NCBI RefSeq assembly: GCF_030389965.1 | Contig: NZ_CP128401.1 | Span: 124,001-188,000 of the forward strand | Source of the DNA: Candidatus Chlorohelix allophototropha | Lineage (GTDB): Bacteria > Chloroflexota > Chloroflexia > Chloroheliales > Chloroheliaceae | Length of the DNA: 64,000 nucleotides | Direction: 5' to 3' | In this document: positions 1 through 64,000 of the stretch, piece after piece | How the letters are laid out: every line of letters begins with the position of its first letter | Numbering within the stretch: the first letter of the stretch is position 1 | Notes under the pieces: model-generated | The model's input: the letters and a program-made list of their open reading frames with translations, nothing else | Told to the model about the DNA's origin: nothing | Database searches by the model: none | Translations under genes and position numbers: made by a program

Positions 1-987
1 CGAGAGGGTTTGAAAGGTTCGGTAATCGGTCTGTTCAAGCGAGAATATACCGAGAAGAAAGCCGCTTACGACCTTAATTTTAAAATTGAAGAAGGCGAAA
101 TTGTAGCGTTCCTCGGACCAAACGGCGCGGGCAAGACTACCACGCTAAAAATGTTGAGCGGCTTATTGCACCCCACCAGCGGCGAGGCACAGGTTTTGGG
201 TTATCGCCCATGGAAACGCGAGTATGCCTTCCTGAAACAGGTTTCGCTGGTAATGGGACAACGCAACCAGCTTTGGTGGGACTTACCGGCAATCGAAAGC
301 TTTAACCTACAACGCGATATTTACGAAGTGCCGAACGAGGCGTACCGCAAACGGCTGGATGAGTTGGTCGAATTGCTTGACCTCAGCAAAATACTAAATA
401 CCGCAGTGCGCAAGCTCAGTTTGGGCGAGAGAATGAAATGCGAAATGGTGGCGGCTTTGTTGCATCGCCCTAAAGTATTGCTGCTGGACGAGCCAACTAT
501 CGGGCTGGATGTGGTGATGCAGAAAAAGATTCGCAACTTTATCAAGGATTATAACCGTGAGCATGGCGCAACGATTTTGCTAACCAGCCACTATATGGAA
601 GATGTAGCGGCGTTGGCTAAACGTGCGTTGGTCATCAACTTCGGAAGACCCGTTTATGAAGGTAGCCTCGATGCCCTTACCGAAAAGTATGCCCCTAACA
701 AGTTGCTAGTGGTATCTTTCATGAAAGTGGTTGAATCTGCCGAACTAGCCCCAATCGGGCAGGTTATCTCAAATGAAAGTGGGGTCATTCGGATACAAGT
801 ACCTCGAAATTCAGTGGCAGAGCGTGCCAGCGCCCTATTCAACCGTTTCCCGGTAGCGGATTTATCCATAGAAGAGCCACAGCTTGACGATATTATCCAT
901 GATCTTTTCACCGATACCAGTCATAACGAAAGCGAAAAGATTATGGAAACCGCCCAACCAAGAGACCAACTGGCAGCAATAGCCTGA
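1..987 (+). CDS. ABC-2 type exporter ATP-binding protein (5' end outside window)
   Basis: This is the ATPase of an ABC export complex, acting on the cytoplasmic side with the two permeases that follow. Walker A (GPNGAGKTTT) lies near residue 36 counted from the TTG at base 10. The signature LSLGE, Walker B plus D-loop (LLLDEPTIGLD) and the H-loop histidine (LLTSH) follow in order. The frame is open to base 1 and reads R-E-G before that TTG. This family usually has about 25 more residues there (a KRE-G-L-K-G type stretch before the linker), so the true start is probably upstream of the window. A C-terminal domain of about 100 residues follows the ATPase core, as in the COG4586 subgroup. Substrate unknown. 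Confidence 0.93.
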   Translation, partial: REGLKGSVIGLFKREYTEKKAAYDLNFKIEEGEIVAFLGPNGAGKTTTLKMLSGLLHPTSGEAQVLGYRPWKREYAFLKQVSLVMGQRNQLWWDLPAIESFNLQRDIYEVPNEAYRKRLDELVELLDLSKILNTAVRKLSLGERMKCEMVAALLHRPKVLLLDEPTIGLDVVMQKKIRNFIKDYNREHGATILLTSHYMEDVAALAKRALVINFGRPVYEGSLDALTEKYAPNKLLVVSFMKVVESAELAPIGQVISNESGVIRIQVPRNSVAERASALFNRFPVADLSIEEPQLDDIIHDLFTDTSHNESEKIMETAQPRDQLAAIA

Positions 988-1000
988 AAGGAAGACAAGC

Positions 1001-1837
1001 GTGCTGGTTAATAAAAAAATAGAACCATTAACACCGGGGCGTTGGCGTTTTGTATTCCGGCGCTACTGGACTCTCTGCAAAGTGGCGTTTCAGGAACGCA
1101 TGGAATATCGCTGGAACGTCCTATTCTATTCTATGCTGGCTTTGCTTCCAGTGATGGTGGGTATCTACTTGTGGACAACGATTTTCAACAGTCGTAATGA
1201 CCCACAAGCAGTAAAGTATATCACTACCTATTATTTGGTGGCAGGCTTTCTGGGCTGGCGCATCGCGCAATATCAGTGGACTATCATGTTTGAAATCCGC
1301 GAAGGACGAATGGCTACCGGGTTGTTGCGCCCAATGTCCTACCCGGCTAAAACCTTCTGGTTCGAGGTAGGCGGACGCACATGGAGTACCATAATCACGA
1401 TTCCGGTATTTGTCCTTGCCGCTGTTTTTCTAGGCGAAAATTTCAAATTGCCTGAAAATGGTTGGACATGGGCGCTAGTGCTGCTTTCTTTTATGCTGGC
1501 ATACGTGTTGAACTTCTTCATTACCGCCTCGTTGGGATTACTGACAGTTTGGCAGAACCAACCGGAAGGCTTTTTCGCGCTATACGGCTTTGGTTCAGGG
1601 GCGTTGGGTGGCACTATGGTTCCACTCGCGCTAATGCCCGGTGGTATTGGCGATATTTTACAATGGCTACCCTTCGCCTACATCTACAGCTTGCCTGCCC
1701 GAATCTTTCTAGGCATTTCGGCGGAACAACTCGTGCAAGGGCTTGCCGTACAGGTGGTGTGGCTTGTCATAGCAGCCCTATTTTTCAAATGGATGTGGCG
1801 GAAAGCTATCCAAGGCTTTGAAGTTTACGAGGGATAA
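1001..1837 (+). CDS. ABC-2 type permease (first subunit)
   Basis: This is a 278-residue integral membrane protein with about six hydrophobic segments. It is the usual first permease (COG4587-like) of the ATPase-permease-permease export operon. The start is GTG at 1001, supported by GAAAGGAAG just upstream and only 13 bases after the ATPase stop. The second permease starts 5 bases after its stop, so the three genes are almost certainly one operon. It should form a heterodimeric channel with the next gene. Substrate cannot be told from sequence. Confidence 0.88.
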   Translation: MLVNKKIEPLTPGRWRFVFRRYWTLCKVAFQERMEYRWNVLFYSMLALLPVMVGIYLWTTIFNSRNDPQAVKYITTYYLVAGFLGWRIAQYQWTIMFEIREGRMATGLLRPMSYPAKTFWFEVGGRTWSTIITIPVFVLAAVFLGENFKLPENGWTWALVLLSFMLAYVLNFFITASLGLLTVWQNQPEGFFALYGFGSGALGGTMVPLALMPGGIGDILQWLPFAYIYSLPARIFLGISAEQLVQGLAVQVVWLVIAALFFKWMWRKAIQGFEVYEG

Positions 1838-1842
1838 AATAA

Positions 1843-2637
1843 ATGCGTGTTATTAAGCGTTATGTAAAGTTGTATAGTTCTTTTGTGCGCATTAACCTGA
1901 TGCGAGAAATGGAAGCGCGGGGCAACTTCGTGGCAAGTTGTCTCGTTATACTGTGTTTCCCCATGTTCTCGCTGATCTTCGTAGGGGCTATATTCAGCCA
2001 AACCAAAAACCTAAACGGCTGGTCGGTTAACCAATATCTGGTGTTGGTAGGCTCATATATGGTGGTATCATCGCTGGTGTTCACTCTATTCTTCAAGAAT
2101 GTGTTTGAACTACCGGAGTATATCCGCAAGGGGCAACTTGATTTTATCCTGCTGAAACCGATAAACAATCAATTTTTCGTTAGCACCCGTATGGTGTCAT
2201 TCGGTGAAATGATGCAGGGCATCCCCGGTATAGTGCTGATATTTGTGGGAATCAGCGGCGGCAATTTGAGTGTCGATTGGTGGCGCTGGCTCTTATATCC
2301 GGTTTTCGTGCTATGCGGGGTAATAATTGCCTATTCCACTTGGTTTATCATGACAATACCCTGTATTTGGTGGGTCAAGATGGATTTCGCCGAGTTCTTC
2401 TTCAACCTGTTTGACTTGGGGCGATACCATCCCGATATGTTTGGGGGCTTTGCGAAAACTATTCTCACTTTTGTAATACCCTTTGGAGTAGTAGCGGCAA
2501 CTCCGGCGGATTTGTTGCTGAACAGGCTTGGGTGGGAATCGGCGTTATGGGCGTTGGTACTGGCGGGAGGGCTACTTTTTATCTCCCACCGCTTCTGGAA
2601 ATTCGCGCAAACCCGCTATTTTGGGGCAAGCTCATAA
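1843..2637 (+). CDS. ABC-2 type permease (second subunit)
   Basis: This is a 264-residue polytopic membrane protein with about six hydrophobic stretches, matching the COG3694-like partner in such operons. It starts at ATG 1843, immediately downstream of the first permease, and is the last gene of the operon. The reading frame is intact to TAA at 2637. A decayed insertion sequence begins within ten bases of the stop, so the native terminator may have been lost. Confidence 0.87.
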   Translation: MRVIKRYVKLYSSFVRINLMREMEARGNFVASCLVILCFPMFSLIFVGAIFSQTKNLNGWSVNQYLVLVGSYMVVSSLVFTLFFKNVFELPEYIRKGQLDFILLKPINNQFFVSTRMVSFGEMMQGIPGIVLIFVGISGGNLSVDWWRWLLYPVFVLCGVIIAYSTWFIMTIPCIWWVKMDFAEFFFNLFDLGRYHPDMFGGFAKTILTFVIPFGVVAATPADLLLNRLGWESALWALVLAGGLLFISHRFWKFAQTRYFGASS

Positions 2638-2733
2638 GCGGTCAAAACTGGAGTGAACCCCGGAATACCAGACCACAAACTAAGAAGAAATGGGTAGAAT
2701 AGAAGCAGCTTAGTTTGAGAAAGGACTGGAAAA

Positions 2734-3411
2734 ATGCAGGGAAAAAGCTTTAATTCCGAGTTTAAGCTAAAAATAGTTCAGGCGGTACTGAGCGGGGAGA
2801 AAACCGTAATCCAAGTGTGTATGATTTTATAATTTCAACACCAGAGATTGTTCGGAGTAATTCGTAACTACCACTTCACAATCCTGGTATTTTCGCTTAC
2901 TCTTGTACACAATTGTTATCAACTGTTGGTTGAACACTACCACCGTGCTTATGGGGAGGAGTGTCTTAAAGTGTATCAGCCTCAGAACTTGGCGGAAGTG
3001 AACGAGGTTACCAAAGCTTTCAAAGAGCATTACAACTGGGAAAGACCGCATCAGGGATTGAGTTGTAAAAACAAGCCGCCCAGAGTAGCCTTTCCCACTC
3101 TATCGGCACTACCAACCTTGCCGCTGCTGCGCTGGCTCCTGGCGGTAGACAAACGCCGTTTTGTGCGCAAGGTGCAGAGTAACGGGGCAGTCCAGGTAGA
3201 TAAACGCAGTTACTATTTGGGGCAGGAGTGGGTAGGGAAGTATGTAAATCTGGAGGTAGCGGCTGAAGAGCGGGAGTTTGTGGTATGGCAAAAGGATAAA
3301 GTGATAAAGCGGTTAGGCATAAAGGGATTAATTGGGCAGGCACTGGGGCAGGCAGAGTATTTGCAGCTTATCAAGGAAGAAGCTCGCTCAGAAGTGCGCC
3401 AAGCTAGATAA
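2734..3411 (+). pseudogene. Integrase-core transposase remnant, internally deleted
   Basis: From ATG 2734 the frame encodes a 29-residue OrfA-type helix-turn-helix start (FKLKIVQAVLSGEKTV) and then stops at 2829-2831, just inside an unrelated AT-rich stretch. Transposase homology resumes near 2910 with the C-terminal part of a DDE integrase core (EHYHRAYGEECLKVY, then HYNWERPHQGL) and a C-terminal beta-rich domain to 3411. The DDE aspartates expected upstream are missing. It belongs to the IS bounded by the 17-bp ends at 2644 and 3469. Confidence 0.72.
2817..2866 (+). repeat. Left copy of ~48-bp inverted repeat
   Basis: This stretch, with core TATGATTTTATAATTTCAA, is repeated in reverse complement at 3531-3580 with one single-base gap and a few mismatches. 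It interrupts the transposase remnant exactly where its homology breaks. It resembles the end of a small non-autonomous element. Confidence 0.75.
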
Positions 3412-3530
3412 TTTCAAGCCTTGCTATAACTTAGCTTGACTACCTTGGGCTTGGGTACAGTCCAGTTTTAGCGTGCCCTAAAATGATGCAGGTATTTTAA
3501 GCTTGTGGCTTATTCGGGTGAACTAAACGG

Positions 3531-3580
3531 TCACGAATTACTTCGAACCCTCCCAGTGTTGAAATTATAAAATCATATAC
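3531..3580 (-). repeat. Right copy of ~48-bp inverted repeat
   Basis: This is the reverse-complement partner of 2817-2866 (core TTGAAATTATAAAATCATA). It lies about 60 bases outside the right end of the decayed IS, so the pair encloses part of that IS plus flank rather than coinciding with it. Either two solo insertions or the ends of one composite segment could explain this. Confidence 0.75.
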
Positions 3581-3655
3581 TCTATTCATTATCGCTTTTC
3601 TGACCTATCTCTAAGAACTTACTGAGTCTAAAAAGACGATTTGAATTCAAAAATG

Positions 3656-5153
3656 TTGACGTTTAGATAAACGGGGCTATAGGAAATAGAAACCCGTATC
3701 GGAACTTACAAAAGAATGACAGTTTGTAGCCAGTTACCAGCAAATTTAACAGCGAATATTCGTCAAATTAGAGGTAGAAAACCCCTTTTTGACCACCTTA
3801 TAGCGGGTAGCCGGTCTTACTTTGGTGCCAACCGCTCGACCCTTCCCATTTCCTCGCACTTTGCTGGCTTTGGCCGGACTGCCCAACTGCACAATTATTC
3901 CGGACAAGCCTCGTCGAATTTGCTGAGGGCTTGGCTGTCGTTGACTATTTTCCCAAGGTCGCAACACTTCCAAGCCCAAGCCTTGAGCGATTTGCAATTC
4001 GTCGTGTACCAAACTGACTATCGCCGTCCACAACTCAAACTGGCTCGGATAGCGCAAGCGTGGTTTTTCCCACAACAAATCTTGTTTGTCAAAACGATAG
4101 CCGTGTTCTATCGAGTAACGCCTCTTGTAATACGACCAGACTTGCGTCAGGTCAAGCTCAGTTTGACCCGACCACACATACCAACTTTCCAGAGGGTCAT
4201 GGGTTTTACCACTGGCTGCCTCACGCTGTATTCGGATTATGCTCAGTGCCAGTTCAGGTGCTTCCCTCAAATGCAGCTCAGTCCATGCGCTTACTACCAG
4301 TTTGTGTCCATTTTCGTCCGTCCCAACCCACACTCGCTGCGGCAAACCGTGCGTATTGGGATCATTACATTGGAAACGAGCACCGTGTTTAGCGGGAGCG
4401 CCGCGACCTCGTTTCTGCTCATCTCTCACCACTTTTCGATAGAATACTCGGTTAGACTTGAGCCGCAGCAGCAAGTCATAGTCCTTACTGCTATTTTGAA
4501 TAAATGCTTTGGTGGGGTAGTACCGGTCTCCCAGATTGAGCGGTCTTTCAGCAAAATATGGGCGCAATTCGCTCAGTTGCTGGCTGGCTACCTCTGCTGG
4601 TGTTTGACTGGTTTTGATCCTGCGGTTGGAGACAATGTATGTATGGCTACTGGTTTGAGCCGGCACCACCACCACGGTCGAGAATTGCCAACCCACGGTC
4701 ACGGGCTTATCACAATTGGGCAGATTGTGTTTGTAAAGCCAGCCACGATCTGCAGATGTAGTGCTAAAGGGTCGCTCGATATTGGTAGCATCCACTGCCA
4801 GTACCAATCTTTCACCATCGAAGGGATGAGGGGCGTAGCGCACCATGGTTTGCTCGAAGCGAGTTTGGTTAACTTGACCCATTTGCAAAGCCTCATACAA
4901 ACTGGGCCATTTTCGCTCAAAATTGGGCGAAAGGGTCAGTTCCAGTACCGATTGAGCCTGGCTTTCTGTCATAAGGGCATCCGCCAGATTAAACAATGCG
5001 TCACTGGCGTATTCAAAGCAGTCATAGATTTCGTGCCGAAATTCTTTAAGTGTGTTAAGGTTCATACGAGTAGTGTCCTTTCTCAATTAGAACATTACTC
5101 GTCTGGGCAAGTTGTGCCAACACTGCTTGCCCTTTGGTTTATCTAAACGTCAA
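3656..5153 (-). mobile_element. 1498-bp insertion sequence, copy 1
   Basis: The ends are a perfect 17-bp inverted repeat, TTGACGTTTAGATAAAC at 3656 and its complement ending at 5153. AAAATG flanks both sides (3650-3655 and 5154-5159), so it looks like a simple insertion with a short target duplication. It holds one transposase gene on the minus strand. A copy of the same length and with an identical protein lies at 28142-29639 in the same orientation. Confidence 0.95.
3746..5086 (-). CDS. DDE transposase (IS4/IS701-like group), copy 1
   Basis: This 446-residue transposase cuts and joins the ends of the surrounding IS. Likely catalytic acidic residues are the Asp in LVLAVDATN, the Asp in LNLGDRYYP and the Glu in YSIEHGYRF, in the usual DDE order with a beta-rich stretch between. 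The start is ATG at 5086, preceded on the minus strand by AGAAAGGAC. The frame is intact and the protein is identical to that of the 28-29.6 kb copy, which suggests recent activity. A long open frame on the opposite strand is a shadow of this gene. Confidence 0.93.
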   Translation of the reverse strand: MRKDTTRMNLNTLKEFRHEIYDCFEYASDALFNLADALMTESQAQSVLELTLSPNFERKWPSLYEALQMGQVNQTRFEQTMVRYAPHPFDGERLVLAVDATNIERPFSTTSADRGWLYKHNLPNCDKPVTVGWQFSTVVVVPAQTSSHTYIVSNRRIKTSQTPAEVASQQLSELRPYFAERPLNLGDRYYPTKAFIQNSSKDYDLLLRLKSNRVFYRKVVRDEQKRGRGAPAKHGARFQCNDPNTHGLPQRVWVGTDENGHKLVVSAWTELHLREAPELALSIIRIQREAASGKTHDPLESWYVWSGQTELDLTQVWSYYKRRYSIEHGYRFDKQDLLWEKPRLRYPSQFELWTAIVSLVHDELQIAQGLGLEVLRPWENSQRQPSPQQIRRGLSGIIVQLGSPAKASKVRGNGKGRAVGTKVRPATRYKVVKKGFSTSNLTNIRC

Positions 5154-5230
5154 AAAATGAGTTAAGGCAAGGTTTACCGACTCATTTTGTCCGACTCGTG
5201 TTCCTGCCCGCGGTTCTTATTATTGCTCAA

Positions 5231-7525
5231 TCAAACGGCTACTTTGTGCTTTTTTTCTTTGTCAGAAGCATCTTCCGGCTCGCCTTCAATGGTAACTTGT
5301 GGAATCCAATCCAAAAACTTTGGAATGTACCAATTCCACTTACCGAGAAGACGCATCGTAGCGGGCAATAGCAAACTTCTGATTAGAGTTGCATCTACAA
5401 AGACTGCAACCGCCAAACCAAGCCCAACCTGTTTGATGATTACCAATTGCAATGTTACAAACACCGCGAAAACCATCACCATTATTGCGGCAGCGCTGGT
5501 GATTACCCCACTGGTGGCGCTTATACCCTTTGCAACTGCCTCGTTTGAATTTGCCCCTTTATCCTTCGTTTCTTTTATGCGCGTAAGAATAAAGAGGTGG
5601 TAATCCATGCTCAAGCCGAACAGGATTGTGAAGATAAATACCGGAACCCAACTTTCGATTACACCGGTTGTTTTAATCCCGATTTGTTGATCAAACCAGC
5701 CCTCCTGAAATACCAATACCATCGCACCGTAAGCAGCGCTGGTAGATAGAAGGTTTAGAATAATGGCTGTGACGGGGATTACCAATGAATGGAAGGCTAT
5801 TAAGAGCAGCAGGAAGCTCAAGCCCAATACAAACGCAAAAACCAGTGGCATTGCATCGGTATAGATTTTAACTATATCCACTACCTGTGCTGTATCGCCT
5901 GAGACAAAGGCTTGTATCCCTAGATTTGAAAAATAAGCCGGGACGAGTTCTTTCCGCACTTTTTTGACCAGATCGATATTTGCCTGATCATTTTCGCCTC
6001 CACCCATAGTAAACGTGATGCGCCCGGCAGTACCGTTTTGAGAGATAGTAATAGCGGACGGTTCGCTCAACCCTGCCGTTTTCAACCCGGCTTCGCGGAA
6101 TTTATCCATAGCCACTTTAACATCTGGGTTGTTTGCCCCCGTAACTACCACATTCATTTTAAGGGTAGTCCCTTGTGGCCATTTCTGATTCATCAGGTTG
6201 ATGGTTGCAACCCCCTCAATGCTGTTTGGGAAGCTCTCCACCCCCACCAAACCCATTCGCAAGTTCAATACCGGGAAAGCAATAAACAGCAATAATAAGG
6301 TTGTGACAAAAGCAGCTATAAAAGGTCGGCGCATTACTCCGCCAACAAGCGGACTCCAGAAACCGCTGCCTTCTTCTCTTTCTCGCCCGAAATAGGGGAT
6401 GCGCCCCCAATTGATACCGTTACCCATTATCGAGAGCGTGGCAGGAAGGAAAGTGAGGCTACCGATGATAGAGAGCAATACCACTGCAATGGTTCCGGTT
6501 GCCATCGAGCGGAATAGGTCATCATCTAACAAGTATAATCCGGCAATGGAAATTGCCACCGTTATGCCGCTGAAGAAAACGGCTCGTCCGGCGGTACTAC
6601 TCGTAATCTCAATTGCAGTCATTTTGTCGCGCCCGTTGCGGCGTTCTGCTCGGAAGCGTGTAAGCATAAAGAGCGAGTAATCTACCGCTACTGCCAGCCC
6701 GATTAGCACAATTAATTGGGTGGCATATTGGCTAACCGGAGTTACAAATTGGCTGTAAAGCCCAAGAAAACCGAATGCTGCCAGCAAAGCAGTTATCGCT
6801 AGAATTAGAGGCACAAAAGCAGCCGCTAACGCCCCAAATGCAAGCAATAAAATGCCGAATGTCAACGGCATTGTGATTTTCAGCGAACCGTCCAAATCCT
6901 CGCTAACTATCCGGTTTATGTCATCATTCAGCCAATTGTAATTAAGCACGCTTATTTTGAAATCTCCGCTTTGAGCTTTCAAACTCACTAACGCACTTTT
7001 TAGCGGCTCTAATTTTATCGAGCGTTCCTTGCTGGTGCCTAGCGTTGTTGCTACAATCCGCAAGGCGCTACCATCCGGCGCAATTAATCCGGCAGTTGCT
7101 GGAACCTCGTAGGGGTTGATTACATTTGCAAAAGACGGTTTGTTTGCACCATTTTCTGAGTAAGTAATTGCCTGTAAGCCCTGAACCACTTTGCTTACCA
7201 TTTCTTTAAACTGTGGGTCAGTAGTTTTCAAGCTTGGATGGGTAATGACAATATAGGAGTCGGATGAGGGTGGGGCGTTGTTTGCAACTCCAGCATTATA
7301 AACCTGTCCTGCCTGATACGATTCGGTTTTGCTATAACTTCCGCTGGTAGGATTGCTCCCATCCGATGTTTTTGTGCCGCCACTCACAAGACTGATTATG
7401 AACAGCCCAATTGTAAATATCATCCAAAGCGTAACGGTAAGCCAGCGATGTCGCGCACTCCACATCGCAATCCTTACTGTCGCTGCTTTTTTGTATATGC
7501 GCTTTTCATTTGTATTTGAAGGCAT
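5231..7525 (-). CDS. MMPL/RND-family membrane transporter
   Basis: This is a 764-residue inner-membrane exporter of the MmpL type with two tandem halves, each a TM helix, an extracytoplasmic domain and a block of about five TM helices. The proton-relay Asp-Tyr pairs known from MmpL3 are present as VDYSLF in the first half and MDYHLF in the second. ATG 7525 is preferred over an in-frame TTG at 7555, because GGAAAG lies upstream and the conserved SARHRW start follows soon after. It is related to the MMPL gene at 41235-43499. The C-terminus is Lys-rich. Likely substrates in this family are lipids or hydrophobic compounds; none can be assigned here. Confidence 0.92.
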   Translation of the reverse strand: MPSNTNEKRIYKKAATVRIAMWSARHRWLTVTLWMIFTIGLFIISLVSGGTKTSDGSNPTSGSYSKTESYQAGQVYNAGVANNAPPSSDSYIVITHPSLKTTDPQFKEMVSKVVQGLQAITYSENGANKPSFANVINPYEVPATAGLIAPDGSALRIVATTLGTSKERSIKLEPLKSALVSLKAQSGDFKISVLNYNWLNDDINRIVSEDLDGSLKITMPLTFGILLLAFGALAAAFVPLILAITALLAAFGFLGLYSQFVTPVSQYATQLIVLIGLAVAVDYSLFMLTRFRAERRNGRDKMTAIEITSSTAGRAVFFSGITVAISIAGLYLLDDDLFRSMATGTIAVVLLSIIGSLTFLPATLSIMGNGINWGRIPYFGREREEGSGFWSPLVGGVMRRPFIAAFVTTLLLLFIAFPVLNLRMGLVGVESFPNSIEGVATINLMNQKWPQGTTLKMNVVVTGANNPDVKVAMDKFREAGLKTAGLSEPSAITISQNGTAGRITFTMGGGENDQANIDLVKKVRKELVPAYFSNLGIQAFVSGDTAQVVDIVKIYTDAMPLVFAFVLGLSFLLLLIAFHSLVIPVTAIILNLLSTSAAYGAMVLVFQEGWFDQQIGIKTTGVIESWVPVFIFTILFGLSMDYHLFILTRIKETKDKGANSNEAVAKGISATSGVITSAAAIMVMVFAVFVTLQLVIIKQVGLGLAVAVFVDATLIRSLLLPATMRLLGKWNWYIPKFLDWIPQVTIEGEPEDASDKEKKHKVAV

Positions 7526-7650
7526 TAGGTTACTCTTTCCGGGTAGAACACACAAAAGTAGCTATTTAATTAAAGACATTTCCAATAGTATTATTGTTTC
7601 ACAATATTTCGCATAGTTACTTCAGATTCCATAAACTTCTAATTCCTAGG

Positions 7651-7678
7651 AAAAAAACCGCCTGTATTACCAAGCGGT
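7651..7678 (-). terminator. Rho-independent terminator of the lipoprotein gene
   Basis: Read on the minus strand, ACCGC and GCGGT form a stem-loop directly followed by a run of seven T. It lies 54 bases beyond the stop of the lipoprotein gene. Confidence 0.8.
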
Positions 7679-7731
7679 AGTGTTTTATTGGTTATATTCA
7701 ATAAGATATTTTGCCTTATGTTGGCTGAAAA

Positions 7732-9198
7732 TTAGAAACCCAGTGTTGAAATAATTTTTGCAGCCGCATCGCCTTTTGGCATTACTAGCACCAGCACTTC
7801 AGTGCCTTTCTGAATAAGCTGAACATCTTGCTCTGCGTTTTGCCAGACCCGCTTGGTGCCGTTGCCCCCTGCCCCCTGCAAATTATAGGTGGGAGTAATA
7901 TAACGGAGCGCTGAGTCGAAAAATTGTTTGGCTTCCGCATCATTATCCCACTTACTACGCCAAACGTAACCTAGGTTACCGTCTTTTTCAAGCACCTGAT
8001 AGCGGTCTCCTGCCCACCCGCTTGCAGCTTTAGTGGCTTCGTCATTCGACACTTGCCCCTTGAGCCATACACGGGTAGTATATTCGCCCATAGTGTTCAA
8101 ATCTACTGAACGCCAACCAGCGCCGAGAACGGGAGTAAGGTCGCTCAAATCTACCTTTATCGGCTCAACTCGATTCTTATATTTATCGAAATTTAGGATT
8201 TGACTGGAAGAAACTGGCGGATACTCTGTCCATGCCTTGTTTACCGCATCCCAACCACCCTGCTTGTAGAGATTTTGTACAAAAGTCCAGCCCTCCTCAT
8301 ATGGGAAAGTTTGCGATACCAATAGTATTGGAGGCATTTGGTTCACAACTTGCGAGGCTTTATTAGCTGCATCCTGTGAATCTTTGACCAATTGCGTTAT
8401 TTCCTGCTGGCTCAGATACTTACCCAATGTCCAGAGAAATTGTGATTGAACAGCATCTCCTTCAATAAGAGATAACACGGCTAAATCCTTATCGTCACTC
8501 CAGTTTTTATCGGTGGGTATTCGTTGCGGTCGTACCTTTTCAATTCCAAAATTCTGATCTTGAAGCGCATGGGTTAACTCATGCTCTGCTATCCAACGAG
8601 TGAGCGGGCTTGCACCCTTATTGGGGTCAGCTACATTTACAAATAATTTCTTTATCTCATAGTCATAAAATCCTGCAACATTACCTTCAAGCAGCGCGGT
8701 ATAGCTTTTAACATAATCAAAACCGGGTTTGGTAAAACCAAAGACTAGCAAAGACTTTTCATAATCGCTAATTTCTTGAAGAGTTAGCTCCCGTTTTAAG
8801 GAATCTTCTGCATATTTGCCGATAGCATCCGGAGTCATGAAATTGGTGGTTATTTTGGCGGTAAAGTTCAAGCCCCGCACTTTAACGGCATCATCCGCCA
8901 CCTTTTCAAGACTTTGCCTTGCATCGTTAGAAACCGGAATAGTTATGTAAACTATGGGGGCTTTGGTGGTGGTAGGTATAATACTACCTGTGGCAGTAGT
9001 AGTATTCGTGGTAAAGGCTGTGGTTGTATTTGCTACTGATACGGGTGTAGATGTTATTCCACTGACTGTGTTTGTAGTTGAGATTTGGTCTGCGGTGGGT
9101 GAAGCACTCTCTCCACAAGCTACTAGACTGATAGATAAAATAATTAATAAAAGTAATATGCTGCTTAACCGATTAAAAGCAGCTTTAACTGTGGTCAT
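7732..9198 (-). CDS. Lipoprotein with HExxH zinc-metalloprotease-like motif
   Basis: This 488-residue exported protein starts at ATG 9198 with GAGGAAGGGG upstream. The signal peptide ends in a lipobox (SLVAC), so it is probably anchored to the outer face of the membrane. A Thr/Ser-rich linker of about 45 residues follows. The centre contains EHELTHALQDQNF, an HExxH zinc-binding motif, and about 40 residues later LIEGDA, which could supply the third ligand glutamate, as in gluzincin-like folds. No specific peptidase family was recognised. It has its own terminator and appears monocistronic. Function beyond putative metallopeptidase is unknown. Confidence 0.8.
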   Translation of the reverse strand: MTTVKAAFNRLSSILLLLIILSISLVACGESASPTADQISTTNTVSGITSTPVSVANTTTAFTTNTTTATGSIIPTTTKAPIVYITIPVSNDARQSLEKVADDAVKVRGLNFTAKITTNFMTPDAIGKYAEDSLKRELTLQEISDYEKSLLVFGFTKPGFDYVKSYTALLEGNVAGFYDYEIKKLFVNVADPNKGASPLTRWIAEHELTHALQDQNFGIEKVRPQRIPTDKNWSDDKDLAVLSLIEGDAVQSQFLWTLGKYLSQQEITQLVKDSQDAANKASQVVNQMPPILLVSQTFPYEEGWTFVQNLYKQGGWDAVNKAWTEYPPVSSSQILNFDKYKNRVEPIKVDLSDLTPVLGAGWRSVDLNTMGEYTTRVWLKGQVSNDEATKAASGWAGDRYQVLEKDGNLGYVWRSKWDNDAEAKQFFDSALRYITPTYNLQGAGGNGTKRVWQNAEQDVQLIQKGTEVLVLVMPKGDAAAKIISTLGF

Positions 9199-9310
9199 GA
9201 TTTACCCCTTCCTCATCGAGTCTGAATTACCTTGTCATTTTAGCGGACGCTATCGGTTAAGTCCAGTATTAGTCTTTGCTGGCTATTCGCAATGTATAAA
9301 ATTAAAAGAA

Positions 9311-9328
9311 GTTCGGCTAGTGCCGAAC
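9311..9328 (-). terminator. Terminator of clpC
   Basis: GTTCGGC-TAGT-GCCGAAC is a perfect 7-bp stem with a 4-base loop. On the minus strand it is followed by TTCTTTTAATTTTAT, 20-odd bases after the clpC stop. Confidence 0.75.
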
Positions 9329-9350
9329 CTCTTGATCAAATACAAAACCC

Positions 9351-11912
9351 TTAGTTAGAAGCACCGGGCAACGCCCCGGCGGTTTGCTCGATTATTTCAC
9401 CTTCCACCTGTGGGGATTCTACCGATTGAGCTTGTTCTACTATTGTAAATCTCAACTCAGTCAGCGCTTCAGGGTTAAGCTCCACCTGAATTGTATCGCC
9501 CTGCTTGAATTTGCCATCAAGTAACATTCTACTAAGTACATTTTCAAGCTTGCGCTGAATGACTCGGCGCAATGGGCGCGCTCCGTAAACCCGGTCATAG
9601 CCTTCTTTAGCGAAGAAATCGAGGGCAGCTTCGGTAAGCACCAACTTCATCCCTTGCGATTCTAGCCGCTTGACTACATCTTTCATCATCAACCGCACGA
9701 TTTTCTTGATTTGCTCTTGGTTCAAGTGGCTGAAGATGATGATTTCATCAATCCGGTTCAGAAACTCCGGTCTGAATTGTTCGCGCAGGTCTGACATCAC
9801 TTGCTCGCGCATCTTTTGATCTGCGGCGGCATCCTCGGATTCTTGACGATTTGCCCCCACAGTAAAACCTAGCGCTCGTTGCTTGATATGGTCTGTGCCA
9901 ACATTTGAGGTCAAAATCACAATCGTGTGCTTGAAGTCCACTGTGCGACCATGCCCATCGGTTAAACGCCCATCATCCAGCAATTGGAGCAAAGTATTGA
10001 ATACTTCATGATGCGCTTTCTCGATTTCATCGAAAAGAACAATCTGGTATGGACGGCGGCGTACCGCTTCGGTCAGTTGTCCGCCTTCATCGTACCCAAC
10101 ATAGCCGGGAGGTGAACCGATTAAGCGGCTTACTGTGTGCTTTTCGCCATATTCGCTCATGTCAATGCGAACCATTGCATCTTCGCTATCGAACATGAAC
10201 TCAGCCAGCGCCTTTACCAATTCGGTTTTACCTACCCCGGTAGGTCCGAGAAAAATAAACGAGCCAATCGGTCGGTTTGGGTCTCTTAACCCGCTACGGG
10301 CGCGGCGGATTGCATCGCTAACCGCTACGATTGCCTCATCCTGACCGATTACACGCTCATGTAAGCGTTCTTCCATCAATAACAGTTTTTTCATTTCGCC
10401 TTCAAGCATCCGGCTAACCGGAATGCCGGTAGATTTACTGACGACTTCTGCTATATCTTCCTCATCTACCACATCGTCAATTTTTTTCTCGGCGAACCAT
10501 GTGTTGCGTTTCCCCTCAAATTCTTGTTTTAAAGCGCTAATCTCGTATTTCATACGGGCGGCTCGTTCATAATCCTGTTTCTGAACTGCCAATTCCATAT
10601 CATCGTTTAATTGTTTGAGGCGCGCATCCATTTGTTTCAATTCGGGCGGTTGGCTAAACATATCGATTCGCACTTTTGAAGCGGCTTCGTCCACCAAATC
10701 AATCGCTTTGTCAGGCAAGAAACGATCGGTAACGTAACGTTCGCTTAGTTCGGCGGCGGCAACCAATGCCTCATCGGTTATTTTCAGATTATGATGCAAT
10801 TCGTATTTAGGGCGCAAACCGCGCAGCATTTCAATAGTATCCTCGACACTCGGTTCACCGATTAACACCGGCGCGAAACGGCGCTCTAAAGCGGCATCTT
10901 TCTCAATGTGCTTGCGGTACTCGTCCAAAGTAGTAGCACCCACCACCTGCAATTCACCACGCGCCAAAGGCGGCTTTAGCATATTGCTGGCATCTATTGC
11001 CCCTTCTGCGCCGCCTGCACCAACAACAGTGTGTAGTTCGTCAATGAAAACGATTACCTCACCCTGCGCCCGTCTCACCTCTTCAATTACTGCCTTGAGA
11101 CGCTCTTCAAACTCACCTCTGAATTTTGAGCCAGCCACCAGACCCGGCATATCAAGGGCTACCACCCGCTTATCCTTCAGGTTATCGGGTACATCACCAC
11201 TAACGATTTTTTGCGCCAATCCTTCGGCAATGGCGGTTTTACCTACGCCCGGTTCGCCGATTAGCACCGGGTTATTCTTAGTTCGGCGGCTTAAAACTTG
11301 CATCACCCGGCGTATTTCTTCTTCACGCCCAATAACAGGGTCGAGCTTGTTTTCGCGGGCTAACCGTGACAAATCCACGCTGTATTTTGCCAGAATCTGA
11401 TATTTGCTTTCCGCTTGCGGGTCTGTGACGCGCTGATTTCCGCGCACCTCTTGTAGAGCTTGATAAATACTCTCTCGATCTACCATAAAACGTTTCAGGA
11501 TTTTGGCGGCTTTATCAGTTGGGTCGGAAACGACTGCCAATAGAATATGTTCGGTGCTGATAAAATCATCTTTCATTCGTTCGCGTTCCTGCTCGGCATT
11601 AACAAAAAGGCGTTGCAGTCGCGGGGTAATATACATGCTTACCTGAATTCCCTGAAAGCCAGTTTGCCCTTGAATTTTAGGAGTAACATCTAGTTCATCC
11701 TGAACTGAGCGTTTAATTAAATTTATATCCGCGCCGAGTTTTTCTAGAATTTGGGGCGTAATGCCATCTTTTTGTTGTAGCATCGCCAAAAGGATATGCT
11801 CTACATCAAGTTGGCTATGGTGCTGCTCAGCCAAAAGCTGATAACTAGTCATTAGCACTTCTTGCGCCTTCTCGGTGAATTTATCAAAAGGATTTACTCC
11901 TCCGGGCATCAT
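9351..11912 (-). CDS. clpC: ClpC-type AAA+ chaperone/unfoldase
   Basis: This 853-residue protein unfolds substrates and feeds them to ClpP. Order of domains: two Clp-N repeats (about 5-150), a first AAA domain with Walker A GEPGVGKT near 219 and VIFIDELHT, a UVR-type motif ([17 protein letters not shown]) that marks ClpC rather than ClpB, and a second AAA domain with GPTGVGKT and the C-terminal D2-small domain. Length fits the family. ATG 11912 begins two consecutive Met codons, with AAAGGAG at 11922-11928. No clpP or mcsAB lies nearby. Confidence 0.97.
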
Positions 11913-12044
11913 ATATTATTGCTCCTTTATATTTTCTATTTTAAACGGTTTTTGAACAAAACCTTGCTTCTCGCTTTCTATTATACGTAAAGGGATAAGA
12001 TTAAGGCAGTTGTATTATGTTAGAGGAACAATAGAGTTTATGAA

Positions 12045-12075
12045 AACCGCCCTTACAAATATTGGCAGGGTGGTT
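12045..12075 (-). terminator. Hairpin terminator downstream of the glycosyltransferase
   Basis: AACCGCCCT at 12045 pairs with AGGGTGGTT at 12067, with one G:T-type mismatch. On the minus strand it is followed by TTTTCATAA. It would end transcription of the minus-strand group starting with the large membrane protein. Confidence 0.6.
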
Positions 12076-12105
12076 AAAAGCACTTGAGTTATTTTTTTGG
12101 GTTGG

Positions 12106-12915
12106 TTAGTTGGTTACTTCTTCGGTCTGCCGTTCGACTTGTCGTTCGACCTGTCGTTCTAGCTTTTTGATCTCATATTCAGCCCGCATCTTTTTAATTT
12201 CGTGTTGGAAGTGCATAAGTTTACCGAAATATTCTATTGAGTCATGAAATATTCGAACGGTGCTTTTTTTATCATAACGTTTGATAAAAAGGGTTGGAAT
12301 TTCAGTAATGTGTAGTCCGGCAAAGAAACTGCGGTACATTATTTCGGTATCCCAGAACCAACCCGGATCATGACAGCGGTTAAGCACCGGCAATATACTT
12401 TCGCGCTTGAAAAATTTGAAACCAACTTCGGTATCTTTCAGATGCAATTTGAGCAACTTAGATTCAAGTAAATGGTAGCCAACACTCAAAACCTGTCGGT
12501 AAAAAGTGCGCCACATAAATTTATAAACCCGTTCTGCTGTACACACATCTGCACCACGCTCAATTTCAAGCAAAGCTGCCGGGATGTAATGCGCAGGAGT
12601 TTCTAGGTCAATATCCAGAAAACCCACCATACGCCCTCTTGCCGCTTGAATACCATCGGTAACGGTGCGTCCGCGCCCTGTATTTTTCTGATGTTGGATC
12701 AGCACCATTCGCGTTGTTGGGTACTTTGCTATTAATTCGAGGATAATTTCTACAGTATCATCTTTGCTTACGTCATCAACGAAAATGAGTTCATAAGAAT
12801 TATGATAACGTGTACCATTTAGTACGTCCACCAGTTCTGTAACGCTATCTCGTAGCACTACATGCTCGTTATAACAGGCTATGATAATGCTTAAATCCAG
12901 TTCCTCTTGCTGCAC
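12106..12915 (-). CDS. Family 2 glycosyltransferase (dolichol-phosphate sugar synthase-like)
   Basis: This 269-residue cytoplasmic GT-A enzyme starts with the SIIIACYNE nucleotide-sugar binding strand, then has FVDDVSKD, GRTVTDGI and the metal-binding DXD region FLDIDLET. It lacks C-terminal membrane helices. This fits transfer of a sugar to a polyprenyl phosphate or related lipid (DPM1-like), but the donor and acceptor are unknown. The last 15 residues are a charged tail with the repeat RQVERQVERQ, encoded by imperfect 12-base tandem repeats. The start lies 3 bases after the methyltransferase stop, so translation is probably coupled. Confidence 0.88.
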   Translation of the reverse strand: MQQEELDLSIIIACYNEHVVLRDSVTELVDVLNGTRYHNSYELIFVDDVSKDDTVEIILELIAKYPTTRMVLIQHQKNTGRGRTVTDGIQAARGRMVGFLDIDLETPAHYIPAALLEIERGADVCTAERVYKFMWRTFYRQVLSVGYHLLESKLLKLHLKDTEVGFKFFKRESILPVLNRCHDPGWFWDTEIMYRSFFAGLHITEIPTLFIKRYDKKSTVRIFHDSIEYFGKLMHFQHEIKKMRAEYEIKKLERQVERQVERQTEEVTN

Positions 12916-12917
12916 TT

Positions 12918-13550
12918 CTAACTCCTAACTTTACACACAATTATCGTTTGCCCACACAAGCCTGAGTAATATTCCCCGCCCCTTTCCACCTCGAAAAATT
13001 TCTCGGCAAGTGCTATTTGCTCGGCAAGAGGTCGGATAAATTGCCCTCGATCTTGTTTTGCCAGAAAACGGCTGAGGGGGTTTGAGGGGGTGGGATCCAT
13101 ATCCACTATTACGAAACGCTCGGTAGTAACCCGCGCGATACCTTCCAGTACAGCCAGATTTTCAGCATCGCTTAGGTGATGCATACTATTTATCAGCATG
13201 GCTTTAGGGAAAGTCCCATAGGTGCGGCTGAATTCATACCCGGTAATATCCTGTGCAACAAAAGCGCGTTCAGGATGTCCGTTCCCTTTACCGAAACGCT
13301 GTTCGGCATACTCAATATATTTTGGATTAATATCGATTCCGATATATTCGTTGAGTGCCACATCGGCGAATTCGCCTGTGCCACAGCAAACATCTAGCAA
13401 ACGTTCCCCTGCTTTGAGTTGCAAGCCTTCGCGAATCAGCCGCCGAGTTTTATTTTGTGTTCCCGCGATTGCAAATTGCAGGGCGTTGAAGATGAAAGGG
13501 TTATCTAGGGTACTTTTAAGGCGATTAACTACCTGCATTAAGCTTGCCAT
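12918..13550 (-). CDS. Class I SAM-dependent methyltransferase
   Basis: This 210-residue protein has SAM motif I LLDVCCGTGEF near residue 51 and the acidic loop YIGIDINPKYIEYA about 20 residues later. The post-motifs include INSMHHL and VIVDMDP. Substrate unknown. It overlaps the upstream GNAT gene by 13 bases and is followed after 2 bases by the glycosyltransferase, so the three are an operon, perhaps for modification of a cell-surface or lipid-linked compound. Confidence 0.86.
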   Translation of the reverse strand: MASLMQVVNRLKSTLDNPFIFNALQFAIAGTQNKTRRLIREGLQLKAGERLLDVCCGTGEFADVALNEYIGIDINPKYIEYAEQRFGKGNGHPERAFVAQDITGYEFSRTYGTFPKAMLINSMHHLSDAENLAVLEGIARVTTERFVIVDMDPTPSNPLSRFLAKQDRGQFIRPLAEQIALAEKFFEVERGGEYYSGLCGQTIIVCKVRS

Positions 13551-14113
13551 TCCCCTTTCAGTGCGCTGAAGTAGAGCATATCAGTTCTCGATCCATCCAG
13601 ATGAGAAATATGGTCATTTCTCAATTGCGCTTCCTGTATCATTCCACCTTTACGCGCAACAGTAGCGCTGGCAATATTTTCGCTGCTGCACCGCCAGAAT
13701 AGCCTCACCCACTGCCACTCACTAAAGCCCCATCTCAGCATTTCAATCAAAACTTTTGTGCCCAAACCCTGTCCGGCACAATCTTCGCTAATCCACATCC
13801 CTATTTCAGCAACATTCTCGGTTATTGGACGATTTCGGAGGTGAAATCCAGTGCCGCCTAGTAATTTCTTCCCATCCGGGCTAAAAATGCCGATGTAGAA
13901 ATCTTCATTTAGCAAATAACGGGCGCGAAACTTCCTAACATTATTTTCAGCTTCATTTGCACTTATTTCAGGTTGCGCCCACGGCATATATTTTTTCAAA
14001 TGTTCGTAGGAGGAGTCTTGGGCATTTTTTAACAAAGTACCATCCCCTGCGTCATAAGAGCGAAGGGTAAACTCAGGACATACAACTTTATCTGGGGCGA
14101 AAAAAAGGTTCAA
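13538..14113 (-). CDS. GNAT family N-acetyltransferase (RimJ/RimL-like)
   Basis: This 191-residue acetyltransferase has the typical RimJ/L order: LRSYDAGDGTLL, then GIFSPDGKKLLGGTGFHLR, the acetyl-CoA loop EDCAGQGLGTKVL, and a C-terminal WRCSSENIASATVARKGGM. The start is TTG at 14113; no upstream ATG is in frame and the ribosome site is weak, so the exact start is uncertain. It overlaps the methyltransferase by 13 bases. Acceptor unknown. Confidence 0.85.
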   Translation of the reverse strand: MNLFFAPDKVVCPEFTLRSYDAGDGTLLKNAQDSSYEHLKKYMPWAQPEISANEAENNVRKFRARYLLNEDFYIGIFSPDGKKLLGGTGFHLRNRPITENVAEIGMWISEDCAGQGLGTKVLIEMLRWGFSEWQWVRLFWRCSSENIASATVARKGGMIQEAQLRNDHISHLDGSRTDMLYFSALKGEWQA

Positions 14114-14131
14114 GCTATTATTCTTTCGTGA

Positions 14132-16399
14132 TTAATGTCTTGCAAAGAAAATCCGGTATATCCACAAAGAAAATGCGGAATAACTCATCCATATTATTAA
14201 AGCACTAACCGTTATTTTGCCTACCAACTTCCAAACTGTTTGGTTGCCAATTCTGACAATTGTTTCAAGATTCGACCAAATACTGACAATAACTTGCCCG
14301 GATAAAGCTAAAGCTAAAGGTGCAATAAACCAGACTTGCTTGTCCACCATATCAATTTTCCACTGAGCAATGCTCCACAACAGATAGTTTGCTACCATCA
14401 CCCACACAAACCAGTATCGCGCTGCCTTTGAGGTCATACCCTTCCCCATTTTTGATAGGGAAATTGCCCCTATTAACCCCAAAACTAGCACAGCGATTAC
14501 CCCGTAGGTGGTAGAGAGATTGCCTAGATAAACCGATAGATATTCAAAAAAGCTCCGCTCGCCCAAGCCTAGCCCTTTGCCTTGATTAAAATCCTGTCCA
14601 AAGCTGTTCAAAGTGGGAATAATATCGCCTATAAATTGCCAATAATAGATGGCAACTGCCCCAATGGCGGCAACCGTCGCAGATAGAAAAAGCAGCTTGC
14701 CGTTTTCGCGAGCTTGCTTATCTTTGCGCCCGGAAAAGAAGAATAAGCCCGTCGCCCAACCATAAAGCACCATACCCATAAATATCATCGTAACGCTGTA
14801 GGCTAGGTTGGTAATTATCAGTAAAAGCGTTAGCCCAATCCATATTCTTGGACGCTTCAACCTTTCATAATTTACCAACGCAACTGTCAAATAAAGCACT
14901 GCCAGCCATAAACTGATAGTGGTAGGCCAGTTCCCCCAGCTATTCAGTAGGTAGGTACTAGGTAATATCAGGTATAAGGCTGCTCCCGCCAGCGCACCGT
15001 TGATGGTAGCGCCCAATGCCACGCCAAGCGCATATATAATGAATACACGCGATGAGTCGAGGAAAATGCTTATTAGGTTAACGGTAACTTCTCGCTCGAT
15101 TGGTAATGCCGCGAAAGGCGCAAGATAAAAATGGGTAAACGGCGAGTAGGGGATAATAGCGCTTGAATTCCATTGCCCCGGAACCAAACTATCAGATTTA
15201 TTGGAATACTCGTAGGCGATACCACCCGGCTCATCCAGAATCCGGTTAATTACGTTTAGATGCCAGCGTTGGTCAATTATCAGAGTTTGGGGGTAGAGTG
15301 TTCCCCCTCCCCGTAGCACCATGCCAGCCACAAAAATTATCAGCAATGTTGTCCAGACATAGCCGGGTAAAGGCAAATTCCAGCGTTGAAAAAGGCGTGG
15401 TAATAACAAATCAAAGACCAGCAACGCCAACCCGGTAGCTACCAACACCAACGTCAGGCGGGTTGTGAAAATCGCCAATTCCAGCCGCCATATCGCAAGG
15501 ACAATTGCTAATGTCAACACGAAAACTGTTGAAATTCCAAACGCAATGGAGTGTTTTACACCGCTATATGCCAGCAACCAGAAAAAGAACATACTTGCAA
15601 CGGTCAAAAGCACAGTGGTTTTAGGGTCGGGCAAGGCGATGTTGCCCCCCTCCGGCTCTAGCCATAAGCCGTAAAGCTTCATACCATCCCGGTAATAGCT
15701 TTTAGAATCGGAGTAAATGTTTGGGTCGGTTGTCCCGATGGGGGTAACACGCAATTCGACTGCCATATTACCGCCTTGAAACCGGGTTGCTTCGTATTTA
15801 TACTCGAATCGTTGTGGTACGCCGGGCTTTACCTCAAAGGTGGTAAAATCCTGCCCGTTGAGTAACACCGCTACCTTCTGTCCGTGCGGGTAAAGTGGTG
15901 AAGCAGCCGCATATAATGTAAGGTTGCCGGGATACGCCCCTACGCCCGGCAGTAATACTATGCTGCGAGGCTTTGTCCAGCGATAATCATCTTTGATAGG
16001 TTCAGGAAGTGGTTTACCTGCGGCACTGAAAACAATTCCGGGGTCATTTGTTGTAACCGGAATCTCCCCACGTGGAGTATCGGTGGTATCCTCAGTCTGA
16101 TTTGTGATTTTATTAGGGCGAACTTCTCCGGCAAAATTATCAAGATAGGGGAGATCATAACCTCCTCCCAAGTTGACAAAAATAGTGGGGCGTACTTGGT
16201 ATGCAATACTAAAGGCAAATATTGAAAGGAAAAGTAGGATTAAAGAGTACCGATTGATTATAGTACGTTGAGCTTTATTGAATATATTGCCGGGGCGCGG
16301 GTTATAACGCGGCGGGTAACTTGATGGAATATTAGTATCCGGCTCAGCCATTGCTTTGAGAATGGAGGGATTGGTTGCCTTACTGAAGCGGTTTAACAA
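14132..16399 (-). CDS. Large polytopic membrane protein with extracytoplasmic beta domain
   Basis: The protein has about 755 residues. After an N-terminal membrane helix (SLILLFLSIFAFSIAY) comes an extracytoplasmic stretch of about 190 residues, rich in beta strands. Roughly ten to twelve further hydrophobic helices follow. The layout recalls GT-C glycosyltransferases and related envelope proteins, but I see no diagnostic loop motif. TTG 16399 is chosen because AAGGAG sits 9 bases before it. An in-frame TTG at 16420 would put that site inside the gene, and ATG 16351 has no ribosome site. It precedes the GNAT gene by 18 bases and probably leads the minus-strand operon. Confidence 0.75.
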   Translation of the reverse strand: MLNRFSKATNPSILKAMAEPDTNIPSSYPPRYNPRPGNIFNKAQRTIINRYSLILLFLSIFAFSIAYQVRPTIFVNLGGGYDLPYLDNFAGEVRPNKITNQTEDTTDTPRGEIPVTTNDPGIVFSAAGKPLPEPIKDDYRWTKPRSIVLLPGVGAYPGNLTLYAAASPLYPHGQKVAVLLNGQDFTTFEVKPGVPQRFEYKYEATRFQGGNMAVELRVTPIGTTDPNIYSDSKSYYRDGMKLYGLWLEPEGGNIALPDPKTTVLLTVASMFFFWLLAYSGVKHSIAFGISTVFVLTLAIVLAIWRLELAIFTTRLTLVLVATGLALLVFDLLLPRLFQRWNLPLPGYVWTTLLIIFVAGMVLRGGGTLYPQTLIIDQRWHLNVINRILDEPGGIAYEYSNKSDSLVPGQWNSSAIIPYSPFTHFYLAPFAALPIEREVTVNLISIFLDSSRVFIIYALGVALGATINGALAGAALYLILPSTYLLNSWGNWPTTISLWLAVLYLTVALVNYERLKRPRIWIGLTLLLIITNLAYSVTMIFMGMVLYGWATGLFFFSGRKDKQARENGKLLFLSATVAAIGAVAIYYWQFIGDIIPTLNSFGQDFNQGKGLGLGERSFFEYLSVYLGNLSTTYGVIAVLVLGLIGAISLSKMGKGMTSKAARYWFVWVMVANYLLWSIAQWKIDMVDKQVWFIAPLALALSGQVIVSIWSNLETIVRIGNQTVWKLVGKITVSALIIWMSYSAFSLWIYRIFFARH

Positions 16400-16695
16400 A
16401 AACAGGTACTCCTTATACAATTACCGACAGATTGCTTACATTAGATAATAACGCTTGTAGAACAACCCGGTTTCTTGAGCAAAGTAACCTTGATTTTACC
16501 AGCTTTGATAGCCTGCGGCAAACACCCAAAAATTTGTATGAATTCAGAGGCACAGTAAAGAATAAACTCAAGAAATGCATAAAATATTCACAAAGTCATG
16601 AAGCGATTTGGGCTAAAACTTGGTCAAGGGGCTTACCGGCTAGAAGGTGTACATTAGTGTGTGTACAGGAGATTATTCAGGCATCCTTACCACCC

Positions 16696-17841
16696 ATGGA
16701 GTTAATCCAACAACAGTTGGGCAGTGCCAAAAGTATGGACGATTTCTTCGGCAAAGAAGGCATCCTTTGCCGGGTTTTCGGCCATACCCTCGAAAAATTG
16801 TTGGAAGCTGAACTCACCGACCACCTCGGCTACGACAAATACGAAGCGGCAGGTCGAAACAGTGGCAACTCGCGCAACGGCAAAATCAACCGCTCCAGCG
16901 CCGGTGAAACCGAAATAGCCGTGCCCAGAGACCGTAACGGGGAGATCGAACCGAAGCTTCTTAAAAAGTACGCTCACAATACCAACGAGCTCGAAGAGAA
17001 GATTTTGGGCTGCTATGCCAGGGGTCTTTCCACTCGTGACATCCAGGAGAGCCTGGTCGAGATGTAGGGCATGGATGTCAGTGCAGCGACCATTAGCACC
17101 ATCACCGACAAGGTGTGACCTCTGGTGGAAGAATGGCAGAACCGGCCTTTGGCAGCTACCATACCATCATCTACCTGGATGCCATTTTCATCAAGCTGCG
17201 GCGAGAAGGTAAGGTCGAAAATGTGGCTGTGTACAATGCCCTGGGAGTAGACCTGGAAGGACGGCGCGACATTTTAGGTCACTGGATTGGGGAAGGCACC
17301 GGCGAAGGAGCCAAATTCTGGCTGAGTGTGTTAGGAGAAGTCAAGGTCCGAGGAGTAAGAGAGATTTTCATTGCCTGCGTGGACGGATTTAGCGAGGCGA
17401 TTGCTGCTGTCTTTCCCTACACCGAGGTTCAGCGCTGCATCATTCACCAGATCCGGGCCAGCTTGCGGTATGTGGTCAGCAAGGACCAAAAACCGTTTAT
17501 GGCCGACCTCAAACTTGTCTACAAAGCAGCCACCCGAGAAGAAGCTGAGGCTAATCTTTTGGCTCTCAGCGAGAAATGGGACAAGAAGTATGCGGTGGCA
17601 GTGCGCAGTTGGGTCAGCGGTTGGAGCGAATTGTCGACTTATTTCGACTATACGCCTGAAATCCGGCGCTTAATCTACACAACGAACAGCGTCGAGGGGT
17701 ACCACCGCCAGTTGCGCAAGGTGATCAAGACGAAGGGAGCTTTTCTAACTAAAGAAGCAGCCAAAAAGCTGCTTTACCTGGCTTACCGCAACATCACGGC
17801 GGACTGGACGGCCCCGATGCAAAACTGGGCGAGCATTATAA
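16696..17841 (+). pseudogene. IS256-family transposase, inactivated
   Basis: This is a mutator-type transposase from ATG 16696 (MELIQQQLGSAKSMDDFF). Stops fall at 17065-17067 and 17116-17118, and a frameshift lies near 17150; homology then continues in another frame with IIYLDAIFIKLRREGKV. The DDE residues (YLDAIF, IACVDG, TNSVEGYHRQLRK) are present, but the IACVDG region appears a few residues short. The C-terminus is cut at 17841 by the start of IS3-A, and the final open-frame residues derive from that element. Not functional. Confidence 0.88.
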
Positions 17842-19147
17842 TGAACCAGAAGAACTGAACAACTAAAAAGGGTTTGGTAAGGTGTATACTTAAAAACATG
17901 ACAACACCTAGAAAAAAGTATTCACCCACATTTAAGTCTCAAAGAGTGCAAGAAGTGCTGGAAGGTAATAAAACCGTTACCCAGATAGCTTCTGAATATG
18001 GTATTCATCCGAATATGCTCACTAAATGGAAACAACTGGCTCTAAAAGGTCTGCCACAATCCTTTGATGAGCGTACTCAGAAGCAAATCGCGCTGCTGAC
18101 CGCACAGTACGAACAAGAAAAAGAACAACTTTACGCCGAAATAGGTCGCCTGACTACACCGCTCAGGTGGTTAGGAAAAAAAGTGAAGCAGGCTTTGCCC
18201 AGGTCGGTCAGATTAAGCCTAATCGAAACCCAAAAAGCTGAACTTTCACTCTCAAAACAAAGTGAGTTGCTAGGAATTAGCCGTTCCAGTTTGTACTACC
18301 GCTCAGTAGCACCAACCGAACGAGAAATTGAGCTCAAACACCGAATTGATGAGATTTACACCGTTTACCCTTTTTATGGATATCGGCGAATTCATCAACA
18401 ATTACTGCGGGAAGGCAAGCACCTCAACCGCAAAACGGTGCAAAACTATATGCGGGAGATGGGGCTAGAAGCAATCTATCCTGGTCCTAATCTTTCGAAA
18501 CGAGATCAAAAGCAGCGGGTATATCCCTATCTCTTAAGGAACCTGGCTATAACCAGACCCGCTCAGGTATTCGGTACCGACATCACATATATCAAGCTCA
18601 AACACGGTTGGCTTTATCTGGTGGCTGTCATCGACTGGTACAGCAGATATGTGGTAAGTTGGGAATTATCTGATACTTTGGAAATCGATTTTGTGCTTAG
18701 AACTACCGAGCGAGCGTTGGCGAAGATAAAACCGGAGATCTTTAACAGTGACCAAGGTAGTCATTTTACCAGTCCTAAATACACTGCTTTGATATTGGGC
18801 GCAGGTGTAAAGTTAAGTATGGATGGACGTGGGCGAGCACTAGATAATGTTTTCACCGAAAGGCTCTGGCGTTCCTTAAAATATGAGTGTGTTTATTTAG
18901 CACAATTTGAGAACCCCAAAGAAGCAAAGCTAGGGATTGGTGAGTATTTCGATTTCTACAATAATACTCGACCTCATCAGGCTTTGAAATATCAGACACC
19001 GGCTCAGGTTTATTTCAATACCGTGACACCAGTAATTATGTTAAAGAGCTAAAAAGAGTTACTAGCTATTTAACATTATTAGTTCTATAGAAAGGACTGT
19101 ATCACTCCTTAACCAAGCTTTTATTTTTGTCTTGACAAACTGGGTCA
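17842..19147 (+). mobile_element. IS3-family element A
   Basis: The proposed ends are TGAACCAGAAGAACTGAACAA at 17842 and the complement of TGACCCAGTTTGTCAAGACAA ending at 19147. They follow the TG...CA rule and align with the ends of the related element B near 44.15-45.44 kb, where the distance from end to AAGGTGTATAC is also 48 bases. The flanks (ATAA on the left, TTTC on the right) show no target duplication. The right flank is a truncated Uma2 gene, so this element marks a rearrangement joint. Confidence 0.75.
17898..19052 (+). CDS. IS3-family transposase, OrfA-OrfB in one frame
   Basis: The protein has 384 residues from ATG 17898 (MTTPRKKYSPTFK). The N-terminal third is an OrfA-type helix-turn-helix with a leucine-rich coil. 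The rest is the OrfB integrase core with DDE residues in FGTDITYIKL, FNSDQGSHFTS and FTERLWRSLKYECVY. IS3 elements usually make OrfAB by -1 frameshifting; here the two halves are fused in frame at GKKVKQALPRSVRLSL. All catalytic motifs are intact. Confidence 0.92.
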   Translation: MTTPRKKYSPTFKSQRVQEVLEGNKTVTQIASEYGIHPNMLTKWKQLALKGLPQSFDERTQKQIALLTAQYEQEKEQLYAEIGRLTTPLRWLGKKVKQALPRSVRLSLIETQKAELSLSKQSELLGISRSSLYYRSVAPTEREIELKHRIDEIYTVYPFYGYRRIHQQLLREGKHLNRKTVQNYMREMGLEAIYPGPNLSKRDQKQRVYPYLLRNLAITRPAQVFGTDITYIKLKHGWLYLVAVIDWYSRYVVSWELSDTLEIDFVLRTTERALAKIKPEIFNSDQGSHFTSPKYTALILGAGVKLSMDGRGRALDNVFTERLWRSLKYECVYLAQFENPKEAKLGIGEYFDFYNNTRPHQALKYQTPAQVYFNTVTPVIMLKS

Positions 19148-19152
19148 TTTCA

Positions 19153-20041
19153 TTTGGAGCATAGTTTGATCGCGGTCAATCTTGTCTCTGTGCTTCACAC
19201 TCAACTCAGAGGAAGTGGCTGCCAGGTCTTTAACAGTGACTTGAAAATAGCCATCCCCGGAAATCCACGCTCTAAAGGACGCAAGCGTAGCGAAGGTGAT
19301 GAGTTTGTTACCTACCCTGACGCGGGGATAATCTGTGGACAGCCAGAGTATTACAAAGGTGACCGTTTTACCATCGCCAATCCTGTGGCGTTGTTTGAAA
19401 TTCTGAGTCCTTCCACCCGCATTTATGACCGGAACACCAAGGCAGAGGAGTATAAGAAGATTCCGGGTCTAAATTACTATGTAATAATAGATTCTGAAGA
19501 GGTCAGGGTGGAATGTAGGCAGCGGGTAGCGGGGAACGCCTGGATGGAGTTAACCCCATTAGAGTTATTAGAAGACAAGCTAAAGCTGGTTTTTGCCAAA
19601 GAAATTGAGATAAGTCTTGCCAGTCTGTACGAGGGTATTACCTTCGAAGAGGATGAAGTATAGCAGGGAAACAGTCAACACCGAGTTGATAACAACCACC
19701 TCCAGAAATTTATCCCGCACCTCAATAATGCTGAAAGTATTCCTACAAGATTAGTCAATGCTTATAGTAATCTAACCCGAAAGAGCGTGGCATGCTGCAC
19801 TTTAAACTTAGGCGTTGTTGTCGTTGCTCCTAACGACAAGTTGTGCCGAGTAGAATCATTCTTATGCATGGTTTTCTGAAAGAGAATGCAGATTTATGTC
19901 AACTAAAGCTTATATTCAAATTGCGGTACAATGAGGGTATATAGGTGTTTTTGGCAGTCACAGTTCCAGCAATTGTTTCACTTTTTGTTCTACCCAACCT
20001 AAATTTCTTGTTCTAGGTCGCTCCAGTTCTGCCCCAAAGGT
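19153..20041 (+). repeat. 889-bp inverted duplication, copy A
   Basis: This segment is nearly identical, in reverse complement and with the same length, to 51907-52795. It holds the 3' part of a Uma2-family gene and the following 378 bases. That spacer contains a perfect 8-bp stem (TTGTCGTT/AACGACAA at 19818-19839) and no gene. Confidence 0.93.
19154..19663 (+). pseudogene. Uma2-family endonuclease gene, 5'-truncated copy
   Basis: This open frame encodes the last 169 residues of the 208-residue Uma2 (DUF820) protein found complete at 52285-52911, with the same amino-acid sequence. The first 39 codons are missing because homology starts next to the right end of IS3-A at 19147. It retains the PD-(D/E)xK-like core (YPDAGII, LFEILSPSTRIYDRNTKAEEY), but no ribosome site precedes it. 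It is probably a fragment. Confidence 0.85.
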
Positions 20042-20056
20042 AAAGGAGACCTGACA

Positions 20057-21910
20057 ATGGGTGTTAAAAAGTATCAAAAAGTAATTGCGCTGATGATAAT
20101 TATAGCTATATTCCCGCTTCTAGCCACTCCGCTGTCCGCCGCTGCTATTTTGCAAGTAAGCGGGCCAGATTGGCAAGCCACTGGGGTTTATTTACCAGAG
20201 GGGCAGACTAGTCTGCTTTGTTTTCAGGGCAACCAGCCCAACACTGTCTTGCTAACCGGTGGCAACCCCACCGGCACCTCTTCCCTCAACTACCGCACCG
20301 GGAAATTAATCCGCTTCAGCGAACGCAATCTTACCCTGTGCAACGAAGATAGCGGTTTGCAATTCAACATCGATAACCAGCAACAAACCGCCTGGAGTAT
20401 CAATTCGCTTAATGATGAATTTCCTCTCACCTTCGTGCCTTCCGCAATTCCCGGTGATGGCACTCAGCAGGTTTATGGCTTAAAAGATCGTCGGCTATTT
20501 TACAGTCCGAATGGTGGTAAAAATGCACTGGAAAGAGGCGCTCAGTTTGCCGGTCGGGTAAAATCGGTGGCAACTACCGTTCAGGATGGCAAAGTTGTAT
20601 ATATTATGGTCAAGGAAAACGGCGACCCGGCTCAGGATGTGGCTTATCCTGAACCTTTCAATTATAGTCTTTATGCTTCGAAGGATACCGGGATAACTTG
20701 GGAAAAAACCTATAGCAGTTCCATCAGCGGTTACACCAACTATATTCCTATGCTCCAAATGCTGCCGGGACAGGCTACCCCTTCCAGTTGGCTGATAATG
20801 GCGGTACGTTCAGGCTCAACTCCAACCGGAACCCGCACTGTTTACCAGCTTTCAATTGATGGAGGGCACACTTTTAAGGAACTTGGCGCACGAGGTCATT
20901 ACGACGAACTTTGGTTTGCCCGCACCAATACCGCGGTGGTTAGGCTTTCTTCGAGGCAGATGAGCCTATCACGCGATGGCGGAAATAGTTGGAACCCTGT
21001 TAAATTGCCAGCGTTTGTGCCGGATAATAGCATGGATCAGAATAGCATTTACATGCTGCAAGCCAGAAACGCCCCGGATAATTTGTTTGTTATGCAGCGA
21101 GTTATTAGCACTTACGAGAGTAACGGGGTAAAGGGAACGGTTTATATCCATTATTCCCCGGACGGTGGCAGTACCTGGCAGGAATTACCTTCGATTGATC
21201 TACCCTATTTTGGACTTGATGGAGCAGTTATCAGCCCATATGCGCCTACTACGCTGTTGGCTATTAAAGACCGCCAGATATACAAAATGGAATTACCACA
21301 GGTGGAGCAGACCCTGACTGCTAGAGTGGATAACAATGGAGCAGCCCCGAATTATTACCCCGAAACGGGTCACAATATATCACCACTGTTTTGGCGGTAT
21401 TGGGTAAGTAACGGCGGGTTAGCCCAATTTGGATTCCCACGTACTGAAGCTATGCGCGAGTTCAATCCGGAGGATGGTAAAATTTTCACAGTGCAATATT
21501 TTGAACGTGCTCGTTTTGAATACCACCCTGAATTTGCCGGTTCAAATTACGAAGTGTTGCTGGGTTTGCTGGGTAAACAGTTAACTGTCCAGCGAAACGA
21601 AGTGCCGTTTGAGCGAAAGGTTGGGTCACCAGACAGTTCGGAAATAACCTATTTCCCGCAGACCGGACATTATCTGGCTTTTGGTTTCAAGCGCTATTGG
21701 GAGCAAAACGGCGGGCTAGGGCTATACGGTTACCCAATTTCAGAAGAATTTAGCGAAAAGAACCCGGATGACGGTAACTTCTATACCGTTCAGTATTTCG
21801 AGCGGGCACGCTTTGAATATCACCCGGAATTGAAAAATACTGGTTACGAAGTCCTTTTAGGATTGCTGGGTAATAGCTTGCTGAGAAGCAAAGATTGGTT
21901 AGGGCAATGA
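20057..21910 (+). CDS. Secreted Asp-box beta-propeller protein with two C-terminal ETGH/YW modules
   Basis: This 617-residue exported protein starts at ATG 20057 with AAAGGAGA upstream. A signal peptide covers about 27 residues (ending near PLSAAA). Four Asp-box motifs (SKDTGITW ~206, SIDGGHTF ~265, SRDGGNSW ~304, SPDGGSTW ~366) suggest a sialidase or HCF136-like propeller. Two tandem modules of about 90 residues follow from ~430 and ~528, each with ETGH or QTGH, YW..NGG, FG.P or YGYP, QYFERARFEYHPE and LLGLLG. The role is unknown; the module is likely a surface-binding or cell-wall domain. The neighbouring GH17 gene carries the same module. Confidence 0.85.
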   Translation: MGVKKYQKVIALMIIIAIFPLLATPLSAAAILQVSGPDWQATGVYLPEGQTSLLCFQGNQPNTVLLTGGNPTGTSSLNYRTGKLIRFSERNLTLCNEDSGLQFNIDNQQQTAWSINSLNDEFPLTFVPSAIPGDGTQQVYGLKDRRLFYSPNGGKNALERGAQFAGRVKSVATTVQDGKVVYIMVKENGDPAQDVAYPEPFNYSLYASKDTGITWEKTYSSSISGYTNYIPMLQMLPGQATPSSWLIMAVRSGSTPTGTRTVYQLSIDGGHTFKELGARGHYDELWFARTNTAVVRLSSRQMSLSRDGGNSWNPVKLPAFVPDNSMDQNSIYMLQARNAPDNLFVMQRVISTYESNGVKGTVYIHYSPDGGSTWQELPSIDLPYFGLDGAVISPYAPTTLLAIKDRQIYKMELPQVEQTLTARVDNNGAAPNYYPETGHNISPLFWRYWVSNGGLAQFGFPRTEAMREFNPEDGKIFTVQYFERARFEYHPEFAGSNYEVLLGLLGKQLTVQRNEVPFERKVGSPDSSEITYFPQTGHYLAFGFKRYWEQNGGLGLYGYPISEEFSEKNPDDGNFYTVQYFERARFEYHPELKNTGYEVLLGLLGNSLLRSKDWLGQ

Positions 21911-22039
21911 TTACTCTTCTGACCTTTGCTATTTTTGAGGGTGTTTTTTGCCACTTGTAAAGAGCATGGGTAGTGGAATAAAGTCTACCTAAATTGTGAT
22001 TGTAGTATGGCTCTCTATCAAGGCTTCCTGACTTAACAG

Positions 22040-25000
22040 TTAATTTTTTGCTTGCCTAGTAGACTCATTGCCCAACAGACCCAACAGTACTTTGAACTGA
22101 GCAGGTTTGTCAGGATGCCATTCAAAGCGGGCACGTTCAAACCACTGGGTCAATACTTTATCTCCACTAGAGTTTATTTCAACCTTGGGTTGTGTTAGCG
22201 GATATCCGAAAAGTGCCAGACTTTCTTGATAACTTGCGCCGGGTTTCCCGTCAAATTCCAACCCATGTGATTGCCAATATGATTTGAAGCCCATACCTGC
22301 TACCTGATCACAGACATTTAGGTGGGTTTCTACGAACCAGATGCAATTATTTTGAGGTCCACTATCTTTGGGCTCTTTCTGCCAGTCAATCCTTTTTATT
22401 TTTAACTGTTCATCCCCCAAACGACCCAGCAATATATCGTAGGGGGATTGGTTTTCAGGGTGATATTCAAATCTATTGCGTTCAAACCATTGGGTTACAT
22501 AGCTCAGCTTGGTATCTGAATTAGTTTCAAAATGGGTGGTAGTTACCGGGAAACCGAACACGGGCAACCCCCCATTTTGCTCCCAGTAACTGCGGATGCC
22601 ACCACTCGTACAATAGGCTGTTTCACTAAAACAATTTACATTTTCCGGCAGTATCAGCTGGTTTGAAGTTTTTAACTCATAAATAATATCATCCAGATAA
22701 AAAGTTATGGGTTGATTCGCAGTCCAGCCAAAACCGCCGATGAGCTTATACATATCTCGATTGGAAAACTCAACATCGACAGTATATTTTTGCCAATTGG
22801 AGGATAATGACACTTCCTGCTTTATTGGTGGGCAAAGTGAATCTGGGTGTGGTTTTATCGGTTTACTGCAATCGGTTTCACCCATGTCAGTGGTCTGGTA
22901 GCCAATTCCTCCCACCAGCACCGTAATTTTAGCGCCCGGAGTATCGCTTCTAGCCCAAAATGACAGACGTGTGGCTTTAGACAAATCATACCCACCGTTT
23001 GTGTCTCCCCAATTATCAGCCGGTTCCTGCCAGTAAATACCACTCCAGCCCAACTTTCCGGGGGTATAGCTTACTTTAATCGAAGTAAGTCCTCGATACG
23101 AATTATTAGTTGAGCATTCACTAAATGAAAGCTGTCCGGGTGTAGCGCCATCGCCCATCCAACCGGACGCATAGAAGTGGTTTTCACGAGCATTGCTATC
23201 GGTATAAATTGAGAAAACGTTCGGTGGTGGTAAAATCATTGAAACAGCCGGGTCATACTCATATTTAATATCGTCAAGGAAAAAAGTAGCGCCCTGTGGA
23301 CTGGCACATTTATTGGTAGTCCAGCCAAAACCGCCAACCACTCGGCTTAAATCGGCATTCTGCAACTCAATGGTATATTGCTGCCAAGTATTTGTAAGTT
23401 CAATGAAACCGGTGGTACGAGGCTGCCGTAGAGAATCATTATAAGGGTCTGCATCGCTCCCAATCCCTCCGGCAAAAAACTGAACTTTCTCACCTCCTAT
23501 AGCTCCTTTAGCCCAGAAAGTAACCTTGTTAGCCCAACTGAGGTCAACCCCACCTTTCAGAGTGCCCCAGTTATTTTCCGGATTTTGCCAGTAGACTCCA
23601 GCCCAACCCAGCATACCATCAGGGTTAAAGCTTGCCCGAACTGCCATTTCGCCACTGTGCGGGTCGCTGCGGTCACAACTATACATATTGATACTATCAA
23701 TATCACCCATATAACCGGAAGGTATGAAGGTGGCAGTTTCTGCCAGCCATTCAGTATAAATATTAAGAGGTTTGTTCTTGGCAGTCGCTAGCTGATTTGA
23801 TATAGCTAGGTTTGTGTTTTTGTTCAGAAAACTGACAGGTGGCGGTGCAGTTATAGCTGAATAACCAAGTTCGCCAGCAGGAAGCAGAATACCCCAAAAA
23901 GGATGTTTTGCAGAGCGATCTGTATAGCTGTAACCCCAGTTTTGACCGACCCTGCCCGGTTCCTCTACCTTCCAGAGTTCGTCGAAAGTGTCAAAATACA
24001 TGTAATCCACTCCGGCTTGTTCCGCTAGAGTCATAAATTCCAGCATAAACCTGCGCTGATTTTCCGGACTCGGTACCGCTTTATCTTGTGGTTCTCCACT
24101 GGAAGGCCATCCCGTTTCACCGATGACCACTCGTTTATTCTGTCCGGGATACTCGTGTTCAATCAACTGCTGGATGGCTTTGTAGCGTTTCACTGTAAAT
24201 TCGGCAGCGCCGTCAATTGGCAAACTGGTCCAGAAGGGGTAGATGTGTACCATTACCATATCCACCTGATCTAAGATGGGACGGTAGAGTGAATTAATTT
24301 GCGGGTTAAAATCGTTGATGTCTTTGAAATCAAATTGGATACTTTCGATTTCTGCGGTCATAAGCGGAATACCAAGACCTTTTAGAGCCTGCTTGACCTG
24401 ATTAATATATTGCAGCAAATAATTTATTTCATCTTTCTTTTCACCCTTAGCGTTATTTCTTAGATAAAATTCATTCCCGACAATAACTCCGGCAAGTTTA
24501 TTGGTTTTAGCTAAATTTATCAGTGCTTGAACTTCAGTATCATCGTTAGGTTTTTGATCTATCCAAGCGCCCGCATAAACCGGAAGACCTAATGAGTTAG
24601 CAATTGCTGGAACTTTTTGATTGATTCCGGTCGAGGCATAAGTGCGAATAGCATTGCTGGTATTTATAAGGCGGTACAGGTCTTCTTCAATATTTTTAGA
24701 GGTTGGTAATTCCATTCCACCGGGGTATTGGCAATCCCGGAAGGGACTATAACCAATTCCCCGAACAGATTTAGGATAAGCATATGCAGTAAAAGTAATA
24801 CTAGCTAAATCCCAGGCGGTATTTGCCGGAACAGTAATACGAAGGCTATGCTTGCCGGATTGCTTAACCACTACGGTGGTTTTTATCGGTTCATGTGCTG
24901 CAGCATAATACTCGTTGGCTATAATCGGTTCAACGGTACGTTTACTCCACAGGAGTTGCCCATCAAAATATATATCGGCTTCTCGGTTTTTATAAGGAGA

Positions 25001-25387
25001 GTGAAGCCCTTTGCTCTCTTTATCGGGCCAGGAGAGAGTCATTACATAGACAGTGGGTGCGTAAACATCTGGCAAGATAATTTCACCACTGGCAGTACCA
25101 CCATTCCAGTCTGACGGATTACAGGAATTGGGATTAGCGCCTAGAATAATACTTCCTTCTGGCATACTAGCAAGCCAAGAAGCCGCACAGGCTCCCCCTG
25201 CGTTTGCACGGTTGATCACATGCCCGCTAAAAGTCAGCTTATCCGGTAGCACCGACACAAGTTGACCTAATTGAGAAGAGGCTGCGTCAGTGTTAAGGAA
25301 AAAGGTTAGACCAAGCAGCGCTAAAATACTCGAACTGATCAGCCAAAAGGATTTTTGGACCACCCATGCTTTTACTAGGTCTCCCAT
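22040..25387 (-). CDS. Multidomain exported GH17-like beta-1,3-glucanase
   Basis: The protein has 1115 residues. A membrane or signal helix lies at about 12-32. A beta-sandwich of about 160 residues follows. Next is a TIM-barrel region beginning RGIGYSPFRDCQYPGG, with GVIVGNEFY (~304, likely acid/base Glu) and VVIGETGWPSSG (~423, likely nucleophile Glu), the two motifs of family GH17. Two related carbohydrate-binding-like modules (~545-725 and ~735-925) share YMGD/WMGD, LGW.G.YWQ, NNWG and FFLDDI. The C-terminus has two divergent ETGH/YW modules with QWFERNRFEYHPE and QWFERARFEWHPD. It probably acts on extracellular beta-glucan. It is the last gene of a three-gene minus-strand group. Confidence 0.85.
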   Translation of the reverse strand: MGDLVKAWVVQKSFWLISSSILALLGLTFFLNTDAASSQLGQLVSVLPDKLTFSGHVINRANAGGACAASWLASMPEGSIILGANPNSCNPSDWNGGTASGEIILPDVYAPTVYVMTLSWPDKESKGLHSPYKNREADIYFDGQLLWSKRTVEPIIANEYYAAAHEPIKTTVVVKQSGKHSLRITVPANTAWDLASITFTAYAYPKSVRGIGYSPFRDCQYPGGMELPTSKNIEEDLYRLINTSNAIRTYASTGINQKVPAIANSLGLPVYAGAWIDQKPNDDTEVQALINLAKTNKLAGVIVGNEFYLRNNAKGEKKDEINYLLQYINQVKQALKGLGIPLMTAEIESIQFDFKDINDFNPQINSLYRPILDQVDMVMVHIYPFWTSLPIDGAAEFTVKRYKAIQQLIEHEYPGQNKRVVIGETGWPSSGEPQDKAVPSPENQRRFMLEFMTLAEQAGVDYMYFDTFDELWKVEEPGRVGQNWGYSYTDRSAKHPFWGILLPAGELGYSAITAPPPVSFLNKNTNLAISNQLATAKNKPLNIYTEWLAETATFIPSGYMGDIDSINMYSCDRSDPHSGEMAVRASFNPDGMLGWAGVYWQNPENNWGTLKGGVDLSWANKVTFWAKGAIGGEKVQFFAGGIGSDADPYNDSLRQPRTTGFIELTNTWQQYTIELQNADLSRVVGGFGWTTNKCASPQGATFFLDDIKYEYDPAVSMILPPPNVFSIYTDSNARENHFYASGWMGDGATPGQLSFSECSTNNSYRGLTSIKVSYTPGKLGWSGIYWQEPADNWGDTNGGYDLSKATRLSFWARSDTPGAKITVLVGGIGYQTTDMGETDCSKPIKPHPDSLCPPIKQEVSLSSNWQKYTVDVEFSNRDMYKLIGGFGWTANQPITFYLDDIIYELKTSNQLILPENVNCFSETAYCTSGGIRSYWEQNGGLPVFGFPVTTTHFETNSDTKLSYVTQWFERNRFEYHPENQSPYDILLGRLGDEQLKIKRIDWQKEPKDSGPQNNCIWFVETHLNVCDQVAGMGFKSYWQSHGLEFDGKPGASYQESLALFGYPLTQPKVEINSSGDKVLTQWFERARFEWHPDKPAQFKVLLGLLGNESTRQAKN

Positions 25388-25435
25388 TATTAATTTCTTT
25401 CTGAAAGCAAGCTATCCCATCATAAAAAAATGCGC

Positions 25436-26209
25436 CTATTGGAAAGGTATTTTGCTGGCGTTATAAACAAAACTGGTTATAAACCAGCAGCCTGTTGCAT
25501 TTCTTTCTAGGGTCCAGTGTTCTGAGCCAGTTGAGCCGATTTGTCCATTTTTTCTGGAGTGATTATTCTCACAGGTTTCATTTGGGTTACTTGCAGTGGT
25601 GTAACAAAAAATGCTGCCACTAGTAAACTGTGCTATATCTCCTACTACCATCTGACCTTTTAATTTTGTGCTAGGGGCAGGTTCAATTTGATAATGAAAA
25701 GTTGTGATATTATGAAAGGCTTCGAAAAGCCCGATATACCGATCTTTCGGAATGCTCCATTTATCAGTATCTGATTTTCCCCCGTCAAGAATTACCGGGT
25801 TAGTCGAACTGGCTTTAAAAATCTTATTCAAAATAGGTTCGGCTGTATCCTTATTATCGGTCATTGCGGCTTCACTCTCGGCATTAATAACCTTTGAGAT
25901 TGTCTCAACGTCATTGCTGCCCTCGTAATCGCAGTTCGATTTTAAGGAAGTAGTGGTTGGAATAGATAAAGAGGTATTTGGTGCAGAGGTGACTTTTGGT
26001 CCATTGATCTCCACAAGCCATAGTTTAAAAGACCCACCCATAGTGTTAGTTATAATTACTATAGCTAACATTGCAACCACAATTAATAACAGTAAAGAAA
26101 AGGTCATTAACGGGCCTAATTTGGAAAGCCACTCAAAAAAGCTTCTGGGGGGTTGCTGTTTAGATCCATTTTCCGTAGAATCGGGCTGCGAGTTAGATTC
26201 ATTTGGCAT
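25436..26209 (-). CDS. Single-pass membrane protein, NTF2-like extracytoplasmic domain possible
   Basis: The protein has 257 residues with a hydrophilic N-terminal tail of about 30 residues, one TM helix (MTFSLLLLIVVAMLAIVIIT) and an exported domain with a Thr/Ser-rich linker. The domain has VINAESEAAM near its start and SEHWTLERNATGCWFITSF at its end, a pattern seen in NTF2/SnoaL-like folds. This is weak inference. It lies 48 bases upstream of the GH17-like gene and is probably co-transcribed. Not recognised beyond that. Confidence 0.7.
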   Translation of the reverse strand: MPNESNSQPDSTENGSKQQPPRSFFEWLSKLGPLMTFSLLLLIVVAMLAIVIITNTMGGSFKLWLVEINGPKVTSAPNTSLSIPTTTSLKSNCDYEGSNDVETISKVINAESEAAMTDNKDTAEPILNKIFKASSTNPVILDGGKSDTDKWSIPKDRYIGLFEAFHNITTFHYQIEPAPSTKLKGQMVVGDIAQFTSGSIFCYTTASNPNETCENNHSRKNGQIGSTGSEHWTLERNATGCWFITSFVYNASKIPFQ

Positions 26210-26353
26210 ATTTGGTTCTTTCTTACTGAGTTAAAAAGGTTTTAGTCAGTTAATTTATGGGTAGCTTACCTGATAAAGAAAATTTATATTGATAGACTTT
26301 TCAAAGGTCATCTCCTTACTGCTAAAGCTGGTTGGAATTACCAGCAACTCTCT

Positions 26354-28012
26354 CTAGGCAATTTTGGAAAGCCGCTCGGTAGCTGCCTGTGAGGGAGACC
26401 AGAACCAACCCTGCGTATCCCATACCCGTGCATAGGGGAATTTCTGAGCTCCTTTGTAGGCTTCTATAGCTTTGGTTTTATCGCCCAAACTCTCGGAAGC
26501 TTGACCCATAATGAAATAGGAAGCGCCCACATCATTTAAAACGCCTTGTGCAAAAATGGCTTTCTTGGTAGTTTCATCCACTGCTCCCACCGGTGGAAGC
26601 GGTTTCCCACTATTGCTATAGCCCTCCTGTATTCGAATAGCTTCACTCTCAAACTTGATTACACATACCTGCGCTTTTTGATAAGCTTCATAATAGTTTT
26701 TATCCGCTAGCGCTTTCCAAGCTGCCACCGTCAATTGTTCGGATGTGCTAGTGCCATATGTAGCGGCGATTGCAGGTGACCAGAACCAACCTCTAGTATC
26801 ATATGTGCGTGCATAAGTGAACTTTTGCGCACCTTTGTATGCAGCTGCGGCTTTTTCAGAATCGTTCAGCTTTTCCGCCGATTGACCCATAATGAAGTAA
26901 GCTGTACCTACATCGTTTACAGGTCCTTGCTCAAAGATAGACTTCTTGGTGGCTTCATCTACAACGCCGGTGGGGGGAAGCGATTTGCCACTTTTTACAT
27001 AGCCATCTTGTAATCGAAGCGCCTCTTCCTCAAACCTGTTGACACATTCCAAAGCTATTTGATAGGCATCCCGGTAATTATTAATTTTGAAAGCGTTCCA
27101 AGCAGTGGAAGTCAAATTCTCTGAACTCAAACTATAGCGCCACTTGAAATAATGCTGTCCAATATTGCCCATCTCAACTTTGAAAGGGTCAGGATTCGAA
27201 GGAGTATAAGTTAGTACACGGCGTTCGAACATCTGGACTAATACATCTTTTTCCTGCCCAGCTACTATTGCTTTAGTCCAGTAGGCTTCGGAGATAGGGT
27301 AGCCAAAAACATTTGCCACGGGGTTATCTGTATACACTTTGTCTTTAACAAAGTTGGAACCATTCCAAGTTAAACCTTGAATGTTTTGGTAATCCAAAAA
27401 AACTTGGGGGATATTATGACCCAGAATGGTATCGTACTGACCTATACTGAGTTGTGCGGGAGGATTGGACAAAGTGGTAACCTGTCCGGCTTTATTTATC
27501 GACAGATTAGCTACTTGACCGATTAGGTTGAGAGCAGTATTTTGCCCCGGACGGGTGGTTACAATCTCTTTAAAACTGGCATAAACTGGTGCGCTGCCAT
27601 TACTGCCATCGCCATTATCATCGCCTGCAACCTGTGTTTGGCTTGGACTCAATTGGACAAATAGGGTGTTACCATCCTGCCGAAGCCCGGTAACTAGCTC
27701 TTTGGTCAGAAGACCATTGGTTACATAGGTGCCATCGGCCGACAATTCCATCCGGCTCTTGTCAAAATATTGTACCTGTCGTTTGCCTCCTGCGATTTCT
27801 AGGTAAATCTCCTGGCGAATACTAAAATTGTTTGGTCCCCACGTATAACCGCGGCCCGCATCAGGAACCTCATCTACCAATTTGTCACTATATTCCCAGA
27901 ATTGTTTGAACTTTGAGTTCCCAAAATCCGGAGCGGCATTAGCCAAGTTGTGGGTAGCTAATTGAAGTAAAAGGGAAAGGGTTATCAAGAACCCGATATT
28001 TTTCAGCCGCAT
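26354..28012 (-). CDS. Secreted protein with repeat module and two TPR-like repeats
   Basis: The protein has 552 residues from ATG 28012, with AAGGGGG upstream. A signal peptide ends near NLANAA. Residues ~30-300 hold a divergent form of the window's recurring module (FKQFWEYSDKLVDE, WGP, VQYFDKSRMEL, and later VFGYPISEAYW, VQMFERRVLTYTP). The C-terminal half is a duplicated unit of about 115 residues with AW.A....Y..AYQ.A..C...FE.EA.R.Q.GY and a YFIMGQ....L.D...A...YKGAQKF block, resembling TPR helices. Exact role unknown. It leads the group ending with the GH17-like gene. Confidence 0.8.
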   Translation of the reverse strand: MRLKNIGFLITLSLLLQLATHNLANAAPDFGNSKFKQFWEYSDKLVDEVPDAGRGYTWGPNNFSIRQEIYLEIAGGKRQVQYFDKSRMELSADGTYVTNGLLTKELVTGLRQDGNTLFVQLSPSQTQVAGDDNGDGSNGSAPVYASFKEIVTTRPGQNTALNLIGQVANLSINKAGQVTTLSNPPAQLSIGQYDTILGHNIPQVFLDYQNIQGLTWNGSNFVKDKVYTDNPVANVFGYPISEAYWTKAIVAGQEKDVLVQMFERRVLTYTPSNPDPFKVEMGNIGQHYFKWRYSLSSENLTSTAWNAFKINNYRDAYQIALECVNRFEEEALRLQDGYVKSGKSLPPTGVVDEATKKSIFEQGPVNDVGTAYFIMGQSAEKLNDSEKAAAAYKGAQKFTYARTYDTRGWFWSPAIAATYGTSTSEQLTVAAWKALADKNYYEAYQKAQVCVIKFESEAIRIQEGYSNSGKPLPPVGAVDETTKKAIFAQGVLNDVGASYFIMGQASESLGDKTKAIEAYKGAQKFPYARVWDTQGWFWSPSQAATERLSKIA

Positions 28013-28141
28013 TTTTAAACCCCCTTGTTCAAGGATACAGCTTTAAGATATTGGCAACTTGAGCTAAATATTTGGAAAGAGGCGTGACTTAACGATAATT
28101 AAGATCAGTCAATATCTTTAAACATATTGTTAATAGGATTC

Positions 28142-29639
28142 TTGACGTTTAGATAAACGGGGCTATAGGAAATAGAAACCCGTATCGGAACTTACAAAAG
28201 AATGACAGTTTGTAGCCAGTTACCAGCAAATTTAACAGCGAATATTCGTCAAATTAGAGGTAGAAAACCCCTTTTTGACCACCTTATAGCGGGTAGCCGG
28301 TCTTACTTTGGTGCCAACCGCTCGACCCTTCCCATTTCCTCGCACTTTGCTGGCTTTGGCCGGACTGCCCAACTGCACAATTATTCCGGACAAGCCTCGT
28401 CGAATTTGCTGAGGGCTTGGCTGTCGTTGACTATTTTCCCAAGGTCGCAACACTTCCAAGCCCAAGCCTTGAGCGATTTGCAATTCGTCGTGTACCAAAC
28501 TGACTATCGCCGTCCACAACTCAAACTGGCTCGGATAGCGCAAGCGTGGTTTTTCCCACAACAAATCTTGTTTGTCAAAACGATAGCCGTGTTCTATCGA
28601 GTAACGCCTCTTGTAATACGACCAGACTTGCGTCAGGTCAAGCTCAGTTTGACCCGACCACACATACCAACTTTCCAGAGGGTCATGGGTTTTACCACTG
28701 GCTGCCTCACGCTGTATTCGGATTATGCTCAGTGCCAGTTCAGGTGCTTCCCTCAAATGCAGCTCAGTCCATGCGCTTACTACCAGTTTGTGTCCATTTT
28801 CGTCCGTCCCAACCCACACTCGCTGCGGCAAACCGTGCGTATTGGGATCATTACATTGGAAACGAGCACCGTGTTTAGCGGGAGCGCCGCGACCTCGTTT
28901 CTGCTCATCTCTCACCACTTTTCGATAGAATACTCGGTTAGACTTGAGCCGCAGCAGCAAGTCATAGTCCTTACTGCTATTTTGAATAAATGCTTTGGTG
29001 GGGTAGTACCGGTCTCCCAGATTGAGCGGTCTTTCAGCAAAATATGGGCGCAATTCGCTCAGTTGCTGGCTGGCTACCTCTGCTGGTGTTTGACTGGTTT
29101 TGATCCTGCGGTTGGAGACAATGTATGTATGGCTACTGGTTTGAGCCGGCACCACCACCACGGTCGAGAATTGCCAACCCACGGTCACGGGCTTATCACA
29201 ATTGGGCAGATTGTGTTTGTAAAGCCAGCCACGATCTGCAGATGTAGTGCTAAAGGGTCGCTCGATATTGGTAGCATCCACTGCCAGTACCAATCTTTCA
29301 CCATCGAAGGGATGAGGGGCGTAGCGCACCATGGTTTGCTCGAAGCGAGTTTGGTTAACTTGACCCATTTGCAAAGCCTCATACAAACTGGGCCATTTTC
29401 GCTCAAAATTGGGCGAAAGGGTCAGTTCCAGTACCGATTGAGCCTGGCTTTCTGTCATAAGGGCATCCGCCAGATTAAACAATGCGTCACTGGCGTATTC
29501 AAAGCAGTCATAGATTTCGTGCCGAAATTCTTTAAGTGTGTTAAGGTTCATACGAGTAGTGTCCTTTCTCAATTAGAACATTACTCGTCTGGGCAAGTTG
29601 TGCCAACACTGCTTGCCCTTTGGTTTATCTAAACGTCAA
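28142..29639 (-). mobile_element. 1498-bp insertion sequence, copy 2
   Basis: It has the same length, ends (TTGACGTTTAGATAAAC) and internal sequence as the copy at 3656-5153. AGGATTC is repeated on both sides (28135-28141 and 29640-29646). Because each copy has its own target repeat, they look like independent insertions rather than the arms of one composite transposon. Confidence 0.95.
28232..29572 (-). CDS. DDE transposase (IS4/IS701-like group), copy 2
   Basis: The 446-residue protein is identical to that of the first copy, with intact VDATN, LGDRYY and IEHGYRF acidic motifs. The start is ATG 29572. The IS lies between the secreted-protein group and the replication/partition block, upstream of the minus-strand gene starting at 28012, and may have displaced sequence on either side. 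Confidence 0.93.
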   Translation of the reverse strand: MRKDTTRMNLNTLKEFRHEIYDCFEYASDALFNLADALMTESQAQSVLELTLSPNFERKWPSLYEALQMGQVNQTRFEQTMVRYAPHPFDGERLVLAVDATNIERPFSTTSADRGWLYKHNLPNCDKPVTVGWQFSTVVVVPAQTSSHTYIVSNRRIKTSQTPAEVASQQLSELRPYFAERPLNLGDRYYPTKAFIQNSSKDYDLLLRLKSNRVFYRKVVRDEQKRGRGAPAKHGARFQCNDPNTHGLPQRVWVGTDENGHKLVVSAWTELHLREAPELALSIIRIQREAASGKTHDPLESWYVWSGQTELDLTQVWSYYKRRYSIEHGYRFDKQDLLWEKPRLRYPSQFELWTAIVSLVHDELQIAQGLGLEVLRPWENSQRQPSPQQIRRGLSGIIVQLGSPAKASKVRGNGKGRAVGTKVRPATRYKVVKKGFSTSNLTNIRC

Positions 29640-30607
29640 AGGATTCGCTGGAAACTGGAAATCGGAAGAATAACATACTGTTATAATCAGGTTTTACTAA
29701 AAAGAATTAATACCACATTAAAGTTGAAATTAAGATAAATAAAAATCAAAGAATAGAAAAAATTACACTTGTTAAACCAATTTGGAACCTTTAATTGAGG
29801 ATTTATTGAGTATGGCTGGTTGGTGGTAATTGCGACTTTGCTAGTTTCTGCTACTTACCAAATTGGATATACGCTGCTTTCGGCGCATTTGAGTAACAGA
29901 TTCGGATGAACCAAAATAAATTGGTGTCCTTGTTATTCAAGGTAACAGAGCTACTTCCGTAGTTATTTAGTTGCGCCAGTTTTCTTTTTTCCAGACTCTT
30001 GAATTTTTCACGCTGTTTTATGATATTTCAGTCGAAGCCGTTCTATCTCCAATCTGGAACGTAGCGGATTATTTAGAGAGAAATCCGCCATGCTGGCTTT
30101 TATCCGCCACAGTAGGAGGGTTTTTCGTCAGGAGGGAAGTATCAGTTTGATGTAAGGGGCTAAAGCGAAAAAGTTAACCTGAAGGGGATATGTTGTACTT
30201 TTGGGATATGTAGGAATTTTCTCGCATGTCTTGACAAACTCAAGATTCACCTTACAATTAGACTCATGCAGAGTACAGTTGTTCGCAACAACTATCTTGT
30301 ATTTGTGTTCTTGTACTTTTGCACATGTCTTTGACCGTATTCAAAGACTGAATATTCATCAAAATAACACAACTTCTTTAAGAAAAGAAGCTAAACAATA
30401 ACAAGATGTGAAAAAAGAGAGAATCAGTAGCGGCTAGATACCGAAACAAAACAATCATATAAAACAAGAAAATCCCCTCTCGCCGTCCAAAGCCGTGGGG
30501 ATCTTCAAACAAATGCATAGCCCTCACAGGGAGGACTTTTATTTTCCTTTTACATTTAAAGGATAGCATAAGAGATTCTCCATGTCAAGAGCTAAGGAGG
30601 ATTTTTT
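29640..30607 (+). other. Control region before the initiator-like gene (candidate origin)
   Basis: These 968 bases hold no credible gene. The first 160 bases are very AT-rich. ATCCGCCA occurs twice (30083-30090, 30102-30109). TTGTACTTTTG is a direct repeat (30193, 30311). A good promoter lies at 30231-30258. AGTTGTT-CGC-AACAACT (30277-30293) is a perfect stem. ATCCCC/GGGGAT (30472, 30497) could fold in the leader. An AT-rich segment plus repeats beside an initiator gene is typical of replicon origins, but no DnaA box was found. Confidence 0.5.
30231..30258 (+). promoter_or_regulatory. Sigma70-type promoter
   Basis: TTGACA (30231-30236) and TACAAT (30253-30258) are separated by 16 bases. This would start transcription near 30265, giving a leader of about 340 bases before the initiator-like gene, with a perfect 7-bp stem at 30277-30293. 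Confidence 0.7.
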
Positions 30608-31696
30608 ATGCCCAAAAATACGCTTGCATACAATTATAGCCCGAATTTGACTGTTCCAAAAAGAACAGGACAGTTTGTACAGATACCACTCGAACTGATT
30701 AGGGAATCCGAAATCAGCCCAGCTGCTCTGAAACTGTATATGATACTCCTCTCCTACTCTGGAGTGGATAACTGTGCCTACCCTTCCCAATCCCGGCTTG
30801 CTATCGATATGAAGCTTACTGAGCGACGAGTGAGAACCCTTTTAGTCGAGCTCCTGGAAGCTAATCTGGTAGAAATAATTCATCGCGCAGGAACTTCCAA
30901 TTTGTATATACCTCTTTGGAAAGCAGGTAGAGAAGTGGAAGAGAACTTCCGGAGAGAGAGGAAGAATAGTTCCGACAATTTACATGAACATGATTTAAAT
31001 CATGTGTGTGAAAAAAACTCAGTATCTGAAACAATTCCAGATACCGATACAGGGATAGCTTCTAAAGTCACACTAGCTGAAAATACTCAAAATGACAAAC
31101 AAATATCAACTCTTCTGATTTCTGCTGGCATCAGTCTTGTAATGGCACAGGAACTAGCCCGGGTAATTCGTCAGAACAATCGCGACATAAGTTATGTCAA
31201 ATTGTTAATAGAAACCAGCCAAGAAAAATATATCCACAATCCGATTGGGTTTATCCGCTTCATGATTTTGAGAAATGCGGAACCGGTCAACAAGCCGGTC
31301 AGTACACGCCCGAAACAGCGCAAAAGTCCACCTTCAGCGTCACAAACTCCTCTCGATTTCTCTAAATATCTGACTGGAAAATATGCTTACCTGACTGGAA
31401 CAACTTCAGGTGAGGAAACTATCCCTAATACGAACGAAGAGGAAGCGCAAATCCTCTGGCAGAATCTTCGCCGCACTCTTGCCCTTAGTGGCGAATTCCC
31501 GCTTTCCATTTTGGATAGTGGAAGGTTAAGATATTGTTCCGAAACTGGAAGATACCTACCAGTCTTTGTGGGTCGGGAAGATTTAAATAGCGCGCAGGGT
31601 CAAGTTCTCGGTAAAGCTCTGGAAAATTTGTTACTAACAGGTTCTGGATATAATACAACACCAAATACTATATCTCTGTGTAATGCCGACATTTAG
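30608..31696 (+). CDS. Helix-turn-helix, plasmid replication initiator-like protein
   Basis: The protein has 362 residues from ATG 30608, with AAGGAGG at 30594-30600. The N-terminal region (~18-105) is winged-helix-like: FVQIPLELIRE, SPAALKLYMILLSY, AYPSQSRLAIDMKLTERRV and LEANLVEII. This is the pattern of replication initiators and DnaD-like HTH proteins that start with a recruitment wing. The C-terminal half is polar with a helical segment (SVKLLIETSQ-like region, NPIGFIRFMIL) seen in several Rep proteins. Its position before AlbA/ATPase, parA and parB supports a role in replication. No replication motif is decisive, so it might be a regulator. Confidence 0.65.
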   Translation: MPKNTLAYNYSPNLTVPKRTGQFVQIPLELIRESEISPAALKLYMILLSYSGVDNCAYPSQSRLAIDMKLTERRVRTLLVELLEANLVEIIHRAGTSNLYIPLWKAGREVEENFRRERKNSSDNLHEHDLNHVCEKNSVSETIPDTDTGIASKVTLAENTQNDKQISTLLISAGISLVMAQELARVIRQNNRDISYVKLLIETSQEKYIHNPIGFIRFMILRNAEPVNKPVSTRPKQRKSPPSASQTPLDFSKYLTGKYAYLTGTTSGEETIPNTNEEEAQILWQNLRRTLALSGEFPLSILDSGRLRYCSETGRYLPVFVGREDLNSAQGQVLGKALENLLLTGSGYNTTPNTISLCNADI

Positions 31697-31870
31697 GGGG
31701 TATAGTTGAAGAAAGCTTTTTATGTTTATTAGAATCAGTCTGAAAAAGCTGATTTTGGATAAAAAATCGCTATTTTGGCTTCTTAAAGGAAGATTTAAAT
31801 TATAAAAAGACATCACATTTCATTATGCACAAAGGGTAATTATAGAGTAAAATAAGTCAAATATAGGATT

Positions 31871-31902
31871 ATTCCGCCATTATGGCGGATATCGTGGCGG
31901 AT
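31871..31902 (+). promoter_or_regulatory. Operator-like array of TGGCGGAT sites over a start codon
   Basis: ATTCCGCCA (31871-31879) faces TGGCGGAT (31883-31890), and a second TGGCGGAT follows at 31895-31902. The last site abuts the ATG at 31904. The same 8-mer in the other orientation (ATCCGCCA) occurs twice upstream of the initiator-like gene. Its position suggests autoregulation. Confidence 0.6.
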
Positions 31903-31903
31903 A

Positions 31904-33382
31904 ATGGTGGAAAGACGGACTTCAAATATGTTGGATATAGAATCTATTCTGAAGGAAGGCGAAAGTGACAGGGTTGAGTTTAAGATAGCTCCTCCTCGTG
32001 CGAATGAAATGGCTGAACGTATTTGCGGCTTTGCCAATTCGATTTCAGGAGGTTATCTGATTATAGGAGTACAGGATAAGAACTGGGGGGTAGTCGGAGT
32101 CAAGAACGTCTCCGATACAATTGACCAAATCCTGTACGCTGCCCGTCTATGCCACCCTCAAGTACATCTGAATCCACCGCTACCCCAGACTGTACTCATA
32201 AATGATCGACAATTAGTGGTAGCCCATATACCGCCTAATGATGGCACGTTGTATCAATCTGGAGGTGTTTGTTGGATTAGAAAAGGCACTCATACCACCC
32301 CTATGGTAGTATCAGAGATTCAGCGCTATCTTTACCATAGAGGAGTTCTTGACTGGGAAACTCAACCTGTGCACCGAGCAACTCTTTCTCACCTGAATAG
32401 AGATATTATCGATCTATATCTGAACCACCGTCCTAGCAGGAACAGGGGAGTCTTTCGCCCTTCTTCGATGGAAGATATCTTGGTTAATCTTGAATGTCTT
32501 ACGGTAACTAGTGATGCGAAGGGAAAAGAAGTGCTACGCCCCACTAACGCTGGGCTGTTGCTCTTTGCTGATAACCCGCAGGAATTCCTGTTACAATCAG
32601 AGGTAGTGTGCGCTCTTTTTAGAGATAATTCTGGTCTCAAACGCTTTTCTGATCGACGTGTTTTTCAGGGTCCTATCAGCGATCTGATTGACCAGGTTGG
32701 TACTTGGTTTGAACGTAATATTGCTGTACCGGCTCGCGTGAAAGGTTTTAGTCGTATAGATGAGCCGGAATATCCTCTAGAAGTTCTGCGAGAGGCAACA
32801 GTAAATGCATTGGTACACCGGGATTACAGCCTCAAAGGTGAGAATGTCCGCATATTTTTCTATTCTGACCGGATTGAGTTTCGCAATCCTGGATTGCTTA
32901 TGCCGGGTCTTAACATTGAGGATTTGAGAGAGGGTCGGGCAGGTTCTAAACTCCGAAACCCTGTTATAACCGGAATACTCAGGAATTTACCGGGTAGTTA
33001 TATGGATCGGATGGGCAGTGGTATCCCATTTATGCTGGATGAAATGCGACAGTTAGGACGCCGTCCACCAGAATTTCGAGAACAGGGAGAGTTTATTGTG
33101 ACTTTCTATAAGGAAGCCAATACACAAGCTGAGGAAATGAGAACTCCCTTGACCCAAAAAGAAAAGGCTGCTGAAAGTGATTCTGTAACCAGTGGTCTTC
33201 AAAAACAGCGACAAGAATTGGCGTTGCAATATATCCATAAAAACGGTTATATAACCAACGGTCAGTATCGGGAACTTGTGGGAGCTTCGGATAGAACAGC
33301 CTATCGGGATCTGGAAGCATTGGTAGCACAAGGTACTCTCAGGACTACCGGTCAAAAAAGGTCTAGACGCTACATGTTTTGA
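31904..33382 (+). CDS. AlbA_2 (Schlafen-like) domain, ATPase and HTH regulator
   Basis: The protein has 492 residues. The N-terminal ~130 residues match the AlbA_2/Schlafen DNA-binding fold (EGESDRVEFKIAP, FANSISGGYLIIGV, VAHIPPNDGTLYQ, WIRKGTHTTPM). The middle holds a GHKL-like ATPase of the HATPase_c_4 type (REATVNALVHRDYS, RIEFRNPGLL, NPVI, MDRMGSGI). The C-terminus is a winged helix (NGQYRELVGASDRTAYRDLEALV). Such proteins are usually transcription regulators; some are linked to defence. ATG 31904 lies next to the operator array; an in-frame ATG at 31928 is possible. It sits between the initiator-like gene and parA. Confidence 0.85.
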   Translation: MVERRTSNMLDIESILKEGESDRVEFKIAPPRANEMAERICGFANSISGGYLIIGVQDKNWGVVGVKNVSDTIDQILYAARLCHPQVHLNPPLPQTVLINDRQLVVAHIPPNDGTLYQSGGVCWIRKGTHTTPMVVSEIQRYLYHRGVLDWETQPVHRATLSHLNRDIIDLYLNHRPSRNRGVFRPSSMEDILVNLECLTVTSDAKGKEVLRPTNAGLLLFADNPQEFLLQSEVVCALFRDNSGLKRFSDRRVFQGPISDLIDQVGTWFERNIAVPARVKGFSRIDEPEYPLEVLREATVNALVHRDYSLKGENVRIFFYSDRIEFRNPGLLMPGLNIEDLREGRAGSKLRNPVITGILRNLPGSYMDRMGSGIPFMLDEMRQLGRRPPEFREQGEFIVTFYKEANTQAEEMRTPLTQKEKAAESDSVTSGLQKQRQELALQYIHKNGYITNGQYRELVGASDRTAYRDLEALVAQGTLRTTGQKRSRRYMF

Positions 33383-33491
33383 GTAGTAAGAGCAGACGTA
33401 ATTTGGTTGGTATGACACGGATTCTTAGTCGGCTATAGCCTGAATGCTGGGCATAGGTAGAAAAATAGTTTCCATATATAAAAGGAGTTTT

Positions 33492-34262
33492 ATGATCAAG
33501 ATAGCGTTTGGATTACAGAAAGGAGGGGTTGGTAAAACCACCAGCACCATTTCTACTGGCTATGCATTGGCGAAACTTGGCAAGCGGGTGCTTCTGGTTG
33601 ATTCCGACCCACAAGCTAATCTAACCTCTTCATGTTTGCTTGACCCAAGATCTTTCAACCTTAATATTTATGATCTGTTTAAAAAAGGTTCATTGAAAGC
33701 ATCAAATGCCATCGTCAAAACCCAATGGGATTTTGACTTAATTCCTTCCAGTATAGTGTTGGCTTCTGCTGAGGTTGAACTGGTGTCTGCTTTTCAGAGG
33801 GAACAAGTGTTGGCAGAAAAATTTCAGGAACTGGAAGGACTTGGCTATGATTACGTTCTTACCGATAGCCCCCCTTCATTGGGTTTGCTTACTGTAAATG
33901 TGCTGGCTGCCTCTGACAGGGTTGTAATGCCGGTTCAGTGCCAGTTACTCTCTATTATGGGTCTCCAAGCTTTTATAGATGTTGTAGAATTGGTACAGAA
34001 AATTAACCGCACTTTGCGTATTAGCGGAGTTTTGCTAACTATGTATGATCCTCGCACCGGTGTTTCACGTGAAGTGGAAAATAATGTACGTGAAATATTA
34101 GGAGATCTGGTATTTGATACCCGTATAGGAAATTTCACAGCCCTTTCCAATATACCGCGGCGTGGTCCAATTCAGGTTTGGGAACCGAAACACCCAGCTA
34201 GCCAGCAATATAATGCATTTGCCGAAGAGCTTATAAATCGTTTAGAGCAGGAGAGTCATTGA
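33492..34262 (+). CDS. parA: ParA-family partition ATPase
   Basis: This 257-residue deviant-Walker ATPase is for replicon partition. ATG 33492 is chosen because AAAGGAG stands at 33481-33487; an upstream in-frame start would add unrelated residues. It shows the Walker A KGGVGKTT, A' motif LLVDSDPQAN, Walker B YVLTDSPPSLG and the C-terminal AFAEELINRL. It lacks an N-terminal HTH, so it is the small chromosome-like/type Ib form. A perfect palindrome GGCTATAGCC (33431-33440) lies upstream. The parB gene starts 2 bases after its stop. A parS-like site lies within the gene at 34061-34076. Confidence 0.93.
   Translation: MIKIAFGLQKGGVGKTTSTISTGYALAKLGKRVLLVDSDPQANLTSSCLLDPRSFNLNIYDLFKKGSLKASNAIVKTQWDFDLIPSSIVLASAEVELVSAFQREQVLAEKFQELEGLGYDYVLTDSPPSLGLLTVNVLAASDRVVMPVQCQLLSIMGLQAFIDVVELVQKINRTLRISGVLLTMYDPRTGVSREVENNVREILGDLVFDTRIGNFTALSNIPRRGPIQVWEPKHPASQQYNAFAEELINRLEQESH
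34061..34076 (+). promoter_or_regulatory. parS-like centromere site inside parA
   Basis: TGTTTCACGTGAAGTG matches the bacterial parS consensus TGTTTCACGTGAAACA at 13 of 16 positions, including the central TTCACGTGAA. It encodes VSRE, residues commonly conserved here in ParA, so chance through codon choice is possible. Confidence 0.55.
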
Positions 34263-34263
34263 A

Positions 34264-35019
34264 GTGTCAAAGAAGAATACTACCGGCACGGATTTTTTTG
34301 CCAATCTCAGGGCACGTGCTGGAGATATCCAAAAACTCACGGATAACTCTGAATTGAAGGAAACTGAAGAACTTGAAATACTTCGTTTGGAATTAATCTT
34401 ACCAAACCCCGATCAACCTCGTAAGATTCCTGCGCCTGTCGAAGATGAACAACTGGTGGCTGATGTAAAGGAACGTGGAATTCTGCAACCCATAATAGTA
34501 AGACCTTCACCAGAGCAACCCGGTAAATATTTGTTGGTAGCGGGTAATCGGCGGGTTGGCGCTGCCGGGCAAGCCGGGTTGTCTCACATTCCGGCAATAG
34601 TCAGAGATTATACTGAAAAAGAGGCTCGTACTGTTGCAGCTATCGAGAATTTGCAACGACAGGATCTTGATCCACTGGATGAAGCCCGCTATTTCAGGTT
34701 TTTAGGAGTAGAATATAACCTTTCAAACCGGGATATTGCTAAGCTTGTTAATAAAAGTCCCAGCTATGTTGATCAGCGTATGCGCATGCTGGAAAAGCGC
34801 GTAAAAAATACGCATTTGTTACAGAAAGCACAAACTAACATAACAGAGAAAACTATCTGGAAATACCGTCCTCGTGATTGGCAGAAATTCCATCAAACTT
34901 TGGAGGCTCTCGGAAAAGGGTATAGCGTTGCTCCTATCGAGGAAAAAAAGAAGTTGCGGCAGGAAATTCAGCTACTAAGGGAGCATCTGGCGGCACTGGA
35001 AAAAGATATGAAGGATTGA
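34264..35019 (+). CDS. parB: ParB-family partition protein
   Basis: The 251-residue protein binds parS DNA and loads as a CTP clamp. The N-terminal domain has PNPDQPRK, LVADVKERGILQPIIVRP and the catalytic-pocket motif as AGNRRVGAA, where most ParB proteins have GERR. ENLQRQDLDPLDEA is the conserved ENIQR-type motif. A HTH with NLSNRDIAKLVNKSPSYVDQRM follows, and a coiled C-terminus (EEKKKLRQEIQLLREHLAALE) may dimerise. The start is GTG 34264, one base after the parA stop, so the two are translationally coupled. Codon changes in the NRR pocket may alter CTP use; that is inference. Confidence 0.92.
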   Translation: MSKKNTTGTDFFANLRARAGDIQKLTDNSELKETEELEILRLELILPNPDQPRKIPAPVEDEQLVADVKERGILQPIIVRPSPEQPGKYLLVAGNRRVGAAGQAGLSHIPAIVRDYTEKEARTVAAIENLQRQDLDPLDEARYFRFLGVEYNLSNRDIAKLVNKSPSYVDQRMRMLEKRVKNTHLLQKAQTNITEKTIWKYRPRDWQKFHQTLEALGKGYSVAPIEEKKKLRQEIQLLREHLAALEKDMKD

Positions 35020-35160
35020 CATTTCGGTCTACTTCGCTTACGGTCAGCATGACAACCTTCGTGAATGGTTACGATTTGGGACGATGGACAATGATGCTAT
35101 GGATAGAGCCATTTGTGATACCGTTGTCCCTTCTCGACCAATATTCAGTGAAAACCCTTG

Positions 35161-35403
35161 TTATTCCAGCATTCTTTTCAAAGCTTCAATATCATTTATA
35201 CGCACCGAATCTTTATGGAATCGATAATGCCCTCATCACGCAACTTGCAGAATTCTCGTGATAGCGTTGGACGTGAAACATTCAAAAAATCAGCCAGTTC
35301 TCCTCGTTTCAGAGGCAGCATAAAAGTGCAAATGCCGCTTCTCCGCTGTAACTCAAGCAGATATTTACTAATTTTCCCTTTGATACTTTTTACCACAAAG
35401 TAA
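35161..35403 (-). pseudogene. Crp/Fnr-family regulator, C-terminal fragment
   Basis: On the minus strand this reads KGKISKYLLELQRR, then LKRGELADFLNVSRPTLSREFCKLRDEGIID, the HTH of Crp/Fnr regulators. A one-base shift near 35205 moves the end into another frame, where DSVRINDIEALKRMLE and a stop at 35161 complete a normal C-terminus. The cNMP-like sensor domain is missing. It points away from the adjacent hcp remnant, as regulators of hcp often do. Confidence 0.75.
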
Positions 35404-35418
35404 TCCACTTTTCGATTT

Positions 35419-35987
35419 GTAACCGGGCACGACCTGCACGACCTAAAGCAACTACTTGAGGATACCGAAGGAAAAGGTATCAATATCTATACCCACAGAT
35501 AGAGGCGGTAAAGAGTGGGGGAATCAAACATTTTTTCTTGGTGGGTAGATGTGATGGGGCAAAGCCGGGCAGGAACTACTATACCAACTTTGTTAAGAAA
35601 GCGCCGCAAGACAGCATAATCTTGACGCTTGTTTGTGGTAAATTCAGGTTCAATGAATTGAATATCGGGGAAATCGGTGGGCTACCCAGAATCCTAGATA
35701 TGGGGCAGTGCAATGACGCATACTCGGCGATACAGGTAGCCCTTGCGCTGGCAACCGCTTTTGAGTGTGGGGTAAACGACTTACCGTTGACGTTGGTACT
35801 CTCCTGGTTCGAGCAAAAAGCCGTAAGCATTTTGCTGACCCTTCTGGCGCTTAGAATCAAGAATATCTATCTGGGACCAAGTCTGCCCGCATTTGTATCA
35901 GCAAACGTACTAAACGTACTGGTAGAGAAGTTCGATCTAAAACCGACCAGTACCCCGCAAGCCGATCTTGCCACAATTCTGGGCTAA
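35419..35987 (+). pseudogene. hcp: hcp (hybrid cluster protein / hydroxylamine reductase), internally deleted
   Basis: The first part reads [19 protein letters not shown] and ends after INIYTH, a piece of the Hcp middle. After a stop, homology resumes near 35517 with [20 protein letters not shown] and runs to the natural C-terminus ([13 protein letters not shown], then DLATILG). In between, the stretch normally starting with GEMLPAH is gone, and the N-terminal half is absent. The retained part has the cluster-binding Cys in LTLVCGKF and the GQCNDAY block. The gene is dead. It stands divergently beside a Crp/Fnr fragment. Confidence 0.88.
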
Positions 35988-36000
35988 TCGTTGGAAAAAG

Positions 36001-36028
36001 AAAAGGTTGTCTATTTGACAGCCCTTTT
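36001..36028 (+). terminator. Terminator downstream of the hcp remnant
   Basis: AAAAGGTTGTC pairs with GACAGCCCTTTT, allowing one bulge, with loop TATTT and a T-rich 3' arm. It lies 13 bases after the hcp stop. Confidence 0.7.
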
Positions 36029-36040
36029 ATTAATTACGCT

Positions 36041-36093
36041 TGCTAATCCCCTCATCAAAAGGTTCTGTGAGGGGATTAATGAAGGGATTAGCA
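36041..36093 (+). repeat. Two mutually exclusive hairpins
   Basis: The left arm TGCTAATCCCCTCA can pair through TAATCCCCTCA with TGAGGGGATTA (36068-36078), or through TGCTAATCCC with GGGATTAGCA (36084-36093). Both stems are perfect (11 and 10 bp). Nothing downstream is an intact gene, so a regulatory role is unproven. Confidence 0.6.
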
Positions 36094-36271
36094 AAAGGAG
36101 AAACTGACAAGGCAAGTCAATTAAGTTCAAAAGAATTGATAAATCGGACAGCTATCTAAATCTTTGGTCGCTAAAACCCATCTTGATTTACCCGCATCTC
36201 TGAAAACAGCCTAAATTCTCAAACAAGCGCCTAACTGCCACAGCAACTTTACATAACCATTAATCATGATA

Positions 36272-36314
36272 AAATCGCCTTCGCCACCGTTAGTCATTTG
36301 ACGGTGGGCGATTT
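36272..36314 (+). repeat. Long imperfect hairpin
   Basis: AAATCGC and CCACCGT on the left pair with ACGGTGG and GCGATTT on the right, with a five-base bulge and a ten-base loop. The surrounding 36.1-36.5 kb stretch has no recognisable gene. It may be the end of a lost element or a terminator. Confidence 0.5.
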
Positions 36315-36541
36315 CCGCAACTGGTTACTGGCGGAGGAGCGGGATAGCCGCGCTTACTCCCAGACTCACTATGGTGGCAGCAGTCTCCGAGATAATGTGC
36401 GTAATCAAGATCAGATACGGTGTTGTTAAGTCTATAGCACATCATTCAAATCAACGAACTATTACGAAACTCGCCACGTATCTGCTCGTTTTGTATAACA
36501 GATTAATATTGATGTTCCGATGCAAAAGGCAGGTTAAAGCT

Positions 36542-36932
36542 ATGGCAAAGGGCAGGGCTATTTATGTGGGGATGCTGGCAGTGATGCTGTTCTCGCTCTT
36601 TTGGTGGGCGTGCAAATGAGCGAGGCTAAGCGAACTGCTGGACATGGCGCGTTCAATCACTTTGATAATCTATACTACCCCGGCGCGGTATATTTCCCCG
36701 AAACTGGGCACAATCTGCGCAACAGCTTCAAGGCATACTGGGAAGCAAACGGAGGGCTTTCGATATACGGCTATCCCATCAGCGAGGAATTTTACGAGGT
36801 CAACCCGGATGACGGCAATAACTACGTAGTGCAATATTTCGAGCGTGCCCGCTTCGAGTGGCATCCTGAAAACAGTGGCACACCTTGTTTGGAAATGGAC
36901 TGCTACGTCAGAAGGGATGGCTAAGCCAGTGA
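36542..36932 (+). pseudogene. Frameshifted secreted protein with one ETGH/YW module
   Basis: ATG 36542 opens a signal peptide (MAKGRAIYVGMLAVMLFSLFW) that stops at 36617. In another frame the module follows: YFPETGHNLRNSFKAYW, NGGLSIYGYPISEEF, VVQYFERARFEWHPE. A second shift near 36885 leads to a tail, LFGNGLLRQKGWLSQ with a stop at 36930, which matches the end of the 617-residue protein at 20057-21910 (LLGNSLLRSKDWLGQ). So this is a decayed, shortened paralogue carrying at least two frameshifts. Confidence 0.78.
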
Positions 36933-37056
36933 CCAATTTCGCCCACGGTGTCGTGGACAGCCAGTTATCAAATTCGTGAGTATAATTGTGAAAGGATATT
37001 ATACACTAGAACAAATATTTGATTAGTCTAGTATCAAGCGAAAAGGAGATAACTTC

Positions 37057-37599
37057 ATGAAAACAGACACCGCCTTGCTGGTAATTGATGTCCAAGTAGG
37101 AATGTTCTCTGACCCGGCTTATCCACCCTACCAAGGGGAGGCCTTACTTGCTAACCTATCCATCCTGATTGAGAAAGCCCGGTCTGCCGGAGTTCCGGTA
37201 ATCTTTATTCAGCACAGCGACAGTAGCCCCGAAGAACCACTGTGGCATGAAAATGAGGGCTGGCAAATTCACCCGGCGATTGCCCCTCGCCCCGGTGAAG
37301 CCGTTGTCCACAAAAAGACCCCCGACTCTTTTTACGAAACCACCCTGCAACTAGAGTTAGAAGGCTTGGGCATCAAGCACTTGGTGATAGCAGGGATGCA
37401 AACAGAATTCTGTGTAGATACCACTACTCGGCAGGCTTTTAGCCGGGGCTACAAGATAACTCTGGTCAAAGACGCACATAGCACCTTTGATACCTTTTAC
37501 CTCACTGCTGCCCAGATAATCAATCATCACAACAACGTCTTGGGCGGTTGGTTCGCTACCGTCAAAGAAACCGGTGAGATTGCGTTTAGCGCAGCCTGA
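37057..37599 (+). CDS. Isochorismatase-family cysteine hydrolase
   Basis: The 180-residue cytoplasmic enzyme has the family's catalytic triad: Asp in LLVIDVQ (residue ~11), Lys in VVHKKTPDSF and Cys in MQTEFCVDTT (~117). The cis-peptide motif is represented by AGMQTEF. ATG 37057 has AAAAGGAGA upstream. It stands alone, so the substrate (amide, ester or isochorismate) cannot be inferred. Length fits the family. Confidence 0.93.
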   Translation: MKTDTALLVIDVQVGMFSDPAYPPYQGEALLANLSILIEKARSAGVPVIFIQHSDSSPEEPLWHENEGWQIHPAIAPRPGEAVVHKKTPDSFYETTLQLELEGLGIKHLVIAGMQTEFCVDTTTRQAFSRGYKITLVKDAHSTFDTFYLTAAQIINHHNNVLGGWFATVKETGEIAFSAA

Positions 37600-38058
37600 A
37601 CCGATAGCAAAGATGGGAGAATAGCAGCGGGTTTTGTCTGACTTGCTGAGCCTACCGGGTGACACAGAGGTTTTATAGTTCAGAGTGGCGCAGTAGGGGA
37701 CGACACCACCATCAAAAAGCTCACCTTGTCGCTGTGGGCTTTCTCAAAGAATTGCAGCAATCCAGCTTTTATGGCACTATAACGCTGGTGATTGTCACTC
37801 ACCTGTGCCCTGTATGGGTATTAGTAAACCTTTCTGCTTTTAGATTGAAAGTTTACCGCATTGCCAATCACCTCTTTTCCCTGAACCTATTTTATGTGAG
37901 GTAGCAAAATGCTGCCTTAAACATCAAAAGCTTGGGATTACAAGCTGTGGGTTTGCCCCTAGATGCCCCGCCACATGTACTCAAGGTATGGGGAGTAATC
38001 ACTTGCAAATTTATCGCAACCCTTATTATATTGAAATTCTTTTCAGAAGCGGTTTGTC
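37600..38058 (+). other. Intergenic region with possible gene debris
   Basis: No intact gene is seen in these 459 bases. A stretch at about 37705-37800 reads VGFLKELQQSSFYGTITLV, which resembles the small DUF2292-type proteins but has no intact start and drifts after it. The rest, including the leader of the MalT-type gene, shows no clear promoter or hairpin. Confidence 0.3.
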
Positions 38059-40767
38059 GTGAATGAATCCCTTTCCAATCTTCTAAGCACTAAGTTCTAC
38101 GCACCAACCCTGAGAGCGGGGTTGGTTTTGCGCCCTCGTCTCACCAAACAATTAGCCCAGATTTCCCACTACCGTTTGACTTTAATCTGTGCCCCCGCCG
38201 GATTCGGCAAAACTACCCTCATTAATGAATGGCGTACCAAAACCAACCTGCCGTTGGCTTGGCTTTCTCTGGATGAGAATGATAACGATCTGGTGAGGTT
38301 CTGGCGCTATTTTATTACCGCCCTGCAAGGGTGGAAGGCAGAGGTAGGAAAACAAGCGCTTACTCTACTGCTTTCTTCCCAACCACCGCCACTAATTGAA
38401 GTTCTAACCGAACTCATTAACAGCCTCGCAACTCTAGAAAATGATTTCATTTTGGTTCTGGATGATTACCATCTAATAACTAACCCGGAAATTCAGCGCG
38501 GCGTAAATTTCTTGTTGGAATTTGTGCCGCAGCAGCTACATCTTGTCATTATTACTCGCTTAGATCCTCCCCTTCTGCTTTCACGTTTTAGGTCACAAGT
38601 GCAAATCCTTGAACTTAGGGCAGAGGAACTGAGATTTTTACCGGCAGAGGTCAACACCTTTTTCGAACAAAACCTCGGTATCACACTAACCCCTGAGCAG
38701 CTAAAAGCGGTCGAAACCAGAGTGGAAGGCTGGGTGGCGGGTCTACAACTGGTGGCGTTATCACTCAAAGGGCGTGCGGATATTCCAGATTTTCTCCAAT
38801 CCTTTACCTCAAGTCAACGCTATTTGCTGGATTATCTTTTGGAAGAGGTACTAGCCCGCCAAGAACCGGAACTGCAAAATTTCCTGCTGGAAACAGCTAT
38901 CCTAGAGCGGTTTTGCTCCCCACTGGTTAAGGCTGTCACTGGGCGAGAAGATAGCGAAACGCTACTTGAGAAGTTAGAGCAACTCAACCCCTTCATCGTA
39001 CCGTTAGACTCTGAGGGTCACTGGTTTCGCTACCATCAACTTTTTGCGGATTTGTTACTTAGCCGGCTCCGGCGCTTAAAGCCCGGTCGGCGCGAAGAAC
39101 TGGCTAAACTGGCGGCGGAATGGTGCGAGCAAACCGGAATGATAGGGGAGGCGGTAAATTACGCGCTGGCGGCAAAACAATATGCTTCTGCTGCCAGATT
39201 AGTGGAAGAGGTTTCCACCCAAATGATCGAACGGGGCGAACTGGTAACCTTAAGAAGCTGGATAAATTCTCTACCCCAAGAACTGCATTTCGCCAATCCA
39301 CGCCAAATAATTTCCGAAGCTTGGGTACTACTGACAGAAGGGTTTGGCGATATAAGTAAAAAAAGGCTGGAACAAGCTATAGCGCTGTTAGAAAGAGAAA
39401 ATGATAGCCAGCAGTGGAAACCGCTTTTGCAAAAACACGCAGCGGTGCTGGAAACTCATCTGATTAGGCTAAAGGGAGATTATGCTGAAGCTATTGCGCT
39501 TTCTAACCAACTAATAGAGCGGGAGGAGGAAACTTTCTTAAAGTCGGCGCTTCTGTTAAATCTGGGTATTTGCCACTATTACAGGGGTGAACTCCCGTTA
39601 GCCAGAGAGAAAATAACCGAGGTAAAAAAGCTTAGTCAAGAGATTAGTAACTATTACATTCTGGTGGCAAGTACCAGTTTTCTGGGGGAATTGTTCTTTA
39701 TGGAAGGGCAGTTCCAGAAAACAGAGGAACTTTTACGGGAGTCTCTCCAACAAGTTCGGAAGCATAATGAACTGCTACGGGTCAATACTGTAACTTATAC
39801 CAGATTGGCTAGTCTCGCTTATGAGAGAAATAGGCTGGAGGAGGCGCTCAACTATGCTGAAAGGGCTACCAGACTGGAGAAACAAAGCAAGGCAGCCGAC
39901 CCTTTGGCACGAGCGTTAATAATTCTAGCTCGCATAAATTGGGCGCTTGAACGACGACAAGCGGCTTATGCCACTTTGGATGAGGCTGAAAAGCTTACCA
40001 AAACCTATCCAATTGCACGCTTATACTTTCCAGAAGTGGTAGCAACCAGAGTAAAACTGTGGATTATGGAAGGAAGACTCGAGGAAGCAGAAAATTGGGC
40101 AAAAACAGAAGAACTTGAAAGCAAAGTAAATAGCGCTTCCTTGAAAGAATTTCAAGAGGAACCACAATTTTGCCTGCTTGCCCGACTCTACATAGCACGT
40201 GGGGACAATGAAAACGCCGCGCTCCTGCTAGAGCGTTTGCTTCCCGAAGCTCGGTTGCAGCATAGAATGGGCAGTATGCTAGAAATATTGACACTACAAG
40301 CTCGCAACCTCCAAGCTCAAGGTAAGACTCCCCAAGCCTGTGATATTTTAGAGCAGGCGCTGATTCTGGGTGAGTCAAGTCCTTATGTACGCAGCTTTGT
40401 CGATGAAGGTATAGCAGTTCGACCCCTTCTGCTAGAACTACGAAAGAGGCAGTTTTTTATGGTGAGAGCTGATTATATAAATCTGCTCGATTTAGCGTTA
40501 GGAATTAATTCGGTAGAGCCTCTCCCCGAACAATTACGCTTTCAACCTTCTACCACATTTGCGCCCATTAAAGCTGAAGCGCTAAGCACAAGGGAACTGG
40601 AAGTATTGCGGTTAGTTGCGGCAGGAGTCAGTACCGACGATATTGCCAGAAAACTTGTAATATCGGTTGCGACCGTAAGAAAACATTTAAAGAATATTTA
40701 TGAGAAGTTGGATGTGCATAGCCGCATTCAGGCAGTTGCACTCGCGCGCGAACTTCATCTTCTTTAA
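38059..40767 (+). CDS. MalT-type LuxR-family transcriptional regulator (STAND ATPase)
   Basis: The protein has 902 residues. The N-terminal NTPase has Walker [10 protein letters not shown] (~47) and Walker B ILVLDDYH (~137). A helical arm of TPR-like repeats covers ~400-780. The C-terminal LuxR HTH reads [17 protein letters not shown] and [20 protein letters not shown]. The start is GTG 38059; the nearby ATG is out of frame. In the MalT model a ligand triggers ATP-dependent oligomerisation and activation. The downstream 78-aa protein and MMPL transporter are likely targets, though this is only positional inference. Confidence 0.92.
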
Positions 40768-40950
40768 CACCTCTCTTATCATCTTCTTAAAAATACCCCA
40801 TGTGATACCTCAATTTGAGTAGTGCAACTACCCCACGACTGTGATTACCATAAAGCTGCAATCTAAATAATTTATAAGGCAAAGGTTTTTGCGCTTTTTG
40901 CTAATTATCCATGGAAATGCAGCGCACCAAGGGCAGTTTAGAGGGAAAAG

Positions 40951-41187
40951 GTGATAAACGTGGGAGCGGCGGAGTTCTACGAAATTAAATTAGTAGGCAA
41001 TCTAGATCCGAATTGGTCAGAGTGGTTCGATAAAATGTACCTTACCAATGAGGAAAACAATATTACGGTATTAAGAGGTCAGGTAAAAGATCAGGCGGCG
41101 CTACATAGTATTTTCGTAAAAATTCACGATCTTAACCTGACGATCCTTTCTGTTATAAGGTTGGAACAGAATAAAGCTGAAGAGTAA
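40951..41187 (+). CDS. Small conserved protein upstream of an MMPL transporter
   Basis: The protein has 78 residues from GTG 40951, with GAGGGAAAAG just before. It reads YEIKLVGNLDPNWSEWFDKMYLT, ending with LHSIFVKIHDLNLTILSV. Similar short proteins, with LDP.WSEWF and an ACT-like beta-alpha-beta pattern, are familiar beside regulators in Chloroflexota, but no function is assigned. It starts 184 bases after the MalT-type gene and 47 bases before the MMPL gene, so it is likely co-transcribed with the transporter. Confidence 0.75.
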   Translation: MINVGAAEFYEIKLVGNLDPNWSEWFDKMYLTNEENNITVLRGQVKDQAALHSIFVKIHDLNLTILSVIRLEQNKAEE

Positions 41188-41234
41188 AAATAAAAAAGGT
41201 TTCTGAGAATTTATGTAGAAAGGAGTCAGAAGAA

Positions 41235-43499
41235 ATGCCCTTGCATTCAGTACCGGAGAAAATGCAAAAACAGTTTAAGAACAAACCGATTACTGTCAGG
41301 ATTGCTGGTTGGAGTGCCCGGCATCGCTGGTTGGTCTTCGGTCTTTGGTTCGTCCTGATAGTGAGCCTGTTTGGAGGCGCATATGTTGTTCCCGCCTCTA
41401 ATGTTGCCAAACAAGATAATGCCGGTAGTGACCTAGAATTTGTCAAAGCCTATAACGCGCTAAAGGCTGACGGTGGTCAGACCGATCTGGGCGAAGACTT
41501 CTTTCTCATTGTAAACAGTACAACCCTTAAAGCCACTGACCCGGCTTTTCAAGAAGTCGTTACTAAAATGGCCGACACGCTTACCGGCTATTCTTATACG
41601 GACAGCGGGGCTACCAGACCTTTCTTTTCTAGGGTGGCCAATCCTTACAAAGCTCCTCCGGAAAGCGGGCTGATTTCTACCGACAATACTACTGTTCGTA
41701 TCTACGCCCGCATTCCGGGCGACAATACCACCCAAGTTTTCTGGGATCGTATGAAAATTTTCCACCCAAAACTGGAAGACCTGAAAAAGGATTATCCCGG
41801 CTATAAAATCCTGCTCTCGAATAACACTTTGAACGCGCTTTCTAATTCAAGCGCCGCCAATGAGAGTATGAACCGTTCCATGTTCATTACCTTGATTCCG
41901 ACTTTCTTGATTTTGCTGGTGGTCTTTGGGGCAGTAGTGATTGCTATAGTACCACTGGTTCTGGCTATTACCTCTATCATCGGAGCGGTGGGAGTTGTTA
42001 CTTTCTATGGGAAGGTCAGCGGTGAGACCCAAATTACCACTGCCATTATCTTAGTGGTAATTATGGGTTTGGCAGTAGCAGTGGATTACTCCCTCTTTGT
42101 GATTAGCCGCTATCGCACTGAACGCCGAAAGGGTTCAGATAAACTGACCGCTATCGAAGCAGCCTGCGCTACTGCCGGGCGGGCGGTTTTCTTTAGCGGA
42201 CTATTGGTGGCAGTCTCGATTTCTGGCTTGTTCATCTTAGGCGGGCAACTTACTTCGATGGCAATCGGTATGATCGCCGTGGTGCTGGTGTCGGTGCTGG
42301 GTAGCTTCACCTTCTTGCCTGCTATTCTCTCCATTTTAGGCAACGGTATCAATTGGGGGCGCCTTCCCTACTTCGGGCGAGATAGAGTGGAAGGTAAAAG
42401 CCTCTGGAGCAAAGTGGTACGCGCGGTGATGCAATTACCGATTCTTACCACGCTGGTTGCAGCCGCGCTGCTGTTAATCCTAGCTACACCCCTGTTGCAC
42501 TTGCGAATTGGTGAAGTTAAATCCAGCGAAGAAACCCTCGAAGGGGTGCAAGCTACAAATTTGATGAACGAGAAGTGGCCACAAGGCACCGAATTAAAGT
42601 TGCAGGTAGTGGTCACAAAGGCAAAACAGCCTGAAACCCTTGCAGCCATCCAACAGTTTGAAGCGGCAGCCTTGCGGTTGCCGGGCTTGAGTGGACCTGT
42701 CCAGAGAATTCCCTCAACAGACGGAAACGTGCTAATGCTTTCTTTCTATCAAGCGGGTGGGCTGAATGATCAGGCTAACTTCGATTTGGTGAACAAATTG
42801 CGTAAGGAAATCGTGCCGCTCTACTTCAAGGATTTACAAGGGGTCAATGCGTATGTAACCGGCAGTACCCCGTATGGTATGGATCTATCGAGCTATTTTA
42901 CTAACCCGGTAGTATGGTTCTTTGTATTGGGGTTGAGCTTTCTGGTACTACTGCTGGTGTTTCGCTCGTTGGTTATTGCCACTAAAGCCATCATCCTGAA
43001 CCTGCTCTCAACCGGAGCAGCTTACGGAGCGGTGGTGTGGGTCTTTCAGGATGGAAATCTGGGTGCAAAAACCACCGGAGTGCTGATGTTCTGGCTGCCG
43101 GTATTCATTTTCACCATTATCTTCGGTCTTAGTATGGACTACCATTTGTTCATTTTGACCAGAGTAAAGGAATTGCGGGATAAAGGGCAAGCTACGGTGG
43201 AAGCAGTAGCAAACGCGATTAGCACGACCAGCGGAACAATCACAGGGGCAGCCTTGATAATGTTAGTCGTGTTCGGGGATTTCTACTTAGGAATCAGTGA
43301 TCCAGCTATTCGACAGTTGGGTTTAGGTTTGGCTGTGGCAGTGTTTGTAGATGCAACGCTGGTGCGCTGTTTACTCCTTCCGGCGCTGATGAAATTGTTG
43401 GGAGATTGGAACTGGTGGTTGCCAGGATTTCTGAACTGGCTACCTGAAATTACCATAGAAGCTAATGAAGAAGCTGAGATAGAGGCAGTGGCAGCCTAG
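41235..43499 (+). CDS. MMPL/RND-family membrane transporter (second copy type)
   Basis: The protein has 754 residues from ATG 41235, with AAAGGAG upstream. It has the same two-halved plan as the gene at 5231-7525, including VDYSLF and MDYHLF proton-relay pairs and the SARHRW start. The two are paralogues, not copies. It lies downstream of a MalT-type regulator and the 78-aa gene. The 3' end is followed by an 11-bp stem (43523-43555). Its last codons and 3' flank are duplicated near 60.8 kb. Substrate unknown. Confidence 0.92.
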   Translation: MPLHSVPEKMQKQFKNKPITVRIAGWSARHRWLVFGLWFVLIVSLFGGAYVVPASNVAKQDNAGSDLEFVKAYNALKADGGQTDLGEDFFLIVNSTTLKATDPAFQEVVTKMADTLTGYSYTDSGATRPFFSRVANPYKAPPESGLISTDNTTVRIYARIPGDNTTQVFWDRMKIFHPKLEDLKKDYPGYKILLSNNTLNALSNSSAANESMNRSMFITLIPTFLILLVVFGAVVIAIVPLVLAITSIIGAVGVVTFYGKVSGETQITTAIILVVIMGLAVAVDYSLFVISRYRTERRKGSDKLTAIEAACATAGRAVFFSGLLVAVSISGLFILGGQLTSMAIGMIAVVLVSVLGSFTFLPAILSILGNGINWGRLPYFGRDRVEGKSLWSKVVRAVMQLPILTTLVAAALLLILATPLLHLRIGEVKSSEETLEGVQATNLMNEKWPQGTELKLQVVVTKAKQPETLAAIQQFEAAALRLPGLSGPVQRIPSTDGNVLMLSFYQAGGLNDQANFDLVNKLRKEIVPLYFKDLQGVNAYVTGSTPYGMDLSSYFTNPVVWFFVLGLSFLVLLLVFRSLVIATKAIILNLLSTGAAYGAVVWVFQDGNLGAKTTGVLMFWLPVFIFTIIFGLSMDYHLFILTRVKELRDKGQATVEAVANAISTTSGTITGAALIMLVVFGDFYLGISDPAIRQLGLGLAVAVFVDATLVRCLLLPALMKLLGDWNWWLPGFLNWLPEITIEANEEAEIEAVAA

Positions 43500-43522
43500 A
43501 AAATGATAAAGCCCTGAGTGTA

Positions 43523-43555
43523 ATTCTGGGGTTTGGAATCCAACAACCCCAGAAT
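43523..43555 (+). terminator. 11-bp hairpin after MMPL gene
   Basis: ATTCTGGGGTT pairs perfectly with AACCCCAGAAT (loop TGGAATCCAAC), 24 bases after the stop. No T-run follows, so intrinsic termination may be weak. The same hairpin is conserved at 60737-60769. Confidence 0.6.
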
Positions 43556-43701
43556 ACCACGTGTTTGAAGTTGAACCGGTTTGGTAGAATATAGCCGGAT
43601 ATTTCCTCAACCTGCTCATCAGTTATCAGGATTCCCCCCGTGTTAGCCGGGCTATAAGTTGCAAGTCATGCCACGTTTCCTTACATTACTAAAACCGCGA
43701 A

Positions 43702-43736
43702 TTGACGTTCACTACTTCTTAAAGTATAGGTATAAT
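43702..43736 (+). promoter_or_regulatory. Promoter of the duplicated membrane gene
   Basis: TTGACG (43702-43707) is followed after 17 bases by TATAGG and directly by TATAAT (43731-43736). The same arrangement is present upstream of the intact copy near 60.58 kb. About 200 bases of conserved leader lie between it and the ATG. Confidence 0.55.
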
Positions 43737-44247
43737 CAAGGGCAGGGAGTGGAGAAAAAGTTAGCGGTTCATCTGCCCAGCTAAATCGCTTGTTTGGAAA
43801 TTCTGATTTCTTGAAGATCAAACCGCTAAATAACACTTGGGTGTAGTTCATATAATTTCTCTGGACAGAATATAAATAAAGCAACGCCGGTTCTGACCGG
43901 TTCTTTATCCTACCCAAATTCTAAGGAGGTCTAATATGCAGAAACCGGGATAAGTAGTAACTCTGGGGTATTTTCTGGTAGTGCGGAACCTTTAAGAGAT
44001 GACCGCATTCTTCCTGAAACACGGGTGCTGGCGGCTTTCATCGTGCCTTTTCTTTTGGTAGCTTTTGTGCTGCTATACCTTTTCCCCAATGATACCGATA
44101 CCTTATTTGCTTGGACTATCAAACCAACTATGACCCCGCTTATTATGGTGGGTTACCTTGTCAAGACAATCGGTTAAGATAGTTTAAGGTCGTTAGCTCC
44201 TTACTAATTGAATAAGGTCGAAGTCGTCATTCCCTTTGTCAGTGTTT

Positions 44248-45087
44248 TTAACCGAAGTAAACCCTACTTGGAGTCTGGTAATCCAGCGACTGATGCGGTC
44301 GGCGATTATTATAGAAATCGAAATATTCGCCTAACCCAACAGTAGCTTCAGCGGTATTTGCGTAATCGGCTAAATAAACATTTTCCCACTTTGCTGAACG
44401 CCAAAGCCTTTCGGTGAAAATATTATCTAAGGCCCGACCTTTACCGTCCATGCTGACCTTGCTGCCGGCTGCTTCTACCAACCGGGTGTAGTGCGGGCTG
44501 GTAAAGTGACTGCCCTGATCGCTATTAAAAATCACAGGTTGAGCTCTATTCAAAGCTCGCTCAACCGCCCGTGTCACAAAAGGTTGTTCTAAAGTTTCGC
44601 TTACTTCCCAACTTACAACATAGCGGCTGTACCAATCAATGATCGCAACCAGGTAGGCCCAACTCTTACGCAACGGCAAATAGGTTATGTCAATGCCCCA
44701 AACGTGATTGGCATAGCTGGCTTCAATGTTGCGTAACAGGTACGGATAAACCTTATGCTCGTGATTACGCTTCGATAAATTTGGTCCGGGAGCAATGGCT
44801 TCCAGGCCCATTTCTCGCATATAACGCTGGACTGTCCGGCGATTAACCGCAAAGCCAGTCTGGCCGAGCTGACAGGTAATGCGCCGTGAACCGTAAAAAG
44901 GATAGTCGGTATAGATCAGGTCAATACGTCGCTTGAGCTCGATTTCAAAATCGCCAGGTTCAGTTTTCTGGTAATAAAGGCTCGACCGTGCCACTTGTAG
45001 CAAGTGGGCCTGAGTGGAAAGGGCCAATTCACTTTCTTCCCGTTCGACCAGGCTCAGACGGTTCGGTCGAGATACCGACACTTTCAA
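44248..45087 (-). CDS. IS3-family OrfB integrase
   Basis: The 279-residue C-terminal part of the transposase holds the DDE core: WGIDITYLPL, FNSDQGSHFTS, and FTERLWRSAKWENVYLA, plus the HTH_21 region (LIYTDYPFYGSRRI). It overlaps OrfA by 59 bases in the -1 frame, so it is expected to be made as a fused OrfAB protein. Intact, and closest in this window to the fused transposase at 17898-19052. Confidence 0.9.
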   Translation of the reverse strand: MKVSVSRPNRLSLVEREESELALSTQAHLLQVARSSLYYQKTEPGDFEIELKRRIDLIYTDYPFYGSRRITCQLGQTGFAVNRRTVQRYMREMGLEAIAPGPNLSKRNHEHKVYPYLLRNIEASYANHVWGIDITYLPLRKSWAYLVAIIDWYSRYVVSWEVSETLEQPFVTRAVERALNRAQPVIFNSDQGSHFTSPHYTRLVEAAGSKVSMDGKGRALDNIFTERLWRSAKWENVYLADYANTAEATVGLGEYFDFYNNRRPHQSLDYQTPSRVYFG

Positions 45088-45379
45088 CTTTTTTTTTCAG
45101 CCAGTTAAGCTGGATAGTTAGCTTACCGATTTCAGCGTAAAGTTTTTCTTTTTCTTTGTCGTGTTGCTCATTGATGGCTGCCAGATGCTTCTGAAACTGG
45201 GCTTCATCTGCAAAATTAGCAGGCATCGCCGTTAATGCTGCTTCGCGCCAGCGTCTCAACTGGGTGGGATGAACCCCATGTTTCGAAGCAATCTGGGTTA
45301 GAGTTTGCTCCTCTTTGAGGAGTTCCTGGACAATTTGAGCCTTAAAAGTCGGCGAGTATTTCTTTCTGGGTGTAGTCAT
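45029..45379 (-). CDS. IS3-family OrfA
   Basis: The 116-residue HTH protein (MTTPRKKYSPTFKAQIVQ) ends with a leucine-rich coil. Its coding strand contains nine consecutive A (45089-45097) encoding KKK before VESVG. This is a typical -1 slippery run giving fusion with OrfB through KKLKVSVSRPNR. The start is ATG 45379, with AAGGAAGGTG upstream on the minus strand. Confidence 0.9.
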   Translation of the reverse strand: MTTPRKKYSPTFKAQIVQELLKEEQTLTQIASKHGVHPTQLRRWREAALTAMPANFADEAQFQKHLAAINEQHDKEKEKLYAEIGKLTIQLNWLKKKVESVGISTEPSEPGRTGRK

Positions 45380-45656
45380 AGTTTTTAGTATACACCTTCC
45401 TTAATCCTCACCGATTGTCCGGATTTGCTACGCCATTATATATCATGGGGGCAGGTTATATATCTGGAAGCTATTTCTTTAGCCGGGTCTTTTTTGCAAA
45501 ACGCTGGCATACCACCCATCTGGGTTTCCTGCCGATAACGGCTTTCACTATCTTTATGGCAATTGCTTCCTTCCTGCACCTCGACCGCTTCCATCAGGGT
45601 CACATCTCTTTCTTTGCCTGGCTGGGTTTGTATATAATCACCCCTTTCCTTCCCGT

Positions 45657-46233
45657 ATTCTACACACTCCACTACCCAGTGCTTTTTCGATCGCTTTGGG
45701 GTAGGTCACTTCTTTGTCGCTGGTGACTTGAGTAGGCTTGAAGCCCACTGTAGCCACCGCCTGCTCGAAAAAAGAAGTAGTTGCCTCGATATTCCTAACC
45801 TCTGAAAGTTTTACCTCCACCAACTTTCCGTTACTGTCGATGGCTCGGTACAAATAATAATATTTTGAACCTACTTTTATAAGTGTTTCATCGGCTTTCC
45901 AGCGAAGGGTGGCTTTACCTTTTCGAGATTGCTTTAGCTCGCTGGTAATTAGAGGAGCATATTTCTCCTGCCAATGCCGGAAAGTCTCTTTTGAGAAGCG
46001 AAAGCCTTTAAGCAGAAATATTTCGGTCAGATCCTGGAAACTGAGCTTGAACCGCAATCGGTAGAGTACTACTTCGAGGATTGTCTCGTTTTTGGCTTGA
46101 GTTCTGTTGAAGGGTGAATTGGTTCTTTCGGTGAAAGTTCGACGGCAAAAATTACAAAAAAGGTAGGGTAACCGTGTTTGGTTAACCTGGAGCGATTAGA
46201 AATGGCATGCGAATAACAATGAGGGCATTGCAT
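45657..46233 (-). pseudogene. IS6-like transposase remnant
   Basis: From ATG 46233 the frame reads MQCPHCYSHAISNRSR; near 46165 a frameshift in a T-run interrupts it. In the corrected frame CNFCRRTF supplies the second half of a zinc ribbon, followed by the DDE core (TLRWKADETLIKV, KYYYLYRAIDSNG, RNIEATTSFF, QVTSDKEVTYPKAI). The catalytic Glu region and C-terminus are lost at the joint near 45657 with the membrane pseudogene. Inactive. Confidence 0.8.
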
Positions 46234-46428
46234 AAAAACTGGGTCTTCTCCACATCAGATTGTACGGAAATTATAAACCAATTGTTCGGAGAAGTTTAAC
46301 ATAGAGGAAGAGGACAAGCAATCAAGAAGAGCAAAGTAATAAACTAAATTTGGAGGATTTGCTCTTCCTCTGCCGCTATTTCTGGTAGGTGTCTGAAATT
46401 CGCCGGAACCACCAAACTAGGAGAGGAT

Positions 46429-46635
46429 TTGCGGTTAGAGTTATTTTTGTCCAAGTGGCGACGGAGTTTTTTAGAAGAATGGTTTTTCCTCAAGTTTGGG
46501 AGACCTGCAGCAGGAGATGATGAACTGCGCGAAGTAGTTAGACAAATCGCTAATACAGCGTTGGACAGGGCTTTTGTAGAGGAGTTTGAGCGACATCAAC
46601 CGGGCAGCACGAGCACAGGAGGTGAGGTTCTTTAG
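46429..46635 (+). CDS. Possible small ORF, unrecognised
   Basis: There are 68 codons from TTG 46429, with GGAGAGG six bases upstream. The protein is charged and amphipathic (FLSKWRRSFLEEWFF, LREVVRQIANTALDRAF) with no known domain. It could be a small gene or the remnant of one interrupted by the IS6-like element. There is little to decide between them. Confidence 0.3.
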   Translation: MRLELFLSKWRRSFLEEWFFLKFGRPAAGDDELREVVRQIANTALDRAFVEEFERHQPGSTSTGGEVL

Positions 46636-47088
46636 CCCCGAAAGGCTTAACGTCTCTTTTTGTTAAAAACTTTGTGATTTATTTCCTTAGCGTCGCTTTC
46701 GTGTTAAACATTGTAAGTACCCCTACTAGCAGTTAATCGAAATGCCTACCACATATAGACAAAAGCCGATGGGATTTTACTATTAGTGGTAGTGTCTACA
46801 CCAAAATAAGGCTTTCCCCGACAAACTGCTAGCACTGATGGTCGGGGAGCAGTCTTTGCAAGGCGTCCTTCTACCTGGTTATCCAGTTAAGAAGCCGTAA
46901 GTCGAGACCTGGGTTCTCCCGTTACCATCAGCCTATTAGCTTTTGTGAACTTAGCAATAGTCTAAGCTCTTTTTTGTTCAAATATAAGTCGCGCTAATAG
47001 AAGGTCCTTTTTTTTGGCTGCCATTCCTAAAGTTTAGCCACCCAGCCAAATCTGCTCTTATTCCAAATATTTGACCCTGCCTGCGTTG
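46636..47088 (+). other. Intergenic region with imperfect repeats and a stem-loop
   Basis: No gene is seen. CTTAACGTCTCTTTTTGTTAAA (near 46644) recurs imperfectly near 46680. CCCCGAC (46817-46823) pairs with GTCGGGG around an 18-base internal loop. CTGG-TTAT-CCAG and a GAGACC/GGTTCTC pair lie further right. The region could hold a structured RNA, but no known riboswitch or tRNA pattern fits. Confidence 0.35.
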
Positions 47089-49407
47089 CTACATAGTTTT
47101 TTTGATTATCACACATTGAAAATGATTATTGGTTTTGCCGAGAATTGATTGCACCTGCACTCCTGGGAAATTTCCTACAGTCAGACCGATCAGGTTGTCG
47201 AAACCGCCCAGCAGTAGCCCTGAAGTATTACCAGGCAAGTCTTTTCCTTTCAGTACGACACTACTGCTGCCACATGCCCCCAGAAGAGTTATCATTCTGG
47301 TTACACCCGCCTGGTTGTTACCGGCGGGTAGCATCGGCAAAGCGCCTGTTACCTCGATTGTATTAGCTGGATTCAACGCAAAATAGATGGTTCGACCCGG
47401 CGCGCTCTGACCGAATGCCCAGGAGAGGCTTTCCGTAACGTTACCTTGACCATTGTCACTGCTCTGCGAAACCTTGATGAGAGTGGTGGTGGCAGCTGCT
47501 AGGTTGGAATAGCTGGAAAGACCTCCAATCGGTAACGCTTTTACCCGATAAAAATATTCGGTAACAGAATCTAAACCAGAGTCGACTAATCTTCCAATTC
47601 CGGGGTCTACTTCTGAGCCGGTTTGAGTCCACCCCGAAGTACCATTTAGGCTACGTTCTATTATATAGCCGGAAACCTGGCTTCCAAAGGCGTGCCACGA
47701 AAGCTCAATCTGACTGCTGGAGATAGACCAAACCGTTAGCGCAGCCTCCTCATGGGGCGAGTTTGACGTGGAGTAGGCATAAGCCCCGATAAGACCGAGT
47801 GCCGTTCTGGTCTGTCCATCGAAATCCCAGATTACGCTGTTGGTGAGGTTTCCCACCGGGGCAAGTGGGGTTGTAGGTCGATCACCCCCTAGAAAATCAG
47901 AAATACTGAAAGAACTGGCTCCGAAAATATTGCCTCCCACTACCGGATGGAAATCATTGCTGGAGGGGGCAACCAGTTGAGGCTCGATCGTGTTGACAGC
48001 ATTATCGCGCAGCAATTGAGTTTGGTTGCATGTAGGGTTGGTCGGCTGGCAGCCCTGATCCGATTCTTCCACTCCCAGAGGATGGTCTGTCGGTCCATTC
48101 CATATTAGGTTACCCTGGATTTTCAGGTTAGTATCGGATTGCGCCGGGTTGGGTATATTGGTGCCTACAGGTGGAACCACCGCTCCAAAAATAGATAAAT
48201 GGGTATAGACAGTCTGAACAGGGGTCGGATTGTAGAATATATTATTGTAAACAAACACATTGCGGTCGGGAATCCATTCTCCGCCCTCGCTCTGGCTGGC
48301 AGGTCCCCATCCTCCCGCGCTATTTCGGGATTGGCAAGCGGCAGAATCCCCATCACAGCTTCTGCTCCCTGGGGCAACCAGTAGCAACGCTGCGCCTCCC
48401 GAGGCAATACCCACCGTATACAGGGTGTTGTTTGCCAGTAAGATGTTGTAGCCTCCCCTTACAGCCATACCCGCGTTCTGGACATCGTAAACCAGGTTAT
48501 TGATAAACTTCATATCGTAAGCTTCGTAATGCAGCCAGGGCGATACCATAAACTCAAAACCGGTTCCCTGTCCGGCAGAAAATCCGATATTCCCACAATC
48601 ATAAATCCGGTTGCCTTCAATTCTGAGATAGGCGCTCCCCCCCTTTAGTACCACGCAATCATTGTCGGTACGGTGCAGCCGATTGCCCTGGATATGACCG
48701 TTCTGAACCCCCACAAAATCTAGGGCAAACCAGAAAGCTCCGCTGATGTCGCTGTCTTCGACATAAATATAGTGGCTCTGGTTTACTTTCAGGGTTTCCT
48801 GGGGCTGGGAGACGCTTCCATCAAAGCCGTCTAGCTTTGAATTTCGAATCAGGATGTGATCACCCTGCTCGATATGAACCACATTGCTCCCGCCTCCGTA
48901 GTTCAGGTCGGTCACAAAATCAAGACCGCTCAGGTAAAGGTAGCGGGTATCGAAGATATTCAGGTAACCATGCAATCGGGTTGTGCCGGGACCATCGGCA
49001 GATTGGATCAAAATGGGGAACTGGTAGGTGCCATAACGCGATTCCATCCAGCCGGAAGAGGGGAGTGCGCTCTCGGGATAATCACCCGGCACCAAGGTTA
49101 TTCGGTAGCCTGAGCCACTCAGAAGAGTACCGGATGGTATACGAGCCCACGCCTCAGCCAAGGTTCGTAAAGGTTGTGCCCGCGAATCTCCTAGGGCTGA
49201 GTCGTTCCCGTTGACCGGGTCTACCCATAAATCCCTGAAAATCGGTGTACCCATGTCGTAGTAACGAGGCTCTATCACCTGCGCCTTTAGATTATTTGCC
49301 GATTCCAGGGACAGAACAATAAATAATAAGATTGATAATAGAAGAAAAATCCAAAGGAAAGTCGGGGGGAAAAGGATGCTATGCTGCGGCAACGATTTGT
49401 GCTTCAT
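47089..49407 (-). CDS. Secreted parallel beta-helix protein with fibronectin III domain
   Basis: The protein has 772 residues. A signal/TM helix (FLWIFLLLSILLFIVLSL) lies at ~16-34. Then comes LWVDPVNGNDSALG and a region of right-handed beta-helix repeats (IRNSKLDGF, VEDSDISGAF, IEGNRIYDCGN, FINNLVYDVQNA, LANNTLYTV), as in pectate-lyase or NosD-like folds. A FnIII-like domain (SSSQIELSWHAFGSQVSGYIIERS) spans ~560-650. The C-terminal ~110 residues (GNVTESLSWAF, LLLGGFDNLIGLTVGNFPGVQV) form another short repeat unit. Ligand or activity unknown; polysaccharide binding is plausible. The ATG is at 49407. Confidence 0.82.
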   Translation of the reverse strand: MKHKSLPQHSILFPPTFLWIFLLLSILLFIVLSLESANNLKAQVIEPRYYDMGTPIFRDLWVDPVNGNDSALGDSRAQPLRTLAEAWARIPSGTLLSGSGYRITLVPGDYPESALPSSGWMESRYGTYQFPILIQSADGPGTTRLHGYLNIFDTRYLYLSGLDFVTDLNYGGGSNVVHIEQGDHILIRNSKLDGFDGSVSQPQETLKVNQSHYIYVEDSDISGAFWFALDFVGVQNGHIQGNRLHRTDNDCVVLKGGSAYLRIEGNRIYDCGNIGFSAGQGTGFEFMVSPWLHYEAYDMKFINNLVYDVQNAGMAVRGGYNILLANNTLYTVGIASGGAALLLVAPGSRSCDGDSAACQSRNSAGGWGPASQSEGGEWIPDRNVFVYNNIFYNPTPVQTVYTHLSIFGAVVPPVGTNIPNPAQSDTNLKIQGNLIWNGPTDHPLGVEESDQGCQPTNPTCNQTQLLRDNAVNTIEPQLVAPSSNDFHPVVGGNIFGASSFSISDFLGGDRPTTPLAPVGNLTNSVIWDFDGQTRTALGLIGAYAYSTSNSPHEEAALTVWSISSSQIELSWHAFGSQVSGYIIERSLNGTSGWTQTGSEVDPGIGRLVDSGLDSVTEYFYRVKALPIGGLSSYSNLAAATTTLIKVSQSSDNGQGNVTESLSWAFGQSAPGRTIYFALNPANTIEVTGALPMLPAGNNQAGVTRMITLLGACGSSSVVLKGKDLPGNTSGLLLGGFDNLIGLTVGNFPGVQVQSILGKTNNHFQCVIIKKTM

Positions 49408-49550
49408 ATTAACTTCTTCCTCACATCTGGCCGGGATGCAGAGTTTATTTTTCTATCACCGAACCCCCCACGGTTCGATTGATAATAGCCTGAGTTCTAT
49501 TTTCCAGTATAGGGTAAGATTCGATCCACTTCAAGAAGGCTTTCTATCCG

Positions 49551-49680
49551 GGGCAAGTTCATTTGAAGTCAAGAACAGCTATCTTGAGCCAAGTCTGTCC
49601 ACCTTCGAATCATCTCTGGTAGAGAAGTTCAATCTAAAACCGTCCAGTACCACCACTTGCCACAATTCTGGGTTAAGCAG
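49551..49680 (+). pseudogene. hcp C-terminal tail fragment
   Basis: The stretch reads VKNSYLEPSLSTF and then SLVEKFNLKPSSTT, matching the last ~40 residues of Hcp seen at 35865-35987 ([26 protein letters not shown]), with small deletions and a shift at the end. Nucleotides are also similar. It is a second, more decayed hcp remnant 14 kb from the first. The rest of the 49408-49829 gap holds no gene. Confidence 0.75.
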
Positions 49681-49829
49681 TAACATTATTTTGGCTTCCT
49701 TTTCTCTTTGACAAACCAACTTTCAAAGAGTTATTGTTATTTCTGGCTTTAAGAAGCCTCCAAACCGGGCTTCTCTTAAAAAGGGCAAGTTCTCCAAACT
49801 TGTATAAAAAACTAAAGGTATAAAAGCTT

Positions 49830-50816
49830 ATGGAAATGCGTCAATTGGGAAAAACAGGTCCACTGGTCTCTGCACTTGGTCTGGGCTGTATGGGAATGTC
49901 AGATTTCTACGGTAGCCGGGATGATCAAGAGTCGCTGGCAACCCTCCAATATGCCCTTGATCAGGGTCTTAACTTCTTTGATACCGCCGATATGTACGGG
50001 GTGGGTCGAAATGAAGAACTGGTGGGTAAAGCCATAAAGGGACAGCGCAGCAAGGTATTTCTCGCTACCAAATTCGGGAACCAGCGTGCTGCCGATGGCG
50101 CCTTTTTAGGAGTAAACGGACGACCAGAATATGTCCGCAGTGCCTGTGAAGCCAGCCTACAACGGTTGGGGGTAGAGTATATAGATTTATACTACCAGCA
50201 CAGAGTTGATCCCAAAACTCCAATCGAAGAAACAGTTGGGGCGATGGCAGAACTGGTAAAAGAAGGTAAAGTGCGTTATCTGGGACTCTCGGAAGCTTCA
50301 GCCTCAACCATTCGTAGGGCTTACGCCATTCACCCCCTCACCGCTTTGCAAACCGAGTATTCCTTATGGGCTAGAGATGTAGAAGCAGAGATACTACCAA
50401 CCTGCAGGGAGCTTGGAATAGGTTTTGTAGCCTATAGTCCGCTAGGACGTGGCTTATTGACCGGAAATTACAAACGTCCTGAAGATTTCGAAGAGGGAGA
50501 TTACCGCCGCCACCAGCCGCGGTTTCAGGGAGAAAATTTCCAAAAGAATCTGGAATTGGTAGCGGCGGTAGAAAAGCTGGCGGAAGAAAAAGGAGCAAAA
50601 GCTTCACAAGTAGCGCTGGCATGGTTACTGGCGAAGGGACTTGACATAATACCGATTCCGGGAACCAAGCGACAAAAATATCTGGAAGAAAATATGGGTG
50701 CAATACAGGTGAAGTTAACCGAAGCTGAAGTAGCGCTTCTTGAAAACGTATTCAAGCCGGGAGTAGGAGCAGGGACGCGCTATCCCGAAACGGCAATGCG
50801 AGCGGTCAATTTGTAG
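49830..50816 (+). CDS. Aldo/keto reductase
   Basis: This is a 328-residue NADPH-dependent oxidoreductase of the AKR superfamily. The catalytic residues are visible: Asp and Tyr in FFDTADMYG, Lys in VFLATKFG and His in [12 protein letters not shown]-binding elements near the C-terminus include IPIPGTKR and the LEENMGA region. It is closest to the AKR13-like group that begins [10 protein letters not shown] and has [11 protein letters not shown] 49830. Physiological substrate unknown; it stands alone. Confidence 0.94.
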
Positions 50817-50827
50817 AAGCTTGATTA

Positions 50828-50915
50828 ACTCGCTGCATAACAAACAGATTATCCGGGGCGTTTCTGGCTTGAAGCATGTAAATGCTATTCTGATCCATGC
50901 TATTATCCGGTACAC
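50828..50915 (-). pseudogene. Fragment of the Asp-box protein gene
   Basis: On the minus strand it encodes VPDNSMDQNSIYMLQ and RNAPDNLFVMQRV, matching residues ~323-351 of the protein at 20057-21910, with only a few base differences over 88 bases. No other part of that gene follows. It lies on the same (minus) side as the second Uma2 copy, in line with the order in the 19-21 kb region. Confidence 0.85.
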
Positions 50916-51058
50916 ACAGCTGGCTTGGGCGAAACCGAACATTAGCCAAAGAATACGACCGGTTATCAGTAAATATCGAAGCGAACACTTAGATGGCGAT
51001 GATCCAATTAGCACTCAAAAGGCTGACTAAAGCTTCCCCTTGATTGGGTTTTAAGAAA

Positions 51059-51078
51059 CGCTCAGAGTAAGATGAGCG
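51059..51078. terminator. Hairpin between convergent genes
   Basis: CGCTCA and TGAGCG pair around GAGTAAGA. T-rich runs follow on both strands, so it can serve both the reductase and the VOC gene. Confidence 0.6.
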
Positions 51079-51082
51079 CTTT

Positions 51083-51478
51083 TCAATTTTTCAATTGAAC
51101 TAAGTCCCATAGATTACCGTATAAATCTTCAAATACCGCAACTGTACCATATGGGGCATCTTTGGGACTCCTCACAAATTTAATACCCAGGGAAACCATC
51201 TCGGTGTAATCCCTCCAAAAGTCGTCAGTATTGAGAAAGAGGAAGACCCTTCCACCTGTCTGATTACCGATAAATGGTACTTGTTCTGGTTTGGATGCCC
51301 GCGCCAGAAGAATCTTAGTCCCAGTTGACCCTGACGGAGCAATCAGGACCCATCTTTTATTTTCCTCCGGTAAGTAGGTGTCCTCAGCTAAGGTAAAATG
51401 CAATTTTTTGGTATAAAAATCAATTGCTTCATCATAGTCTCGGATAACTAACGCTACATAAACAAGAGATTGCTTCAT
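51083..51478 (-). CDS. VOC-family (glyoxalase/bleomycin-resistance fold) protein
   Basis: The protein has 131 residues from ATG 51478, with AGAGGT upstream. It has the paired beta-alpha-beta-beta-beta modules of the vicinal oxygen chelate fold: YVALVIRDYDEAIDFYTKKL at the start and YGTVAVFEDLYGNLWDLVQ at the end, where the Glu/Asp of the second metal site lies. The metal ligands are only partly evident, and the substrate is unknown. It is followed by an IS1182 fragment upstream and sits inside a duplicated region. Confidence 0.88.
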   Translation of the reverse strand: MKQSLVYVALVIRDYDEAIDFYTKKLHFTLAEDTYLPEENKRWVLIAPSGSTGTKILLARASKPEQVPFIGNQTGGRVFLFLNTDDFWRDYTEMVSLGIKFVRSPKDAPYGTVAVFEDLYGNLWDLVQLKN

Positions 51479-51516
51479 TCGATACCTCTATTTTGTTCTA
51501 CTTTGAATCCAAAATA

Positions 51517-51822
51517 TTAGAACACTAATACCTTTTTGTAAGCAAATAAATATTTCCAATCTATCCGGCTGCGTCCCATCTCAGCCTCCTGTCGATCAGA
51601 TAGGCCTTCCACAAATTGCAATACTGTGATAAGGGCTAGGCGCCAGGGGGCTAAGGCTAGTTGTCCTTCATTTGAAAATAACTTAAGAAACTGCTCATCC
51701 TGGTAGAGAGAACCCATTTCATCCCGCAATTTCAGACAGAAATTCCCCTTGGGAAAGGCCGCTTTAGCTACTCTAATTGTTTCGGCTGGAATTGTTTCTA
51801 TTTTTTGAGGCTGGAGGGACAT
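51517..51822 (-). pseudogene. IS1182-family transposase, N-terminal fragment
   Basis: There are 101 residues from ATG 51822 with an AAGGAG site. The start of IS1182-type transposases is clear (ETIRVAKAAFPKGNFCLKLRDE, LAPWRLALITVLQFVEGLSDRQ, then RIDWKY). After about 93 residues the match ends and a stop follows. The DDE domain is absent. Confidence 0.83.
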
Positions 51823-51906
51823 ATGCTACTCCTTTTTGTTACGGGGTATTGCTTTTTCTTCCCGTCATTCTAACAAAGACTTCTTCTTTTAGTTCGCCAA
51901 CATATC

Positions 51907-52795
51907 ACCTTTGGGGCAGAACTGGAGCGACCTAGAACAAGATATTTAGGTTAGGTAGAACAAAAAGTGAAACAATTGCTGGAACTGTGACTGCCAAAAA
52001 CACCTATATACCCTCATTGTACCGCAATTTGAATATAAGCTTTAGTTGACATAAATCTGCATTCTCTTTCAGAAAACCATGCATAAGAATGATTCTACTC
52101 GGCACAACTTGTCGTTAGGAGCAACGACAACAACGCCTAAGTTTAAAGTGCAGTATGCCACGCTCTTTCGGGTTAGATTACTATAAGCATTGACTAATCT
52201 TGTAGGAATACTTTCAGCATTATTGAGGTGCGGGATAAATTTCTGGAGGTGGTTGTTATCAACTCGGTGTTGACTGTTTCCCTGCTATACTTCATCCTCT
52301 TCGAAGGTAATACCCTCGTACAGACTGGCAAGACTTATCTCAATTTCTTTGGCAAAAACCAGCTTTAGCTTGTCTTCTAATAACTCTAATGGGGTTAACT
52401 CCATCCAGGCGTTCCCCGCTACCCGCTGCCTACATTCCACCCTGACCTCTTCAGAATCTATTATTACATAGTAATTTAGACCCGGAATCTTCTTATACTC
52501 CTCTGCCTTGGTGTTCCGGTCATAAATGCGGGTGGAAGGACTCAAAATTTCAAACAACGCCACAGGATTGGCGATGGTAAAACGGTCACCTTTGTAATAC
52601 TCTGGCTGTCCACAGATTATCCCCGCGTCAGGGTAGGTAACAAACTCATCACCTTCGCTACGCTTGCGTCCTTTAGAGCGTGGATTTCCGGGGATGGCTA
52701 TTTTCAAGTCACTGTTAAAGACCTGGCAGCCACTTCCTCTGAGTTGAGTGTGAAGCACAGAGACAAGATTGACCGCGATCAAACTATGCTCCAAA
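51907..52795 (-). repeat. 889-bp inverted duplication, copy B
   Basis: This is the near-identical reverse complement of 19153-20041. The few differences include single-base changes such as the one near 51950. Copy B continues into a complete Uma2 gene, so it is the likely donor. Bases 51823-52284 contain no gene. Confidence 0.93.
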
Positions 52796-52911
52796 CTCCC
52801 GCCTGCCAAAGCATAAACCTGCCCATTCAAGAAGTCACGCTTAACCTTGGAACGCTGCTCTTCCCAAAGGTATTCTTCTACAGTATAAGATTGTCGATCA
52901 GGTTGCTGCAT
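52285..52911 (-). CDS. Uma2-family (DUF820) putative endonuclease
   Basis: The protein has 208 residues from ATG 52911. It has the Uma2 layout: YTVEEYLWEEQRSKVKRDFLNGQVYALAGGS, then YPDAGII, ALFEILSPSTRIYDRNTKAEEYKKIP and YYVIIDSEEV. The family has a PD-(D/E)xK-like core with the acidic Asp and Glu in PDAG and FEILSPST, and the Lys in NTKAEEY. Its role is unclear and members are often seen in large, variable families in cyanobacteria and Chloroflexota. An identical but 5'-truncated copy is at 19154-19663. Confidence 0.9.
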   Translation of the reverse strand: MQQPDRQSYTVEEYLWEEQRSKVKRDFLNGQVYALAGGSLEHSLIAVNLVSVLHTQLRGSGCQVFNSDLKIAIPGNPRSKGRKRSEGDEFVTYPDAGIICGQPEYYKGDRFTIANPVALFEILSPSTRIYDRNTKAEEYKKIPGLNYYVIIDSEEVRVECRQRVAGNAWMELTPLELLEDKLKLVFAKEIEISLASLYEGITFEEDEV

Positions 52912-52959
52912 ATTTAGATCCTTTTATTCTTGCTTGAATTCTATCTTAGCATAAAGCCC

Positions 52960-53250
52960 TATATTTTGTTCGGTAGAATTATGGACGACTCTCCTGGAAA
53001 CAGGCTGTCCTCAATAAAGGTCAGGTCTAGACCACCAAAACTAGTACGTTCATCGTCCAGCCACACCAAACTATATGATATTGTTCGGTCAGATGACCCT
53101 TTTGCCCCTTACCACCAGATAGCCGAGGCGTAAAGCCCGTTCCTGGTAGACTACATTCACCATTAAAGCCATACAATCTTGACCAACCGTACTGCCATCC
53201 ATTGCCAATACCACGCTGGTATGAGAAATTGAAGCAGAGAAGGCTAAAAA
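52960..53250 (-). pseudogene. IS4-like transposase remnant
   Basis: On the minus strand, about 53090-53235 reads VVLAMDGSTVGQDCMALMVNVVYQERALRLGYLVVRGK, in two pieces resembling the first DDE block of an IS4-like transposase. A shifted frame beyond it (LDDERTSFGGLDL, LFPGESSIILPNKI) may be a later part of the same protein. Large pieces and the catalytic third residue are missing. Confidence 0.5.
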
Positions 53251-53330
53251 CTGGGAAATCTGGTATATTATCAGTAGCACTACAAACATTAATTCTATTT
53301 CGCTTGAGGAAATAAGGAAAAATAACCGGA

Positions 53331-55751
53331 ATGTCGCAAAACTATAGCGCCGAAAACATAGAAGTCCTTGAAGGGGTAGAGGCAATCCGCCGCAATCCCG
53401 GAATGTATATCGGCAGTACCGGCTCTCACGGGCTAGTCCACCTCATATACGAAGCCTTTGCCAACTCGGTGGATGAAGCCGTCGCTGGTTACGGCACTTG
53501 CATCACCCTCAGCCTAGACCTGCACACTGGCTGGGTAACAGTCGAGGACGAAGGGCGCGGTATCCCCTTTGAGCTTAAAGAACACAAAGGACAGATGCTA
53601 CCCGCTGCCACCATCATCGTCTCGACTATTCACGCCGGAGGCAAGTTCGACAATTCCAAACAGACCAGCGCCTACGCCAGTAGCGGCGGCTTGCACGGAG
53701 TAGGTACCACCGCCATCAACGCCTTTGCCGAAGTGCTGGAACTGGACTCTTGGCGAAACGGGCAGCACTTTAGACAGACCTTCAAGCACGGAGAACCCCA
53801 GCCCCACAAACTAGAGAAATGCGATAAAGCCAAACACGGCACCCGTTTCCGCTGGAAAGCAGACCTCAAACTCTTTGACACTGGTTCCCACTACGACCTA
53901 GAACTCTTGGTGAGCCGGATCAAACCCGCCGCCTACCTCAACCCCGGACTGAAAATAATCCTGTCCTTACACCAAGAGGGCGAAGACAGCCCGAAAGTGC
54001 AGGAATTCTATTCTCAGAACGGGCTGGGCGGTTACGTCACTGACCTGCTCAAAGAACTGGAAGGGGCAGAAGCGCGCGCCCTATTCCCCCAACCCATCCT
54101 CATCGAGGGGGAACGGGAGGGAGTACAGGTGAGCGCTGCCCTGCTCATAAGCGCCGAAAGCTACCAGACCACCATCCACAGCTATGCCAACTCCATCCGA
54201 ACTAGAGACGGTGGCACCCACGAAAGCGGCTTCAAAGCAGCGTTAACCAGGGTAGTGAATGATCAGTCTGCCAACGGCATTAGCCCTAGCGCCGGCACCG
54301 CTACAAAAAGCAAAGTGGCAACCAAGAGCAAAGCCAAGAACGGCAAAACCCCCTCCAAAAGCCAACCGATCAGCTTCAAACCGGAAGTAATTCAGCAGGG
54401 CTTGTACGTAACCATCGCCATAAAGCTGGCACGACCCCAGTTCCAGAGCCAAACCAAAGATCGGCTAAGTTCGGCAGAAGTGGAGGGCATAACCCGCAGC
54501 GTGATAGGGCAGGGACTAGCGGACTGGTTTAGCGCCAATCCCAAACAGGGCAACGCCTGGCTCAAACGCATCGAAGCTTCACAGAAAGCCCGGGAAGAAG
54601 CGCTGCATTATGAGGAACTGGCGCGGGCGGCTGCCAGAGACAAGGGTGGGCTACTCATCGACAAAGCCATCTCCGACAAATTTGTGCGCTGTGCCAGTAA
54701 AAGCCCAGCAGAGAGCGAAATCCTGATCGTGGAGGGAGACAGCGCGGGGGGCAGCGCGGTACAGGGGCGCGATGCCAAAACCCAAGCCATCCTAAAACTG
54801 CGGGGCAAACCCTTGAACGTAGCGGGGGCAAAACTCAGCACAATCGTGAGCAACCAAGAAATCCTGACCCTGCTAAACGTACTGGGCACCGGCTTTGGCA
54901 GCAGCTTCGACCTCACGAAGTTGGCATTCCACAAAATAATAATAATGAGCGATGCCGATGTGGACGGGCTGCACATCCAATGCCTACTCCTGACCTTCTT
55001 TCACGAAATGTTACCGGAACTCATCCGGCAGGGGCACATCTACATCGCCCAACCCCCCCTCTACAAAGTCACCTACAAAAAGCAGGACATCTGGCTGTTG
55101 GATGATGCCGCCAAAGACCTGTGGCTCAGACAGCACCGGGATGGCATTGGACTGGCATTCAAACGGTTCAAAGGACTGGGGGAAATGAACCCACGCGAAC
55201 TCAGGGAAACCACCCTTGACCCGACTAAGCGCACCCTACTCAGAGTGACCATCGAAGAGGCGGATTTAGCCAGCAAGTTGGTACATCAATTGATGGAAAG
55301 CAAAGATGCGGGAGTGCGGCGAGAGTTTCTGGAACAATTTGGAGGAGGTTGGCTGGCGCCAACAATGCCTACCACTGCCAGCAAAGCTAAAAGCTCGGCT
55401 GAAACGGCTACTATTGGCAAAGCTAAAAACTCGGCTGAAGCGGCTAGAAACTCACCTGAACCAACAAACCTAAAGAAAGAATCATCAACGCTGGTACAGG
55501 CTACGCTGTCACAGCCTACACAGCCTTCAACCGCGGCTAAAGTGCCTACCACTTCGGGCAAACCCTCGGCTGAAGCGGCTACTGTCGGCAAAGCTAAAAA
55601 CTCGCCTGAACCAACAAACCTAAAGAAAGAACCCTCAACGCTGGTACAGCCTACACAGCCTACTACTACCAGCAAAGCTAAAACCTCACCTGAGCCCACC
55701 AACCTAGCAACTGCCTCAGACAAAGCCAAAAGTGCGAAGGGGGTAGCATAA
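53331..55751 (+). CDS. Type IIA DNA topoisomerase subunit B (GyrB/ParE-like), unusual
   Basis: This 806-residue ATPase subunit has the GHKL motifs (ANSVDEAVAGYG, VEDEGRGIP, GGLHGVG) in the first 150 residues. A transducer domain follows with a Lys/Ser-rich insert at ~320-345 (TKSKVATKSKAKNGKTP). The Toprim domain has VEGDSAGGSA and SDADVDG, followed by LHIQ where most members have SHIR. The conserved C-terminal end (EFLEQF) is followed by ~125 residues of low-complexity repeats (KAKNSPEPTNLKKEPSTL and similar). The A subunit begins 3 bases after the stop. Gyrase versus topoisomerase IV cannot be settled from the B subunit. Confidence 0.9.
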   Translation: MSQNYSAENIEVLEGVEAIRRNPGMYIGSTGSHGLVHLIYEAFANSVDEAVAGYGTCITLSLDLHTGWVTVEDEGRGIPFELKEHKGQMLPAATIIVSTIHAGGKFDNSKQTSAYASSGGLHGVGTTAINAFAEVLELDSWRNGQHFRQTFKHGEPQPHKLEKCDKAKHGTRFRWKADLKLFDTGSHYDLELLVSRIKPAAYLNPGLKIILSLHQEGEDSPKVQEFYSQNGLGGYVTDLLKELEGAEARALFPQPILIEGEREGVQVSAALLISAESYQTTIHSYANSIRTRDGGTHESGFKAALTRVVNDQSANGISPSAGTATKSKVATKSKAKNGKTPSKSQPISFKPEVIQQGLYVTIAIKLARPQFQSQTKDRLSSAEVEGITRSVIGQGLADWFSANPKQGNAWLKRIEASQKAREEALHYEELARAAARDKGGLLIDKAISDKFVRCASKSPAESEILIVEGDSAGGSAVQGRDAKTQAILKLRGKPLNVAGAKLSTIVSNQEILTLLNVLGTGFGSSFDLTKLAFHKIIIMSDADVDGLHIQCLLLTFFHEMLPELIRQGHIYIAQPPLYKVTYKKQDIWLLDDAAKDLWLRQHRDGIGLAFKRFKGLGEMNPRELRETTLDPTKRTLLRVTIEEADLASKLVHQLMESKDAGVRREFLEQFGGGWLAPTMPTTASKAKSSAETATIGKAKNSAEAARNSPEPTNLKKESSTLVQATLSQPTQPSTAAKVPTTSGKPSAEAATVGKAKNSPEPTNLKKEPSTLVQPTQPTTTSKAKTSPEPTNLATASDKAKSAKGVA

Positions 55752-55753
55752 CC

Positions 55754-58267
55754 GTGGCAAAACAAACCGCCTTTGACTTTAATCAGACCGGACCGGTCAA
55801 ACCGATAGAATTTCACGAAATATTCGGGCAAAACTACGGACAGTACGGCTTATACGTCGTGCAAGACCGGGCGTTACCAGATGCCCGTGACGGACTCAAA
55901 CCAGTTCAACGCCGCATCCTTTACACCCTCTTCGAAGGACGCTACCTATCCTCCGGACCCCATCGCAAAAGCGCCGAAATCGTGGGGAAAGTCTTGGGAG
56001 ACCGCCACCCGCATGGAGATAGCTCCGTGTACGATGCCATGAGCCGCATGGCGCAAGCCTTCAGCCTGCGTTACCCCCTCATAGACGGACAGGGCAACTG
56101 GGGAGCAAGTGACGGAAGCCCCGCAGCAGCCTATCGCTACACCGAAGCCCGCCTCACCCCACTGGCAGAGGCGCTCCTATCCGAAGACCTCAAAAAAGAA
56201 ACCGTCCCCCTCCTCACCACCTACAAAGAAGACCCCAAAGTGGTCGAACCCTTGTACCTGCCCGGACACATCCCCCCCTGCGTCAACTCAATTGACGGCA
56301 TCGCAGTGGGCATCTCCACCACCGTCCCCCCTCACAACCTGGGGGAAAGCCTGCGGGTGTGTATCGCCATGCTCGAGGCGGGAGTGCTAGAAGGGCACAG
56401 CTTTTCGACCGAACAGCTAATGAACTACCTGCCCGGACCTGACTTCCCCGAAGGGGGCAGAGTAATGCTCTCAGGGGGAGGAGTGCGCGAATACCTCGAA
56501 ACAGGGCGAGGACGCTTCATCATTCGTGCCAGCGTAGTGCAAGAACAACTCACCCCCACCAAAAAAGCCTTGGTCATCACCGGCTTACCTCCCATTGGGC
56601 GGGATAAAGTCATCGCCTCCATCATAGACTCTATCAACGACCGCAAAGCGGGCACCGAGGGACTGGTGGCAGAACCCCCACTGGACGAAACCAATGAAGA
56701 ACGTACCAGAATCGTGCTGGAACTGAAGCGGGAGGCAAATCCGGCAATCGTCTTGGAAAGCCTGTATCGACACACCCTCTTGCAGATAGCGGTCAGCGCC
56801 CAACTCTACTTCCTGTTCGCCCCCAAAAGCCACCGTCAAGCCCCTGCCACCATCCCCAAGCAAGTGGGCATGGTAGAACTCCTGAGCTACTGGCTACACC
56901 ACCAACTGGAAGTGCTGGAAAGAAGACTCACCTTTGAACTCAACCAATACCGGGTGCGCCTCTCGACCGTGGAAGCCCTCATCATCGGCGCCACCCACGC
57001 CCAACAACTCGTCAGAATCTTCCAAGAAGCCGAGGGCAAAGCCCAGGCTAAACTCACCCTCCAGCACAAATACAAACTGAGCGAAGAACAAGCGGAAGTA
57101 ATCGCCAATATGAGCCTGTCACAAGTAACTCGCCCTGATGCCGGACGGTATCAGGCGGAAAGAACCGAATTGATCGGCAAAATAGAGCATCACGAAGAAC
57201 TACTCTCCTCCCGCCTCAAATGCATCAGCCTCCTTCAGCAAGAGCTACGCGAAACCGAGAAAAAGTTCGGGGATGGGCGGCGCACCGTCATCGATGAGGC
57301 TAAACTTGCCAACCCTGACGTAGTGGCGGAAGTAGCGCAGGCGCAAGTGCGGGAACCGCTGACCCTCGCCCTGTACCTAGACGGCACCCTCAAAGCCACC
57401 AGCCCTGACCAATTCGGAACAAAAAGCAAAGCTCACAAAAGTGATGAAGGCTTAATCGGCTTGTGTGCCGTAGCGCCGGAGGCATTCGTCTTAGCAGGCA
57501 GCAACAAAGGACGGATCTTCAGCCTACCGGTGGAGAAACTGACGCTAACCACCCGCAGCGGGAAAAGTGAGAGCCTCGCCCGTCACCTAAAACTTGAGGC
57601 AGGAGAACGGGTGGTGCAACTCTTGGCAGTGCCGGGATCAGCCTTTGGAGAGGGAGCTGCTGCCTTGTATCTGGTAGAGATTACCGCACTGGGCAAAGTA
57701 AAAAAGAGCCCGATAAGCGAATACCGCAGTGTGAACGGGGCGGGATTGAGCAGTTTGAAACTGGCAGAGGGAGACGAAATTATCTCCGTCATGCTTAGTA
57801 ACGGACAGGGCGAATACCTCCTAACTACCGACACCGGGCAGACCCTGCGCTTTGGGGACGACAAGCTCAACCCGCAAGGTCGCATCGGGCTGGGGCAGGT
57901 CGCCATGGCGCTGGACAAAGAGGCGCGGATAGTAAGCGCCCACCACTGGTCGGGAGGAGACGAGGGGCGCGCCTTTCTGGTGACACTCAGCGCCCAGAAC
58001 ATCCTCAAGAAAACAGGTTTAGCGGAATACCCGGCAAAAGGGCGGGCAACCGGAGGAGTGGTAACCACCGGACTGGTCGGGGGAGACAGCATAGCCGCTA
58101 CTTGGCTTGCCAGAGGGGAAGTGACCCTGCTGGTAGTCACCGAGAGTGGGAGCCTGACCCTACCCAGTTCCACCCTACCGACCCTACCCAGAGCCAGAAA
58201 AGGGCAGCAGTTAGAAGGGTTGAGTGGGCAGGGAGGGACGGCTAGAATTATTCAACTGGTGCTGTAA
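55754..58267 (+). CDS. Type IIA DNA topoisomerase subunit A (GyrA/ParC-like)
   Basis: This 837-residue breakage-reunion subunit starts at GTG 55754, 2 bases after the B-subunit stop. The active-site Tyr is in AYRYTEARL (~126), with the surrounding GNWGASDGSPAA and RDGLKPVQRR motifs. The coiled region runs ~370-490, and the C-terminal beta-pinwheel begins near ~530. I see no canonical GyrA-box (QRRGGKG); the nearest is KGRATGGV. This suggests topoisomerase IV or an atypical gyrase rather than standard GyrA. A stem (58301-58330) follows the stop. Both subunits appear expressed as one operon. Confidence 0.9.
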   Translation: MAKQTAFDFNQTGPVKPIEFHEIFGQNYGQYGLYVVQDRALPDARDGLKPVQRRILYTLFEGRYLSSGPHRKSAEIVGKVLGDRHPHGDSSVYDAMSRMAQAFSLRYPLIDGQGNWGASDGSPAAAYRYTEARLTPLAEALLSEDLKKETVPLLTTYKEDPKVVEPLYLPGHIPPCVNSIDGIAVGISTTVPPHNLGESLRVCIAMLEAGVLEGHSFSTEQLMNYLPGPDFPEGGRVMLSGGGVREYLETGRGRFIIRASVVQEQLTPTKKALVITGLPPIGRDKVIASIIDSINDRKAGTEGLVAEPPLDETNEERTRIVLELKREANPAIVLESLYRHTLLQIAVSAQLYFLFAPKSHRQAPATIPKQVGMVELLSYWLHHQLEVLERRLTFELNQYRVRLSTVEALIIGATHAQQLVRIFQEAEGKAQAKLTLQHKYKLSEEQAEVIANMSLSQVTRPDAGRYQAERTELIGKIEHHEELLSSRLKCISLLQQELRETEKKFGDGRRTVIDEAKLANPDVVAEVAQAQVREPLTLALYLDGTLKATSPDQFGTKSKAHKSDEGLIGLCAVAPEAFVLAGSNKGRIFSLPVEKLTLTTRSGKSESLARHLKLEAGERVVQLLAVPGSAFGEGAAALYLVEITALGKVKKSPISEYRSVNGAGLSSLKLAEGDEIISVMLSNGQGEYLLTTDTGQTLRFGDDKLNPQGRIGLGQVAMALDKEARIVSAHHWSGGDEGRAFLVTLSAQNILKKTGLAEYPAKGRATGGVVTTGLVGGDSIAATWLARGEVTLLVVTESGSLTLPSSTLPTLPRARKGQQLEGLSGQGGTARIIQLVL

Positions 58268-58300
58268 GAAGTATTTGTGAGACCATTTCTAAAAAGCTGG

Positions 58301-58330
58301 GGAGAGGCAAAACTAGGTAAGCGCCTCTCC
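58301..58330 (+). terminator. Hairpin after the topoisomerase operon
   Basis: GGAGAGGC pairs perfectly with GCCTCTCC, loop of 14 bases. There is no U-tract, so it may work as a rho-independent pause or a processing site rather than a classic terminator. Confidence 0.5.
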
Positions 58331-58488
58331 TCGCTAATTCGGACTAACAGAATTTGAGGCTGTAAACCCACAGATACTTGGTTATTCCGACAATAACCCA
58401 AGTCACTTTACATAATATAATTAAATATGATCTATTACTTGTCCTCTGTTCCAGCGGTGTAACTAAATTCGCCCTGCTTAAACAGCTC

Positions 58489-59424
58489 TCATCTTTTCTT
58501 TAGCCAGTGTGCTACCACCTCCGGGATACCTTTTTCAACCGTTGGAAATTCAAATTCAAAACCTGTCTCCTTCAAGCGTGCATTGGAAAGCCGGAATTCG
58601 GTAGTGAGAGATTCGGTTACAATCGGTCCAAGTATAAGTTTGGAAATAAACTCAGGCACCGTCCGAAACCGCAATGGAACTCCAAGAGCTTGGGCGGCTA
58701 ATTCGGGCAAGCGATTTACCCGAACCGGTTGGTCATCCACAATAAAATAACGTTTTGCGACGGTTCCTTTTTCAAGTAAGTGGAGCAGGGCGCGTCCCAC
58801 ATCCTCAACATGAACAGGGGAAGCCATTTTTATGGGTCCGGTCAGGCGAGGAACCTTTTTTCTGGCTTTCAGAGGCGCCAGATTATATTCCAAAAACCAT
58901 GACCCCGCTCCATACACCCAGCCGGGATAGGCTTCCACGATAGGTAGCCCTTGTTCCAGATAAATAGACAGGCGCTCGATAGCAGGCGCGATAAAAGGAC
59001 CGAAACCTTTTGGGTTTGGTCTGGTAGCTTCATTTACCAGTGCCGATCCCTGATCCCCATAATAGCTGGTTCCCGCTACATAAATAATCCGACGTACAGT
59101 TACCGGATTCAGCGAGGAAAACAGCAACTCATCCATCCGCAATCGCTGTTCCCGATAGTTCTGAGCGCGCTTTAGTGTCACCCTAGCCCCAAAAGCTTCA
59201 GGTTGCGCTAGGTGGACTACAAAATCTGCTTGGGCTGCCTCCCCTTGCCAATCCCCGGATTGAAGAACATCTCCGCTGACCGGGACTGCCCCAACCGCTT
59301 GTATGCGTGCCCTAGATTTTTCAGAGCGCGTTAGAACTCTGACCGTATAACCCGCCGCAACCGCTCTGGGGACAAAAGCCGAGCCAATAAAACCTGAACC
59401 ACCGGTTACAAAAATGCTGGTCAT
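58489..59424 (-). CDS. NAD(P)-dependent epimerase/dehydratase (extended SDR)
   Basis: The protein has 312 residues from ATG 59424, with AAAGGAAAG upstream; an in-frame TTG at 59463 would add residues with no SDR homology. The Rossmann start FVTGGSGFIGSAF, YVAGTSYYGDQ (Ser and a Tyr in the substrate region) and PGWVYG are seen. The exact active-site YxxxK is not clear (GPFIAPAIERL replaces it), so it may be a non-catalytic or atypical member. It follows the membrane gene by 51 bases, probably as an operon. Substrate unknown. Confidence 0.83.
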   Translation of the reverse strand: MTSIFVTGGSGFIGSAFVPRAVAAGYTVRVLTRSEKSRARIQAVGAVPVSGDVLQSGDWQGEAAQADFVVHLAQPEAFGARVTLKRAQNYREQRLRMDELLFSSLNPVTVRRIIYVAGTSYYGDQGSALVNEATRPNPKGFGPFIAPAIERLSIYLEQGLPIVEAYPGWVYGAGSWFLEYNLAPLKARKKVPRLTGPIKMASPVHVEDVGRALLHLLEKGTVAKRYFIVDDQPVRVNRLPELAAQALGVPLRFRTVPEFISKLILGPIVTESLTTEFRLSNARLKETGFEFEFPTVEKGIPEVVAHWLKKR

Positions 59425-59475
59425 AGCTTCTTTCCTTTCTACATCTGCCGATGAAAGCACCAACCTAAGACTTTT

Positions 59476-60357
59476 CTAGGCGACCTTTCCTCTAGACTTT
59501 CCGCTCTCCATAAAAAAGTCCAAGCTCAGTAGGGCGACAAACATCAGAGAAATACCCACTACAAAAACCCATGTCATGGCATTACTCTGATCGAAGTCTG
59601 CCCAACTTCTCATTACTCCTACCAACATCAGACCGAGACCAATAAGTTGGCTGTGAAGCGTGATCCGGATAGCGCTCCAACGCCCATCAAGCGCCATTAA
59701 CATAGCCACCACGCTCGGTAAGGCAAACCAGCCCCCGATAACTTGGGCAGTCAACTGGGTAAGCTTCCAGGGCCATAGGCTGATCATAAAGTCCGGTGAA
59801 ATCAGGAGAACCAGGGCAATACTGAACTGGATTAGCCCTGCCAATCCAAGAATATAGCGAATTACCAGCGGTAACATCAATTCACCCAATCCCCGCTGAC
59901 GGGGGTCAGTTCGGCTATTGCGCCACCAGACCAGCGGAACGAGGAATGGGGTGATTATATACAAACCCAGCCAGGCAAAGAAAGAGATGTGACCCTGATG
60001 GAAGCGGTCGAGGTGCAGGAAGGAAGCAATTGCCATAAAGATAGTGAAAGCCGTTATCGGCAGGAAACCAAGATGGATGGTATGCCAGCGTTTTGCAAAA
60101 AAGACCCGGCTAAAGAAATAGCTTCCAGATATATAACCTGCCCCCATAATAAGCGGGGTCATAGCTGGTTTGATAGTCCAAGCAAATAAGGTATCGGTAT
60201 CATTAGGAAAAAGGTATAGCAGCACAAAAGCTACCAAAAGAAAAGGCACGATGAAAGCCGCCAGCACCCGTGTTTCAGGAAGAATGCGGTCATTTCGTAA
60301 AAGCCCCGCACTATCAGAAAATACCCCAGAGTTACTACTTATCCCCGGTTTCTGCAT
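59476..60357 (-). CDS. Polytopic membrane protein of unknown function (intact copy)
   Basis: The protein has 293 residues with about eight hydrophobic segments (FIVPFLLVAFVLLYLF, LGLYIITPFLVPLVWW, FSIALVLLISPDFMISL and others). No known family motif is recognised. ATG 60357 has AAGGAGG at 60363-60369. The first ~175 codons exist as a dead copy at 43936-45655. A 200-base leader with promoter-like elements is conserved between the two copies. The gene is followed by the SDR gene on the same strand. Confidence 0.85.
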   Translation of the reverse strand: MQKPGISSNSGVFSDSAGLLRNDRILPETRVLAAFIVPFLLVAFVLLYLFPNDTDTLFAWTIKPAMTPLIMGAGYISGSYFFSRVFFAKRWHTIHLGFLPITAFTIFMAIASFLHLDRFHQGHISFFAWLGLYIITPFLVPLVWWRNSRTDPRQRGLGELMLPLVIRYILGLAGLIQFSIALVLLISPDFMISLWPWKLTQLTAQVIGGWFALPSVVAMLMALDGRWSAIRITLHSQLIGLGLMLVGVMRSWADFDQSNAMTWVFVVGISLMFVALLSLDFFMESGKSRGKVA

Positions 60358-60805
60358 ATTAGACCTCCTTAGAATTTGGGTAGGATAAAGAGCCGATCAG
60401 AGCCGGCGTTGCTTTATTTATATATTGTCCAGAGAAATTATATGAACTACACCCAAGTGTTATTTAGCGGTTTGATTTTCAAGAAATCAGGCTTTCCAAA
60501 CAAGCGATTTAGCTGGGCAGATGAACCGCTACCTTTTTCTCCACTCCCTGCCCTTGATTATACCTATACTTTAAGGAGTAGTGAACGTCAATTCGCGGTT
60601 TTAGTAATGTAGGGAAACGTGGTATGACTTGCAACTTATAGCCCGGCTAACACGGCGGGAATCCTGATAACTGATGAGCAGGTTGAGGAAGTATCCGGCT
60701 ATATTCTACGAAACGGCTCAACTTCAAATACGTGGTATTCTGGGGTTGTTGGATTCCAAACCCCAGAATTACACTCATGGCTTTATCATTTTCTAGACTG
60801 CAGCT
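59950..60805 (-). repeat. Inverted duplication, copy B
   Basis: This reverse-complement match of 43486-44148 plus 45445-45655 spans the first ~135 codons of the membrane gene, its leader and the hairpin at 60737-60769, up to the last MMPL codons (GCAGCT...TAG near 60795). The MMPL gene itself is missing beyond that point in this copy. Confidence 0.9.
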
Positions 60806-61007
60806 GCTTCCATCAACCGCGTCTACTGTTCGATTTGCACCACGTCCTCCCCGAAACAGCTCCCCTGCTGCGACAAGCCGGTCTCCACCTTGTGGCAGCG
60901 ATTTGCCAACCGCAGGTGGGACGGCTCGGTAAAACTGTTGGGAAACAGCCGATTTTTACAAACTGGCGACCTGCTTTTCTTCCACCAAACGGTCAAATTC
61001 AGTCCCG

Positions 61008-61180
61008 TCATTCGAATTCGGCGATAAAGTGACGCAAAGCCGGGGTTGATAGTTAATTCGCAAACCCTTTATGCTTTGTGCCATCTCTGCTTCAAAGTTT
61101 TCAGCTACCACCACGTAATCCAAGTGGTTTTGCGTATATACCCGGCACGATACCGCCAACTGTGCATAGCAATATTTATT
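61008..61180 (-). pseudogene. Tryptophanase / beta-eliminating lyase, C-terminal fragment
   Basis: On the minus strand it reads LAVSCRVYTQNHLDYVVVAENFEAE then IKGLRINYQP. After a one-base shift near 61030 it ends LRHFIAEFE and stop at 61008. Tryptophanase and tyrosine phenol-lyase end in the same way (RVYTQSHMDYV, IKG, LRHF..RFE). The rest of the gene was not found. The surrounding 60.8-61.5 kb holds no other gene. Confidence 0.75.
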
Positions 61181-61577
61181 TCGGCACTATACATTCTCTG
61201 CTACAAACCGCATAGCAATTCCTATAATTTCGAGAAATGAAACCTGCGTTGGAATAGCGGGGAGGTAACTTCCTGCTACGCTGATTGTCGTTATTTGGAA
61301 ACACACCAAATGCAAGCAAGGCTTATTAGTGACAGAGCGCTAACCTCAAAAACTAACTAAAACCCCAGCTCCATAATTATTTCTGGGCAAGTGCCCGCGC
61401 CTCTTATCCTCAGCACCTAATGACCGGTAGCTAAAACTAACTACTCCTAATCACTAACGCGATCACTAGAATTAGCGATGTAACTCCCCCTGATTCTTTC
61501 TAAACTACTATCAGTGGTAATTCACCCGAAACAAACAAATACAGCAATTAGTAATCAGACAGAAAAGGAGAAAAACA

Positions 61578-61775
61578 ATGAACCCTTATTCACCTTATAC
61601 CCTTGAAATGGCAAAACAGCACCAGGCTTCCTACCGGATGGAAGCAGCGCAGGATCGAATCGCCAGAGAATGTGTCCAAGAATCCAAGCAGGAAAAGAAC
61701 GCGAATGAAAGCCCGCTTAGGAAAAGGCGCTGGTTCTTTGGAGTAGGTAACAAGTTGGCGCGACAGCCTAAATAA
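61578..61775 (+). CDS. Small basic protein of unknown function
   Basis: The protein has 65 residues from ATG 61578, with AAAAGGAGAAAAAC just upstream. It is a helical, charged sequence (MEAAQDRIARECVQESKQEK) with a basic, aromatic tail (LRKRRWFFGVGNKLARQ). It lies 55 bases before the next gene, which ends with a good terminator, so both are likely co-transcribed. No family recognised. Confidence 0.65.
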   Translation: MNPYSPYTLEMAKQHQASYRMEAAQDRIARECVQESKQEKNANESPLRKRRWFFGVGNKLARQPK

Positions 61776-61830
61776 GCAGCCCCTTACAAACTATAACACT
61801 TAAATTAATCGATGAAAGGATGAACCCAAA

Positions 61831-62298
61831 ATGTTTAAAGTAATTCTCAGCGCCTCTTTCTTTCTACTGGTGAGCTTACTGAACGGAGTTCACTCAGATA
61901 ACAAATCTATAGCTAGCTTACAACAAATCTCAGCTCTTCCGGCAGGTAGCTATTCGGTTACAGTTACCCGACACGATGCCCACAATGATTACAACTCCGA
62001 AAACTATGCCGGAGAATGGGTCTTAAACCTAAACCGCGCAGAAGAATTTACCCTGACCCAATCCAATTCGTTAAAAGCCAGCGGGAAATATTCACTTACC
62101 GCCGATCAGCTAACCTTTGAAAGTAACGGAAATACCGGAAAGTTTAAATGGACATTTGACGGTAAGCAGCTAACCTTAAACCCGCTTGCAACTAATAATT
62201 TCGCCTTTGATTTCGCACTAACCCTTCGCCCCCTGAACTATCTGCCCGAAATATCCATTTCAAGGTCAGCCAATCACCGCAATGCCCTTGCTGCCTAA
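61831..62298 (+). CDS. Small exported beta-rich protein
   Basis: The protein has 155 residues from ATG 61831 with GAAAGGATGAACC upstream. The signal peptide (VILSASFFLLVSLLNGVHS) ends near residue 23. The mature part, rich in Thr, Asn and beta-strand patterns (GEWVLNLNRAEEFTLTQSN, ASGKYSLTADQLTFESN, GKFKWTFDGKQLTLNPL), resembles lipocalin-like or META-type small beta barrels. No ligand can be inferred. Confidence 0.75.
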   Translation: MFKVILSASFFLLVSLLNGVHSDNKSIASLQQISALPAGSYSVTVTRHDAHNDYNSENYAGEWVLNLNRAEEFTLTQSNSLKASGKYSLTADQLTFESNGNTGKFKWTFDGKQLTLNPLATNNFAFDFALTLRPLNYLPEISISRSANHRNALAA

Positions 62299-62307
62299 CA
62301 AATAGTG

Positions 62308-62338
62308 AAAAGGAGTGGATATTATTCACTCCTTTTTT
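62308..62338 (+). terminator. Rho-independent terminator
   Basis: AAAAGGAGTG pairs with CACTCCTTTT around GATATTATT, followed directly by more T. It sits 10 bases after the small exported protein's stop. Confidence 0.88.
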
Positions 62339-62416
62339 AAGTTTAGCTATTGAACTTTAAACCAATTTCCCAATATAATTGAACAAATGTAGCTGCTATA
62401 CCCTTTGGAGAATAAT

Positions 62417-64000
62417 ATGCACCCCAGAAATATTTACACCGTCGGTGGCACCGTCGAAGCGGATAAACGCTTGTATGTAACCCGCAAGGCGGATGAAGAA
62501 CTGCTGGAATTATGCCGTGCAGGTCAGTTTGCGTATATCCTCGCCCCCCGCCAGATCGGTAAATCCAGCCTAATGATGCGCACCTCCCAACGGCTTTCTG
62601 AGGAAAGGGTCAAAACGGTCATAATCGACCTGACCCAACTGGGTACACAGGTGACTGCCGAAGCTTGGTATCTGGGTCTGTTGGCGATTATCGAAGATCA
62701 GCTAATGCTGGACACCTCGGCGGTGCAGTGGTGGAAGGCGCATGCTGATTTGGGTATCACCCAACGCCTCACCCGTTTCTTTGAAGAAGTGCTGCTACGG
62801 GAAGTCGCTACCCCAATAGTAATCTTCGTAGATGAGATTGATACCACCCTCAGCCTGACCTTCACCGACGACTTTTTCGCCAGCCTTCGCTACTTCTATC
62901 AAGCCAGAGTGCGCTTGCCAGAGTTCCAGCGTCTGACCTTCGTGCTGGTGGGCGTAGCTACCCCCGGTGACCTAATCCGTGACCCCGCCCGTACCCCCTT
63001 TAACATCGGGCAGCGGTTGGATATGACCGACTTCAGCTTTGAAGAAGCGCTGCCCTTGGCGCAAGGTTTGAACGTACCGACCGATTCTGCCCCGGAGCTA
63101 TTGCGCTGGATCCTGAAATGGACGGGAGGACACCCGTACCTGACTCAGCGGTTGTGCCGGGTTGTTACCGAACAACAGTGGGAAATAAATTGGACTGAGG
63201 CAAAGCTGGATGAACTGGTGACGAACACCTTCTTCGGGGAGAAGAGCGAACAGGACAACAACCTGCAATTTGTGCGAGATATGCTGACCAGACGTTCGGA
63301 GAATGCCGAAGAGGTGCTACTGACCTACCGAGAAATTCGGCAAGAGCGCAAGGTGGTGCTAGATCAGGAGCAATCCCTATCAAAGACCCAGTTGAAATTA
63401 TCTGGGCTGGTAAAGCGGGAGGGGCGGGCGTTAAAGGTACGGAATAGTATTTATCGGACAGTGTTCGACGAGCGCTGGATAAAAGAACATCTGCCGATCA
63501 ATTGGGCGAAGCGGTTGAGGCAGGCATTCCGGCTGATAGCCGCTTCGTTGGCATTGGCGTTGGTGCTGGGAGGGTTGGCAATCTACGCCTTTATCCAGCA
63601 AGGAGAGGCGAGTAAACAGGCGGATGAAGCCAATAACCAGCGCAATACCGCTGAAACCAGAAGGGTTGAGGCTGAAACAGCCCGAAACCAGTCGGATCGC
63701 TTACTGCGTGGGTCAGAAGCGCAAGCGCTGGCTTTTCGCTCTCAAACTCAGACCGACCCAGAACTGGCGCTATTATTGTCGATAGAAGCCGCCCAGCGTA
63801 TTCAAGATGGCAAACTGGAAGATAGTGGAGGACAGGTGGAAGCGGCTTTGCGGCAAGCTCTGGCAAATTACACCCCGAATATTGCCCTGCGCAGCCCCGC
63901 TACCGTAACGAACAGCGCCTCATTCAGCCCGGATGGAAAGCGCCTGGTGGTAGTCGGAAATGACGGCTATGCCAGAGTGTACGAGGTCGGCGCTAACAAA
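62417..64000 (+). CDS. AAA-like ATPase with WD40 propeller, truncated by window end
   Basis: The frame is open from ATG 62417 (TTGGAG upstream) to the window end, 528 codons. The N-terminal AAA-like (AAA_35/STAND) domain has Walker A LAPRQIGKSSL (~46) and Walker B IVIFVDEID (~137). A single TM helix (LIAASLALALVLGGLAIYAF) lies at ~370-390, then a coiled stretch (ADEANNQRNTAETRR) and LALLLSIEAAQR. The first WD40 blade begins near 495 (SASFSPDGKRLVVVGNDGYARVYEVG). More blades should follow outside. Such proteins are abundant in Chloroflexota and may be signalling or defence platforms; the role here is unknown. Confidence 0.85.
   Translation, partial: MHPRNIYTVGGTVEADKRLYVTRKADEELLELCRAGQFAYILAPRQIGKSSLMMRTSQRLSEERVKTVIIDLTQLGTQVTAEAWYLGLLAIIEDQLMLDTSAVQWWKAHADLGITQRLTRFFEEVLLREVATPIVIFVDEIDTTLSLTFTDDFFASLRYFYQARVRLPEFQRLTFVLVGVATPGDLIRDPARTPFNIGQRLDMTDFSFEEALPLAQGLNVPTDSAPELLRWILKWTGGHPYLTQRLCRVVTEQQWEINWTEAKLDELVTNTFFGEKSEQDNNLQFVRDMLTRRSENAEEVLLTYREIRQERKVVLDQEQSLSKTQLKLSGLVKREGRALKVRNSIYRTVFDERWIKEHLPINWAKRLRQAFRLIAASLALALVLGGLAIYAFIQQGEASKQADEANNQRNTAETRRVEAETARNQSDRLLRGSEAQALAFRSQTQTDPELALLLSIEAAQRIQDGKLEDSGGQVEAALRQALANYTPNIALRSPATVTNSASFSPDGKRLVVVGNDGYARVYEVGANK

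Follow-up and report, generated by a model that had tools for sequence, protein, structure and literature searches.

A modular GH17 protein with carbohydrate-binding-like modules and two partner genes in the phototroph Candidatus Chlorohelix allophototropha

The closest described systems are GH17 enzymes that act on beta-1,3-glucan. RmBgt17A is a beta-1,3-glucanosyltransferase from Rhizomucor miehei (4WTP/4WTR/4WTS). RmBgt17A and G7048 are characterised transferases; RmBgt17A requires Tyr102, Trp157, and Glu158 for transfer, and its Trp65 is reported to be conserved among GH17 transferases (PMC11005184, PMC9745967). Among bacterial enzymes, the Muricauda lutaonensis transferase MlGH17B (PMC11005184) and the Formosa laminarinase FbGH17A (6FCG) are active on beta-1,3-glucan, and the accessible parts of the sources describe no accessory modules like those reported below for either of them. 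The original prediction for this locus called GH17 a mostly plant and fungal family, a view that is out of date, as bacterial hydrolases and transferases of the family have been characterised (PMC11005184, PMC13188888, PMC9026390). The GH17 domain occurs in NdvB-type proteins too, and on its own it is ordinary.

We examined a window of 64,000 nucleotides (contig NZ_CP128401.1, positions 124,001 to 188,000) from Candidatus Chlorohelix allophototropha, a photosynthetic lake bacterium whose assembly contains 6,086,194 bases in 5 contigs. The L227-S17 genome of ~6.08 Mb is divided among two chromosomes (2.96 and 2.45 Mb), a chromid of 375 kb, and two plasmids (241 and 55 kb; PMC10972752). Agreement in overall size and replicon number suggests that the window very likely sits on the chromid. 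One gene in the window probably encodes an exported retaining GH17 enzyme that would bind and cleave beta-1,3-glucan with the help of two partners, the set apparently having been acquired as a unit and host-type modules added to it. The features are listed in Table 1.

Table 1. Features of the GH17 gene and its two partner genes (positions in the window)
Feature	Position	Strand	Basis or remark
Whole gene, modular GH17 enzyme, predicted to be exported	22040..25387	-	1115 aa, one open frame, ATG start
Predicted signal peptide or N-terminal anchor (residues 1-36)	25280..25387	-	Hydrophobicity
N-terminal beta-rich domain without known family (residues 44-205)	24773..25258	-	Homology and low-confidence beta prediction
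GH17 catalytic (beta/alpha)8 barrel (residues 207-498)	23894..24769	-	Pfam, PDB searches, alignment, model, fold search
Glu306 codon (GNE motif), predicted to donate the proton, directly after strand 4	24470..24472	-	Alignment and model
Glu424 codon (GETGWP motif), predicted to be the nucleophile, at the end of strand 7	24116..24118	-	Alignment with mutated residue of 4wtr/4wts, model
CBM-like module 1 (residues 541-713)	23249..23767	-	Homology to module 2 and to Omnitrophota, Haliscomenobacter, and IMG/VR proteins
CBM-like module 2, predicted jelly-roll fold near CBM30/CBM11 (residues 725-906)	22670..23215	-	Model and fold search
C-terminal class-typical module, copy 1 (residues 917-995)	22403..22639	-	Sequence comparison
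C-terminal class-typical module, copy 2, with short insertion (residues 1016-1108)	22064..22342	-	Sequence comparison
Partner gene 1, 257 aa, membrane segment at the N terminus followed by an extracytoplasmic domain, SnoaL-like relative	25436..26209	-	Homology
Partner gene 2, 552 aa, N half with degenerate modules of the C-terminal type, C half with two TPR-like repeats (WD..GWFW) homologous to Omnitrophota repeats	26354..28012	-	

Domains of the GH17 protein

The exported multi-domain GH17-like protein of the original prediction was recovered as an intact open frame with an N-terminal hydrophobic stretch, a GH17 domain, and accessory modules. The highest hydropathy of the whole chain lies at residues 13-31 (mean of 1.94 over this 19-residue stretch), and export is predicted, likely via a signal peptide or an N-terminal anchor. 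The architecture had been counted as five-part, which needs correction: the parts then listed are six domains of four kinds.

The barrel was matched by Pfam PF00332 at residues 412-494 with 35.6 bits against a cut-off of 28.2, and with 38.1 bits in the genome search. A phmmer search of the PDB with the single sequence retrieved 4wtp (RmBgt17A) over residues 226-494 (E of 1.5e-24) and 8akp (G7048; E of 1.6e-5), and no further GH17 structure at E<=1. A profile built from seven bacterial GH17 domains retrieved 4wtp (2.8e-51), 6fcg (FbGH17A; 1.8e-35), and 8akp, and it also picked up GH157 (9fz9 and relatives) and plant glucanases. The predicted model of residues 36-520, made from four sequences with pLDDT mostly 70-90, contains eight strand-helix units, and Foldseek matched it to 4wtr (E of 9.9e-15) and 4wtp (8.3e-14) with a TM of 0.79 by target; 8akp was among the best matches, and barley 1ghs ranked eighth (3.7e-8). 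Glu306 (model residue 271) stands directly after strand 265-270, and Glu424 (model residue 389) stands within strand 384-390 and aligns with the position that carries the Ala substitution in the mutant solved with ligand, 4wtr/4wts. The window protein retains both residues as well as 20 columns that do not vary among diverse bacterial GH17 domains. The family model, the fold, and the Glu positions all fit, and residues 207-498 are assigned on this basis as a GH17 domain of clan GH-A. The predicted barrel with both catalytic glutamates thus agrees with the Pfam, PDB profile, and fold searches; neither a barrel without a GH17 match nor misplaced glutamates were found. Both the family and the partner genes support a predicted action of the protein on beta-1,3-glucan.

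The two modules after the barrel had been described as mutually similar, and their alignment agrees with this (37.4% identity, 187 columns, E of 1.6e-39). No Pfam family covers residues 540-906 of the window protein, and 17 module relatives searched against Pfam gave one weak CBM_4_9 match and one CBM_11 match (best E of 5e-4). The choice-of-anchor J domain (NF038128, cut-off 30) scored 30.9 in a two-module Omnitrophota relative and 15.9 in a single-module one, and it had no match in the window protein. A sequence profile of the module searched against the PDB returned just marginal xylanase CBM matches (E of 0.018), which were rejected. The predicted model of residues 716-1115 shows confident strands inside the module, and Foldseek matched the module to CBM30 (1.2e-7), CBM11 (4.1e-7), and CBM29 (1.7e-6), and also to CBM22, CBM4, and CBM16, with identities of 11-16% to the CBM matches. 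The module thus has the jelly-roll fold in common with the beta-glucan-binding modules of CBM30 and CBM11 (1WZX, 6R31, 1V0A; Foldseek E of 1e-7 to 4e-7), but identity to these is 12-15%, and any membership would be putative. Judged by model and sequence, the ~175-residue modules look like beta-sandwich jelly-rolls resembling an uncatalogued glucan-binding domain family.

The N-terminal domain was predicted to be beta-rich with low confidence (pLDDT <50). Its presence in the Haliscomenobacter protein (P0002) described below (30% over 119 aa, E of 5e-7) shows that the domain is genuine and conserved; no relatives were found in 20 Omnitrophota regions. At the other end, the two C-terminal copies are 37.5% identical (E of 6.6e-18) and clearly homologous to true ETGH copies. 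The claim of two ETGH/YW modules therefore stands as to two homologous copies, but not as to the motif, since ETGH has decayed here to SETAY and VETHL. A Pfam family was sought for these modules, and none matched in the GH17 protein at E<=10; they may resemble LGFP repeats. They occur at 76 places in the genome, the gene itself included (~75 others), and the full protein as query had matches in 131 of 158 Chloroflexia genomes, which, among the matches listed, fell on the C-terminal-module part. This distribution supports the view that the C-terminal modules are class-typical and native to the host lineage.

Partner genes and relatives in other phyla

The closest relative of the GH17 protein is WP_013769098.1 (HALHY_RS33835, 722 aa) on plasmid pHALHY02 of Haliscomenobacter hydrossis, annotated as "glycosyl hydrolase family 17 protein" and identical at 48% of positions over the GH17 domain and at 39% over 671 aa. 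Its N-terminal domain, GH17 domain, and module stand in the same order as in the window protein; however, it has one module instead of two and lacks the C-terminal class-typical modules. Directly upstream lies a gene for a 277-aa protein with an EAD11 domain (a near-threshold match, 24.9 bits vs 26), a membrane segment, and a SnoaL-like region. EAD11 is a family known from signalling adaptors. The window locus has an upstream partner gene in common with this locus, 48 bp from the GH17 gene and on the same strand, and the partner in Haliscomenobacter differs by its extra N-terminal EAD11-like domain. The 257-aa partner aligned to the 277-aa protein with 26% identity over 191 aa (pairwise E of 1e-13), and this protein was its sole match at E<=1 among 72,556 plasmid records. 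Three further module genes lie alongside the GH17 gene of pHALHY02. One product has two modules, another is a single-module protein of 197 aa, and in the last a module precedes a possible outer-membrane barrel.

The C half of the 552-aa partner matched the repeat regions of nine Omnitrophota ORFs at module loci. The best match was a free-standing two-repeat protein (E of 3.7e-30, 29% over 272 aa), and the others were mostly fused to a GH2/GH158-like barrel. By sequence, this partner is a parallel to the GH17 protein, with a putatively foreign part joined to host-type modules.

Sequence searches revealed relatives of the module first in six Omnitrophota loci and subsequently in 142 of the 197 genomes searched from one Omnitrophota group, with ~40% identity to the window modules. 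In 20 Omnitrophota regions, 32 of 77 ORFs at most two positions from a module gene showed homology to the GH2_C/GH72-like barrels found at L004, compared with 0 of 74 ORFs farther away (Fisher p of 9e-12), the regions being the top-scoring loci and not independent by descent. Pfam independently placed Glyco_hydro_2_C in 29 of 76 ORFs near the module genes, and for two of the GH2/GH158-like barrels the top PDB match was GH158 (8e-7 and 1e-10). GH158 is a beta-1,3-glucanase family. The Omnitrophota module clusters also contain GH94, GH116, and PilZ genes, and no GH17 was found in the six Omnitrophota genomes first examined. The Omnitrophota module proteins (L001-L006, L102-L121) therefore have the module family and the TPR-like repeat in common with the window locus, but their partner enzyme is a GH2/GH158-like barrel rather than GH17, and their modules are often free-standing secreted proteins of one or two modules.

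The combination of GH17 and module was found in Chloroflexota, Bacteroidota, and two unassigned contigs. On IMG/VR contig L069, the third of three consecutive module genes is a module-GH17 fusion, and on IMG/VR contig L067 an Ig-like domain, GH17, and a module start are followed by entry of the frame into an ORF with serine-recombinase features. The arrangement, which had been called unusual, is so in that residues 540-906 have no Pfam family, but not in its order, as sandwich-GH17-module is also present on the Bacteroidota plasmid and module-GH17 on an IMG/VR contig. Less ordinary are the module family and its regular association, across separate phyla, with enzymes of the beta-1,3-glucan type, together with the set of three genes.

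Among 158 Chloroflexia genomes, the GH17 domain was clear in one, the window's own, with three marginal matches elsewhere; a search of 400 Chloroflexota genomes gave the same four matches and no clear GH17 in the other 399. The ~175-residue modules were found in one of the 158 genomes and the TPR-like repeat in two, the second weakly. This distribution argues for co-acquisition of the enzyme set and for native C-terminal modules. Because relatives of each gene surround similar enzymes in two unrelated phyla, the enzyme and its two neighbours were apparently acquired together, and the beta-1,3-glucan gene set would seem to be a unit from outside the usual Chloroflexia repertoire. No compositional sign of transfer was seen; the GC content of the cluster (0.40-0.45) matches its surroundings, and acquisition is therefore argued from distribution.

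Other neighbours encode transposases, a Uma2 protein, and an Asp-box protein. Two identical 1498-bp IS copies (3656-5153 and 28142-29639) bracket the region, but origin as a composite transposon was rejected, because each copy appears to own a target duplication (AAATG; GGATTC), which points to two independent insertions. A phage origin was likewise rejected, with no match among 50,697 phage records or in PHROGs. Neither the full protein nor the C-terminal modules gave a match in scans of viral collections, and PADLOC gave no anti-phage defence match for the three cluster proteins.

Hydrolysis or transfer of glucan

In a retaining mechanism, Glu306 would give a proton to the glycosidic oxygen and Glu424 would make a covalent glucosyl-enzyme intermediate. 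Either water or a second glucan chain may resolve this intermediate, the former giving hydrolysis and the latter transfer, with creation of a new beta-1,3 or beta-1,6 link. The two ~175-residue modules would keep the enzyme on the glucan, and the C-terminal pair may represent a surface module of host type that was joined to a foreign enzyme and perhaps attaches it to the cell surface. Gene order and homology suggest that the enzyme works with the membrane-anchored SnoaL-like protein and the TPR-like repeat protein.

The window protein has the GH17 barrel and both glutamates in common with RmBgt17A, as well as equivalents of Trp65, Asp67, and Trp157, and both proteins lack the plant-type extra subdomain. 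RmBgt17A differs in being a single domain and in its shorter loop after strand 5. By alignment, Tyr102, Trp157, and Glu158 of RmBgt17A correspond to Leu309, Trp386, and Thr387, so that one of the three is kept, and Trp65 corresponds to Trp275. The Haliscomenobacter protein has Leu, Trp, and Asn at the three positions, and the Glu158 equivalent is kept in the domains from Azospirillum, Bradyrhizobium, IMG/VR contig L067, and P. aeruginosa NdvB. Replacement of Glu158 alone does not decide against transfer, because the transferase G7048 keeps the Tyr but has Tyr187 and Gln188 at the Trp157 and Glu158 positions (PMC9745967). In the tree, the window and Haliscomenobacter domains formed a pair (support of 100/99) outside the separate supported group that contains the characterised laminarinase FbGH17A. 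Most deep forks had no support, and the tree does not place the enzyme among either transferases or hydrolases.

Two of the three accounts that we weighed take the enzyme to be active. It may be a remodelling transferase, cutting its own or a neighbour's beta-1,3-glucan and rejoining it to another chain, thereby branching or lengthening a surface or matrix glucan, and the chance of this falls not far short of even. The solved relatives from the single-sequence search are transferases (PMC11005184, PMC9745967), the wider set of relatives includes the GH17 domain of P. aeruginosa NdvB, and Trp275 and Trp386 are kept. The whole genome has no GH16 genes, as would be expected if feeding on glucan were not the purpose of the enzyme, and a filamentous phototroph has little obvious need for such feeding. 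The absence of the plant-type subdomain also agrees with transfer, but it does not separate hydrolases from transferases in bacterial GH17 (PMC11005184). The loss of the Tyr102 and Glu158 equivalents speaks against this account, and no beta-1,3-glucan synthase was identified. The sole GH94 match of the genome lies inside a 2898-aa frame and presumably recalls cyclic beta-1,2-glucan synthases.

The alternative is a degradative laminarinase that would hydrolyse the beta-1,3-glucan of algae or fungi in the lake water, either as a carbon source or to weaken competitors, and it has rather less than an even chance. Tandem CBM-like modules are a typical mark of enzymes that attack external polymers, the Glu158 equivalent is lost even though NdvB- and Azospirillum-type relatives keep it, and the resemblance of the Omnitrophota partners to GH158 and GH94 fits glucan breakdown. 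However, the setting is not like that of a polysaccharide utilisation locus, with no transporter, GH3, or GH16 gene adjoining the GH17 gene, and FbGH17A falls elsewhere in the tree. A mostly inactive barrel, serving as a structural or sensory scaffold in a glucan-binding receptor with the membrane-anchored partner, could be imagined from the near-threshold EAD11 domain of the Haliscomenobacter partner and from the ratio of four accessory modules to one catalytic domain; retention of both glutamates and of the invariant columns makes it very improbable. Altogether, for an exported GH17 enzyme active on beta-1,3-glucan, the sequence comparisons leave hydrolysis and transfer about even, with a slight lean to transfer or remodelling.

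Meaning for the module family and the host

New here are the Haliscomenobacter relative with matching domain order and partner, the CBM30/CBM11-like modules that lack a Pfam family and are abundant in Omnitrophota next to GH158-like barrels, and the near-absence of the GH17 domain, these modules, and the TPR-like repeat from the other 157 Chloroflexia genomes. A bolder proposal, which we regard as possible but doubtful, would make the ~175-residue module the founder of a new, beta-1,3-glucan-specific CBM family. On this view, the module, the WD..GWFW repeat, and the SnoaL-like membrane partner would be the marks of a surface glucan system that has so far gone undescribed, is common in Omnitrophota, and reached Bacteroidota and Chloroflexota with GH17 replacing the GH158-like enzyme. 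The analysis gives a testable assignment to a module family that has no Pfam name and is present in 142 of 197 genomes of a group within a little-known phylum, the Omnitrophota, and it ties three otherwise unannotated genes to beta-1,3-glucan. A Chloroflexota phototroph appears to have equipped a foreign enzyme with C-terminal modules of its own, and this is relevant to the role of those very common modules.

ETGH modules in the genome and class

The exported-looking Asp-box/BNR protein encoded beside the GH17 gene ends in two well-preserved ETGH modules (pattern ETGH...YW..NGGL..FG(F/Y)P...FERARFE(Y/W)HPE), a type of which the GH17 protein has two divergent copies at its C-terminus. About 75 further places in the whole genome carry the module, which had no Pfam match in the proteins scanned. 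With the full GH17 protein as query, 131 of the 158 Chloroflexia genomes gave matches, and those listed fall on the ETGH-module part.

Coordinates of the features discussed
Feature	Location	Strand	Remarks
Asp-box/BNR propeller-like protein	window 20057-21910	+	617 aa; convergent with GH17 gene
Two IS copies	window 3656-5153 and 28142-29639	same orientation	DDE_5 transposase
SLFN/AlbA_2 and HATPase_c_4 protein	window 31904-33382	+	PADLOC
GH94 domain	own genome, C1:1021239-1022507 (L122)		inside 2898-aa open frame
GH17 gene	IMG/VR contig L067, 3001-4581		
SnoaL-like membrane protein	Haliscomenobacter pHALHY02 (L061), 4534-5367		near-threshold EAD11 domain; adjoins GH17 gene

Insertion sequences and a possible defence gene

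Both IS copies have 17-bp terminal inverted repeats (TTGACGTTTAGATAAAC). Because they are identical and each apparently has its own target duplication (AAATG and GGATTC), they appear to be recent independent insertions. The SLFN/AlbA_2 product, whose gene is followed by ParA at window 33444, resembles pAgo-type models in PADLOC (E 5e-26); it is possibly a defence protein, or this similarity a fusion-partner artefact.

Glucan-related genes elsewhere

The GH94 frame has an arrangement like that of cyclic beta-1,2-glucan synthases. On the IMG/VR contig, the module after GH17 ends abruptly past its first residues, and a serine-recombinase ORF on the opposite strand adjoins this gene. The Haliscomenobacter SnoaL-like protein, with its near-threshold EAD11 domain, could possibly link glucan sensing and EAD-type signalling.
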